From Gammaproteobacteria bacterium (GTDB lineage: Bacteria; Pseudomonadota; Gammaproteobacteria; Steroidobacterales; PWYM01): DNA of 50,889 bases. The translations under genes and the position numbers were made by a program. Shown piece by piece: positions 1 through 50,889 of the stretch (position 1 is its first letter; each line of letters begins with the position of its first letter). The stretch is taken from NCBI GenBank assembly GCA_007693855.1, contig RECU01000107.1, positions 1-50,889 of the forward strand. The letters run 5' to 3'. Below the pieces are notes generated by a model, which saw nothing but the letters and a program-made list of their open reading frames with translations, did not search any database and was not told the DNA's origin.

Positions 1-103
1 CAGAAAGCCTGCGTTCGAGAACGCACCGACGAGATACCCCTCCGAGAGTTCCAATGGCTGCATCGCCCTATAAACAGGCCACGAACCCACGAAGGTGAAT
101 ATC

Positions 104-556
104 ATGACTTCCTTTAAACTGATGATCGGTGTTTTGCTGCTGTCATCCGCCGCAGTGCTGATGAACGGCTGTGCTACCCGTGAGCAGACAGGCCAGTTGA
201 TAGGCGGTGCCGCGGGCGCAGCCGCTGGGACTCAGGTAGGGGGCGGCTCCGGTCGCACCATTGCCACCGTTGGTGGTGCCGTTCTTGGCGCCGCAGTCGG
301 CGGCGCGATCGGTGGTCGCATGGACGACCATGACAGGCAGCAGACAGGTCTTGCACTGGAAAATGCGGAAACCGGGAGAAACACGCAATGGGTGAACCCG
401 GACACGGGCTACCGCTATGACCTCATGCCCACCGACACCTATCAGTCCGCCTCCGGGCGGCCCTGTCGCGATTACACAATGCAGGCAGTGATAGACGGGC
501 GCGAAGAAACCATCCACGGGACTGCCTGCCGCAGGGCCGACGGCACCTGGGAGTAG
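104..556 (+). CDS. Glycine-zipper outer-membrane lipoprotein (17 kDa surface antigen-like)
   Basis: A 150-residue envelope protein. The N-terminus is a lipoprotein signal with a hydrophobic core (LMIGVLLLSSAAVLM) ending in NGC, the likely lipidated cysteine. Residues of about 30-75 are a Gly/Ala-rich double glycine zipper (GGAAGAAAG, GGAVLGAAVGGAIGG), typical of the 17 kDa surface antigen/RT0821 family. The C-terminal part (GYRYDLMPTDTY ... CRDYTMQAVIDG ... GTACRRADGTWE) matches the family's surface-antigen domain, with two cysteines that could pair. The ATG at 104 is preferred over the GTG at 95 because GAAGG at 91-95 is spaced correctly only for the ATG. The gene stands alone. Its precise role is unknown; the family is linked to envelope integrity. 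Confidence 0.85.
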   Translation: MTSFKLMIGVLLLSSAAVLMNGCATREQTGQLIGGAAGAAAGTQVGGGSGRTIATVGGAVLGAAVGGAIGGRMDDHDRQQTGLALENAETGRNTQWVNPDTGYRYDLMPTDTYQSASGRPCRDYTMQAVIDGREETIHGTACRRADGTWE

Positions 557-671
557 TTCTCGGCTGAGTGCAAGCCGCCTGGATCGCGGCTCGTAGTCTG
601 CGTCTTCATTTTCACTGACATGTGAGGCACCGGCGTGTAATCTCGGCGAAAGCCAAGCCGCCTGGTGCCCG

Positions 672-2684
672 ATGATCAAGCAGCCCCGACCTGGTTTTTC
701 CCGCAGAGCCACTTTGAGCGGTCTGTTCTGCCTGCTCTGTGCTGTTGCACTAACCTCGACCGCACAGGACGTCAGTGGCGATAGCCCGCCCGCCGAACTC
801 ACCCGTGATGAGGCGGCACCACTCGCTGCTGCTTCTGATGATGATGCGGCTGATGATGACGCTGCACAATTGCGTGCAAGCGTCAGCGGCTACGTCGATG
901 GACTGATAGCCGCCATTCAACGCGAACACAGCCTTGCGGCGGTCAGTCTGGCCATCGTCAAGGACAACCAGCTGCTAACAGCCAGCGGCTATGGCATGGC
1001 CGACGTTGCCCAGAGCCGCCCGGTGCGCGCCGAAGACACGCTGTTTCGTATCGGCTCGGTCTCCAAGACCTTTGTCTGGACCGCTGTGATGATGCTGGCT
1101 GAACGCGGCCAACTTGATCTCGATGCCGACGCGAATCAATACCTGACAGCTTTCCAGATCCGTGCCGGCTTCAACGCGCCGGTCACCCTCCGAGACCTGA
1201 TGTCACACCGCGCCGGTTTCGAGGACACGCTGCAGCTGTTTGCCGTCCGCGACGACGATCCACGCAGCCTTGCCGAACTGCTGGCTGCCCACCAGCCGAA
1301 GCGAGTCTTTGCACCCGGCACACGCACCTCGTATTCCAATTGGGGTTCGGCACTGGCAGCACACATCGTCGAAGAAGCCGCCGGCGTGCCGTACGGTGAA
1401 TTCCTGCGCGATGAAATTCTGTTGCCGCTGGGCATGCGCAATACCACCTGGACGCCACCGGCGGACATGGCCCCCGAGATGCGTCAACACCTGGCCACGG
1501 GCTACAAGCGCGACCGCGGTGGTCTGGGCCTGCAGGGATACCTGCAGCTGGGCGCGTACTGGCCGGCCGGGGGCATGGCAGCCACGGCCACGGACATGGC
1601 CCGCTGGATGCGCTTCCACCTCAATGGCGGCGTGCTCGATGACGTCCGGCTGCTCAAGGCAACATCACACGCACAGCTCTGGACCCGCGCCTTTGACGAT
1701 CGTCCTGGCGGCGCCGATGTTGCACATGGCTTCATCGATCGCCCGTACCGGGGCCTGCGCACGCTGGGACATGCGGGTGGCACTGCGGCGTTTCTGACCA
1801 ATATGGTGATGGTTCCGGAACTCGACCTGGGGGTCTATGTCTCGCAGAACGGCGCCTGGAACATGGCGATCATGTCAGTGCCGGACCTGGTGGTGGATCG
1901 CCTCAGAGCACACCCCTATGTGCCCTTGCTCACCGGCGACGAAGACGAGGCTGTCGGCGACGTTGCTGAACTGGCCGGCACCTACCTCAACAACCGTCGG
2001 GTGTTCTCGACCTTCAGCGCCCTGCTGGGTGCCCTGAACCCGAGTATTCTCACCGCCGTTGGCGATGACGGATTCACGGTCAACCTGCTGGACTCCAAGC
2101 TCTACCAGCAGGTTCCGGGCGAAACTGACCTGTACGAAGCCGCTGATGGCGATCGCGTCGCCATCATTCGCGATGCCAACGGCAAGGCAGTGGCGCTGGC
2201 CGATGGGATGGGTGTACACACCTACGAACGCCTCGGCCTGTGGACGCATCCGGGCACGCTTGCTGCGCTGCTGGGCCTGAGCCTGCTGCTGGCCATTACC
2301 CGGTTGCTGGGCGCCTGGCGCCGCTTCGGCAAGGGCCAGAGCCGGGGCTTTGCCTCCCGGTTCGCCGGCACTGTCGGCCTGCTGTCAGCACTGATCGTAT
2401 TTGTATTCTTCGCAGCCGTGGCCTACCTGGTGGTCAGCCTGCTGGCATTCGATCTGGCGACCATGGCAGACAACTACCCGGCGCCGGCCATGTTCTATAC
2501 CCACTATGCCGGCTGGCTGATGGCCATCGCCGCCGGGGCCATGCTGTTGAGCCTGTGGCCGGCCTGGACACAGGCCAACTGGGGTATATTCCGGCGCCTG
2601 CACTTCAGTGCCTTCGCCGTAGTCCTCACACTTGCCGCGCTGCTGCTGTGGCAGTGGCGTGTCATAGGTGCTGCTGTCATCTGA
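672..2684 (+). CDS. Serine hydrolase, beta-lactamase/class C fold, with C-terminal membrane domain
   Basis: A 670-residue protein. Residues 1-33 form a signal peptide (RRATLSGLFCLLCAVALTST), followed by an Asp/Ala-rich linker. The catalytic domain (about 75-420) has the SxxK motif SVSK at 129-132 in RIGSVSKTF, the YSN tyrosine motif at 221-223, and GHAGG as the third (HxG-like) motif, as in the beta-lactamase-related PF00144 family. After a small beta-rich region, about four hydrophobic helices (from TLAALLGLSLLLAI to FAVVLTLAALLLW) form a membrane domain. This architecture suggests a periplasmic esterase or D-amino-acid peptidase tethered to the inner membrane rather than a true beta-lactamase. 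No strong Shine-Dalgarno precedes the ATG. The substrate cannot be read from the sequence. Confidence 0.85.
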   Translation: MIKQPRPGFSRRATLSGLFCLLCAVALTSTAQDVSGDSPPAELTRDEAAPLAAASDDDAADDDAAQLRASVSGYVDGLIAAIQREHSLAAVSLAIVKDNQLLTASGYGMADVAQSRPVRAEDTLFRIGSVSKTFVWTAVMMLAERGQLDLDADANQYLTAFQIRAGFNAPVTLRDLMSHRAGFEDTLQLFAVRDDDPRSLAELLAAHQPKRVFAPGTRTSYSNWGSALAAHIVEEAAGVPYGEFLRDEILLPLGMRNTTWTPPADMAPEMRQHLATGYKRDRGGLGLQGYLQLGAYWPAGGMAATATDMARWMRFHLNGGVLDDVRLLKATSHAQLWTRAFDDRPGGADVAHGFIDRPYRGLRTLGHAGGTAAFLTNMVMVPELDLGVYVSQNGAWNMAIMSVPDLVVDRLRAHPYVPLLTGDEDEAVGDVAELAGTYLNNRRVFSTFSALLGALNPSILTAVGDDGFTVNLLDSKLYQQVPGETDLYEAADGDRVAIIRDANGKAVALADGMGVHTYERLGLWTHPGTLAALLGLSLLLAITRLLGAWRRFGKGQSRGFASRFAGTVGLLSALIVFVFFAAVAYLVVSLLAFDLATMADNYPAPAMFYTHYAGWLMAIAAGAMLLSLWPAWTQANWGIFRRLHFSAFAVVLTLAALLLWQWRVIGAAVI

Positions 2685-2756
2685 TATCGTGTCGATCAGG
2701 CCGGCCCCCGGTGTCAGGATAGTTGTCGCCTCGGTCGGGATGCGGCAAACGTGCCA

Positions 2757-2918
2757 ATGCTGATCGCGTTCGGCGACTATGGGTTGACGAGCATGAAGGT
2801 CTGGACCGAGGAGATGGATGAATCGCTCCGGGAAGACGAGGTGCTCGCGGCCCTGCAGAACCGCTCCGCCACCGAAGCGCTGGTCCTGGACCCGTTCTCG
2901 TCGAACACCATTGCCTAG
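2757..2918 (+). CDS. Possible 53-codon ORF or gene remnant, function unknown
   Basis: An ATG-to-TAG frame of 53 codons in the gap between the serine hydrolase and chrA. The product starts MLIAFGDYGLTSMKV and ends with an acidic stretch and DPFSSNTIA. Its codon usage looks coding, and the frame stays open upstream of the ATG for some codons, so it may be the tail of a decayed larger gene rather than an intact small gene. No convincing ribosome-binding site and no recognised domain were found. The rest of the 2685-2966 gap shows nothing else. Confidence 0.25.
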   Translation: MLIAFGDYGLTSMKVWTEEMDESLREDEVLAALQNRSATEALVLDPFSSNTIA

Positions 2919-2966
2919 TGCGGGCCCGCGGCACCCACATCGCGCCCCATGGTCTCCGCCCGGAGG

Positions 2967-4151
2967 TCAGCCGACCCCCAACAGCACGCTTGCCAGGACG
3001 GTGACGAGCACCACGATCCAGGGCGCCAGCCCCCAGGCGGCGAGCAGGATGAATGCCGTCGCACCTATCAGAAAATGGCTCGGCGTCAGGATGGCACTGG
3101 TCCAGACGGGGCTGTAGAGCGCAGCGGCCAGAATCCCCACGACAGCCGAATTCGCACCGGCCATCAGCGGCAAGGCGAATCGATGCTGCCTCAGGTGATC
3201 CCAGTACGGCAGCACCCCGAGAACGAGCAGGATACCCGGCAGGAATACCGCAACCAGTGCCACGGCAGCACCGCGGACACCACCGAGGTTGGCGTCGAGC
3301 GCACCGAGGTAAGCCGCAAAGGTGAACAGCGGACCTGGCACCGCCTGTGCGGCGCCATAGCCCGCCAGAAACGCCTCCGGCGACACCCATCCGGACTCGA
3401 CCACACGCGCTTCGAGCAATGGCAGCACCACATGGCCGCCCCCGAACACGAGGGCGCCGGCACGGTAGAACGCTTCGAACAGCTCAAGCACATGCGAAGG
3501 CCAGATCACCGCCAGGATCGGCAGCCCGCCTAGCAAGAGCACGAAAACCAACAGCAGGCGTGTACCCGCCCGCCGCGAGAGGGCTATATCTACATGGCCG
3601 CTGGTGTTCGCGGTAATCCCCCGGCAGCACCACAGCCCGGCAAGGGCACCCACGGTGATCGCGCTGATTTGGCCGACCGCCGTCGGCAGGTAGATGACCA
3701 GGGCAATGGCGCCCAACGCGATCGTCGCGCGCTGGCGATCGGGACACAGCGTCCGCGCCATCCCCCACACTGCATGGGCCACCACGGCCACGGCGACAAG
3801 CTTCAGACCATGAATCACACTTTGCCCGACGGGCCCGCCGAATGCGTCGGCGGTATAGGCGAAGATCAACAGCAGCAGAGCGGAGGGTAGCGTGAACGCG
3901 CTCCAGGCCAACAGCCCGCCGAGCAGCCCTGCCCGCGACATGCCCAGTACAAAGCCCACCTGGCTGCTGGCAGGCCCGGGCAGGAACTGGCACACCGCAA
4001 CCAGATTCGCGTAGCTGGCGTCATCGAGCCATCGACGGCGGACGACCAATTCGTCTCGAAAATAACCCAGGTGCGCAACCGGCCCTCCGAAAGAGGTGCA
4101 CCCGAGCTTCAGGAAAACGAGGAACACCTCCAGGGGTGAGCGGCCGTTCAT
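2967..4151 (-). CDS. chrA: Chromate transporter, ChrA family
   Basis: About 394 residues, a full-length two-domain (long-chain) CHR transporter that exports chromate across the inner membrane by proton antiport. The N-terminal domain carries the diagnostic FLKLGCTSFGGPVAHLG followed by QFLPGPASSQ. The second, duplicated half has GALVFGGGHVVLPLLE and GYGAAQAVPGPLFTFAAYLG. Ten or more hydrophobic segments are visible. The start is uncertain. MNGRSPLEVFLVFL at 4151 begins right at the conserved domain; an in-frame ATG at 4181 and a longer frame to 4229 are possible. No chrB-type regulator is adjacent. The gene lies just past the terminator of the initiator tRNA and is not part of the nuo operon. 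Confidence 0.85.
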   Translation of the reverse strand: MNGRSPLEVFLVFLKLGCTSFGGPVAHLGYFRDELVVRRRWLDDASYANLVAVCQFLPGPASSQVGFVLGMSRAGLLGGLLAWSAFTLPSALLLLIFAYTADAFGGPVGQSVIHGLKLVAVAVVAHAVWGMARTLCPDRQRATIALGAIALVIYLPTAVGQISAITVGALAGLWCCRGITANTSGHVDIALSRRAGTRLLLVFVLLLGGLPILAVIWPSHVLELFEAFYRAGALVFGGGHVVLPLLEARVVESGWVSPEAFLAGYGAAQAVPGPLFTFAAYLGALDANLGGVRGAAVALVAVFLPGILLVLGVLPYWDHLRQHRFALPLMAGANSAVVGILAAALYSPVWTSAILTPSHFLIGATAFILLAAWGLAPWIVVLVTVLASVLLGVG

Positions 4152-4269
4152 GGTGATGTCGTCTCGCCCAGGACGTGGCATGTACCCTGAATCTACGCGC
4201 TGCCCAGGGCGTTGCCAATTCCGCTGCAAGTGCTGTCGTGTCTGCCGCGCACTCTAACCAACCGCCCAC

Positions 4270-4306
4270 AAACAAAAAAACCCGCGCCGGAGCAGGACGC
4301 GGGTTT
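4270..4306 (-). terminator. Intrinsic terminator of the initiator tRNA gene
   Basis: A perfect 9-bp stem, AAACCCGCG with CGCGGGTTT, at 4278-4306 with an 11-nt loop. On the minus strand it is followed by seven U residues. It lies 10 nt beyond the tRNA CCA end and upstream of chrA, so it should separate the tRNA transcript from chrA. Confidence 0.85.
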
Positions 4307-4316
4307 GATATTTGAT

Positions 4317-4393
4317 TGGTAGCGGGGGCAGGATTCGAACCTGCGACCTTCGGGTTATGAGCCCGACGAGCTGCCAGACTGCTCCACCCCGCA
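4317..4393 (-). tRNA. Initiator tRNA-fMet (CAT)
   Basis: A 77-nt cloverleaf read on the minus strand, with CCA encoded. It has a CAT anticodon in loop CTCATAA, the three consecutive G:C pairs of the initiator anticodon stem (GGG/CCC) and a GAGCAG D-arm. The first pair of the acceptor stem is unpaired, as expected for an initiator, but here it is U1 opposite U72 rather than the usual C1 opposite A72. It has its own promoter and terminator, so it is a separate unit between nuoN and chrA. Confidence 0.95.
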
Positions 4394-4408
4394 ACCGTTA
4401 AGCCGCAT

Positions 4409-4437
4409 AGTATACGACCCTGGACACTTGATCACAA
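4409..4437 (-). promoter_or_regulatory. Sigma-70 promoter of tRNA-fMet
   Basis: On the minus strand, a TTGTGA -35 (4432-4437), a 17-nt spacer and a TATACT -10 (4409-4414) lie directly upstream of the mature tRNA 5' end at 4393. This gives a short leader that would be removed by RNase P. Confidence 0.7.
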
Positions 4438-4459
4438 GCCCTATTCGGCCGCTCGCCAG

Positions 4460-5899
4460 TCAACCCGGGATGACGGCCGCGACCAGCGACAGCAAGGGTC
4501 CGGGGAGAATCCCGAGGGCAAGCACCGCCAGGCCGTTGGCACTGACCACAAAACGCAGATCACCGGCAGGTAGCGGGCGAACCTCGTTGGCAGGTGGTTC
4601 GAAGTACATGTACCAGACCACCCGCAGGTAGTAGTAGGCACCAATCACCGAGAACAGCACACCAAGCACCGCGAGCCACGTGTAGCCGGCCTCGATGGCC
4701 GCCCCGAAAACCGCCACCTTCGCGTAGAACCCGACAAATGGCGGCAGCCCCGCCATGCTGAACATGATCAGGAGCATCACGAAAGCAAACCATGGACTGC
4801 GCGCGTTGAGCCCCTTGAAGTCCTCGAGGTTTTCCGCCTCGAAGCCTTCGCGGGAGAGCAGGATGATCATGCCGAATGCACCCAGCGCCATGACCACGTA
4901 GACCAGCGCGTAATACATCGCCCCCTGCACGCCCGCGGCCGTGCCCACAAGCACGCCCACCAGGATGAAGCCCACATGCGAGATGGTGGAGTACGCCAGC
5001 ATCCGTTTCAGGTTGCTCTGGGCAATCGCCACGATGTTGCCGATCGCCATGGACAGCACCGCCAGCACCAGGACCATGCCCGACCAGCTCTCGTGCAGAT
5101 CTCCCAGGCCCTCGATCAGCACGCGCAGCACCAGTGCGAACGACGCGATCTTGGGGACCGACCCCAGAAACAGTGTCACCGACGTCGGCGCGCCCTGGTA
5201 GACGTCAGGCAGCCACATGTGAAACGGCACGGCGCCGAACTTGAAGGCGATGCCCACCAGCAGGAAGGACAGCCCGACTGCCATCGGCAACATCAGCACC
5301 TCGCCCGCAAGTACCGCCTCGGCGATGCCGGCAAGTTCGATCGATCCGGTCGCACCGTAGATCATCGACACCCCGTAGAGCAGCGAGCCAGATGCAATGG
5401 CGCCAAGTACAAAATACTTCATCGCTGACTCTGCACCCACTGCACAGTCGCGCTTGAATGCCACCAAGGCGTACGACGACAGCGCCAGAAGCTCCAGGCC
5501 AAGGTACATGGTCAGCAGGCTGCTCGCGGAAATCATCACCAGTACACCGAGCATCGCAAACAGCGCCAGCAGGTAATAGTCTCCACCGAGCAGACGCTGC
5601 TGCTGCAGGTAGCTGCGTGAATAGATGAACACCAGCGCCATGGCCGCTAGCGCGAACAGCTTGAGCACACGCCCCGCCGGATCCATCACGTAACTGCCAG
5701 AGAAGGCGAACTCCCGTCCGGCCAGCGGCTGTATCGCTACCGCCAACGCGGTGACCAGCAGCGCCACCAGCGATAACAGATAAGTGATGGCACGCTGGTG
5801 ATCCTTGAGGAAAATATCCACCAGCAGCACGACACAGGTTGCGCATAACAGCACGATCTCAGGGAGTGCCAGCCCGATGTTGAGTTCCGATGCCGTCAT
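4460..5899 (-). CDS. nuoN: NADH-quinone oxidoreductase subunit N
   Basis: 479 residues, the usual NuoN length. It is one of the three antiporter-like proton-pumping subunits in the membrane arm of complex I. About 14 hydrophobic helices are visible. The proton-path signature is present: GLELLALSSYALVA supplies the conserved acidic residue, and FHMWLPDVYQGAPT and GSVPKIASF supply the loop and the lysine region. It is the last gene of the operon, with its ATG 31 nt downstream of the nuoM stop. The next downstream element is the tRNA-fMet promoter, which starts inside the gap. Confidence 0.97.
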   Translation of the reverse strand: MTASELNIGLALPEIVLLCATCVVLLVDIFLKDHQRAITYLLSLVALLVTALAVAIQPLAGREFAFSGSYVMDPAGRVLKLFALAAMALVFIYSRSYLQQQRLLGGDYYLLALFAMLGVLVMISASSLLTMYLGLELLALSSYALVAFKRDCAVGAESAMKYFVLGAIASGSLLYGVSMIYGATGSIELAGIAEAVLAGEVLMLPMAVGLSFLLVGIAFKFGAVPFHMWLPDVYQGAPTSVTLFLGSVPKIASFALVLRVLIEGLGDLHESWSGMVLVLAVLSMAIGNIVAIAQSNLKRMLAYSTISHVGFILVGVLVGTAAGVQGAMYYALVYVVMALGAFGMIILLSREGFEAENLEDFKGLNARSPWFAFVMLLIMFSMAGLPPFVGFYAKVAVFGAAIEAGYTWLAVLGVLFSVIGAYYYLRVVWYMYFEPPANEVRPLPAGDLRFVVSANGLAVLALGILPGPLLSLVAAVIPG

Positions 5900-5930
5900 G
5901 TGGCGTACCGATCCATGTCAAAGCCGCACA

Positions 5931-7469
5931 TCATGGCCCCACCAGCTTGCTTTGCGCCACGTGATCCAGCAGCCCGGCAATCGAGGCTTCCATCACCTCG
6001 ACCAGGGGTGCAGGCCACACGCCGATCAGCAACACCATGAACGCGAGTATGGCGAGCAGGGAAAATTCCCTGGCGTTTATATCCGTCAGTTTCGCGACCT
6101 GCTCATTGGCCACCTCGCCAAAGACCACCCGCTTGATCATCCAGAGCGTGTACGCGGCCCCGAGCACCAGCGTGGTACCCGCAAGGAAGGCATACCAGAA
6201 GTTCGCCTGGAAACTTGCCAGAATGACAAAGAATTCACCGACGAATCCGGAGGTCCCCGGAAGACCGGCATTGGCCATGGCGAACAGCACCATGAATGCG
6301 GCGAACCGCGGCATGGTGTTCACCACCCCGCCATAATCTGCGATCTCGCGACTGTGCATCCGGTCATAGAGCACGCCAACGCACAGGAACATCGCGCCTG
6401 ACACCAACCCATGCGAAATCATCTGGATCATGCCACCCTGCACGCCCAGCATCGCGCCGTCGCCATCCGGGTTGTTCGCGAAAATCGCGAACACCACAAA
6501 AAAGCCCAATGTGACAAAGCCCATGTGCGCGATCGAGGAGTAGGCAATCAGCTTCTTCATATCGCGCTGAACCAACGCCACGAAACCGATATAGACGACG
6601 GCAATCAGCGAAAGCCCGATCATCAGCCAGTCAAGCGACATCGACGCATCCGGCGTGATGGGCAGGCTGAAGCGTACGAAGCCATAGCCCCCCATCTTGA
6701 GCATGATGGCCGCCAGAATGACCGAGCCACCGGTGGGCGCCTCGACGTGAGCGTCGGGCAGCCAGGTGTGGACCGGCCACATGGGCACTTTCACCGCGAA
6801 CGCAGCCAGCAAGGCAAAGAAAATCAGCGTCTGTTCAGACAGGCTCAACGGCAGCTGGTGAAAATCCAGAATGGCGTAGCTACCGGACTGCGCATACAGG
6901 TAGAGCAGCGACACCAGCATGAACACGCTGCCGAAAAACGTGTACAGGAAGAACTTCACGGTCGCGTAGACACGCCGCTTGCCACCCCAGATACCGATGA
7001 TCAGGAACATCGGTATAAGCATGGCCTCCCAGAAGACGTAAAACAGCAGCCCGTCCAGTGCGCTGAACACGCCGATCATCAGTCCCTCGAGAATCAGGAA
7101 GGCCGCAAAATACTGCGCCGGTTTCTCCTTGATGACCTGCCAGCCGGCCAGCACGATCAGGGGCGTGATGAAGGTTGTTAAAAGCACCAGCGGCATGGAC
7201 AGCCCGTCCACCCCGAGGTAGTACTCGACATTGAAGCGCTCGATCCAGGGTAGCCGCTCGACGAACTGCATGGCATCCGTGCCGCGTTCGAACCCTACCC
7301 ACAGCGGCACGCTGACCAGAAACACCACGACCGACACCGCCAGCGCCAGCCAACGCTCCAGCCGCAGGTCGCCACCACCCGGTTTCAGGGCATCCAGGGC
7401 CAGCACCGCCAGGCCACCGACGATCGGCAGCCAGACCAGTACGCTGAGCAGTGGGAAGTTTTCAGCCAT
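5931..7469 (-). CDS. nuoM: NADH-quinone oxidoreductase subunit M
   Basis: 512 residues, the second antiporter-like membrane subunit of complex I. Recognised by WEAMLIPMFLIIGIWGG (conserved Glu of helix 5), by KVPMWPVHTWLPDAHVEAPT (conserved Lys and the loop before helix 8) and by SSIAHMGFVTLGFF. The protein starts MAENFPLLSVLVWLP, an ordinary NuoM N-terminus. It follows nuoL after 46 nt and precedes nuoN, the conserved L-M-N order. Confidence 0.97.
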   Translation of the reverse strand: MAENFPLLSVLVWLPIVGGLAVLALDALKPGGGDLRLERWLALAVSVVVFLVSVPLWVGFERGTDAMQFVERLPWIERFNVEYYLGVDGLSMPLVLLTTFITPLIVLAGWQVIKEKPAQYFAAFLILEGLMIGVFSALDGLLFYVFWEAMLIPMFLIIGIWGGKRRVYATVKFFLYTFFGSVFMLVSLLYLYAQSGSYAILDFHQLPLSLSEQTLIFFALLAAFAVKVPMWPVHTWLPDAHVEAPTGGSVILAAIMLKMGGYGFVRFSLPITPDASMSLDWLMIGLSLIAVVYIGFVALVQRDMKKLIAYSSIAHMGFVTLGFFVVFAIFANNPDGDGAMLGVQGGMIQMISHGLVSGAMFLCVGVLYDRMHSREIADYGGVVNTMPRFAAFMVLFAMANAGLPGTSGFVGEFFVILASFQANFWYAFLAGTTLVLGAAYTLWMIKRVVFGEVANEQVAKLTDINAREFSLLAILAFMVLLIGVWPAPLVEVMEASIAGLLDHVAQSKLVGP

Positions 7470-7515
7470 GACTCGACAGCCCTGCTTGTTGTTCGTATTC
7501 GCGCTGCATTCCGAA

Positions 7516-9471
7516 TCAGCCGCGCGTCAGCAGCCACGCCAGAATGAGGCAAAGGCCGATGACCATTGTGAACGCATAGTGATACAGATAGCCCGTCTGC
7601 ACGCGGCGGACCAGACCCGACAGCCAGCCCACGGCACGGGCACTCCCGTTGACCAGTACGCCGTCGATGATGCCCTGGTCGCCTCCACGCCAAAGGGCGC
7701 CACCAAAGAACCGCGAGCCTCTCGCGAGCACCTGCTCGTTGAACGCATCGAAATAGTACTTGTGTTCGAGTACCGAGTACGTCCGATGAAACCGCTCCTG
7801 CAGTGCTGCCGGGATATCCGGACGTTTGATATACAGAAACCAGGCGGTGAGCGCGCCTGCGAAGGCCAGATACAAGGCTGGTGTGGCAAAGCCGTGGACA
7901 ACGAACCCCGCCGGCGAGGTGAACTTCTCACCAACCACCGCCAAGGTGTCATTGGCGGGGAGGACAAAAATCGACTCAGCAAACGCGCCGCCGAAAAGCA
8001 GCGGCTGGATCGTCAGCCAGCCGATCGCCACCGATGGGATGGCCAGCAGGATCAGCGGCACCGTCACGACCCGTGGCGACTCGTGCAGGTGTTCGCGAGT
8101 GTGGCGATCGAAGCGTTCTTCGCCATGGAACACCATGAACAGCAGCCGGAAGCTGTACAGCGCCGTGATGAAGACGCCAATCAGCACACACCAGTAGGCG
8201 TAGGTCGAGCCCGGAATGTTTGCCGCATGCACCGCCTCGATCAGGGCATCCTTGGAAAAATATCCTGAGAACCCGGGGAATCCGACCAGCGCCAGGGTAC
8301 CGATCACCACGGTCGCATAGGTCACCGGCATGTAGCGACGCAGTCCGCCCATCTGGCGCATGTCCTGCACGTGGTGCATACCGATGATCACCGAACCTGC
8401 GGCAAGAAACAGCAGCGCCTTGAAGAACGCATGAGTCATCAGGTGGAACATGCCGGCCGCATAGGCCGAGACGCCAAGCGCAACTGTCATGTAGCCGAGC
8501 TGCGACAGTGTCGAGTAGGCCACGACACGCTTGATGTCGTTCTGTACGAGCCCGAGCAGCCCCATGAAAAATGCTGTGGTCGCCCCGATCACCAGCACGA
8601 AGGACAACGCGGCGGTGGAATACTCGAACAGCGGCGACATCCGCGCCACCATGAAGATCCCGGCGGTGACCATGGTCGCCGCATGGATCAGCGCCGAAAT
8701 CGGTGTCGGACCCTCCATCGAGTCGGGCAGCCAGACATGCAGCGGCACCTGTGCCGATTTACCCATCGCGCCGATGAACAGCAGAATGCAGGCCAGGGTC
8801 AGCGCCGACCACTGCGCATCCCCCCAGATGTTGACTGTGGTGGCCTGGATCTCTTCAGCCTGGGCGAACACGGTGAAGTAATCCAGCGACCCCGCGTAAT
8901 ACAACAGGGCCCCGATCCCAAGCAGAAACCCGAAATCTCCTACCCGGTTGACGATGAACGCCTTCATATTGGCAAATATCGCTGTGGGCTTGCGATACCA
9001 GAAGCCGATCAGCAGATAGGACACCAGACCTACAGCTTCCCAGCCAAAAAACAGCTGAAGGAAATTGTTCGACATCACCAGCATGAGCATGGCGAACGTG
9101 AACAGGGAAATGTAGCTGAAGAAACGCTGGTAGCCCGGGTCATCGCGCATGTAACCGATGGTGTAGACATGCACCATCAACGACACGAACGTCACCACCA
9201 CCATCATCAGCGCCGACAGCGGATCGATCAGAAACCCGATCTCCATCGACAGGTTGCCGGTCACCGCCCAGATGTAGACCGCCTGGTTGAAGACCTCCGC
9301 GCCATCGATGAAAACATCCTTGGCAACGACGAGCGAGAGCACGAAAGCGACAGCCACACCGAGAATGGTGACCCAGTGTGCCCCCGCCCGGCCGATCTGC
9401 CGACCGAGGAACCCAGCGACGACTGCCGCCACAAGCGGCGCGAGGACAATCGTGAGATAGATGTTTTCCAC
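7516..9471 (-). CDS. nuoL: NADH-quinone oxidoreductase subunit L
   Basis: 651 residues, the distal antiporter-like subunit whose long C-terminal lateral helix runs along the membrane arm. Seen are GWEAVGLVSYLLIGFWY, KSAQVPLHVWLPDSMEGPTP and STLSQLGYMTVALG. The C-terminal third (FHRTYSVLEHKYYFDAFNEQ, then a final helix) matches the NuoL lateral helix and anchor. The start codon is GTG at 9471, only 5 nt past the nuoK stop, so translation is probably coupled. Confidence 0.97.
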   Translation of the reverse strand: MENIYLTIVLAPLVAAVVAGFLGRQIGRAGAHWVTILGVAVAFVLSLVVAKDVFIDGAEVFNQAVYIWAVTGNLSMEIGFLIDPLSALMMVVVTFVSLMVHVYTIGYMRDDPGYQRFFSYISLFTFAMLMLVMSNNFLQLFFGWEAVGLVSYLLIGFWYRKPTAIFANMKAFIVNRVGDFGFLLGIGALLYYAGSLDYFTVFAQAEEIQATTVNIWGDAQWSALTLACILLFIGAMGKSAQVPLHVWLPDSMEGPTPISALIHAATMVTAGIFMVARMSPLFEYSTAALSFVLVIGATTAFFMGLLGLVQNDIKRVVAYSTLSQLGYMTVALGVSAYAAGMFHLMTHAFFKALLFLAAGSVIIGMHHVQDMRQMGGLRRYMPVTYATVVIGTLALVGFPGFSGYFSKDALIEAVHAANIPGSTYAYWCVLIGVFITALYSFRLLFMVFHGEERFDRHTREHLHESPRVVTVPLILLAIPSVAIGWLTIQPLLFGGAFAESIFVLPANDTLAVVGEKFTSPAGFVVHGFATPALYLAFAGALTAWFLYIKRPDIPAALQERFHRTYSVLEHKYYFDAFNEQVLARGSRFFGGALWRGGDQGIIDGVLVNGSARAVGWLSGLVRRVQTGYLYHYAFTMVIGLCLILAWLLTRG

Positions 9472-9476
9472 CGCGC

Positions 9477-9782
9477 TCAGCCCTTCATCGTGTCGAGGTC
9501 GTCAACGTTGATACTGCGGCGACTGCGAAACAGGACGACAAGTATCGCCAGACCGATCGCCGCCTCGGCGGCGGCGACCGTCAGAATGAAGAACACGAAC
9601 ACCTGACCGACGACATCGTCGAGCATGCGTGAGAAGGCGATGAAGTTGAAGTTCACCGCCAGCAGCATGAGCTCGATACACATCAGCAGGATGATGACGT
9701 TCTTCCGGTTGAGGAAGATGCCCGTGACCGCCAGCGCAAACAGCGCGGCGGCGAGCAGAAGATAGTAGGAAACAGGTACCAC
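9477..9782 (-). CDS. nuoK: NADH-quinone oxidoreductase subunit K
   Basis: 101 residues with three transmembrane helices. [13 protein letters not shown] carries the conserved glutamate of helix 2, and the second one lies in [13 protein letters not shown] of helix 3; both are part of the central proton path. It starts with GTG at 9782 and sits between nuoJ and nuoL with short spacers, as in other bacterial operons. Length and residues are ordinary for the family. Confidence 0.96.
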
Positions 9783-9797
9783 GGCAGCCTCTGCGGG

Positions 9798-10397
9798 TTA
9801 TTCCTTGTCAGCGTCCATCTTGACCAGGCGTACGCGATCTTCGCGCCGCACAGCCACCTGTCGGGCCACATCCTGAACCTTGAGCCCGGGGCGTCGCCGC
9901 ATCGTCAGCGTGATTGCCGCGACGATCGCAACGAGCAGAATCACCGCCGCCAGCTCGAAGGCATAGACGTGTTCGGTATACAGGACACTGCCGAGTTCAC
10001 GGGTGTTGCTTACCTCAGCCGAGCGCAGTTCCGGGGTCATCATCAGCGGAGTGTCCTGAGCACGGAACCAGAACACGTTCGCCAGCAAGGCCACAATTAC
10101 CAGAGAGACCACCGCACCGAGCGGCGCGTAGCGCGAAAATCCCTCGCGCAGCCTCGCCAGATTGATATCCAGCATCATCACCACAAACAAAAACAGCACC
10201 ATCACCGCGCCGACGTAAACCAACACCAGCACGATGGCCAGGAACTCCGCTTCCAGCAACAGCCAAAGCCCCGCGCTGACGAAAAACGCCAGCACCAGGA
10301 ACATGGCCGAGTACACCGGGTTGCGCGAGGTAATCACCCCGACTGCTGCGCTCAGCAGCACTGCGGCCAGGGCAAAAAAAAGTACGTGTCCAATCAA
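9798..10397 (-). CDS. nuoJ: NADH-quinone oxidoreductase subunit J
   Basis: 199 residues with five predicted helices. AILVLVYVGAVMVLFLFVVMML contains the conserved Tyr/Val-Gly bulge region of helix 3, which is characteristic of NuoJ. The soluble tail ends in charged residues. The start appears to be a TTG at 10397, supported by AGGAG with a 7-nt spacer on the minus strand. It lies between nuoI and nuoK. Confidence 0.95.
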   Translation of the reverse strand: MIGHVLFFALAAVLLSAAVGVITSRNPVYSAMFLVLAFFVSAGLWLLLEAEFLAIVLVLVYVGAVMVLFLFVVMMLDINLARLREGFSRYAPLGAVVSLVIVALLANVFWFRAQDTPLMMTPELRSAEVSNTRELGSVLYTEHVYAFELAAVILLVAIVAAITLTMRRRPGLKVQDVARQVAVRREDRVRLVKMDADKE

Positions 10398-10427
10398 GAT
10401 CCCACTCCTGGGGGGCCGGGCGGCGCG

Positions 10428-10919
10428 TCAGCGGTAGCGCGCGTCGGCGGCCTTGTCTGCAGCGATCATCGCCTCGTAACGATCGCCAACGGCGAGCAGC
10501 TTGTCTTTGCTCATGATGTTCTCGCCACGGCGTTCCATGTGGTACTCGTGAATGCGCGTCTCCACAATGGCGTCGACGGGACAGGCTTCCTCACAAAAAC
10601 CGCAGTAGATGCACTTGAACAGGTCGATGTCATAACGGCTGGTGCGTCGCGTGCCATCGGGCCCGGTCGAGGACTCGATAGTGATGGCGAGCGCCGGACA
10701 CACGGCTTCACACAGCTTGCAGGCAATGCAGCGCTCTTCACCATTGGCGTAACGGCGCAGCGCATGCAGGCCGCGAAACCGTGGCGACTGCGGGGTCTTC
10801 TCTTCCGGATACGCTACTGTGAACTTCCGAACCCAGAGATTACGGAAGGTCAATCGCAATCCCTGGAGAAGCTCCCAGAGGAAATAGGTCTTGAAAAAAC
10901 TTCGCGTCATGCTGCTCAT
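10428..10919 (-). CDS. nuoI: NADH-quinone oxidoreductase subunit I (two 4Fe-4S clusters)
   Basis: 163 residues, the hydrophilic connecting subunit that carries clusters N6a and N6b near the membrane. Two ferredoxin motifs are intact: [12 protein letters not shown] (C64, C67, C70, C74) and [12 protein letters not shown] (C103, C106, C109, C113). The ATG at 10919 (MSSMTRSFF) is chosen over longer frames because GAGGTGAG is well spaced and the resulting length equals that of known NuoI. It begins 5 nt after the nuoH stop. Confidence 0.96.
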
Positions 10920-10924
10920 GGGTC

Positions 10925-11992
10925 TCACCTCGCCCAAGGGCCGATTTCCAGATACACCATGCCACCAAGCACGAAGATCCAGATGATCGTCACGGGAATG
11001 AATACCTTCCAACCGAGGCGCATGATCTGATCGTAGCGGTAACGGGGAAAGGTGGCGCGGAACCAGAGAAAGCAGAACAGGAACAGGGCTGTTTTGAGTG
11101 CAAACCAGAAAAAGCCGGATTCCGCGAGGAATGTATCACCCAACACCGGCAGCCCGGCGAACGGGGACAGCCATCCCCCCAGGAAAAACAGCGCCGTGAG
11201 CGCCGCAATGAGAATCATGTTGGCGTATTCGGCGAGGAAAAACACCGCAAACGCCATGCCGGAGTATTCCACATGGAAGCCGGCGACGATCTCGGACTCC
11301 CCTTCGGCCACGTCGAAGGGCGCACGGTTTGTTTCAGCGATCCCAGAGATGAAATAGACGACGAACAGCGGCAACAACGGCAGCCAGAACCAGCTCATCA
11401 GTGTCCCCCCGGCCTGGGCGCGGACAATGTCGCTGAGGTTGAGGCTTCCTGCTGCCATCAGCACCCCGACGAGTGCGAAGCCCATGGCGATTTCATAGGC
11501 CACGATCTGGGCCGCCGAACGCATGGCGCCGAGGAAGGCATACTTGGAATTGCTCGCCCAGCCGGCCAGGATGACGCCGTAGACGCCGACCGAGGTCAGC
11601 GCCAGCACGTACAACAGCCCCGCGTTGATGTCTGCCAGCACGAAGTTCTCGGTGAAAGGAATCACCGCCCAGGTCGCGAACGCTGGAATGATCGCCAGCA
11701 GCGGTGCAATCACGAACAGGAACCTGTTGGAGTTCGTCGGGATGACGACCTCCTTCAGCATCAACTTGAGCACATCGGCAAACGGCTGCAGCAGGCCTTT
11801 GTAGCCCACGCGGTTGGGACCGATCCGGTTCTGGATATAGCCGATGACTTTACGTTCGGCGTAGGTGAGATAGGCCACGCAGAGTGTCAGCGCGATCAGG
11901 ATCGGCACGATCTGAGCGACGATGACACCGACGGTCTGCACCGTATCGGGCAGCAACTCCCAGCCTGGCAAGGCGTTCAGCAAAGCTTCCAT
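10925..11992 (-). CDS. nuoH: NADH-quinone oxidoreductase subunit H
   Basis: 355 residues with about eight helices, forming the membrane part of the quinone-binding site. Diagnostic stretches are [20 protein letters not shown] after helix 1 and [18 protein letters not shown], the acidic loop, followed by [11 protein letters not shown]. Length is normal. It follows nuoG with a 13-nt gap. Confidence 0.97.
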
Positions 11993-12005
11993 CAGCGCGG
12001 CGTCC

Positions 12006-14222
12006 TCATGCGTTCACCGCCTCGGAACCATCCGCAGCCGCAGGCTCCACTGCCCTCGCCTGGGCCGTGCGCGTCTGCTGCAGGGCAGACGCACGGCGCA
12101 GCACGGCATCAACCTGATACATGGGCACGTCTAGTTCATCCAGTGGGATATCCACGGACACGCGCGCCGCCTGGAAACTGCCGCAGTAACCGGTCTGCGG
12201 CACGCTACCCGACAACACCTCACGCAGATGATCCCGCACGTCCTCCGAACTTGCGTACTCACAGTCCGGGAGGTCCAGAAGATTCCCCAGCACCCGCAGG
12301 ACTTTCCAGCCTGGCCGGCTTTCACCCAGCGGCCGTGAAGCCCCCGCGAAACTCTGCCAGTCCCCGGCCACGTTGACGAAGGTGCCCGAGGTCTCCGCAA
12401 AACTGCCGATCGGCAGCAGGACATTACAGCTCGCTCGTAATGCTGGTGTGTCCCAGGCCGTCAGCGCGATGTTGAAGTCGGCCGACTCCAGGGCACGTTG
12501 TGCCAGAGACGCGCAGGCGAGATCACTCTCCGGCTCGATGCCGTGCAACAGGTAGGCCTTGCGCGGCGCCTCGAACATTTCGACGAGCCCGCGCCCGACA
12601 CGTTCCACCGGCGCGCCTCCGGCGACGCGATGCGGAAGCACTCCAGCAAGACAGGCGCCGGCACTGTTGGGGCCGTCACTCAGCTGCCCGAAGCTCGCAC
12701 CGGTCAGCTCCGAAACCCCTGCGGCGAGCGCCCGCAGATCCGCATAGCAGGGATGGCGCACCGCGATCAGGCCGAGGATGACCGCAGCGTGTTCGGCATC
12801 TGCCAGATCCGCTGCCACCGCGCGCTGCGCATCCGTGGGCACAACGCCCGAACAGGCCGCTGCGAGATGCTCCGGCACCTGGGCTTCAGCGGCCTCTGCC
12901 GCCGCCACCAGCACACCCGCCAGCCCGTCTAGCAGGTCCACGCCGTCGGAGTGCAGGTACTGGCTGACCGGGAAAAGATACTCGTCGCGTGAGGTATTCA
13001 GGAATGACACGCGCGCACCGGCCATCGCCGCCTTGCGCACCCGGTGGGCGATGATGGGCACCTCATGGCGAAGCCGGCTGCCCACCACGAACAGCCCGTG
13101 GAGCGCATCGACGTCGGCGATCGACATTCCAAGGGAGGGAAACGCGGGATCATTCTGCTGGTCGCGCGTGTCACGCACACGCAGCCGGTGATCGATATTG
13201 TGGCTGCCGAGGTGACGGGCCAGCCTGGAGAGCAGGAAATGCTCCTCCAGTGTTGCCGCAGTCGAGGCGACGACGCCGAGATGATCACCGTCGTTGCCCA
13301 GGGTCTCGGCCAGCTGCGTTGCCGCATATTCCAACGCCTCGTCCCAGCTTGTCTCGCGCCAACGCGTGCCTTCACGAATCATCGGACGCTGCAGGCGGTC
13401 TTCCGCGTACAGACCCTGATAGCTGAAACGGTCGCGGTCGGCCAGCCAGGTCTCGTTGATTGACTCGCACTCCCGGGGCACAACCCGGCGCACGGTACCG
13501 CGGAGCACATGCAGATGCATGTTCGACCCGACGCAGTCATGCGGTGACACCGCCGCATGCTGCGTCATCTCCCAGGCGCGCGCGCTGTAGCGGTAAGGCT
13601 TGTTGTTGAGTGCACCCACCGGGCAGAGATCGATGATGTTGCCGGAGAGCTCATGATCGACACTGCGCTCGATGTAGGTGCCGATCTCCATGTGCTCGCC
13701 GCGGCCGGTGGTGCCGAGTTCCTGGATCCCGGCGATCTCCTGCCCGAACCGCACGCAGCGCGTGCAGTGGATGCAGCGGGTCATGTCGGTGGACACCAGG
13801 GGCCCGAGGTTCTTGTCCTTGACCACCCGCTTGCGCTCGGTGAACCGGGAGACATCGCGCCCGAAACCCATGGCCAGATCCTGCAGCTCGCACTCGCCAC
13901 CCTGGTCGCAGATGGGGCAGTCCAGCGGATGATTGATCAGCAGGAATTCCATGGTCGCACGCTGCGCCGCGATCGCCTTGGGTGAGCGGGTATAGACCTT
14001 CATGCCTTCGGTCACCGGCGTGGCGCACGCGGGCAGCGGCTTGGGCGCACGTTCCACCTCGACCAGGCACATCCGGCAGTTGGCCGCCACAGTCAGTTTC
14101 TTGTGATAGCAGAAGCGCGGCACGTAGGTGCCGACGTCGTCGGTCACCTCGATCAGCATCTGACCTTTCAGTGCCGTCGCGGGCTGGCCGTTGATCTCAA
14201 GATTGATGATGTCGTCACTCAT
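12006..14222 (-). CDS. nuoG: NADH-quinone oxidoreductase subunit G
   Basis: 738 residues, the large peripheral-arm subunit. The N-terminal 2Fe-2S domain has C38, C49, C52 and C66. The His-Cys3 cluster is [14 protein letters not shown] (H98, C102, C105, C111). A 4Fe-4S site uses C150, C153, C156 and C200. The remaining part is a molybdopterin-oxidoreductase-like fold without cofactor residues, as usual. It is shorter than the Escherichia coli protein but ordinary for other gammaproteobacteria; the C-terminus ends in an Ala/Glu-rich tail. The gap to nuoF is 18 nt. Confidence 0.96.
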
Positions 14223-14240
14223 GTGCGGTCCCGGGCGGCC

Positions 14241-15560
14241 TCAGGCCGCGGCCTTCTGGGCAGCGACGATGCTGCGGCCACCGTGCTCGATCATGTACTC
14301 GAACTCGTGGCGGAAATGACGGAGAAAACTCTGTACCGGCCAGGCCGCCGCGTCACCCAGCGCGCAGATGGTGTGACCTTCGATCTTGTTGGCCACATCG
14401 ACCAGCATATCGAGATCCGCCGGGCGACCCTGGCCCTGCAAGATACGTGTGAGCACTCGATACAGCCAGCCCGTGCCCTCGCGGCATGGCGTGCACTGCC
14501 CGCAGGACTCGGAGTAATAGAAGCGGGAAATCCTGCGCAGCACACTGACCATGCAGGTGGTCTCGTCCATCACCACGACCGCAGCCGTACCGAGGCCCGA
14601 GCCGGCGTTGCGGATGGTATCGAAGTCCATCGTGAGTTCCATGATCATCTCGGCCGGCATCACCGGCACCGACGACCCACCGGGGATGACGGCCTTGAGC
14701 TGGCGTCCACCCCGCACACCACCGACGAAATCGAGGAGCTCGCGGAACGGAATGCCGAGACCGAGCTCGTAATTACCCGGGCGCTCTACGTGTCCGGACA
14801 CGGCGAAAATGGCGGTCCCGCCAGAACCCTCGGTGCCCAGCTCCTTGAACCACTGCGCGCCATTGCGAAGGATGCTCGGCACCGATGCAAGGCTCTGGGT
14901 GTTGTTGATGGTGGTCGGGCGCCCATAGAGGCCGAAATTCGCGGGGAACGGCGGCTTGAAGCGAGGTTTTCCCTGCTTGCCTTCCAGTGACTCGAGCAGT
15001 GCGGTCTCCTCGCCACAGATGTAGGCGCCAGCACCGACGAATGTATGCAGATCGAAATCTATGCCTGAACCGCGGATGTTACGCCCCAGCAGCCCGGCCT
15101 CGTACGCTTCCTTCAGCGCGGCCTCGAAACGCGGGATCGGCTCGGCCATGAACTCGCCGCGGATGTAGTTGTAGCCCACCGTCGCGCCCATGGCGAACCC
15201 CCCGATCGCCATGCCTTCGATCAGGGCATGCGGGTTGTAGCGCAGGATGTCGCGATCATGGCAGGTCCCGGGCTCGCTTTCATCGGAATTGCAGACGATG
15301 TAGCTCTGGCCCGCCGTGTTGCGCGGCATGAAGCTCCACTTCAGACCGGTGGGGAAACCGGCGCCGCCCCGCCCGCGCAGCCCGGAGGCCTTGACCTCCT
15401 CGATCACCTGCTCGGGGGAAAGTTCACCGCGCAGAATGCGTTCCCACGCCGTATAGCCACCCACGGAACGATAGGTCTCGAGGCTCGAGGGATTCTCGAG
15501 ATCACGGGTCTGCAGACATACGAGTTCTTCCTTGACCATCCCTGTCTCTCCTGCGCTCAT
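14241..15560 (-). CDS. nuoF: NADH-quinone oxidoreductase subunit F (NADH and FMN site)
   Basis: 439 residues, the subunit that binds NADH and FMN and starts electron entry. [16 protein letters not shown] is the glycine-rich FMN/NADH loop, and [19 protein letters not shown] is the second nucleotide motif. [15 protein letters not shown] plus [13 protein letters not shown] provide the four cysteines of cluster N3. The ATG at 15560 overlaps the nuoE stop as ATGA, which indicates translational coupling. Confidence 0.97.
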
Positions 15561-16060
15561 TCCAGCGCGTCGAGGATCTCGTCAACTTTCTCGGGCGTGA
15601 GGTTCTCGTGGTAGACGTGGTCCACCATCATCATCGGCGCGCCCACGCACGCCGCCAGACATTCCTCCTCACGCTTGAGAAAAATCCGGCCATCGGGCGT
15701 GCTCTCGCCGGTACGAATACCGAGTTTGCCTTCGACGTGGGCAACGATGTCGTCCGCGCCGCGCAGCATGCAGGAAATATTGGTGCATACGGAGACATGA
15801 TGACGTCCGCAGGGCCGGGTCTCGAACATCGAGTAGAACGTCGCGATCTCATAGACCTGGATAGGCGCGAGATCAAGATAGGCGGCAACCGCATCCATCA
15901 GCTCAGGGGTCAGGTAGCCATTGTTTTCATGCTGCACCGCATGCAACGCAGCGATGACCGCCGAACGCTGTTTGCCTTCAGGGAACTTCGCCACCCACTG
16001 ATCAATCTCTTCACGCACGTGCGCCGAGAGTGCTCCGATGCTGTCCTGTACTTCTGCCAT
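15557..16060 (-). CDS. nuoE: NADH-quinone oxidoreductase subunit E (2Fe-2S)
   Basis: 167 residues with a thioredoxin-like 2Fe-2S domain. The ligands are C92 and C97 in VCTNISC and C134 and C138 in CLAACVG. The frame stays open far upstream into nuoD, but the real start is the ATG at 16060 ([11 protein letters not shown]). It overlaps the nuoD stop as ATGA and gives the normal family length. It pairs with NuoF and NuoG in the dehydrogenase module. Confidence 0.96.
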
Positions 16061-17313
16061 CAGCGGTCGATCTCTCCAAAAACGATATCCTGGGTGCCGA
16101 TCACGGCGACCACGTCGGCCAACATGTGCCCCTGCACCATCTCGTTCAGGGCCGACAGATGCACGAAACCGGGCGCTCGAATCTTCAACCGATAGGGTTT
16201 GTTCGCGCCATCCGACACGAGGTAGACCCCAAATTCGCCCTTTGGATGTTCGACGGCTGCGTAGGCCTCCCCAGCAGGCACGCAGTAGCCCTCGGTGAAC
16301 AGCTTGAAGTGGTGGATCAACGACTCCATGTCGTCTTTCATCTCGACCCGCGACGGTGGCGCGATCTTGCGGTCTTCGAGCATCACCGGACCGGGATTGG
16401 CGCGCAGCCAGTCTATGCACTGGCGGACGATCCGGGTGGACTGGCGCATCTCTTCGATCCTCACCAGATAGCGGTCGTAGCAATCGCCATTCACCCCCAC
16501 CGGGATATCGAAATCGAGTTCGTCGTACACCTCGTAAGGCTGCTTCTTGCGCAGATCCCAGGCCACACCGGAACCGCGCAGCATCGGCCCCGTGAACCCC
16601 AGCTGCAGCGCTCGCTCCGGACTCACCACACCGATGTTGACGGTGCGCTGTTTCCAGATCCGGTTGTCGGTCAGCAGGGTCTCGTAGTCGTCGATGCAGG
16701 CCGGGAATCGCTCGGTGAAGTCAGTGATGAAGTCGAGCATCGACCCCTGACGCGCACGATTCATGCGCTCGAGCTCCTTGGCGGTGCGGAACTTCGACGC
16801 CTGGTAGTTCGGCATCTGCTCCGGCAGATCGCGATAGACCCCGCCCGGGCGGTAATAGGTGGCGTGCATGCGGGTTCCGGAGACTGCTTCATAGCAATCC
16901 ATGAGATCCTCACGCTCGCGGAAGCAGTACAGGAAGATCGTCATCGCGCCGATGTCCAGCCCGTGCGTCCCCAGCCACAGCAGATGGTTCATGATCCGCG
17001 TGATCTCGTCGAACATCACGCGGATGTACTGGGCACGCTTCGGCGGCGTGATACCGAGCAGCTTCTCGATGGCCATCACGTAGCCGTGCTCGTTGCACAT
17101 CATCGAGACGTAGTCCAACCGGTCCATGTAGCCGATCGACTGGTTGTACGGCTTGCTCTCTGCCAGCTTCTCGGTCGCCCTGTGCAGCAGCCCGATATGC
17201 GGATCGGCCTTGTGGATGGTCTCGCCGTCCAACTCCAGCACCAGGCGCAGCACACCATGGGCCGCTGGGTGCTGCGGCCCGAAGTTCATCGTGTAGCTCT
17301 GAATCTCAGGCAC
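16060..17313 (-). CDS. nuoD: NADH-quinone oxidoreductase subunit D (49 kDa)
   Basis: 417 residues, homologous to the large subunit of NiFe hydrogenases but without the metal ligands; with NuoB and NuoH it forms the quinone cavity. [16 protein letters not shown] and [15 protein letters not shown] are the family hallmarks. A GTG start at 17313 (VPEIQSYT) is preferred: GGGAGG lies 8 nt upstream, it overlaps the nuoC stop by 8 nt, and the length is exactly typical. nuoC and nuoD are separate genes here, unlike the fused enterobacterial nuoCD. Confidence 0.95.
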
Positions 17314-18091
17314 GGTTGCCGACCTCCCGGAACGATGCCTCGTCATGAAGCTGGGGCTCGTAGCGATGGTCGTCGCGGATCACCTTGGGCACCAGCGTAC
17401 GCGGCTCGATGCTCACCGGTTCGTAAACCACGCGACCCTTGGCAGGGTCATACCGGACTTCAACCTGGCCGATGAGCGGGAAGTCCTTGCGGAAGGGATG
17501 ACCAATGAAGCCGTAATCGGTGAGGATACGGCGCAGATCGGGATGCCCGCGAAACAGCACGCCGAACAGGTCGAAAGCCTCGCGCTCGAACCAGTTGGCC
17601 GACGCCCATACGCCGACCAGTGAATCGATCATTGGCCGGTCATCATCCGGACACCACGCCCGCAGCCGTACCCTGCAGTTGTGCTGCAGCGAAAGCAGAT
17701 GACACACCACCCCGAAACGCCGTCCGGCGCCCCGCTCGCCCGGCGCCGCCGTGGCAGCATCGCCTGCCTCCACCTGCGGCGCCTCAGCCGCCACCGCAGC
17801 GAAATGCTCCGCGGCGGCACCACTGCGGTTTACGCCGCGACTGAAACCCGAAGCCGTGGCCTCGAAGGTTTGCCACTCGACCCGCCCATAGTCGGCGTAA
17901 TCCACCACACACAGGTCGACCAGCATCTCGAAGCCCAGCGCCGCCTCGTCGCGAAAGCGCTCTGCCACCGCACGCCAGCGCTCTGCCGGCACTTCGTAGG
18001 TCAGCTGACCACAGGTGGAAGACACCCGGACCAACTCGTCTCGCAGGCAGTCTTCGACGCGGCCGGCCAGCGCCTCGATTCTATCGCTCAT
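17306..18091 (-). CDS. nuoC: NADH-quinone oxidoreductase subunit C with an Ala/Gly-rich insertion
   Basis: 261 residues, longer than most separate NuoC proteins. The family motif [20 protein letters not shown] and the closing [15 protein letters not shown] are intact. Between [16 protein letters not shown] and CHLLSLQHN, at about residues 81-124, lies a low-complexity Ala/Gly/Glu-rich insertion that should form a surface loop. The start at 18091 ([10 protein letters not shown]) is chosen because upstream in-frame sequence belongs to nuoB read in another frame. The gap to nuoB is 10 nt. Confidence 0.95.
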
Positions 18092-18101
18092 GCGTACTCC
18101 G

Positions 18102-18623
18102 TTACCGCGTGATGGTATTGGTACGACGGATCTTGTTCTGCAGCTGAATGATGCCGTACAGCAAAGCTTCCGCAGTCGGCGGACAGCCGGGGACATACAC
18201 ATCCACCGGCACGATCCGATCACAACCCCTCACGACGGAGTAAGAATAGTGGTAGTAGCCCCCGCCGTTGGCGCACGAGCCCATGGAGATCACCCAGCGT
18301 GGCTCGGGCATCTGGTCGTAGACCTTGCGCAGCGCCGGGGCCATCTTGTTGACCAGTGTGCCGGCGACGATCATGACATCGGACTGACGGGGACTTGGTC
18401 GGAAAACCACCCCAAAGCGATCGAGATCGTAGCGCGCCGCGCCGGCGTGCATCATTTCGATCGCGCAGCACGCAAGCCCAAAGGTCATGGGCCACATCGA
18501 GCCAGTGCGCGCCCAGTTGATGAGCTTGTCGACACTCGTGACACGATAGCCGCCGGCCGGCATGCCGGCCATTGCTGGCTCCGGCGCGAGCGATTCCCTG
18601 CTCTGCTCGGCGCTCAATCCCAT
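18102..18623 (-). CDS. nuoB: NADH-quinone oxidoreductase subunit B (cluster N2)
   Basis: 173 residues. It carries the terminal 4Fe-4S cluster N2 that passes electrons to quinone. Ligands are visible: the tandem C52-C53 in [11 protein letters not shown]117 in MGSCANGGG and C147 in [10 protein letters not shown]. The ATG at 18623 lies inside the last codons of nuoA (a 10-nt overlap), giving coupling. A start at 18644 would add seven residues and is less likely. Confidence 0.96.
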
Positions 18624-18973
18624 TCCAGCGCCCCCTTTTTCCATTCGTAAATGAAACCAATCACCAGGATCAGCAGGAATATTCCCATCGCCACGAGCCC
18701 GAAAGTGCCAATCTCATCCAGCGAGACGGCCCAGGGAAACAGGAAGGCGATTTCGAGATCGAAGATGATGAAGAGAATGGCGACCAGGTAGTACCGGACA
18801 TCGAACTTCATGCGAGTGTCTTCGAAGGCCTCGAAGCCGCACTCGTAAGGAGAGAGTTTCTCGACATCCTTGTCGCCACGCCCCAGCGCAAAACCCAGCG
18901 CCAGCAGCACCGATCCCATCACGGCGGCGATGCCGAGGAAGATCACGACAGGCAGATACTGTTCCAACATCAT
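18614..18973 (-). CDS. nuoA: NADH-quinone oxidoreductase subunit A
   Basis: 119 residues with three transmembrane helices and the conserved loop [23 protein letters not shown] in shortened form: the YECGFE motif followed by [15 protein letters not shown]. It is the first gene of the 14-gene operon. The ATG at 18973 has AGGAC 8 nt upstream; ATG at 18970 is an alternative. An extended -10 promoter candidate lies about 40 nt upstream. Confidence 0.96.
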
Positions 18974-19015
18974 GCACTATGTCCTGCGTCGGCAGCCCTT
19001 GGCGTCCAGATGCCA

Positions 19016-19024
19016 ATTGTAACA
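19016..19024 (-). promoter_or_regulatory. Candidate extended -10 promoter for the nuo operon
   Basis: On the minus strand TGTTACAAT reads as an extended -10 element (TGn followed by TACAAT). No good -35 is visible at the right distance. It would place the start of transcription about 35 nt before nuoA, in the gap after tRNA-Leu. Confidence 0.4.
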
Positions 19025-19039
19025 GGCGAGCGCATTGCC

Positions 19040-19064
19040 GCGACATCACCTCCGGTGATATCGC
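19040..19064 (-). other. Strong hairpin between tRNA-Leu and nuoA
   Basis: An 11-bp stem, GCGATATCACC with GGTGATGTCGC (one G-U pair), with a 3-nt GGA loop on the minus strand. No U-tract follows, so it is not a standard intrinsic terminator. It may be a processing or stability element after the tRNA, or part of the nuoA upstream region. Confidence 0.5.
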
Positions 19065-19088
19065 GACGTTGACGCGGGTAGTCGTGTG

Positions 19089-19173
19089 TGGTGCCGACGG
19101 CCGGACTCGAACCGGCACGGCTTTCGCCACTGCCCCCTCAAGACAGCGTGTCTACCAATTCCACCACGTCGGC
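19089..19173 (-). tRNA. tRNA-Leu (GAG)
   Basis: An 85-nt class II tRNA with CCA encoded, a long variable arm and the leucine 5' pattern GCCGACGTGGTGGAATTGG. The anticodon loop TTGAGGG gives GAG, reading CUC and CUU. It lies between secG and nuoA on the same strand, the common gammaproteobacterial arrangement. Confidence 0.95.
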
Positions 19174-19219
19174 ATATGCAACCCTAGAGAACGCAACGAA
19201 CATCGACCGCGCATTGCGC

Positions 19220-19603
19220 TCAGTCGAGGCTCGGCACCTCGTCTTCCTCGTCCCGCAACGGTGGCTGCTCGAGCTCCGGCAGATCGCCGGGAATCGGTGT
19301 AATCACCGTCTCCCGATCGCGAGTACCGGCACCGGGCACGGCCTGTTCCATCAGGCTCGCCGGCTCCGAGCGTTGGCCGCTGAAAAACGCCAGCGTCAGG
19401 CTGGAGAGGAAAAACATCGTCGCCAGCACGGCGGTGCTGCGCGACATGAAATTGGCCGATCCGCGTGAACCGAATACCGTGCCCGAGGCACCAGCGCCAA
19501 AGGCCGCACCTGCTTCGGCACCCTTACCACGCTGCAGCAGCACGAGACCGACAATCAGCACGGCGATCAGTACATGAGTGACCAGTACGACAGTCTGTAA
19601 CAT
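19220..19603 (-). CDS. secG: Preprotein translocase subunit SecG
   Basis: 127 residues, the small auxiliary subunit of the SecYEG channel. Two transmembrane helices are seen: VVLVTHVLIAVLIVGLVLLQ and STAVLATMFFLSSLTLAFF. They are joined by the conserved GKGAEAGAAFG ... GSRGSANFMSR loop. The C-terminal tail is long, acidic and proline-rich (ending EDEVPSLD), as in many GC-rich relatives. It starts 10 nt after the tpiA stop and precedes tRNA-Leu. Confidence 0.95.
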   Translation of the reverse strand: MLQTVVLVTHVLIAVLIVGLVLLQRGKGAEAGAAFGAGASGTVFGSRGSANFMSRSTAVLATMFFLSSLTLAFFSGQRSEPASLMEQAVPGAGTRDRETVITPIPGDLPELEQPPLRDEEDEVPSLD

Positions 19604-19613
19604 TACGAACCCG

Positions 19614-20366
19614 TCAGGCCGCAGCGCGGCAGATATTCAGAAACTCCTCGGCCTTGAGCGATGCACCACCGACCAGGCCGCCGTCCACGTCCGGCTGGGA
19701 GAAAAGTATCCGGGCATTGTCTGCCTTGACACTCCCGCCGTAGAGGATCCGGAGCGAATCGGCAATTCTAGCATCAATTCCTGCGATCTTCCCACGCAAA
19801 TACGCGTGAACAGCCTGCGCCTGCTCGGGCGTGGCCGTGTGACCGGTGCCGATCGCCCAGACCGGCTCGTAGGCCAGCACCGCGCGTGACAGCGACGCCA
19901 CGCCGGCCTCGGCAATCACCGCGTCGAGCTGGCGGGCCACGACCGTTTCCGTCTGACCCGCCTCACGCTCCTGCAGGGTCTCGCCAACGCACAGCACCGG
20001 CACCAGCCCGGCGGCCTCGGCGGCGATGAATTTGCGGGCCACCACAGCATCGTCCTCACCATATAGCGCGCGACGCTCGGAATGACCCACGAGCACATGC
20101 GTGACCCCACAATCTGCGAGCATCGCGCCGGACACCTCGCCGGTAAAGGCGCCCGAGGCCTGGTGGCTCAGGTTCTGCGCCCCCACGACGAGCGCCGCGT
20201 CGCCCGCCTCGGCAATGACCTCCGCCAGGTAAACGAACGGCGGGCAGACCAGCACCTCACAGGGCAGGCCCGCACGCACGCCGGCCGCCACGGCGTGCAC
20301 CAGCTCGCTGTTGGCGTGACGCGAACCGTGCATTTTCCAGTTTCCGGCGACCAGTGGCGTTCTCAT
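19614..20366 (-). CDS. tpiA: Triosephosphate isomerase
   Basis: 250 residues, the glycolytic enzyme that interconverts dihydroxyacetone phosphate and glyceraldehyde 3-phosphate. Catalytic residues are visible: N9 and K11 in GNWKMHG, H95 in VGHSERR and E167 in AYEPVWAIGTG. The flexible loop and the phosphate-binding segment LYGGSVKADN follow. The complete TIM barrel has normal length. It is the gene immediately upstream of secG. Confidence 0.97.
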   Translation of the reverse strand: MRTPLVAGNWKMHGSRHANSELVHAVAAGVRAGLPCEVLVCPPFVYLAEVIAEAGDAALVVGAQNLSHQASGAFTGEVSGAMLADCGVTHVLVGHSERRALYGEDDAVVARKFIAAEAAGLVPVLCVGETLQEREAGQTETVVARQLDAVIAEAGVASLSRAVLAYEPVWAIGTGHTATPEQAQAVHAYLRGKIAGIDARIADSLRILYGGSVKADNARILFSQPDVDGGLVGGASLKAEEFLNICRAAA

Positions 20367-20452
20367 GGCTTATGGGTATCCCGCAGTCGGATGGCTTGGC
20401 GGCTGACTGGCTGACCCTCCCGCCGGCGCGGCGAGAGGATAGACAGGCGCCG

Positions 20453-21807
20453 TCAGGAAATCAATTGCGCCGGGCCGCTCGCCGCGGCCTCGCGAACGGC
20501 GTCGGCAATCTGTGCGGCAAAGTGCCGTATCTCGCCGTCACTCTCGCCTTCGACCATGACGCGGATCACCGGCTCTGTCCCGGAGGGGCGCAGCACAACC
20601 CGTCCCCGGTCGCCCAGCGTGCGCTCCACGTCCAGCACCGCCTCGCGCACACCGCCAGCCTCATCGAGCACCAGCGGCTGGTCCAGGCGGACGTTGACGA
20701 GTACCTGGGGCAGGCGCTCCATCCCTGCGGCCAGCTCATCGAGCCCACGACCCGTGCGGCGCATCACCGCCAGCACCTGCAAGGCCGCGATGAGTCCATC
20801 CCCTGTGGTGGTCCGGTCAAGACACAGCAAGTGCCCCGACGTTTCACCGCCAAGAATACCGCCGGAAGCCTGCAGCATCGAGAGCACATGACGGTCACCG
20901 ACCTTCGCACGCTGAAAGCCGATACCCGCGCCAAGCAAGGCACGCTCGAGACCGAGGTTGCTCATGACGGTCCCGACCACCGGACCCCGCAGCTCGCCTG
21001 TAGAGCGTCTGTCAATCGCCAGGATATACAATAACTGATCGCCATCGATCACATTGCCCTTGTTATCCACCATCACCAGGCGATCGCCATCGCCATCAAG
21101 CGCGATCCCCAGATCGGCCCGTACCCCAGGCACAGTCATCTGCAGCAGATCAGGACGGGTCGAGCCGCAACCGGCATTGATGTTGCGACCATTCGGCGAG
21201 CAGCCGACCGGCACGAGGTCGGCCTCGAGCTCGGCGAGGACTCGCGGCGCCACCTTGTAGGCGGCGCCATGCGCGCAGTCGATGACCACCTTGATGCCGG
21301 CCAGGTCCTGGTCCGCGGGGAAGCTCGCGCGACAGAACTCCTGGTACATGCTCCGTGCACGGGTGGCGATCTCCGCCTTGCCGAGCGAGCTGGAGTCGCG
21401 TGTCCGCGGCACACCATCGAGCGCGGCTTCGATGCGCGCCTCAAGCTCATCCGAGAGCTTGAGGCCATGGCGATCGAAGAACTTGATGCCGTTGTCGTCG
21501 TACGCATTGTGTGAGGCGCTGATGACTACGCCGAAGTCCGCATTCAACGCCTGTGTGAGATAGGCGATGCCGGGCGTCGGTAACGGCCCCAACAGTCCCA
21601 CATCGAGCCCGGAGGCCACAAACCCGGCCTCAAGGGCCGACTCGAACATGTACCCCGACACCCGGGTGTCCTTGCCGATCAGCACCGAGCCACCGGAGGG
21701 CGCAAGCACCGACGCCGCCGCGCTGGCAAGACGCAACGCGAAATCCACCGTCATCGGCGGCTCGCCCACCCGGCCACGAATACCATCGGTTCCAAAATAC
21801 TGACGTG

Positions 21808-21811
<4 letters not shown>
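20453..21811 (-). CDS. glmM: Phosphoglucosamine mutase
   Basis: 452 residues. It converts glucosamine 6-phosphate to glucosamine 1-phosphate on the way to UDP-N-acetylglucosamine. MTRQYFGTDGIRG is the typical N-terminus; the phosphoserine is S100 in ISASHNAYDDNG; the metal loop is DGDGDRL; the C-terminal phosphate-binding loop is RPSGTEP. The true ATG at 21811 overlaps the folP stop as ATGA. Confidence 0.97.
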
Positions 21812-22677
<866 letters not shown>

Positions 22678-22686
22678 TCCCCCCCC

Positions 22687-22717
22687 AAAAAGACGAAAGG
22701 CCCCGAGGGGCCTTTCG
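22687..22717 (-). terminator. Intrinsic terminator between ftsH and folP
   Basis: An 11-bp perfect stem, CGAAAGGCCCC with GGGGCCTTTCG, at 22694-22717 with a minimal loop. On the minus strand it is followed by UC and five U, 25 nt past the ftsH stop. It should end much of the ftsH transcript before folP. The folP ribosome-binding site begins immediately after the U-run. Confidence 0.85.
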
Positions 22718-22741
22718 CGCGCAGGCTGCCTGCCATATCAC

Positions 22742-24667
<1,926 letters not shown>

Positions 24668-24844
24668 CGACTTACCCTCGCTGACGCCGCGTTCCCTGCG
24701 GCTCGGTTGCTGGTGCCGGCTGGCCCACGAGGACCACCCACTCGAAAATCGTACGGCGCGCGCCCGCGCATACCTTATCTGACACTACACGATGCAATAG
24801 GTTCTCGCCACCGCACCGCCCACGTTCTCAATGCGCAACGCCGG

Positions 24845-25474
24845 TCACTCAGCTGTGCGCAACCCACGGGCCACCAGGTAGGTCTCGCGACTGTCGGCGC
24901 GCGATGCGCCGGGCTTGCGAACACGGACCTGGCTGAAACTGCCACGGCACTCCCGGACGAACTCGTCGAATCCCTCGCCGTGGAACAACTTGGTGACGAA
25001 GTCGCCGCCCGGGCACAGCGTGCGTCGTGCGAACTCCAGCGCCAATTCCGCCAGCAGCATGGCACGCGGCTGATCCACCGCGCGGGTACCGCTCAGATTT
25101 GGCGCCATATCCGACAACACCACGTCCACACCGCGCCCGTCCAGGACCTCCAGCAGCAGCGCCAGCACTTCATCAGTAGTGAAGTCGCCCTGGAGAATTT
25201 CAACCCCCGCCAGTGCATCCATGGGCAAGACATCCAGGGCAAACACCTGGCCGCGACCCTCGAGCCGCCGCGCTGCGTACTGGCTCCAGCCGCCCGGCGC
25301 GGCACCCAGGTCGACCACGACCTGACCGGGACGCAGCAAGCGGTCCCGCTGGTCAATCTCTTCGAGTTTGAACACCGCCCGGGACCGCCAGCCCTCACTG
25401 CGTGCGCGCTTGGTCCATGGGTCCTGCGCCTGACGCCGTAACCAGCGCTGACTGCTTGAACTGCGCCGTGGCAT
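24845..25474 (-). CDS. rlmE: 23S rRNA (uridine-2'-O)-methyltransferase RlmE
   Basis: 209 residues, the heat-shock methyltransferase that modifies U2552 of 23S rRNA. The SAM site is VVDLGAAPGGWSQY (53-66), and the K-D-K-E catalytic set is K36, D122, K162 and E197. The ATG at 25474 (MPRRSSSSQRWL) has GGGAG 7 nt upstream; longer frames are not conserved. It is upstream of ftsH on the same strand, and yhbY is divergent. Confidence 0.95.
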   Translation of the reverse strand: MPRRSSSSQRWLRRQAQDPWTKRARSEGWRSRAVFKLEEIDQRDRLLRPGQVVVDLGAAPGGWSQYAARRLEGRGQVFALDVLPMDALAGVEILQGDFTTDEVLALLLEVLDGRGVDVVLSDMAPNLSGTRAVDQPRAMLLAELALEFARRTLCPGGDFVTKLFHGEGFDEFVRECRGSFSQVRVRKPGASRADSRETYLVARGLRTAE

Positions 25475-25602
25475 CAGCAGACTCCCTGAATCTCCGGTTG
25501 CTGCTTGCATGTCATCGGATACGCCCCGAGCACTTCAGCGGATGCAAGCGAAAGCGATGCGTGCGAAACTCCGCTTCCCATGAACCTTTCCGGCGCGATC
25601 CA

Positions 25603-25905
25603 ATGACGCTGCTCAGCGACACCCAGAAGAAATATCTCCGCAGTCTCGGCCACGACCTCAAGCCTGTGCTGATGGTGGGCGGTAACGGCATTACGCCGGC
25701 GCTGTTGCGGGAGGCGGAGATCACTCTCGACAGCCACGAACTGATCAAGGTACGCCTGCGGGTGGGCGACCGGGACGCCCGCGACACCGCAATCGCTGCG
25801 ATCGTCGACGCCACAGGTGCCACGCTGGTGCAGCGCATCGGCCACGTCGCCCTGCTCTACCGCCGCCATCCCGAACAGCCTGGCATCATCCTGCCCTCTG
25901 GCTGA
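25603..25905 (+). CDS. yhbY: Ribosome-associated RNA-binding protein YhbY
   Basis: 100 residues consisting of one CRS1-YhbY (CRM) domain, which binds pre-ribosomal RNA. MTLLSDTQKKYLRSLGHDLKP, shortened here as its opening motif, is followed by MVGGNGIT, the GxxG-like loop of the fold, and LIKVRLRVGD. The ATG at 25603 fits the family length; the frame is open upstream but is not conserved. It is divergent from rlmE and converges on greA with a 19-nt gap. Confidence 0.93.
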   Translation: MTLLSDTQKKYLRSLGHDLKPVLMVGGNGITPALLREAEITLDSHELIKVRLRVGDRDARDTAIAAIVDATGATLVQRIGHVALLYRRHPEQPGIILPSG

Positions 25906-25924
25906 CGCGCCGCTCCGCGGCACG

Positions 25925-26400
25925 TCAGACGTAGCGGACTTCCAGGATCTCGAAGCGCTTGGCGCCCCCTGGCGCATTGACCTCGACCTCGTCGCCCTCT
26001 TCCTTGCCGATCAGCGCACGGGCGATCGGCGAGCTGATCGAGATCAGTCCCTGCTTGCTGTCGGCCTCGTCGTCACCGACGATCTGGTAGGTCACGTCGC
26101 GACCGTCGTGTTCATCGTGCAGCACGACGGTCGTACCGAAAACCACCTTGCCCCGGTTATCGAGTTGCGTGACATCGATGATCTGGGCGTTGGACAACTT
26201 CGCCTCGATCTCGCCGATCCGCCCCTCGATGAAGCCCTGCTGTTCCTTGGCCGCGTGGTATTCGGCGTTCTCCTTGAGGTCGCCGTGCGCGCGCGCCTCC
26301 GCGATCGCGGCGATGACGCGCGGACGCTCGCTGGTTTTCAGACGCTTGAGTTCCTCGCGAAGCTGTTCGGCGCCCCGCAAGGTCAATGGCACCCGCTGGC

Positions 26401-26404
<4 letters not shown>
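25925..26404 (-). CDS. greA: Transcription elongation factor GreA
   Basis: 159 residues. It rescues backtracked RNA polymerase by stimulating transcript cleavage. The N-terminal coiled coil carries the acidic tip motif [14 protein letters not shown]. The C-terminal FKBP-like domain contains [18 protein letters not shown]. The start ATG overlaps the carB stop as ATGA, so greA is translated behind carB, a common gammaproteobacterial arrangement. Confidence 0.96.
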
Positions 26405-29625
<3,221 letters not shown>

Positions 29626-29648
29626 GCTGGATGATCTCTCGCGTGGTG

Positions 29649-30809
29649 TCAGCGCGTACCGGCGCCCGCGGTGCGGGCGGCGCGGTGGCGGCGCATCAGC
29701 GCCGTGAAACGCTCGAACAGGGGTCGCAGGTCGTGCGGGCCGGGGCTTGCCTCAGGATGTCCCTGGAAACCAAACGCCGGACAGTCGGTGCGCTCGATGC
29801 CCTGCAGACTGCCGTCGAACAGGGAACGATGGGTGGCGCGCAGATTATCGGGGAGGCTGCCCTCGTCGACCGCAAAGCCGTGGTTCTGGCTGCTGATCAT
29901 CACCCGACCGCTGTCGAGTTCCTGGACCGGATGATTGGCGCCATGATGACCGAACTTCATCTTCAGGGTCCGTGCGCCACTGGCCAGGCCAAGCAGTTGA
30001 TGGCCGAGACAGATCCCGAACAGCGGTACGCCTGCGGCCATCACTTCCCGTGCGGCGTCGATTGCGTAGCTGCAGGGCTCCGGGTCGCCCGGACCATTGG
30101 ACAGAAACACCCCGTCAGGCGCCATGCCCAGCACTTCGCTGGCAGGTGTCTGGGCACGGACCACGGTCACCCGGCAGCCGGCATCGACCAGCAGCCGCAG
30201 GATGTTGCGCTTGATGCCGAAGTCGTAGGCGACCACGTGCAGCGCGGCCTGGCGTTGCAGGCTCATGGGCCGCGCTTCGGGAAAACTCGAGCCCTGGTTC
30301 CACTGGTAGGCCTGCGCGGTGGTCACGACACGGGCGAGGTCCATCCCCTTCAGGCCCGGGAATTTACGCGCGGCGGCCACCGCCTCATCGGCGCTGGCAT
30401 CGGCACCGGCGATAATGCAACCCGACTGCGCTCCCTTGTCACGCAGCAGCCGCGTCAGCCGCCGCGTGTCGATATCGGCGATGGCCACCACGCGCGCCCG
30501 ACGCAGAAATTCATCAAGCGGCCATTCCGAGCGCCAGCTGCTGGTCACCATGGACATGTCGCGGATCACCAGGCCCGAGGCATGGATCTGGCCAGACTCC
30601 ATGTCCTCGCTGTTGGTCCCGACATTGCCGATATGCGGATAGGTCAGGGTCACGATCTGACGGCAGTAGGAGGGATCCGTGAGGATCTCCTGATAGCCGG
30701 TCAATGCGGTGTTGAACACCACTTCGCCGATCGTACGACCGGGACTGCCTACCGAGAGGCCGCGGAAGACCGTGCCGTCTTCCAGTGCGAGGATGGCGGG
30801 TTCTGTCAC
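29649..30809 (-). CDS. carA: Carbamoyl phosphate synthase small (glutaminase) subunit
   Basis: 386 residues, a class I glutamine amidotransferase that supplies ammonia to CarB. The catalytic triad is C267 in GICLGHQ, and H351 and E353 in [11 protein letters not shown]. The N-terminal half has LEDGTVFRG and [12 protein letters not shown]. The start codon is GTG at 30809; GGAG lies 11 nt upstream. The leader is unusual, with a terminator-like hairpin and a tandem repeat between the candidate promoter and the start. Confidence 0.96.
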
Positions 30810-30824
30810 TTTTTCTGGAACTCC

Positions 30825-30859
30825 AGTCGGTTTTCCGTGGGCAGTCAGTTTCCGTGGGC
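30825..30859 (-). repeat. Tandem direct repeat in the carA leader
   Basis: Two adjacent copies of a 17-18 nt unit (plus-strand form AGTCGGTTTTCCGTGGGC at 30825-30842 and AGTCAGTTTCCGTGGGC at 30843-30859). They differ by one substitution and one T. They lie between the leader hairpin and the carA start. Confidence 0.8.
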
Positions 30860-30864
30860 GCGCG

Positions 30865-30893
30865 AAAAAGCACCACCTTGCCAGGGGTGGCGC
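30865..30893 (-). terminator. Intrinsic-terminator hairpin in the carA leader (attenuator or dapB terminator)
   Basis: On the minus strand an 8-bp stem, GCGCCACC with GGTGGTGC (one G-U pair), an 8-nt loop and five U residues. It lies 91 nt past the dapB stop and 56 nt before carA. If the promoter at 30939-30966 is real, this hairpin is inside the carAB leader and would have to be read through or controlled. Confidence 0.7.
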
Positions 30894-30938
30894 GTTCCTG
30901 ACTCGTCATCGTGAATACGGAATGCAGGCTGGGCTGAT

Positions 30939-30966
30939 ATTGTAGTGCAGCGAGGGCGGCTGTGCA
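30939..30966 (-). promoter_or_regulatory. Candidate carAB promoter
   Basis: Minus strand TGCACA (30961-30966), a 16-nt spacer and TACAAT (30939-30944), just after the dapB stop. The -10 is good and the -35 matches four of six consensus bases. It implies a leader of about 120 nt before carA. Confidence 0.5.
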
Positions 30967-30983
30967 CCCGCCCGGAAGTCGAT

Positions 30984-31808
30984 TCAGCCGGCCAGGCCCA
31001 GCACGTCCCGCATGTCGTACAGGCCGGGCGGTCGCTCGGCCAGCCAGGCCGCCGCGCGCAGCGCGCCGCGCGCGAACACGGCGCGATCCACCGCACGGTG
31101 GGTCAATTCCAGGCGCTCTTCGTCTGCGGCGAACACCACCGTGTGGTCACCGACGATGCTGCCAGCCCGCACCACCGCGAAGCCGATGTGCCCCGGCGCG
31201 CGTGCGCCAGTCTGCCCGTGCCGACTCCAGTCCGCGAGCCCGTCGAGCGTCCTGCCGCGGGCCTGGGCCACCGCCTCGCCCAGCGCCAGCGCCGTCCCTG
31301 ACGGGGCGTCGACCTTACCGCGATGGTGCGCCTCAAGGATCTCAGCGTCGTAATCTTCACCCAGACGCCCGGCCAGCAGCCGCGTGGCCTCGGTGAGCAG
31401 GGTAACCCCGACACTGAAATTGCGCGCGTAGACGACGGGGAGGCTGCGCGCGGTGTCCCCGAGCAGGGTCTGACCCTCGGAGGTCAGGCCGGTCGTGCCG
31501 AGCACCAGCGCGACACCAGTCGCCCGGCACGCCTGCAGGTGCGCCGGCGTCGCGGCCGCAAGGGTGAAGTCGATCGCCACCTGCGCCCCGGACAGCGCCG
31601 CCTCGGGCTCGGCAACCACCCGCACGCCTGGCGGCAGGTCCGCACACAGGCTCGAGACGTCATGACCCAGCGCCGGGTCGCCGGCAGCGGCAAGGGCGCC
31701 GCAGAGGCGGAAGCGCTCGGGCTGAGCGGCGATCAGCGCCAGCAGCGCCCGGCCCATCCGGCCGGTGGCCCCGAACACAGCGATATTGACGGGAGAGGCC
31801 TCAGCCAC
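30984..31808 (-). CDS. dapB: 4-hydroxy-tetrahydrodipicolinate reductase
   Basis: 274 residues, an NAD(P)H-dependent step of lysine and diaminopimelate synthesis. The N-terminal Rossmann motif is [11 protein letters not shown]. The catalytic region is [16 protein letters not shown] with the conserved His-His and Lys, and the substrate loop is ARNFSVGV. The start is a GTG at 31808 overlapping the dnaJ stop by 8 nt (GTGGCTGA), with GAGAG inside dnaJ as ribosome-binding site. dapB therefore appears coupled to the chaperone operon. Confidence 0.95.
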
Positions 31809-32943
31809 CGATGCTCTCGAAAAACCGCTTCACGCCGTCCATCCAGGAGCGCGAACGCGGATTGTGCTTTGCACCACCATGATGCAGCGCATCGTCGAAC
31901 TGCTGCAGCAGCTCCTTCTGCTCACCCGTCAGGTTGACCGGCGTCTCCACGGTGACACGGCAGTACAGGTCGCCCTGGGGCCCACCACGCACCGGTCGTA
32001 CGCCTTTACCCCGCATGCGGAAGGCTCGCCCGGATTGCGTCTCCGGCGGGATCTTGAGGGTCACGGAACCATCGAGGGTCGGCACCTCCACGCTGCCGCC
32101 GAGGGCAGCGGTGGTGAAGGCAACGGGCACTTCGCAGTGCAGATCGGCGCCCTCGCGCGAGAAGATGGCGTGAGGTTTGACGGCGATATCGACGTACAGG
32201 TCGCCCGGAGGCCCGCCATTGCGACCCGCCTCGCCTTCCCCGCTCAGGCGGATCCGGTCGCCGGTATCGACGCCAGGCGGCACCTTCACCGACAGCGTCT
32301 TGTCCCGGCGCACGCGGCCCCGGCCGCTACAGGCCGTGCAGGGATCCTTGATGATCCGCCCGGTACCGCGGCAGGTCGGGCAGGTCTGCTGCACCGAGAA
32401 AAAACCCTGCTGCATGCGCACCTGGCCGGCACCGTTGCAGGTCGGACAGGTGACGGGCTTGGTGCCCGGCTCGGCTCCCGTGCCCTCGCAGCGGCTGCAG
32501 TCTTCCTCGGCCGGAATGCGCAACTCGACCGTATCGCCGAACACCGCCTTCTCGAGATCGATCGCGAGCTCGTAGCGCAGGTCCGCCCCACGGTAGACGC
32601 CATTCCTGCCGCCCCGGCGTCCGCCGCCGAAAATATCCCCGAAAACATCACCGAAGATGTCGGCGAAGGCATCGCCGGAGGCACCGGCGCCCGGACCACC
32701 GCCGCGCCCCATGGACGCATCGAGACCTTCATGGCCGAACTGGTCATAGGTGGCCCGTCGGCGCTCGTCCGAGAGCACCTCGTAGGCTTCCTTGATCTCC
32801 TTGAACCGCGCCTCGGCTGCCGTATCGTCGGGGTTGCGATCAGGGTGGTTTTTCATCGCCAGGCGGCGATAGGCCTTCTTGAGTTCGTCCGCGGCGGCCC
32901 CGCGGCTGACACCCAGAACCTCGTAATAATCCCTTTTCGCCAT
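31801..32943 (-). CDS. dnaJ: Chaperone protein DnaJ
   Basis: 380 residues, the Hsp40 co-chaperone that stimulates DnaK ATPase. The J domain starts [15 protein letters not shown] with the HPD motif in KNHPDRNP. A Gly/Phe-rich linker with repeated FGD and FGG units follows. Four zinc-finger repeats are intact: [24 protein letters not shown] and CTACSGRG. The C-terminal substrate domain is complete. It follows dnaK after an 82-nt gap that contains a hairpin. Confidence 0.97.
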
Positions 32944-32970
32944 TGATCAGCTTCCGTTGCAGCGCCGTCG

Positions 32971-33008
32971 GGAGGCGACGCGACGGCCATGCAGGACGTC
33001 GCGCCTCC
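32971..33008 (-). other. Interrupted 12-bp hairpin between dnaK and dnaJ
   Basis: Plus-strand arms GGAGGCG and CGACG pair with CGTCG and CGCCTCC, with a 3-nt bulge and an 11-nt loop. No U-tract follows. It may adjust the dnaK to dnaJ expression ratio by partial termination or mRNA processing. Confidence 0.45.
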
Positions 33009-33025
33009 TCATCCGGGAAGTCCGG

Positions 33026-34969
<1,944 letters not shown>

Positions 34970-35031
34970 GATGTCTCTCCGTGTCTGCCGCGGCGCGTCG
35001 GCGCCACGGATGATCCTGTTCGTTACCCGCT

Positions 35032-35059
35032 AGATGGGGCGCGCCCGAGCCTTTTCAAG
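35032..35059 (-). promoter_or_regulatory. Sigma-32 (heat-shock) promoter of dnaK
   Basis: Minus strand CTTGAAA (35053-35059), a 13-nt spacer and CCCCATCT (35032-35039). This agrees fully with the RpoH consensus CTTGAAA-N(11-15)-CCCCATNT. It lies in the grpE-dnaK gap and predicts a leader of about 55 nt. Confidence 0.85.
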
Positions 35060-35105
35060 GCCGCGGCGGGCAGATTTTCGAGTGCGCAGCCGTGGCCCTG
35101 CTGGC

Positions 35106-35699
35106 CTAGCCCGGCATCTCGGCGGCCACCAGCACCCTGGCCGGACGCAGCAGCCGCTCGTGCAGCAGATAGCCTTTCTGGACCACGGTGATGACCGAGC
35201 CAGGCTCGGCATCCGGGGTCGGCACCATGCTCATGGCCTCGTGGAACTGCGGATCGAACGCCTCCCCTTGCGGATCGAGGGGCCGGACACCGGCTTTCTC
35301 GAGCACGTTCGACAACAGCTTGAGTGTGGCTTCCTGGCCCTCGACCAGCGCCCCGCCGGCGCCTTCACCCCGCGCGGCTTCCAGCCCCATCTCCAGGCTG
35401 TCGACCACCGCCAGCAACTCGCCTGCCAGCCGTTCCGCACCGAATTTCCGCGCATTTTCGACCTCGCGAGCCGAGCGCTTGCGCAGATTGTCGATCTCGG
35501 CGGCCAGCCGCAGGGCCTGCTCTCGCTGCGCCTGCGCGCGCGATTCGGCCTCCGCCAGCGCGGTCTCGAGTTCCGCGGTCGTAACCGCCCCGGCGTGCGA
35601 TCCCGGCTCCAGCACCTGGGTCTCGGCATACTCGTCGACGCCGCCGCCGGAGGCGGTCTCGTCGCCAGCATCGCGGCGGGGATCGTTCGGTTCGTTCAT
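35106..35699 (-). CDS. grpE: Nucleotide exchange factor GrpE
   Basis: 197 residues. It releases ADP from DnaK. An acidic, disordered N-terminus is followed by a long helix with coiled-coil heptads (ETALAEAESRAQAQREQALR, shortened as the start of the helix). The family core is ENARKFGAERLAGELLAVVDSLE, and the beta-wing ends GYLLHERLLRPARVLVA. The ATG at 35699 (MNEPNDPRR) has GGGAGG just upstream. It lies between hrcA and dnaK. Confidence 0.95.
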   Translation of the reverse strand: MNEPNDPRRDAGDETASGGGVDEYAETQVLEPGSHAGAVTTAELETALAEAESRAQAQREQALRLAAEIDNLRKRSAREVENARKFGAERLAGELLAVVDSLEMGLEAARGEGAGGALVEGQEATLKLLSNVLEKAGVRPLDPQGEAFDPQFHEAMSMVPTPDAEPGSVITVVQKGYLLHERLLRPARVLVAAEMPG

Positions 35700-35780
35700 G
35701 GTTCCTCCCAACAGGCAGCCGAACTGCGCCGAGCACGGGCGCAGCCTGCAGAATCAACAACTTCTGGTATCAATTGGCGG

Positions 35781-35808
35781 ACATTGGGCCGGCAGCGGGG
35801 TTTTCAAG
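35781..35808 (-). promoter_or_regulatory. Sigma-32 (heat-shock) promoter of grpE
   Basis: Minus strand CTTGAAA (35802-35808), a 13-nt spacer and CCCAATGT (35781-35788), one mismatch from the RpoH -10 consensus CCCCATNT. It lies between hrcA and grpE, about 75 nt upstream of grpE. Confidence 0.75.
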
Positions 35809-35832
35809 CCCCCGGCGTCACGCCAGTGGTCG

Positions 35833-36891
35833 TCAATTGCGCGCTTTCAGGCTGGTGCCAAGCAAGCGCGCGGTGACGTCCACGATGGGAATGATACGGT
35901 CATAGGCCATGCGGGTGGGCCCGATGACACCCAGCACCCCGACGACCGCATCATCGAGCGTGTAGGGCGCGGTCACCACGCTGCAGTCATCGAGTACGCT
36001 GTAGCCGGACTCCTTGCCAATGAACAGCTGCACGCCCTCGGCGGAGAGACAACGATCAAGAATATGCAGAAGATCCCGCTGTCGTCCGAAAGCCTCGAAC
36101 AGCCGGCGGAGCTTCTCGACGTCAGAGAGCTCACGGAATTCCATGAGATTGGTCTGGCCGGCCATGATGTACTCGGCGCGTGGCCGACTGGGCTCCTCGA
36201 ACGCCATTCGCGCAATTTCGATGGCGTCCAGCATCATTTCGTTGACGGTTTCGCGGGTCCGGTGCAGTTCATCGATCAGCAGCCGGCGCACGGTGGGCAG
36301 GTCACGCCCGGCGAACTTCTCGTTGAGATAGTTGGCCGCAGCCCTGAGCTCCTCGGGACCGAAGTCGCGCTCGAGGTGCAGGATACGGTTCTGCACTTCG
36401 CGGTCATTGACCACCAGGATGGCCAGCACGCGACGCTCGGACAGGGGCATGAACTCGACCTGGCGCAACGCCGTGTGCGGCTGCTTGGGTACGGTCACCA
36501 CGCCCGCCAGGCGCGTGACCTTCGACAGCATGTTGGACGCGTGCTCCAGCAGCCCTTCCGGATCATCGGCATGCTGGCGAAGCTCCTGCTCGAGGCGCCG
36601 GATATCGCGCGGGGTCGGCGGTTGCAGCCTGAGCAGGGTATCGACGAAAAAACGGTACCCCAGATCCGTGGGGATCCGCCCGGCGGAGGTGTGCGGCGCG
36701 GCAATGAAACCGAGTTCCTCGAGGTCTGCCATCACGTTGCGGATGCTGGCCGCCGACAGGTCCAGACCGGCATCCCGCGACAGCGTCCGTGATCCCACCG
36801 GCTCGCCTTCGCGGATATACTTCTCGACCAGCACCCGCAGCACATGCTGCGCGCGCTCTGAGGGCAGATCGGGGTAGCTCGCATCCTGCAT
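35833..36891 (-). CDS. hrcA: Heat-inducible transcription repressor HrcA
   Basis: 352 residues. HrcA represses chaperone operons by binding the CIRCE operator. The N-terminal winged helix is recognisable as RTLSRDAGLDLSAASIRNVM followed by DLEELGFIAAPHTSAGRIPT, the wing motif. The central GAF-like dimerisation domain and a C-terminal part with VVTAPY and GVLGVIGPTRM, a signature of the family, follow. The protein is full length. It is the first gene of hrcA-grpE-dnaK-dnaJ and has a CIRCE-like repeat in its own promoter, indicating autoregulation. Confidence 0.96.
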   Translation of the reverse strand: MQDASYPDLPSERAQHVLRVLVEKYIREGEPVGSRTLSRDAGLDLSAASIRNVMADLEELGFIAAPHTSAGRIPTDLGYRFFVDTLLRLQPPTPRDIRRLEQELRQHADDPEGLLEHASNMLSKVTRLAGVVTVPKQPHTALRQVEFMPLSERRVLAILVVNDREVQNRILHLERDFGPEELRAAANYLNEKFAGRDLPTVRRLLIDELHRTRETVNEMMLDAIEIARMAFEEPSRPRAEYIMAGQTNLMEFRELSDVEKLRRLFEAFGRQRDLLHILDRCLSAEGVQLFIGKESGYSVLDDCSVVTAPYTLDDAVVGVLGVIGPTRMAYDRIIPIVDVTARLLGTSLKARN

Positions 36892-36959
36892 GACCGTCTC
36901 CGCTGTTCAAGTCCCTGAATCGGCTGAAACAAATTAAAAACCGGAACAGCCTCGAAATG

Positions 36960-36989
36960 AAGCTAGCAATCGCCACGCCCGAGTGTCAA
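36960..36989 (-). promoter_or_regulatory. hrcA promoter overlapped by a CIRCE-like operator
   Basis: On the minus strand TTGACACTC, a 9-nt spacer and GATTGCTAG (36963-36989) match the CIRCE consensus TTAGCACTC-N9-GAGTGCTAA at 14 of 18 arm positions with the exact spacer. The left arm contains a perfect TTGACA -35 (36984-36989), and TAGCTT (36960-36965) is a weak -10 at 18 nt. Bound HrcA would cover the promoter. The site is about 70 nt upstream of hrcA and 41 nt upstream of divergent nadK. The rest of 36892-37030 shows nothing else clear. Confidence 0.8.
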
Positions 36990-37030
36990 GAATGGCCACG
37001 TTCAGGGTCGACTCCCACCGTGGCGGCATG

Positions 37031-37933
37031 ATGAGCAAACGCAGATTCCAGACGATCGGCCTGGTTGGCCGCTTCGAGGACCCACAGGTCATCGAGCCGG
37101 TCACCAGCCTGCTCGCCCTGCTTCGCGACGACGGCCGCGAGGTGTTGATCGGCGGGCCGGCCGAGGCCGTCCCCGCGACGCTGACCGAAGCCGAGCAGGT
37201 CGACGAACAGGCGCTGGCCGGCCGCTGTGACCTCGTCATCGCCGTGGGCGGTGACGGTACCATGCTTTACGCGGTGCGCCTGGTCGCGGGGCATGACGTC
37301 CCGCTGATCGGGATCAACCGGGGTCGGCTCGGGTTTCTGACCGACATCTCGCCGGACGACATGCACAGCCACCTGCCGGCCATTCTCGCCGGCCGTTTCC
37401 TGGCTGAACCCAGACGGCTGCTCGAGGCCGAGATCGTCCGGGCCGACGGGACCCGCACCGGGCCGATGGTCGCCCTGAACGATGTCGTCCTGACCAAGCA
37501 CATGACCGGCCGGATGCTCGACGTCATCACCTGGATCGACGGCCGCTATCTGAACACCCACGGCGGCGACGGCCTGATCATCGCCACGGCCACCGGCTCC
37601 ACCGCCTATGCCCTGTCCTGCGGCGGCCCGATCATCCAGCCCAATGTCGATGCGCTGGTGCTCGCGCCCATCTGTCCGCATACCCTCAGCGATCGGCCAC
37701 TGGTGCTGCCGGCGACCAGCCGGATCGAGACCAGCGTGGAGCCGCGTTTCGACGTGCGCGCCCAGGTCATCTGCGACGGGTGGCCGCTCGGTGACCTCGA
37801 GCCCGGCGACCGGCTGCACGTGCGCGCGGCGGACAACCCGATCACGCTGCTCCACCCCGAGAACCACGATTTCTACGAAATCCTGCGCTCGAAGCTGCAC
37901 TGGGGCCGCGACAACCGCTGGCGGCGGGGCTGA
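37031..37933 (+). CDS. nadK: NAD kinase
   Basis: 300 residues. It phosphorylates NAD to NADP. The opening RRFQTIGLVGRFEDP is family-like; GGDGTML (73-79) is the catalytic/nucleotide motif, and ALNDVVLTK and ATATGSTAYALSCGGP form the rest of the active site. The ATG at 37031 (or 37028) follows GGCGG; in-frame sequence farther upstream is not conserved. It is divergent from hrcA, and the CIRCE-like element lies in the shared gap. recN follows after 14 nt. Confidence 0.96.
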   Translation: MSKRRFQTIGLVGRFEDPQVIEPVTSLLALLRDDGREVLIGGPAEAVPATLTEAEQVDEQALAGRCDLVIAVGGDGTMLYAVRLVAGHDVPLIGINRGRLGFLTDISPDDMHSHLPAILAGRFLAEPRRLLEAEIVRADGTRTGPMVALNDVVLTKHMTGRMLDVITWIDGRYLNTHGGDGLIIATATGSTAYALSCGGPIIQPNVDALVLAPICPHTLSDRPLVLPATSRIETSVEPRFDVRAQVICDGWPLGDLEPGDRLHVRAADNPITLLHPENHDFYEILRSKLHWGRDNRWRRG

Positions 37934-37947
37934 CAGGCACGCCGATC

Positions 37948-39636
37948 ATGCTGGCACACATCCATATCCGTAATTTCGCCATCATCGATGAGGTGGAACT
38001 CGAACTCGAGGGTGGCCTCACCGTCCTGACCGGCGAGACTGGCGCAGGCAAGTCGATCCTGGTCGATGCGCTGGGCCTGGCGCTGGGGGACCGGGCCGAC
38101 GCCGCGGCGGTGCGCCACGGCCAGAAACGTGCCGAGATCGCCCTTACGGTCGATGTCGGGGCACTGCCCGCGGTGCGGGACTGGCTGGCCGAACAGATGA
38201 TCGACGAGGGCGATGAGTGCCTGATCCGGCGGGTGATCGGCGCCGAAGGACGCTCGCGGGCGTTCATCAACGGTCAACCCGTGCCCTTGGCGAGTCTGCG
38301 TACCCTGGGAGAACAGCTGGTCGACATCCACGGCCAGCATGCCCACCAGTCCCTGCTGCGCGGCGACGAGCAGCGCCGGCTGCTCGACCACCACGGGGGC
38401 CTGGAAGCGCTGGCCACCGACACGGCGCAGGCCTGGCAGCAGTGGCAAGCCGACCGCCGCACCCTGGAAGAGGCGCTGGGCTCACGCGAGGAACGCGATG
38501 CGCGCCTGGAACTGCTGCGCTACCAGGTGGAGGAACTCGAGGCCCTCGCGCTGGCAGAGGGCGAGCTCGAAACCCTCGAGACCGAGCATCGCCGCCTCGC
38601 CCATGCTGAAAAACTCGCGGCCGGCGTCCAGGCCGCCCTGGCCGCGCTGTACGAGGAGGAGTTCGCCGCCCAGCCGGTGGTGGCGCGCCAGCTGCGTCAG
38701 CTCGAGACCTTGGCTGAACTCGACCCGGCGCTGGCCAGCGTACGCGACCTTCTGAAGGATGCCGAGATTCAGCTGGGTGAGGCCGCCGATGGGCTCCGCC
38801 GCTATGCCGACGATGCCGACATCGATCCGCAGCGCGTCCAGTGGGCGGATCGACGCCTGGGCCGGATCCGCGAGCTCGCGCGCAAACACCGGGTCGAGGA
38901 GCAGGCGCTGCATGCCGTGTTACCGGAACTCACCGCAGAACTCGAAGCCCTCGAAGCCCTCGACGCGAAACTCGAACATCTGGAGCAGGCGGTCGAGCGC
39001 AGCGAGCAGGCCTGGCGCGCGTTGGCCGAGCAGCTTTCGCAGGGGCGCCAGCAGGCCGCGAAGTCCCTCGGCGGCGAAGTCACTGCCTTGATGCAGGCGC
39101 TTGGCATGGCCGGGGGGCGATTCGAAGTCGCCATCAACGCCCTGGCACCCGGCAAGGCCCGGGCGAGCGGCCTGGACGGTGTGGAGTTCCTGGTCAGCGC
39201 CAACCCGGGCCAACCCCCGCGAGCCCTCTCTCGGGTGGCCTCGGGTGGCGAGCTCTCCCGCATCGCGCTGGCCATCCAGGTCATCGCCGCCGACGCGGGC
39301 AGCACACCCTGCATGGTGTTCGATGAGGTGGACGCGGGGATTGGCGGCGGCGTGGCCGAAATCGTCGGGCGCAAGTTGCGGGAGCTCGGCGAGCGCTGCC
39401 AGGTGCTCTGCGTCACCCATGTGCCCCAGGTGGCCAGCCAGGGGCATCGGCATCTGCATGTGAGCAAGAGCGGCGGTCGACAGACACGCACGAAGATTCA
39501 GCGGCTTGACGATACCGGCCGTGTCGAGGAACTCGCGAGGATGCTCGGCGGGGTGGAGATCACAGCGCGCACCCGGGCACACGCCGAGGAAATGCTGGGA
39601 CAGGCCGCTCAGTCCGCCGCCTTGCGCCGCACGTAG
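37948..39636 (+). CDS. recN: DNA repair protein RecN
   Basis: 562 residues, an SMC-like ATPase for double-strand-break repair. Walker A is GETGAGKS (29-36) in the typical N-terminus LAHIHIRNFAIIDEVELEL. A long central coiled coil rich in Leu/Glu/Ala follows. The ABC signature RVASGGELSRIALAIQ and Walker B MVFDEVDAGIGG are at the C-terminus. It probably shares a transcript with nadK; no LexA-like site is visible in the short gap. Its last 28 nt overlap the 3' end of fur on the other strand. Confidence 0.97.
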   Translation: MLAHIHIRNFAIIDEVELELEGGLTVLTGETGAGKSILVDALGLALGDRADAAAVRHGQKRAEIALTVDVGALPAVRDWLAEQMIDEGDECLIRRVIGAEGRSRAFINGQPVPLASLRTLGEQLVDIHGQHAHQSLLRGDEQRRLLDHHGGLEALATDTAQAWQQWQADRRTLEEALGSREERDARLELLRYQVEELEALALAEGELETLETEHRRLAHAEKLAAGVQAALAALYEEEFAAQPVVARQLRQLETLAELDPALASVRDLLKDAEIQLGEAADGLRRYADDADIDPQRVQWADRRLGRIRELARKHRVEEQALHAVLPELTAELEALEALDAKLEHLEQAVERSEQAWRALAEQLSQGRQQAAKSLGGEVTALMQALGMAGGRFEVAINALAPGKARASGLDGVEFLVSANPGQPPRALSRVASGGELSRIALAIQVIAADAGSTPCMVFDEVDAGIGGGVAEIVGRKLRELGERCQVLCVTHVPQVASQGHRHLHVSKSGGRQTRTKIQRLDDTGRVEELARMLGGVEITARTRAHAEEMLGQAAQSAALRRT

Positions 39637-40016
39637 AGGACGAGACTGTGATCGTGGAGTTCGAAGCCGTGGCGCGCGGCGATTTCCTCCTGCAGCGCCT
39701 CGATGCGCTCATCGAAGAACTCGATGACGTCTCCGGTGTCTACACAGACCATATGATCGTGATGTTCGCCGTCATCGAGCTCGAACACCGAGCTGCCGCC
39801 CTCGAACTGGTTCCGGGCGACGATGCCGGCATTCTCGAACTGGGTCAGTACCCGGTAGACCGTGGCCAGGCCGATGTCCTCACCCGCCTCGATCAGGGCT
39901 TTGTAGATATCCTCGGCAGACATGTGCCGATCGCTGTTGTCGCGCAGGATTTCTAGTATTTTCAGACGCGGCAGCGTGACTTTCAGGCCAGCCTGGCGCA
40001 GCTCCTTGGTGCCCAC
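39609..40016 (-). CDS. fur: Ferric uptake regulator Fur
   Basis: 135 residues, an iron-responsive repressor. The winged helix includes GLKVTLPRLKILEIL and AEDIYKALIEAGEDIGLATVYRVL. The metal-binding part is DDGEHHDHMVCVDTG, with HxFxLHDH-like residues in FELHDHSLVLYV. The cysteine pair of the E. coli structural zinc site is reduced to a single Cys (CVDT), as in the Pseudomonas aeruginosa protein. The start is a GTG at 40016 with ACGGAG 8 nt upstream. It is divergent from bamE and converges on recN with overlap. Confidence 0.96.
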   Translation of the reverse strand: MGTKELRQAGLKVTLPRLKILEILRDNSDRHMSAEDIYKALIEAGEDIGLATVYRVLTQFENAGIVARNQFEGGSSVFELDDGEHHDHMVCVDTGDVIEFFDERIEALQEEIAARHGFELHDHSLVLYVRRKAAD

Positions 40017-40105
40017 CGATGCGACTCCGTAGCTCTGAATCCGTTATCATTCAAGGTTGATTCATTATGGACTATTTTGGTCCTGTTAAACAGTCTGGGA
40101 ATTCG

Positions 40106-40468
40106 ATGACCACTGTCCCCTTCCGCTTGTTTCGCCCCGCCGGCTGGCTTGCCGTGCTGGCCGCCTGCTGGCTTGCCGGTTGCGTCTATCGCATCGATGT
40201 GCAGCAGGGCAACCTGCTCGATGAGGAAAAAATCGAACAGGTTGAAGTCGGTATGACGCGCAGCCAGGTCCGCTTCCTGCTGGGCACCCCGGTCGTGCGG
40301 GACAGCTTCCGGGATGACCGGTGGGACTACGTCTATACGCTTCGCCGCGGCCGCACACGAGACACCGAAGGCAGCTGGCTGATCGTGCATTTCGATGGCG
40401 ACCGCGTGAGTCGCATCGAAAAGGATCGCGAGCTGCAACCCCGGCGGGCGGGCCTGTTCGACTTCTGA
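40106..40468 (+). CDS. bamE: Outer membrane assembly lipoprotein BamE
   Basis: 120 residues, a small lipoprotein of the BAM complex that inserts beta-barrel proteins into the outer membrane. The signal peptide ends in LAGC with C26 the lipidation site. The SmpA/OmlA fold is recognisable as CVYRIDVQQGNLLDEEKI, VEVGMTRSQVRFLLGTP and RWDYVYTLRRG. The ATG at 40106 is favoured by GGGA 6 nt upstream. The fur-bamE arrangement is conserved among gammaproteobacteria. Confidence 0.94.
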   Translation: MTTVPFRLFRPAGWLAVLAACWLAGCVYRIDVQQGNLLDEEKIEQVEVGMTRSQVRFLLGTPVVRDSFRDDRWDYVYTLRRGRTRDTEGSWLIVHFDGDRVSRIEKDRELQPRRAGLFDF

Positions 40469-40469
40469 T

Positions 40470-40487
40470 CCGGGGCACTCGCCCCGG
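40470..40487. terminator. Hairpin between convergent bamE and rnfH
   Basis: A perfect 7-bp stem, CCGGGGC with GCCCCGG, with a 4-nt loop directly after the bamE stop. No U-run follows on either strand, so termination efficiency is uncertain. Its placement between convergent genes suggests a bidirectional role. Confidence 0.4.
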
Positions 40488-40499
40488 CGCCTCCGCGCA

Positions 40500-40820
40500 C
40501 TATTCCCGCGTGTCGCGCATGGTTCGCCGATGCCGAGCCAGCTGCCGTCGGGCCTCCCGCGGATCTATCGCGAGCGGCCGGTAGAGCTCCACCCGGTCGC
40601 CGTCGGCAAGCAGCTGCCCGGGCGCAACCGCCTCGCCGAAGATGCCGAGCGGCACCTGGTCGAGGTCGATTTCCGGATGGCGCGCCAGCAGCCCTGACTG
40701 CAAGACCGCCTCGCGCGCACTGACCGGTGAGGGCAGACGCAGCTTGATCAGGGTCTGGCGCTCCGGGGTGGCGTAGACCACCTCGACGGTCAGCAGGGGC
40801 TCCGCGTCAACCTCGGCCAT
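40500..40820 (-). CDS. rnfH: RnfH family ubiquitin-like protein
   Basis: 106 residues, a beta-grasp protein of the UPF0125/RnfH family of unknown biochemical role. VEVVYATPERQTLIKLRLP, LARHPEIDLDQVPLGIFG and DGDRVELYRPLAIDPREAR are the diagnostic segments. It starts within the last codons of ratA (14-nt overlap), the conserved ratA-rnfH pair. Confidence 0.92.
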   Translation of the reverse strand: MAEVDAEPLLTVEVVYATPERQTLIKLRLPSPVSAREAVLQSGLLARHPEIDLDQVPLGIFGEAVAPGQLLADGDRVELYRPLAIDPREARRQLARHRRTMRDTRE

Positions 40821-41244
40821 AGACCCGGTCAGCGCGCTTGGTGAACGCCGCGACCAGCGAGTTGCAGATCTTCTCGAAGGCCGGGGTCAGGACGGTCGAC
40901 AGCAGTCGGTTGGACACCTCGAAACTGACTTCAAGGTGGACCTTGCAGGCCTGCTCGGACAGCGCGTCGAAGCGCCATTCGCCCTGCAGATGCCGGAAGG
41001 GTCCGTGCAGCAGCGACAGCTCGATGCGCTCGGGAGGTGTCAGCGTGTTGCGCGTGGAAAAACTGCGGGTGAGGCTGCCGACCGCCATCTCGACCTGCGC
41101 GCGCATGTGGCTGTCCGTCGCCTCGAATACCCGCGTAGCCCGACACCAGGGCAGAAACTCAGGGTAGGACTCGACATCATTGACCAGGTCGAACATCTGC
41201 CGGGCGCTGTGATGGACCAGCGCCGATCTGCGCACATGTTTCAT
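40807..41244 (-). CDS. ratA: RatA family START-domain protein (ribosome association toxin family)
   Basis: 145 residues with a single START/Coq10-like fold. [33 protein letters not shown] and the C-terminal AFEKICNSLVAAFTKRAD are typical. E. coli RatA interferes with 70S assembly, while the mitochondrial relative Coq10 binds ubiquinone, so the physiological role is debated. The true ATG at 41244 overlaps the upstream symporter stop as ATGA. Confidence 0.92.
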   Translation of the reverse strand: MKHVRRSALVHHSARQMFDLVNDVESYPEFLPWCRATRVFEATDSHMRAQVEMAVGSLTRSFSTRNTLTPPERIELSLLHGPFRHLQGEWRFDALSEQACKVHLEVSFEVSNRLLSTVLTPAFEKICNSLVAAFTKRADRVYGRG

Positions 41245-42629
41245 GTCAGCCGGAGCAGCCCGATGGCATTGAGAAACACCGCCACCACCGCCAGCGGCGC
41301 GACCCAGCGGGTCAGGAACCGCCACAACCGATAGCGTCCTTCACCGGCCAGGGCAAGTTCGTCGCGCGTGACCCGGGCCGAGAGCACCCAGCCAGCAAAC
41401 AGCGTGATGAACAAGCCCCCCAGCGGCAGCATCAGGTTGTTGGTCAGGTAATCCGCGTTATCGAATATGGTCCCCGCGCCGAACTGCACATCGGCCAGCA
41501 GGTTGAAGGAAAACACGGTGGCGAAGCCGAGCAGCCAGATCACCCCGCCTGCGCTCACCGCTGCCTGCGCGCGGGTCAGCTTCAAGCGCTCGACCATCCA
41601 GGCGACGGCCGGCTCGATCAGACCAATGGCAGAGGTCCACGCGGCGAAGGTGAGCAGGATGAAGAACAGGGTTCCAAACACCAGCCCCCCGGTCATGTTG
41701 CCAAACGCCAGCGGCAGCGTCAGGAAGATCAACCCGGGACCCTGCGCGGTTTCCAGCCCGTTGGCGAACACGATCGGGAAAATCACCAGGCCAGCCAGAA
41801 TGGCGATGGCCGTATCGGCGATGACGACCGTGATGGCGGTGCTGCCGATCGACGTCCCCTCGGGCAGGTAGGCCCCATACGCCATGATCGCGCCCATGCC
41901 GAGACTGAGCGTGAAAAACGCCTGGCCGAGGGCCACCAGCACCGAAGCTCCGCTCAGCTGGCTGAAATCCGGTTGGAACAGAAAGCGCACGCCATCGCCG
42001 AAACCGCCCGAGGTGATCGCATAGATCAGGAGAATCAGCATGATGCCCACCAGCGCCGGCACGAGGATGCGGACGGCCCGCTCCAGACCCTTCTCCACCC
42101 CTCGGGCGACGACCATCACGGTCATCACCATGAACAGCGTGTGCCAGAATCCGATGGTGGCCCAGCTGCTGGTAAGCCCCTCGAACAGGCTGCCAACCTG
42201 CGCGGCGTCGGCCCCGGAGAATCGACCGGCACCACTTGCGAACACGTAGGCGACCGACCAGCCGGCGATCACACTGTAGAACGACAGGATGATGAAACCG
42301 GCCAGCACACCCATCAGCCCGACCAGGCCCCAATGGCGACTGCTGCCCTCTTCCTGGGCCAGCAACGACATCGCCATCACCGGGTTCCGCCGGCCCCGGC
42401 GGCCGACGAGAATCTCTGACATCATCAACGGCAGCCCGATCGCGAGGACACAGGCCAGATAGACAAGCACGAAAGCGCCCCCGCCGTTGTCACCGACGAT
42501 GTAGGGGAATCGCCAAACGTTCCCGAGACCCACCGCGGAGCCGGTCACGGCCAGGATGAACGCGAGCCGGGACGACCACTGACCGTGCAGGGACTGCCTG
42601 GGACTGCCAATGCCGGACGCAGGACTCAC
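41241..42629 (-). CDS. Sodium-dependent neurotransmitter:sodium symporter (NSS/SNF) family transporter
   Basis: 462 residues with about 11-12 hydrophobic helices. [20 protein letters not shown] is the unwound first helix that holds substrate and sodium in LeuT-type carriers. Helix 6 and 8 regions ([33 protein letters not shown]) are present. A GTG at 42629 is the likely start (GAGGTG 5 nt upstream); the frame is open farther upstream but the residues there are not hydrophobic or conserved. The substrate, probably an amino acid, cannot be named. It is coupled to ratA and divergent from smpB. Confidence 0.9.
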
Positions 42630-42748
42630 CGCTTCACCTCGTAACTGCCACGGGCAAGCGCCGGATTCTGCACAATGCCGGCCTCCGGCACAATCGCGAC
42701 ACCCCGGACGCACGGCCCACAGGCGCCAAGGGTATACTCGCACGCCTG

Positions 42749-43228
42749 ATGGCAGGCAAACGCAAGAAAACCGGCAGCGATAACACGATTGCGCTCAATC
42801 GCAAGGCGCGTTTCGACTTCTTCATCGAGGAGAACCTCGAGGCGGGGCTGGTGCTCGAAGGCTGGGAGGTGAAGTCGCTGCGCGAAGGCAAGGCCCAGAT
42901 CAGTGAGGCCTACGTGGTGCTGCGCGGAGGCGAGGCGTTTCTGCTGGGCGCGCTGATCACTCCGCTGCTCTCGGCATCGACGCATGTGCACCCCGACCCC
43001 ACCCGCACGCGCAAGCTGCTGCTCGGTCGCCAGGAGATCGACCGGCTGATCGGCGCGGTCGAACGCAAGGGCTACACCCTGGTGCCGCTCGCGCTGTACT
43101 GGCAGCGCGGCCGCGCCAAACTCGACATCGGCCTCGCCAAGGGCAAGAAGCAGCACGACAAGCGTGCCACCGAGAAAGCCCGCGACTGGCAGCGCGAGAA
43201 GGCGCGCCTGCTGAAATCCGGCAGCTGA
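42749..43228 (+). CDS. smpB: SsrA-binding protein SmpB
   Basis: 159 residues, the protein partner that delivers tmRNA to stalled ribosomes. The OB-fold core is seen as [37 protein letters not shown] and the basic C-terminal tail [16 protein letters not shown], which becomes helical in the mRNA channel. The TATACT at 42733-42738 lies only 10 nt before the ATG and no ribosome-binding site is visible, so the mRNA may be nearly leaderless. Its partner gene ssrA lies about 1 kb downstream. Confidence 0.97.
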
Positions 43229-43237
43229 GGACGGGCG

Positions 43238-44038
43238 TCAGCCGCCGATACGCGTCTCGGAATCCGGCTCGAGACCCTCGAACACGGTCTCCACCGCGGC
43301 CGGTTCCCCCGCGGAATCCACCACGATCTCGAAGGTACGCCGCACCGCCGCCTCGCGGCCAAGTGCCGCAACGCTGACCCGCGCCACGTCTGCCCGTGGA
43401 ATCCTGCCCTGCGCCATCGTATCGCCCTGACCCACCATAATGGCGCCCTGCCCGCCGGGCTCGTCGATCAGGCCACCGGGGCGCACGATCGTGTAGGCAA
43501 GACCGCTGAAACGCAGCGCGTTCTCTCCCAGGCCTTTCCAGAGCAGGATGTTGTTCGCAAAGCGGTTGAGCGGGTGCGTCGGCTGGGTGATCCCCATGGA
43601 CGAGACCAGCACGAACTGCTCGACACTGCCGCTGGCCACGGCGGCTTCGACGAGGTTGCGGACGCCGCGATAGTCCACCGCCTCGGGAGAATTGGCGGGA
43701 TCGGCGCGGCCGCTGGAGCCGATCGTCGAGATGACCCAACGAACCTCCTCAAGGGCAGCCACCAGGGTAGCCGCGTCGCGCACATCGCCTTCGACCGCCT
43801 CCACCGTGTCACCGAACGCATTGCGGACACTTTCCGCCGAGCGGCTGAGCACGCGGACGCTGTAGCCCTGTTCGAGCAGCTCCGCCACGACATGCCGACC
43901 GGTGCCTCCCGTGCCGCCGGCGACCAGCACCCGGCCCCGGTCTTCCTCGGCAGCCACGGCCCCCTGCGGCGTGCCAACCAGGCCCAGCGCGCACAGCACC
44001 GCGACACAGCCCCCCAACACCCTGTTGCCAATACCCAT
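43238..44038 (-). CDS. NAD(P)-binding atypical SDR (epimerase-like) with signal peptide
   Basis: 266 residues. The N-terminal 25 residues form a Sec-type signal (RVLGGCVAVLCALGLVG, then AVAA as a cleavage site). The Rossmann domain starts VLVAGGTGGTGRHVVAEL, a GxxGxxG motif of atypical short-chain dehydrogenases. DVRDAATLVAAL is the next conserved segment; the YxxxK pair is not clearly present, as in NmrA/SDR_a5 relatives. The ATG at 44038 has GGGAGAGG just upstream. It converges with smpB (9-nt gap) and is divergent from ssrA. The function is unknown. Confidence 0.85.
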   Translation of the reverse strand: MGIGNRVLGGCVAVLCALGLVGTPQGAVAAEEDRGRVLVAGGTGGTGRHVVAELLEQGYSVRVLSRSAESVRNAFGDTVEAVEGDVRDAATLVAALEEVRWVISTIGSSGRADPANSPEAVDYRGVRNLVEAAVASGSVEQFVLVSSMGITQPTHPLNRFANNILLWKGLGENALRFSGLAYTIVRPGGLIDEPGGQGAIMVGQGDTMAQGRIPRADVARVSVAALGREAAVRRTFEIVVDSAGEPAAVETVFEGLEPDSETRIGG

Positions 44039-44162
44039 GTGCACCTCTCCCCTGCTCTCGCCCTGGCAACGCGCCACAGGCACTGATTGAAATGTAGCCC
44101 AGCGCGTCGAGCTGGCCACGCCCGCCACGCAGTCGACACCGCAGGGTGGTGTGCGGCGGAAC

Positions 44163-44198
44163 TTGTCACGCGCCACGCCAGTCATACTATGCGTGACA
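44163..44198 (+). promoter_or_regulatory. ssrA promoter with overlapping inverted repeat
   Basis: TTGTCA (44163-44168), a 16-nt spacer and TACTAT (44185-44190) form a good sigma-70 promoter about 55 nt before the mature tmRNA 5' end. An inverted repeat TGTCACGC (44164-44171) and GCGTGACA (44191-44198) brackets the spacer and -10, with 19 nt between the arms. It could be an operator or a coincidental hairpin. Confidence 0.6.
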
Positions 44199-44246
44199 CG
44201 GGTCGTGCAGGCCAGGCAAGACTGGCGTACACTCGTAAGACAATCC

Positions 44247-44615
44247 GGGGGCGACTTGGCTTCGACGTGGGTCGCGAAACTCTGGGTGCATGCCGAGGCG
44301 CAGACCACCTCGTAAATCCAGCTGCAAAAAATCTAGTTGCGAACGACGACAACTACGCTCTCGCTGCCTAAGTAACCCTTAGGTTAGCGTGCATCCGACC
44401 GGTACTCGCCCGTGGGTCCGAATCGGGTGTAACCGCACACGGGATCGCGCGAGCTCACGTTCGGGGGGATCGCGTTAAAACCAAATCCGGACTGGCGAAG
44501 GAGTCAGCCTGCCTTTCGGCGGACCCCAAGCGAGATGTTAAATTGTCAGGCTAAGCATGTAGATCTCAGGGCAGAGGGCTTGCGGACGCGGGTTCGATTC
44601 CCGCCGCCTCCACCA
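44247..44615 (+). ncRNA. ssrA: Transfer-messenger RNA (tmRNA)
   Basis: 369 nt with the CCA encoded. The 5' GGGGGCG pairs with 3' CGCCTCC to form the alanine-tRNA-like acceptor stem, and GGTTCGATTCC is the T-arm. The tag reading frame runs from a GCG resume codon at 44339 to TAA at 44369-44371. It encodes ANDDNYALAA, one residue different from the E. coli tag, and keeps the ALAA degron for ClpXP. The 3' end has served as an integration site: the last 20 nt are copied at 47494-47513. Confidence 0.97.
44596..44615 (+). repeat. Left attachment-like repeat in the ssrA 3' end
   Basis: The last 20 nt of the mature tmRNA match 47494-47513 at 18 of 20 positions, with the final 14 (CGCCGCCTCCACCA) identical. 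This is the expected position of an att core for elements that target the tmRNA acceptor end. Confidence 0.8.
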
Positions 44616-44649
44616 TTTTTTATTTAAATCAAATATTTATAGAGATAAT

Positions 44650-44672
44650 GGCCGCTCCTGATGCGGCCTTTT
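44650..44672 (+). terminator. ssrA terminator supplied by the cassette
   Basis: GGCCGC, a 7-nt loop and GCGGCC followed by TTTT, 34 nt after the tmRNA CCA. It replaces the terminator displaced to 47521. The rest of 44616-44916 is AT-rich at first and holds no credible gene apart from the operator-like repeat at 44851. Confidence 0.75.
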
Positions 44673-44850
44673 CCTTGCCCGATGTCCGTCAGTGTGATTT
44701 CTGCGTTGGGAACTTAACTGTTGCGCGGTTCGGCCACCCTGATCGTTATTGCGCCCACCAAGTCCCGTCTCGCTCAAGCCGCCAGGCACGCTCCTTAGGT
44801 TTGCTTTCATGGCTTAAAGTCGCCATAAATGCGACAACTGAGCATTTTTC

Positions 44851-44882
44851 TGAACTGTGTGTTAGTCTTCGTACACAGTTCA
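44851..44882 (+). promoter_or_regulatory. Inverted repeat upstream of abiEi, candidate AbiEi operator
   Basis: Perfect 10-bp arms TGAACTGTGT and ACACAGTTCA separated by 12 nt, ending 34 nt before the abiEi start. AbiEi antitoxins are known to bind inverted repeats in their own promoter and to repress the operon. The sequence AAGTCGCC also occurs on both sides of this repeat (near 44817 and 44896). Confidence 0.6.
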
Positions 44883-44916
44883 CATTAGCGCTCATAAGTC
44901 GCCTAATGGTTGTCAT

Positions 44917-45672
44917 ATGGGATCCAAAATAAACCAGTTGTTGCGGCAGTGGCCATCCGGCAACGTAGCTACGCTGCGTTGGCTCAATACCCGAGGCGTC
45001 GACCACAGGCTTGCAGACAAGTACGTTCAGTCCGGCTGGCTGGAACGTGTGGGTCACGGCGCGTATAAGCGGGCCGGCGCGAGCGTAGACTGGTTCGGTG
45101 CGGTCCACGCTCTGCAAGCGCAGCTCGCACTCGCCGTCCATCCCGGCGGCATCACCGCCATCGAGCTGCGCGGCTACACACACTACTTGTCGTTAGGTGC
45201 GCGGGCGGTCGTCCTGTTCGGAAATCCCGGCACGAAATTGCCCGCCTGGTTCGAGGCTCATGCCTGGTCCAGACCGGTGACGCTGGTGACGACCGGCGTT
45301 TTCGCGGGCACCGAAAAGACCACGTCCACAGTTCCGGTCGACGAGGTCGACCTCGAGGTCGCGACACTCGAGCGCGCTGCACTCGAGATGATGTACCTCG
45401 TGCCGAAACGGCAGTCCTACGAAGAGGCCTACCAGGTGATGGAATCGCTGACTTCTCTGCGTCCAAAGGCCGTTCAACACCTGCTTGAGTGCTGCACCTC
45501 GGTGAAAACCAAGCGGGTTTTCATGCATGCCGCCGAGCGAGCGAACCATTCGTGGTTGAAACACCTCGATCTATCGAAAGTCGATTTCGGGTCAGGCCGG
45601 CGGACCATCCACGCTGGCGGACGCCTCGACAAGAAATACGACCTGGTCGTCGCCGACCCTGCACAGAGCTAA
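44917..45672 (+). CDS. abiEi: Type IV antitoxin, AbiEi family
   Basis: 251 residues. The N-terminal third is a winged helix (NQLLRQWPSGNVATLRWLN, then LADKYVQSGWLERVGHGAYKR), the usual AbiEi DNA-binding domain. The C-terminal part, with GGITAIELRGYTHYLSLG and ATLERAALEMMYLVP, matches the antitoxin domain. In this family the antitoxin represses the operon and counteracts the AbiEii nucleotidyltransferase without stable binding. The stop is 8 nt before abiEii. The ATG at 44917 has only a weak ribosome-binding site. The gene is intact. Confidence 0.88.
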   Translation: MGSKINQLLRQWPSGNVATLRWLNTRGVDHRLADKYVQSGWLERVGHGAYKRAGASVDWFGAVHALQAQLALAVHPGGITAIELRGYTHYLSLGARAVVLFGNPGTKLPAWFEAHAWSRPVTLVTTGVFAGTEKTTSTVPVDEVDLEVATLERAALEMMYLVPKRQSYEEAYQVMESLTSLRPKAVQHLLECCTSVKTKRVFMHAAERANHSWLKHLDLSKVDFGSGRRTIHAGGRLDKKYDLVVADPAQS

Positions 45673-45680
45673 GACCACCA

Positions 45681-46589
45681 ATGGCGGCGCACGATAGTTA
45701 CAGAGCCCAGGTCGAACTCCTGATTCGCTGCTTACCCACCGTCGCCAGCGCGTCCGATTTCGTGCTCAAGGGCGGTACTGCCATCAACCTGTTCTTGCGG
45801 GACATGCCCCGGCTCTCGGTCGACATCGACCTTACCTATCTCCCGCTGTCCGATCGCGAGACGGCGCTCGACGATATCCGCGCCCAGCTCGCCACGATCG
45901 CCGAGGGACTCAAACGGACAGTACCAGGCGCAAAAGTCCAGCTCGTGGAAGGCGATGCGCCCAAGCTGCTCGTGGACAAGTCTGGTGCACGTATCAAGGT
46001 GGAGCCGAGCGTCGTTATCCGCGGAAGCCTGGTACCGCCGGTCTGGAGCGAACTGTGTATGGCCGCACAGGAAGCCTACGAGCTTTTCGTCGAGATCCAG
46101 CGCCTCGACTTACCGGATCTATATGCCGGCAAGCTCTGTGCGGCGCTGGACCGACAGCACCCGCGCGACCTCTTCGACGTCATGCATCTTCAAGCATCGG
46201 GGCCGATCCCGGATTCCATACGCCAGGCGTTCGTCGCCTACCTCGCTGGTCACCGGCGGCCGATCGCAGAGCTTCTGCAACCTAGCCGCAAACCGATCGA
46301 GGATCTGTTCGCCAACCACTTCGCCGGCATGACCGAGGAGCTGGTCGAACTAGCGGAGCTCGAGAGAGCCCGGGAGCAGCTGTTCGAGTGGGCCGCGAGC
46401 GCCCTCACCGACAGCGAGCGCCGGTTTCTGCTGTCGATCAAGCAAGGTAAACCGGACTGGTCGTTGTTGCCCTTCGAAGGGCTGGATCGGTGGCCAGCTA
46501 TTCAATGGAAGTTGCACAATATTCGGCAGATGGGCGCTCGCAACCACAAAAGGGCAGTGGACCGCTTGCGGGACGTGTTGGAACTCTGA
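45681..46589 (+). CDS. abiEii: Type IV toxin, AbiEii/AbiGii nucleotidyltransferase
   Basis: 302 residues, a DUF1814-type nucleotidyltransferase. The four family motifs are visible: LKGGTAINL (G31-G32), RLSVDIDLTY (D48 and D50), KVEPS, and YAGKLCAALDRQHPRDLFD (K151, R162-D163, D166). Related toxins add nucleotides to tRNA acceptor ends or otherwise stop growth, and give abortive phage defence. The ATG at 45681 directly follows abiEi; the frame is open upstream inside abiEi but is not conserved. All catalytic residues are intact, so it should be active. Confidence 0.9.
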   Translation: MAAHDSYRAQVELLIRCLPTVASASDFVLKGGTAINLFLRDMPRLSVDIDLTYLPLSDRETALDDIRAQLATIAEGLKRTVPGAKVQLVEGDAPKLLVDKSGARIKVEPSVVIRGSLVPPVWSELCMAAQEAYELFVEIQRLDLPDLYAGKLCAALDRQHPRDLFDVMHLQASGPIPDSIRQAFVAYLAGHRRPIAELLQPSRKPIEDLFANHFAGMTEELVELAELERAREQLFEWAASALTDSERRFLLSIKQGKPDWSLLPFEGLDRWPAIQWKLHNIRQMGARNHKRAVDRLRDVLEL

Positions 46590-46637
46590 TTACCAGACCG
46601 CGCACGAACGATCAGATGAATCGAAAGGAGCAAGCCA

Positions 46638-47393
46638 TTGGATGACCTCTCCCTTCTCGTCGACCTGCACCGGGAGGGTCAACGCCAGGGCCCCGGCGGC
46701 GACGATGAAACCCGCCTCGCCATTACTCTGTCAGGTCTGAGCGGTAGAACGGGCCTGAAGATTGCCGACATCGGCTGCGGGACTGGTGCATCCACGCTCG
46801 TGCTGGCGAAAGCACTAGATGCCTCGGTGACCGCCGTCGATTTCCTGCCGGACTTTCTCCGCGACCTCGAAATCGCCGCGGAACGTCAGAACCTCATAAA
46901 ACGGATCGAGACGCTCGCCGCCTCGATGGATGCGCTTCCCTTCGCAGAACAGTCCCTCGATGCGATCTGGTCGGAAGGCGCCATCTACAACATTGGTTTT
47001 ACGAACGGCATCCAGGCCTGGCGTCGTTTTCTCAAGACGGACGGCATACTGGCCGTGTCCGAGCTGACATGGCTCACTAAAGAGAGACCTGCCGAGCTCC
47101 AACAGCATTGGGACCGGGAATACCCCGAGGTGGATACGGCATCAGCGAAAATGGCGATCCTGGAGGACAACGGCTTTTCTCCCATAGGCTACTTCGCTCT
47201 CCCGAAGCGGTGCTGGCTGGAGAACTACTATCGCCCAATGCAGGACCGGTTCGCAGCGTTCCTGGAACGCAACGACAACTCGGAGGCGGCAGCGGCCATG
47301 GTGGCCGCCGAAGAGCACGAGATTGCCCTCTACGAGCGATACTCGGCGTTAGTCAGTTATGGCTATTATGTGGCGAGAAGGACCGCCGACTGA
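46638..47393 (+). CDS. Class I SAM-dependent methyltransferase in the AbiE cassette
   Basis: 251 residues. Motif I is IADIGCGTGAST (D44 to G50), the acidic residue after strand 2 is in VTAVDFLPDF, and motif III-like segments FLKTDGILAVSE follow. The C-terminal half (LPKRCWLENYYRPMQDRF) resembles small-molecule methyltransferases rather than DNA methylases; no target-recognition domain or DPPY/NPPY motif is present. The TTG start at 46638 is supported by AAAGGAG 7 nt upstream. It lies 48 nt after abiEii on the same strand and may be a third member of the operon or independent cargo. The substrate is unknown. Confidence 0.85.
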   Translation: MDDLSLLVDLHREGQRQGPGGDDETRLAITLSGLSGRTGLKIADIGCGTGASTLVLAKALDASVTAVDFLPDFLRDLEIAAERQNLIKRIETLAASMDALPFAEQSLDAIWSEGAIYNIGFTNGIQAWRRFLKTDGILAVSELTWLTKERPAELQQHWDREYPEVDTASAKMAILEDNGFSPIGYFALPKRCWLENYYRPMQDRFAAFLERNDNSEAAAAMVAAEEHEIALYERYSALVSYGYYVARRTAD

Positions 47394-47493
47394 GCCGCCC
47401 GAAGGGGTCGGCTACAGGGCTAGCGATTTGGGGGTATTTGTGGGGGCATTTCCGGCGTTTAGCAACGCAACGTATTGATTAATAAAGAGATGT

Positions 47494-47513
47494 GATTGTC
47501 GCCGCCTCCACCA
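47494..47513 (+). repeat. Right attachment-like repeat (copy of the ssrA 3' end)
   Basis: Copy of the tmRNA 3' 20 nt with two mismatches; the last 14 nt including CCA are identical to 44602-44615. It lies 8 nt before the displaced terminator. The 47394-47493 stretch before it holds a G-rich double motif (47429-47448) and no gene. Confidence 0.8.
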
Positions 47514-47520
47514 ACAACAT

Positions 47521-47551
47521 AACCCCAACCGGTCGCGCTTGGGGTTTTTTT
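47521..47551 (+). terminator. Displaced original ssrA terminator
   Basis: AACCCCAA pairs with TTGGGGTT (8 bp, 10-nt loop), followed by a run of T through 47551. It has no gene directly upstream except the cassette end, but its distance from the repeated acceptor sequence is right for a tmRNA terminator. The remaining 47552-47695 shows only the agcS ribosome-binding site. Confidence 0.8.
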
Positions 47552-47695
47552 GTCCGATCTGACGGGAAACCAGCGGTCAAGGGATTGACCTCACGGAAGC
47601 CGCCGTGATTCCCTGAGCTCCGTCCCCTAGCTGAGAATCTCGAAAGACCACAGAACCCCGCCTGCCGCTTTGACACCGTCAGGAGAAGCTTCCTC

Positions 47696-49117
47696 ATGCT
47701 TGCCACCCTTACCGACATTCTCTGGTCGTACGTGCTCGTGTTCGTACTGGTGGCCATCGGCATCGCCTTTACCCTGGCGTCGCGCTTCGTCCAGTTCCGC
47801 TACTTCATCGAGATGTTTCGGGTGCTGGGCCAGGCCTTCCGGCACGAGCCGGGACGGGTATCCTCATTCCAGGCCCTGACCCTGAGCGTGGCGGGCCGGG
47901 TCGGCGCCGGCAACATCGCCGGGGTGGCCGTGGCGATCACCCTGGGTGGCCCTGGGGCGGTGTTCTGGATGTGGGTGATCGGCCTGATCGGCATGGCGAC
48001 CAGTTTCTTCGAGTGCTCCATCGCCCAGGCCTACAAGACCCGCTCGGAGGTCAGCAGCGCCTTTCGCGGTGGCCCGGCCCACTACATCACCCGCGGGCTC
48101 GGCAGCCGCGGCCTGGCGCTGGTGTTCTCGCTGCTGCTGCTGGTCACCTTCGGCCTGGCGTTTGTCGGGCTGCAGTCGTTCGTGGCCAGCTCGTCCCTCG
48201 AGGATGCCTTCGGCATCCCGACGCTGTACTCGGGCATTGCCCTGACGGCGCTAGTGGGGCTGGTGATCTTCGGTGGGGTACGCCGAATGGCATCGGTGAC
48301 CGAGGTCATCGTGCCCCTGATGGCGGTGGTCTACGTTCTCGTGGCGCTGGGGGTCGTGGCCTTGAACATCAGCCAGGTGCCTGACGTGTTGTTGCTGATC
48401 GTGCGCGCCGCTTTCGGGCTCGAGGAAGCCATCGCCGGCGGCATCGGTGCAGCCCTCATGATGGGCGTGCGCCGCGGCCTGTTCTCCAACGAGGCGGGCC
48501 TGGGCAGCGCGCCCAACGTGGCCGCCGTCGCCTGGGTGCCGCATCCGGTCAACCAGGGCATCGTGCAGGCGTTCAGCGTGTTCATCGATACCGCCATCAT
48601 CTGCACCTGCACGGCCTTTCTGATCCTGATGTCCGGGGTGTACGTGCCTGGGGTGGAGGGCAACGGCGTGGTCATGACCCAGGCCGCGCTCAGCGAGCAC
48701 GTGGGCGACTGGGGACGCACCTTCATCAGCTGCGTGCTGCTGCTGTTTGCGTTCAGCTCCATTCTCTACAACGCCTATCTCGGCGAGAACAGCCTGAGCT
48801 TTTTCTGGCCCGGCAACCAGACCCTGTTCAACGGGTTCCGGGCGGCGTTGCTGGGCTTGATCCTGTGGGGCTCGGTGCAGGATCTGTCGACGGTGTTCGC
48901 CTTTGCCGACCTGACGATGGCGCTGCTGGCGCTGGTCAACCTGGCGGTCCTGGCGCTGCTGTTCAAGGTGGGGCTGCGCTTGATGCGCGACTACGACGAG
49001 CAGTCGAGGGCCGGCAAGGTCCCGGTGTTCGACCCGGCCCGGTTTCCGGACCTGGATATCGACGCCGACGCCTGGTCCGACGCCGGTCAGCGGGCGGATC
49101 AGGCCGAGCGGAGCTGA
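47696..49117 (+). CDS. Alanine/glycine:cation symporter, AgcS family
   Basis: 473 residues with about 11 helices, a sodium- or proton-coupled amino acid importer. Family markers are LSVAGRVGAGNIAGVAVAI, GGPGAVFWMWVIGLIGMATS, and the RRGLFSNEAGLGSAPNVAA segment. FFECSIAQAYKTR is a conserved cytoplasmic loop. The ATG at 47696 is preceded by AGGAG. No glycine riboswitch is seen upstream. It converges on the next gene with a 13-nt gap. Confidence 0.92.
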   Translation: MLATLTDILWSYVLVFVLVAIGIAFTLASRFVQFRYFIEMFRVLGQAFRHEPGRVSSFQALTLSVAGRVGAGNIAGVAVAITLGGPGAVFWMWVIGLIGMATSFFECSIAQAYKTRSEVSSAFRGGPAHYITRGLGSRGLALVFSLLLLVTFGLAFVGLQSFVASSSLEDAFGIPTLYSGIALTALVGLVIFGGVRRMASVTEVIVPLMAVVYVLVALGVVALNISQVPDVLLLIVRAAFGLEEAIAGGIGAALMMGVRRGLFSNEAGLGSAPNVAAVAWVPHPVNQGIVQAFSVFIDTAIICTCTAFLILMSGVYVPGVEGNGVVMTQAALSEHVGDWGRTFISCVLLLFAFSSILYNAYLGENSLSFFWPGNQTLFNGFRAALLGLILWGSVQDLSTVFAFADLTMALLALVNLAVLALLFKVGLRLMRDYDEQSRAGKVPVFDPARFPDLDIDADAWSDAGQRADQAERS

Positions 49118-49130
49118 CCGGTATCCGGGG

Positions 49131-49634
49131 TCATGAAATCCGTGTGCAGGTGAACGCTTCGCCGAAGTCGTCTTCCAGCAGGAGTTCGGTCGCCGACTCG
49201 CGAAGGATCGTCGCCGTTTCCGTATGCGGCATCTCCGGGAGCATCGGCCCCAGTTGCTGGATCAGGAAGCGTTGCAGCTCGACCGCCTGCGGCCCACCCG
49301 GGGTCAGTTCCAGTGTTTCCAGCGTCAAGGTGAGCTGCTGGCGGTCACGCTGCCACTGGCCGCGACTCGCGCCGGCCAGCATCAGCGGCCAGGGGCCGAA
49401 ATTCACCAGCGCATCGCCGTCGCTGCTGAAGCTGCCGTCTGCGGAGAGCTGAGCGCGGGTCGTGACCTGCATCGGCAATTCCGCCTGGCCGAGCAGGCCG
49501 AGCCGCAACTGGGTCGGACACTGCCAATGCCCAACGAGATCGACCTCCGCCGCGCCCGCCGGCAAGCACCATGAAGCTGCGCCCAGCATAACGCCCATGC
49601 AGCCTGCGAGCAGGTTTCGAGGACCGTGGACCAT
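49131..49634 (-). CDS. Secreted hypothetical protein
   Basis: 167 residues. A signal peptide occupies about the first 28 residues (LLAGCMGVMLGAASWCLPAGA, then AEVDLVG). The mature part starts WQCPTQLRLG and ends AFTCTRIS, giving two cysteines near the two ends that could form a disulfide. The body is likely beta-rich and lipocalin-like in its GHW opening. No domain is recognised with confidence. AGGAG lies 9 nt before the ATG. arsC is upstream by 17 nt, so they may be co-transcribed. Confidence 0.7.
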   Translation of the reverse strand: MVHGPRNLLAGCMGVMLGAASWCLPAGAAEVDLVGHWQCPTQLRLGLLGQAELPMQVTTRAQLSADGSFSSDGDALVNFGPWPLMLAGASRGQWQRDRQQLTLTLETLELTPGGPQAVELQRFLIQQLGPMLPEMPHTETATILRESATELLLEDDFGEAFTCTRIS

Positions 49635-49651
49635 TCAGAAGTACTCCTGGT

Positions 49652-50086
49652 TCAGCGCGCCGCCGTGAGGAGCTCGGTTTCGATCCGGCTGCGCAGCAGG
49701 GCAAATGCCCGCTCGAAGGCCGCCTCAATCTCCGCCGCCGACCCTTCGACATGGGCGGGATCGGGAATACTCCAGTGGATACGCTCGAAGCGTCCGGGAA
49801 ACGCCGGGCAGGTCTCCTCGGCAGCCGAATCGCACACAGTGATCACGTAGTCAAATGCCTCATCGGCATAGTCATCCCAGGACTGGCTGGTCGGCTCACC
49901 AGGATCGATACCATGGCGCTGCAGCGTCGCCAGCGCGCCGGGATGGACCTGTCCGGTCGGACGGCTGCCGGCGCTCACGGCCCTGAACCGCCCCTGCCCC
50001 AGGGTATTGATCAGCGCCTCGGCCATAATGGAACGACAGGAATTTCCGGTGCACAGCACCAGTACGCGGGTCGGGCGTTCGCTCAT
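49652..50086 (-). CDS. arsC: Arsenate reductase, low-molecular-weight phosphatase type
   Basis: 144 residues. The P-loop CTGNSCRS (C12 nucleophile, R18) starts the protein, and the general acid lies in the IPDP motif (D109). C85 and C93 in VITVCDSAAEETCP supply the disulfide-relay cysteines of thioredoxin-dependent arsenate reductases. SWDDYADEAFDYVITVCD is typical of this branch. No arsR, arsB or acr3 is adjacent in the window, so a stand-alone role, or a phosphotyrosine phosphatase activity, cannot be excluded. Confidence 0.88.
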   Translation of the reverse strand: MSERPTRVLVLCTGNSCRSIMAEALINTLGQGRFRAVSAGSRPTGQVHPGALATLQRHGIDPGEPTSQSWDDYADEAFDYVITVCDSAAEETCPAFPGRFERIHWSIPDPAHVEGSAAEIEAAFERAFALLRSRIETELLTAAR

Positions 50087-50116
50087 CTCAGGGCCTCCAT
50101 CGGGCGTCGGCGATGT

Positions 50117-50400
50117 TCAGGTCACCTCTTCGAGCTTGCCACTGTCCACATCATAAATGAAGCCACGCACGCTTATCGCATCTTCGCCCTGGGTCGGCAG
50201 CCAGGGATGGTTGAAAATCGCCGACACGCTGCGGCGCACATCCTCTGCAAGCCGCAACGGGTGTGATGGACCAGCAGAATCTCGTTGGTATCGAGCAGGT
50301 GGTGGGAGATGACCAGACTGCGCAGCGTATCCTCCGTGACCACACCGCCGGCATTGCGGATGATGTGGGCATCACCGGTCTGGAGACCGAGAAGATCTTC
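50117..50400 (-). pseudogene. Beta-carbonic anhydrase remnant (5' truncated, internal deletion and frameshift)
   Basis: On the minus strand one frame reads [18 protein letters not shown] and continues to VHHTRCG, the middle of a beta-class carbonic anhydrase. At about 50250-50256 the frame shifts, and the expected segment after HHTDCG (about 30 residues) is missing. The next frame then gives [13 protein letters not shown] and [17 protein letters not shown] before TGA at 50117. The N-terminal part with the first zinc cysteine (CMDAR-type motif) is absent: an in-frame TAG precedes residue E before DLLGL. The enzyme cannot be functional. Confidence 0.8.
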
Positions 50401-50499
50401 CTATGACCTACCCGATGAGTGTCAGGCGCAATTTGAGGTCCTGCGTACCCTTGATGCCGTTCAGACCACCTACGGTATGCCCACGCTCATGGCTCGGCC
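50401..50499. other. Unassigned stretch between the carbonic anhydrase remnant and the katG terminator
   Basis: About 100 nt that replaces the missing 5' part of the carbonic anhydrase gene. A minus-strand frame reads SHERGHTVGGLNGIKG and stops at a TAG; a plus-strand frame is also open (CQAQFEVLRTLDAVQTTYG). Neither is recognised. It is probably a fragment of another gene joined by deletion. Confidence 0.3.
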
Positions 50500-50532
50500 A
50501 AAAAAAACGCAGCCCCGATGCTCGGGGCTGCG
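50500..50532 (-). terminator. Intrinsic terminator downstream of katG
   Basis: A perfect 11-bp stem, CGCAGCCCCGA with TCGGGGCTGCG, and a 3-nt loop at 50508-50532. On the minus strand it is followed by eight U residues, 42 nt past the katG stop. Confidence 0.9.
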
Positions 50533-50574
50533 TCAGGTCTTCTCGAGGCGCCCCGGGGCGCCTCCTCGCGGGCA

Positions 50575-50889
<315 letters not shown>

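Follow-up and report, generated by a model that had tools for sequence, protein, structure and literature searches.

The hrcA-grpE-dnaK-dnaJ operon of this gammaproteobacterium is best explained, with a probability that we put at roughly 0.8, by internal sigma-32 (RpoH) restarts within the operon together with action of the repressor HrcA on groESL and rpoH, where the rpoH promoter would combine sigma-E activation with HrcA repression. In the proposed circuit, transcription would enter the operon at an hrcA promoter, run through it and start anew at two internal sigma-32 promoters. As far as can be judged from sequence, grpE and dnaK-dnaJ would rise with RpoH while hrcA would not. The strong operators of HrcA would lie elsewhere, namely before groES beside a sigma-32 box and on the rpoH promoter, with the latter operator overlapping a sigma-E-like promoter. 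HrcA of Bacillus subtilis needs GroE to stay active. When protein damage occupies GroE, HrcA would be expected to lose its operators, groESL and rpoH would be de-repressed, and the extra RpoH would drive grpE, dnaK, htpG, hsp20 and groESL.

The genes of the operon, all on the minus strand, were identified with Pfam and NCBIfam models in the window, by which we denote the whole 50,889-nt stretch of DNA that was analysed (Table 1). A terminator scan of the operon region found no terminator-like sites between hrcA, grpE and dnaK, so that read-through is possible. Terminators separating these three genes were rejected as candidates: the four sites obtained all lie within hrcA and dnaJ, and their number is close to the 2.7 expected from shuffling.

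Table 1 Features of the operon region. Positions refer to the window. Column Evidence gives family-model matches or agreement with the consensus.
Feature	Positions	Strand	Evidence
dnaJ	31801..32943	-	Pfam DnaJ, DnaJ_C, DnaJ_CXXCXGXG
dnaK	33026..34969	-	Pfam HSP70 893 bits
Predicted sigma-32 promoter of dnaK, CTTGAAA-N13-CCCCATCT	35032..35059	-	14/14 consensus bases
grpE	35106..35699	-	Pfam GrpE 162 bits
Predicted sigma-32 promoter of grpE, CTTGAAA-N13-CCCAATGT	35781..35808	-	13/14 consensus bases
hrcA, heat-shock repressor	35833..36891	-	Pfam HrcA 216 bits; TIGR00331 337 bits over positions 1-336 of 338
Possible sigma-70 promoter of hrcA, TTGACA (36984-36989), 18 nt, TAGCTT (36960-36965)	36960..36989	-	Read from sequence; overlaps CIRCE-like element
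Degenerate CIRCE-like element, TTGACACTC-N9-GATTGCTAG	36963..36989	-	14/18 operator bases

The consensus of sigma-32 is CTTGAAA, a spacer of about 13-14 and CCCCATNT. An earlier note on this DNA had claimed RpoH promoters before dnaK and grpE, and both boxes were found where it had placed them, on the minus strand and with 13-nt spacers, one in the hrcA-grpE gap and the other in the grpE-dnaK gap. The distance from the end of the box to the start ATG is 62 nt for dnaK and 81 nt for grpE. In the window, the sigma-32 pattern was found twice where 0.01 matches were expected, and none of 100 shuffles had two. With a spacer of 12-14, the pattern has four exact matches in the whole 3.28-Mb genome, and its reversed control has none; the remaining two precede htpG and an Hsp20-type gene (best NCBIfam match under the cut-off of that model), so that all four exact matches head a heat-shock gene. 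The search for rpoH that the earlier note had proposed returned one rpoH above the family cut-off (TIGR02392, 402.6 bits).

In order to assess the conservation of the boxes, we searched 39 genomes, of which 35 had a match, and used the 30 hrcA loci that were returned; these come from the own genome, its genus and its order. Before grpE, near the end of hrcA, 26 of the 30 loci have a box of at least 11/14 (at least 12/14 in 19/30). Before dnaK, such a box is present in all 28 loci with a dnaK start, L020 and L022 being left out because no dnaK start was found (at least 12/14 in 24/28). Within the own genus, one of the five genomes (G003, locus L012) reaches just 10/14 before grpE. With sixty scrambled consensus pairs as control, the mean was 0.4 regions at the threshold of 11/14 (largest single scramble 11/30 and 12/28) and 0.05 at that of 12/14 (largest 1 and 2), and control windows inside hrcA contained no box in 90. 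The boxes also persist in family f12, where no hrcA was found: grpE loci were obtained from eight of its nine genomes, and in all eight the box scores 12/14 upstream of grpE and 11/14 before dnaK. The sigma-32 boxes therefore do not depend on hrcA. A chance origin of the two boxes is ruled out by the window shuffles, the genome-wide reversed control and the recurrence in relatives. The claimed RpoH promoters are supported by this recurrence, by the persistence in f12 and by the presence of rpoH; sigma-32 promoters of grpE and dnaK in such an operon are by themselves ordinary.

The head of the operon gave a different picture. We scored the CIRCE operator against TTAGCACTC-N9-GAGTGCTAA (18 bases). 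A strong CIRCE at this position was rejected, since the element is degenerate (14/18) and only 3 of the 30 hrcA loci reach at least 15/18 at the hrcA head, the other 27 scoring below. The statement that the operon head carries CIRCE is weak: a CIRCE-like element with genus-conserved arms is there, but in degenerate form. For the same reasons, the claim that hrcA is controlled by its own product by way of a CIRCE at the head is not well supported. An ORF at 36983-37933, read as NAD kinase, is divergent from hrcA, which places the element in an upstream region common to the two genes, where it may influence both.

The head element could instead be a sigma-70 promoter of hrcA (TTGACA-N18-TAGCTT) that is CIRCE-like by chance, with hrcA not autoregulated. 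The TTGACA and a TTGCTAG recur in two other loci (L023 and L024) at a poor CIRCE score of 12/18, and a score of 14/18 was reached somewhere in 3 of 20 resampled windows. However, the arms are invariant at 17 of 18 positions in all five same-genus genomes, including the arm bases outside both hexamers, while the six central bases vary; moreover, a consensus scan of 31700-37100 returned no sigma-70-like sites and so did not report the TTGACA/TAGCTT pair. We regard this reading as tentative, at somewhat below even odds, and it is compatible with a position of HrcA over RpoH.

When the whole genome was searched for CIRCE with at most three mismatches, only two sites were found, both perfect, one before groES and one before rpoH. 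The groES CIRCE adjoins a 12/14 sigma-32 box. The distance from the rpoH CIRCE (18/18; positions 31032-31058 of contig C104 of this genome, G000, or 1501-1527 of locus L039) to the ATG used for rpoH is 35 nt, and the site is downstream of an ORF read as ftsX. HrcA seems to be aimed mainly at rpoH, the gene of the heat-shock sigma factor itself. Since the genome has no CIRCE with up to three mismatches other than those of groES and rpoH, the HrcA and RpoH systems would be stacked and not parallel, and HrcA is most likely positioned above RpoH, not beside it. The circuit drawn earlier, with HrcA on hrcA and RpoH on grpE and dnaK, keeps its RpoH half but had missed the CIRCEs at groES and rpoH.

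We then considered how widely the rpoH CIRCE is spread. Among named rpoH loci (the best 80 of 255), 36 show a CIRCE scoring 16/18 or more in the 300 nt before rpoH. Many of the 36 carry the label Betaproteobacteria or Burkholderiales, and no CIRCE at that threshold is present in the Idiomarinaceae, Psychromonas, SAR86 and Cardiobacterium-type loci of the same best 80. Random stretches of the named loci gave 0 of 1196. The closest named loci among the matches listed (L040-L043) belong to unclassified Gammaproteobacteria MAGs (T3Sed10, CSSed16, Super_Day8). In a scan of 296 genomes of the order, CIRCE with at most two mismatches was present in 287, mostly at two sites, and rpoH in 280. For the order test we took 80 of the 296 genomes (one per genus, all nine of f12 and the own genus), which gave 80 rpoH-upstream regions from 79 genomes and 67 genera, G127 being without an rpoH match and hence without a region. 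A CIRCE of at least 17/18 precedes rpoH in 70 of the 80 regions, while reversed or shuffled controls scored at most 13. The ten regions without it are those of the nine f12 genomes and that of a second rpoH copy in G070 (L199), which was counted as a region without CIRCE, as was the second rpoH copy of G324 (L242) in the class sample below.

These counts bear on the simpler possibility of parallel dual control, in which HrcA would act on the hrcA head promoter and RpoH on grpE and dnaK with no link between the two. The sigma-32 boxes are real, and the head does have a CIRCE-like element with arms conserved in 5/5 genus members. Against this, the head element scores 14/18 where the same genome has a perfect CIRCE before rpoH, and the head score of under 15/18 in 27 of 30 hrcA loci contrasts with 17 or 18/18 at rpoH in 70 of the 80 order regions. 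We therefore consider parallel control unlikely.

The class sample consisted of 104 genomes that are at least 90% complete; 94 have rpoH, and 92 of these were fetched as 93 regions, the other two (G000 and G013) being in the order set. A CIRCE of at least 15/18 is found at rpoH in 62 of the 68 regions from hrcA-positive genomes (which include G353 and G375, with hrcA fragments below the family cut-off only) versus 2 of the 25 regions from hrcA-negative genomes (defined as the complement of 76 listed positives, with 8 of 28 not listed by name). The corresponding Fisher p = 3e-14 treats genomes as independent and, as the genomes are related, overstates their independence and is a guide only. At a threshold of 16/18, the values are 59/68 and 1/25. 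CIRCE at rpoH thus tends to go with an encoded HrcA and to be missing where HrcA is missing.

There are exceptions on both sides. CIRCE is missing at rpoH in six of the 68 hrcA-positive regions, among them that of the second rpoH copy in G324. The two hrcA-negative regions with CIRCE are those of G309, scoring 17, and G359, scoring 15. No hrcA was found in G309 or in G006 and G016 of the order, all of which have an rpoH CIRCE of 17 or 18/18; the missing hrcA in these three genomes possibly reflects assembly gaps. In the hrcA-negative G361, one recognisable CIRCE half is left before rpoH, as decay after hrcA loss would leave. The loci of G361, G359 and G309 (L248, L218 and L278) are possible cases of recent hrcA loss.

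A conserved inverted repeat before a gene may also act in RNA, and the rpoH CIRCE might be a hairpin in the rpoH leader (an RNA thermometer or an mRNA stability element) and not a repressor site. CIRCE folds as a stem-loop in RNA, and a transcription start upstream of it is possible. However, a hairpin of this kind does not fit the far greater frequency of CIRCE where hrcA is present, the two rpoH leader stretches fold not markedly better than shuffles (z of -0.78 and 0.18), and the rpoH locus L039 matches no Rfam family. We regard this explanation as highly improbable. More generally, we rejected an RNA thermometer for the leaders of rpoH, dnaK and grpE, since all four stretches that were folded are near their shuffles (z of -1.26 and 0.38 for the other two). 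When the window, L039 and L038 were scanned with Rfam, the only matches were one tmRNA gene (44247-44615 of the window, plus strand) and two tRNA genes (4320-4393 and 19092-19173 of the window, minus strand), all of them outside the operon and the two loci.

The consensus of sigma-E is GGAACTT-N16-TCTAA/TCTGA. We aligned the CIRCE-bearing regions only (70 from the order and 64 from the class) on the operator. The order consensus has GGAACT 16 to 11 nt before the operator, followed by 17 nt and a TCTAA that is inside the operator. The trinucleotide AAC stands exactly 14 nt before CIRCE in 49/70 order and 34/64 class regions and at -15 in 11 and 6, respectively, with a median over offsets of 1. 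The rpoH CIRCE would accordingly overlap a conserved sigma-E-like promoter, whose register fits the sigma-E consensus. In the own genus, the -35 element at rpoH is only TGAACC (four of five genomes) or TGAACT (one of five), so that its sigma-E-like promoter is weaker than that of the order. In addition, TAAAAT after TGC at the right CIRCE arm resembles an extended -10 of the housekeeping sigma factor. Canonical RpoE is encoded in G000 (TIGR02939, 298.9 bits) and was above cut-off in 9 of 9 genomes searched outside f12 versus 0 of 9 in f12.

Family f12, whose nine genomes belong to one genus and count as one event, is informative here. In none of the nine was hrcA detected, none has canonical RpoE above cut-off, and none has CIRCE at rpoH; eight have no CIRCE with at most two mismatches anywhere, and the remaining one (G059) has a single site away from rpoH. 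All nine rpoH-upstream regions (L156, L160, L165-L167, L170, L171, L175, L176) instead have a sigma-32-like box of 12 or 13/14, with a spacer of 14 in seven and 13 in two. Elsewhere, a sigma-32-like box of at least 12/14 at rpoH occurs in 3 of the 71 other order regions and 1 of the 93 class regions. One of the three order cases is the second rpoH copy of G070, with a 13/14 box and without CIRCE. This suggests that the rpoH promoter of f12 was rewired to self-control by RpoH: the two regulators predicted at rpoH, HrcA and RpoE, are missing together where the sigma-32-like box is present, which fits what was predicted.

In the ftsX-rpoH gap of E. coli we found TGAACTT-N16-TCTGA, which we take to be the sigma-E promoter known as rpoH P3. 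Its spacing is as in the order and class consensus. Unlike here, the gap has no CIRCE (best score 10/18), and the control genomes that had an hrcA match do not include E. coli. We lean, by a modest degree, to the view that rpoH of Gammaproteobacteria (as delimited by GTDB, Betaproteobacteria included) was ancestrally controlled by a sigma-E promoter gated by HrcA, that the sigma-E promoter found before rpoH in E. coli is a remnant after HrcA loss, and that f12, having lost both HrcA and RpoE, was rewired to sigma-32 self-activation.

A cascade from HrcA to RpoH is known in kind, since a CIRCE at -51 before rpoH was already predicted from sequence in Geobacter sulfurreducens (Rodionov et al. 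2004, PMC545781); it is the breadth that is unusual. The part of that paper at hand also gives CIRCEs at groESL and at hrcA-grpE-dnaK-dnaJ, similar to the situation here except that the hrcA operon of Geobacter sulfurreducens has a consensus CIRCE. Within the same part, it lists one delta-proteobacterium with an rpoH CIRCE and does not mention a sigma-E promoter or co-loss with hrcA. According to the available portion of a review (PMC11764788), groE of Agrobacterium tumefaciens is under RpoH plus HrcA. A single chaperone operon there answers to the two regulators, as groESL would here, but the target is groE, and HrcA control of rpoH is not described in that portion. The same portion cites Weng et al. 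(2001) for Xanthomonas campestris, where the hrcA-grpE-dnaK-dnaJ gene order is as here and grpE and dnaK increase 2.8-fold and 1.9-fold with temperature. It further reports that, in Xylella under nitrogen starvation, hrcA was up more than 4-fold and rpoH 2-fold, which is not as a simple rule of rpoH repression by HrcA would predict. The excerpts of PMC6085468 and PMC9866376 at hand hold nothing on HrcA at rpoH. In the CC-licensed literature, as far as its accessible text goes, only PMC545781 was seen to place CIRCE at rpoH. That literature, which does not include Permina and Gelfand (2003), by our guess the likeliest to hold beta or gamma cases, yielded in its accessible text no report of the distribution in gamma- and betaproteobacteria, the overlap with sigma-E or the rewiring in f12, which does not prove that none exists.

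Teaching on the heat-shock sigma factor mostly starts from E. coli, where we detected no HrcA. Should HrcA occupy the rpoH promoter in most of the related lineages, the two classical systems of heat-shock control would be joined there in a single cascade. DnaK senses through sigma-32 in E. coli. If the proposed circuit is true, GroE (through HrcA) and DnaK (through sigma-32) would be two sensors at different levels, and the internal boxes would let the chaperones rise without raising hrcA. Family f12, with its sigma-32-like box at rpoH, may then serve as a ready natural comparison for the rewiring of a stress circuit after regulator loss.
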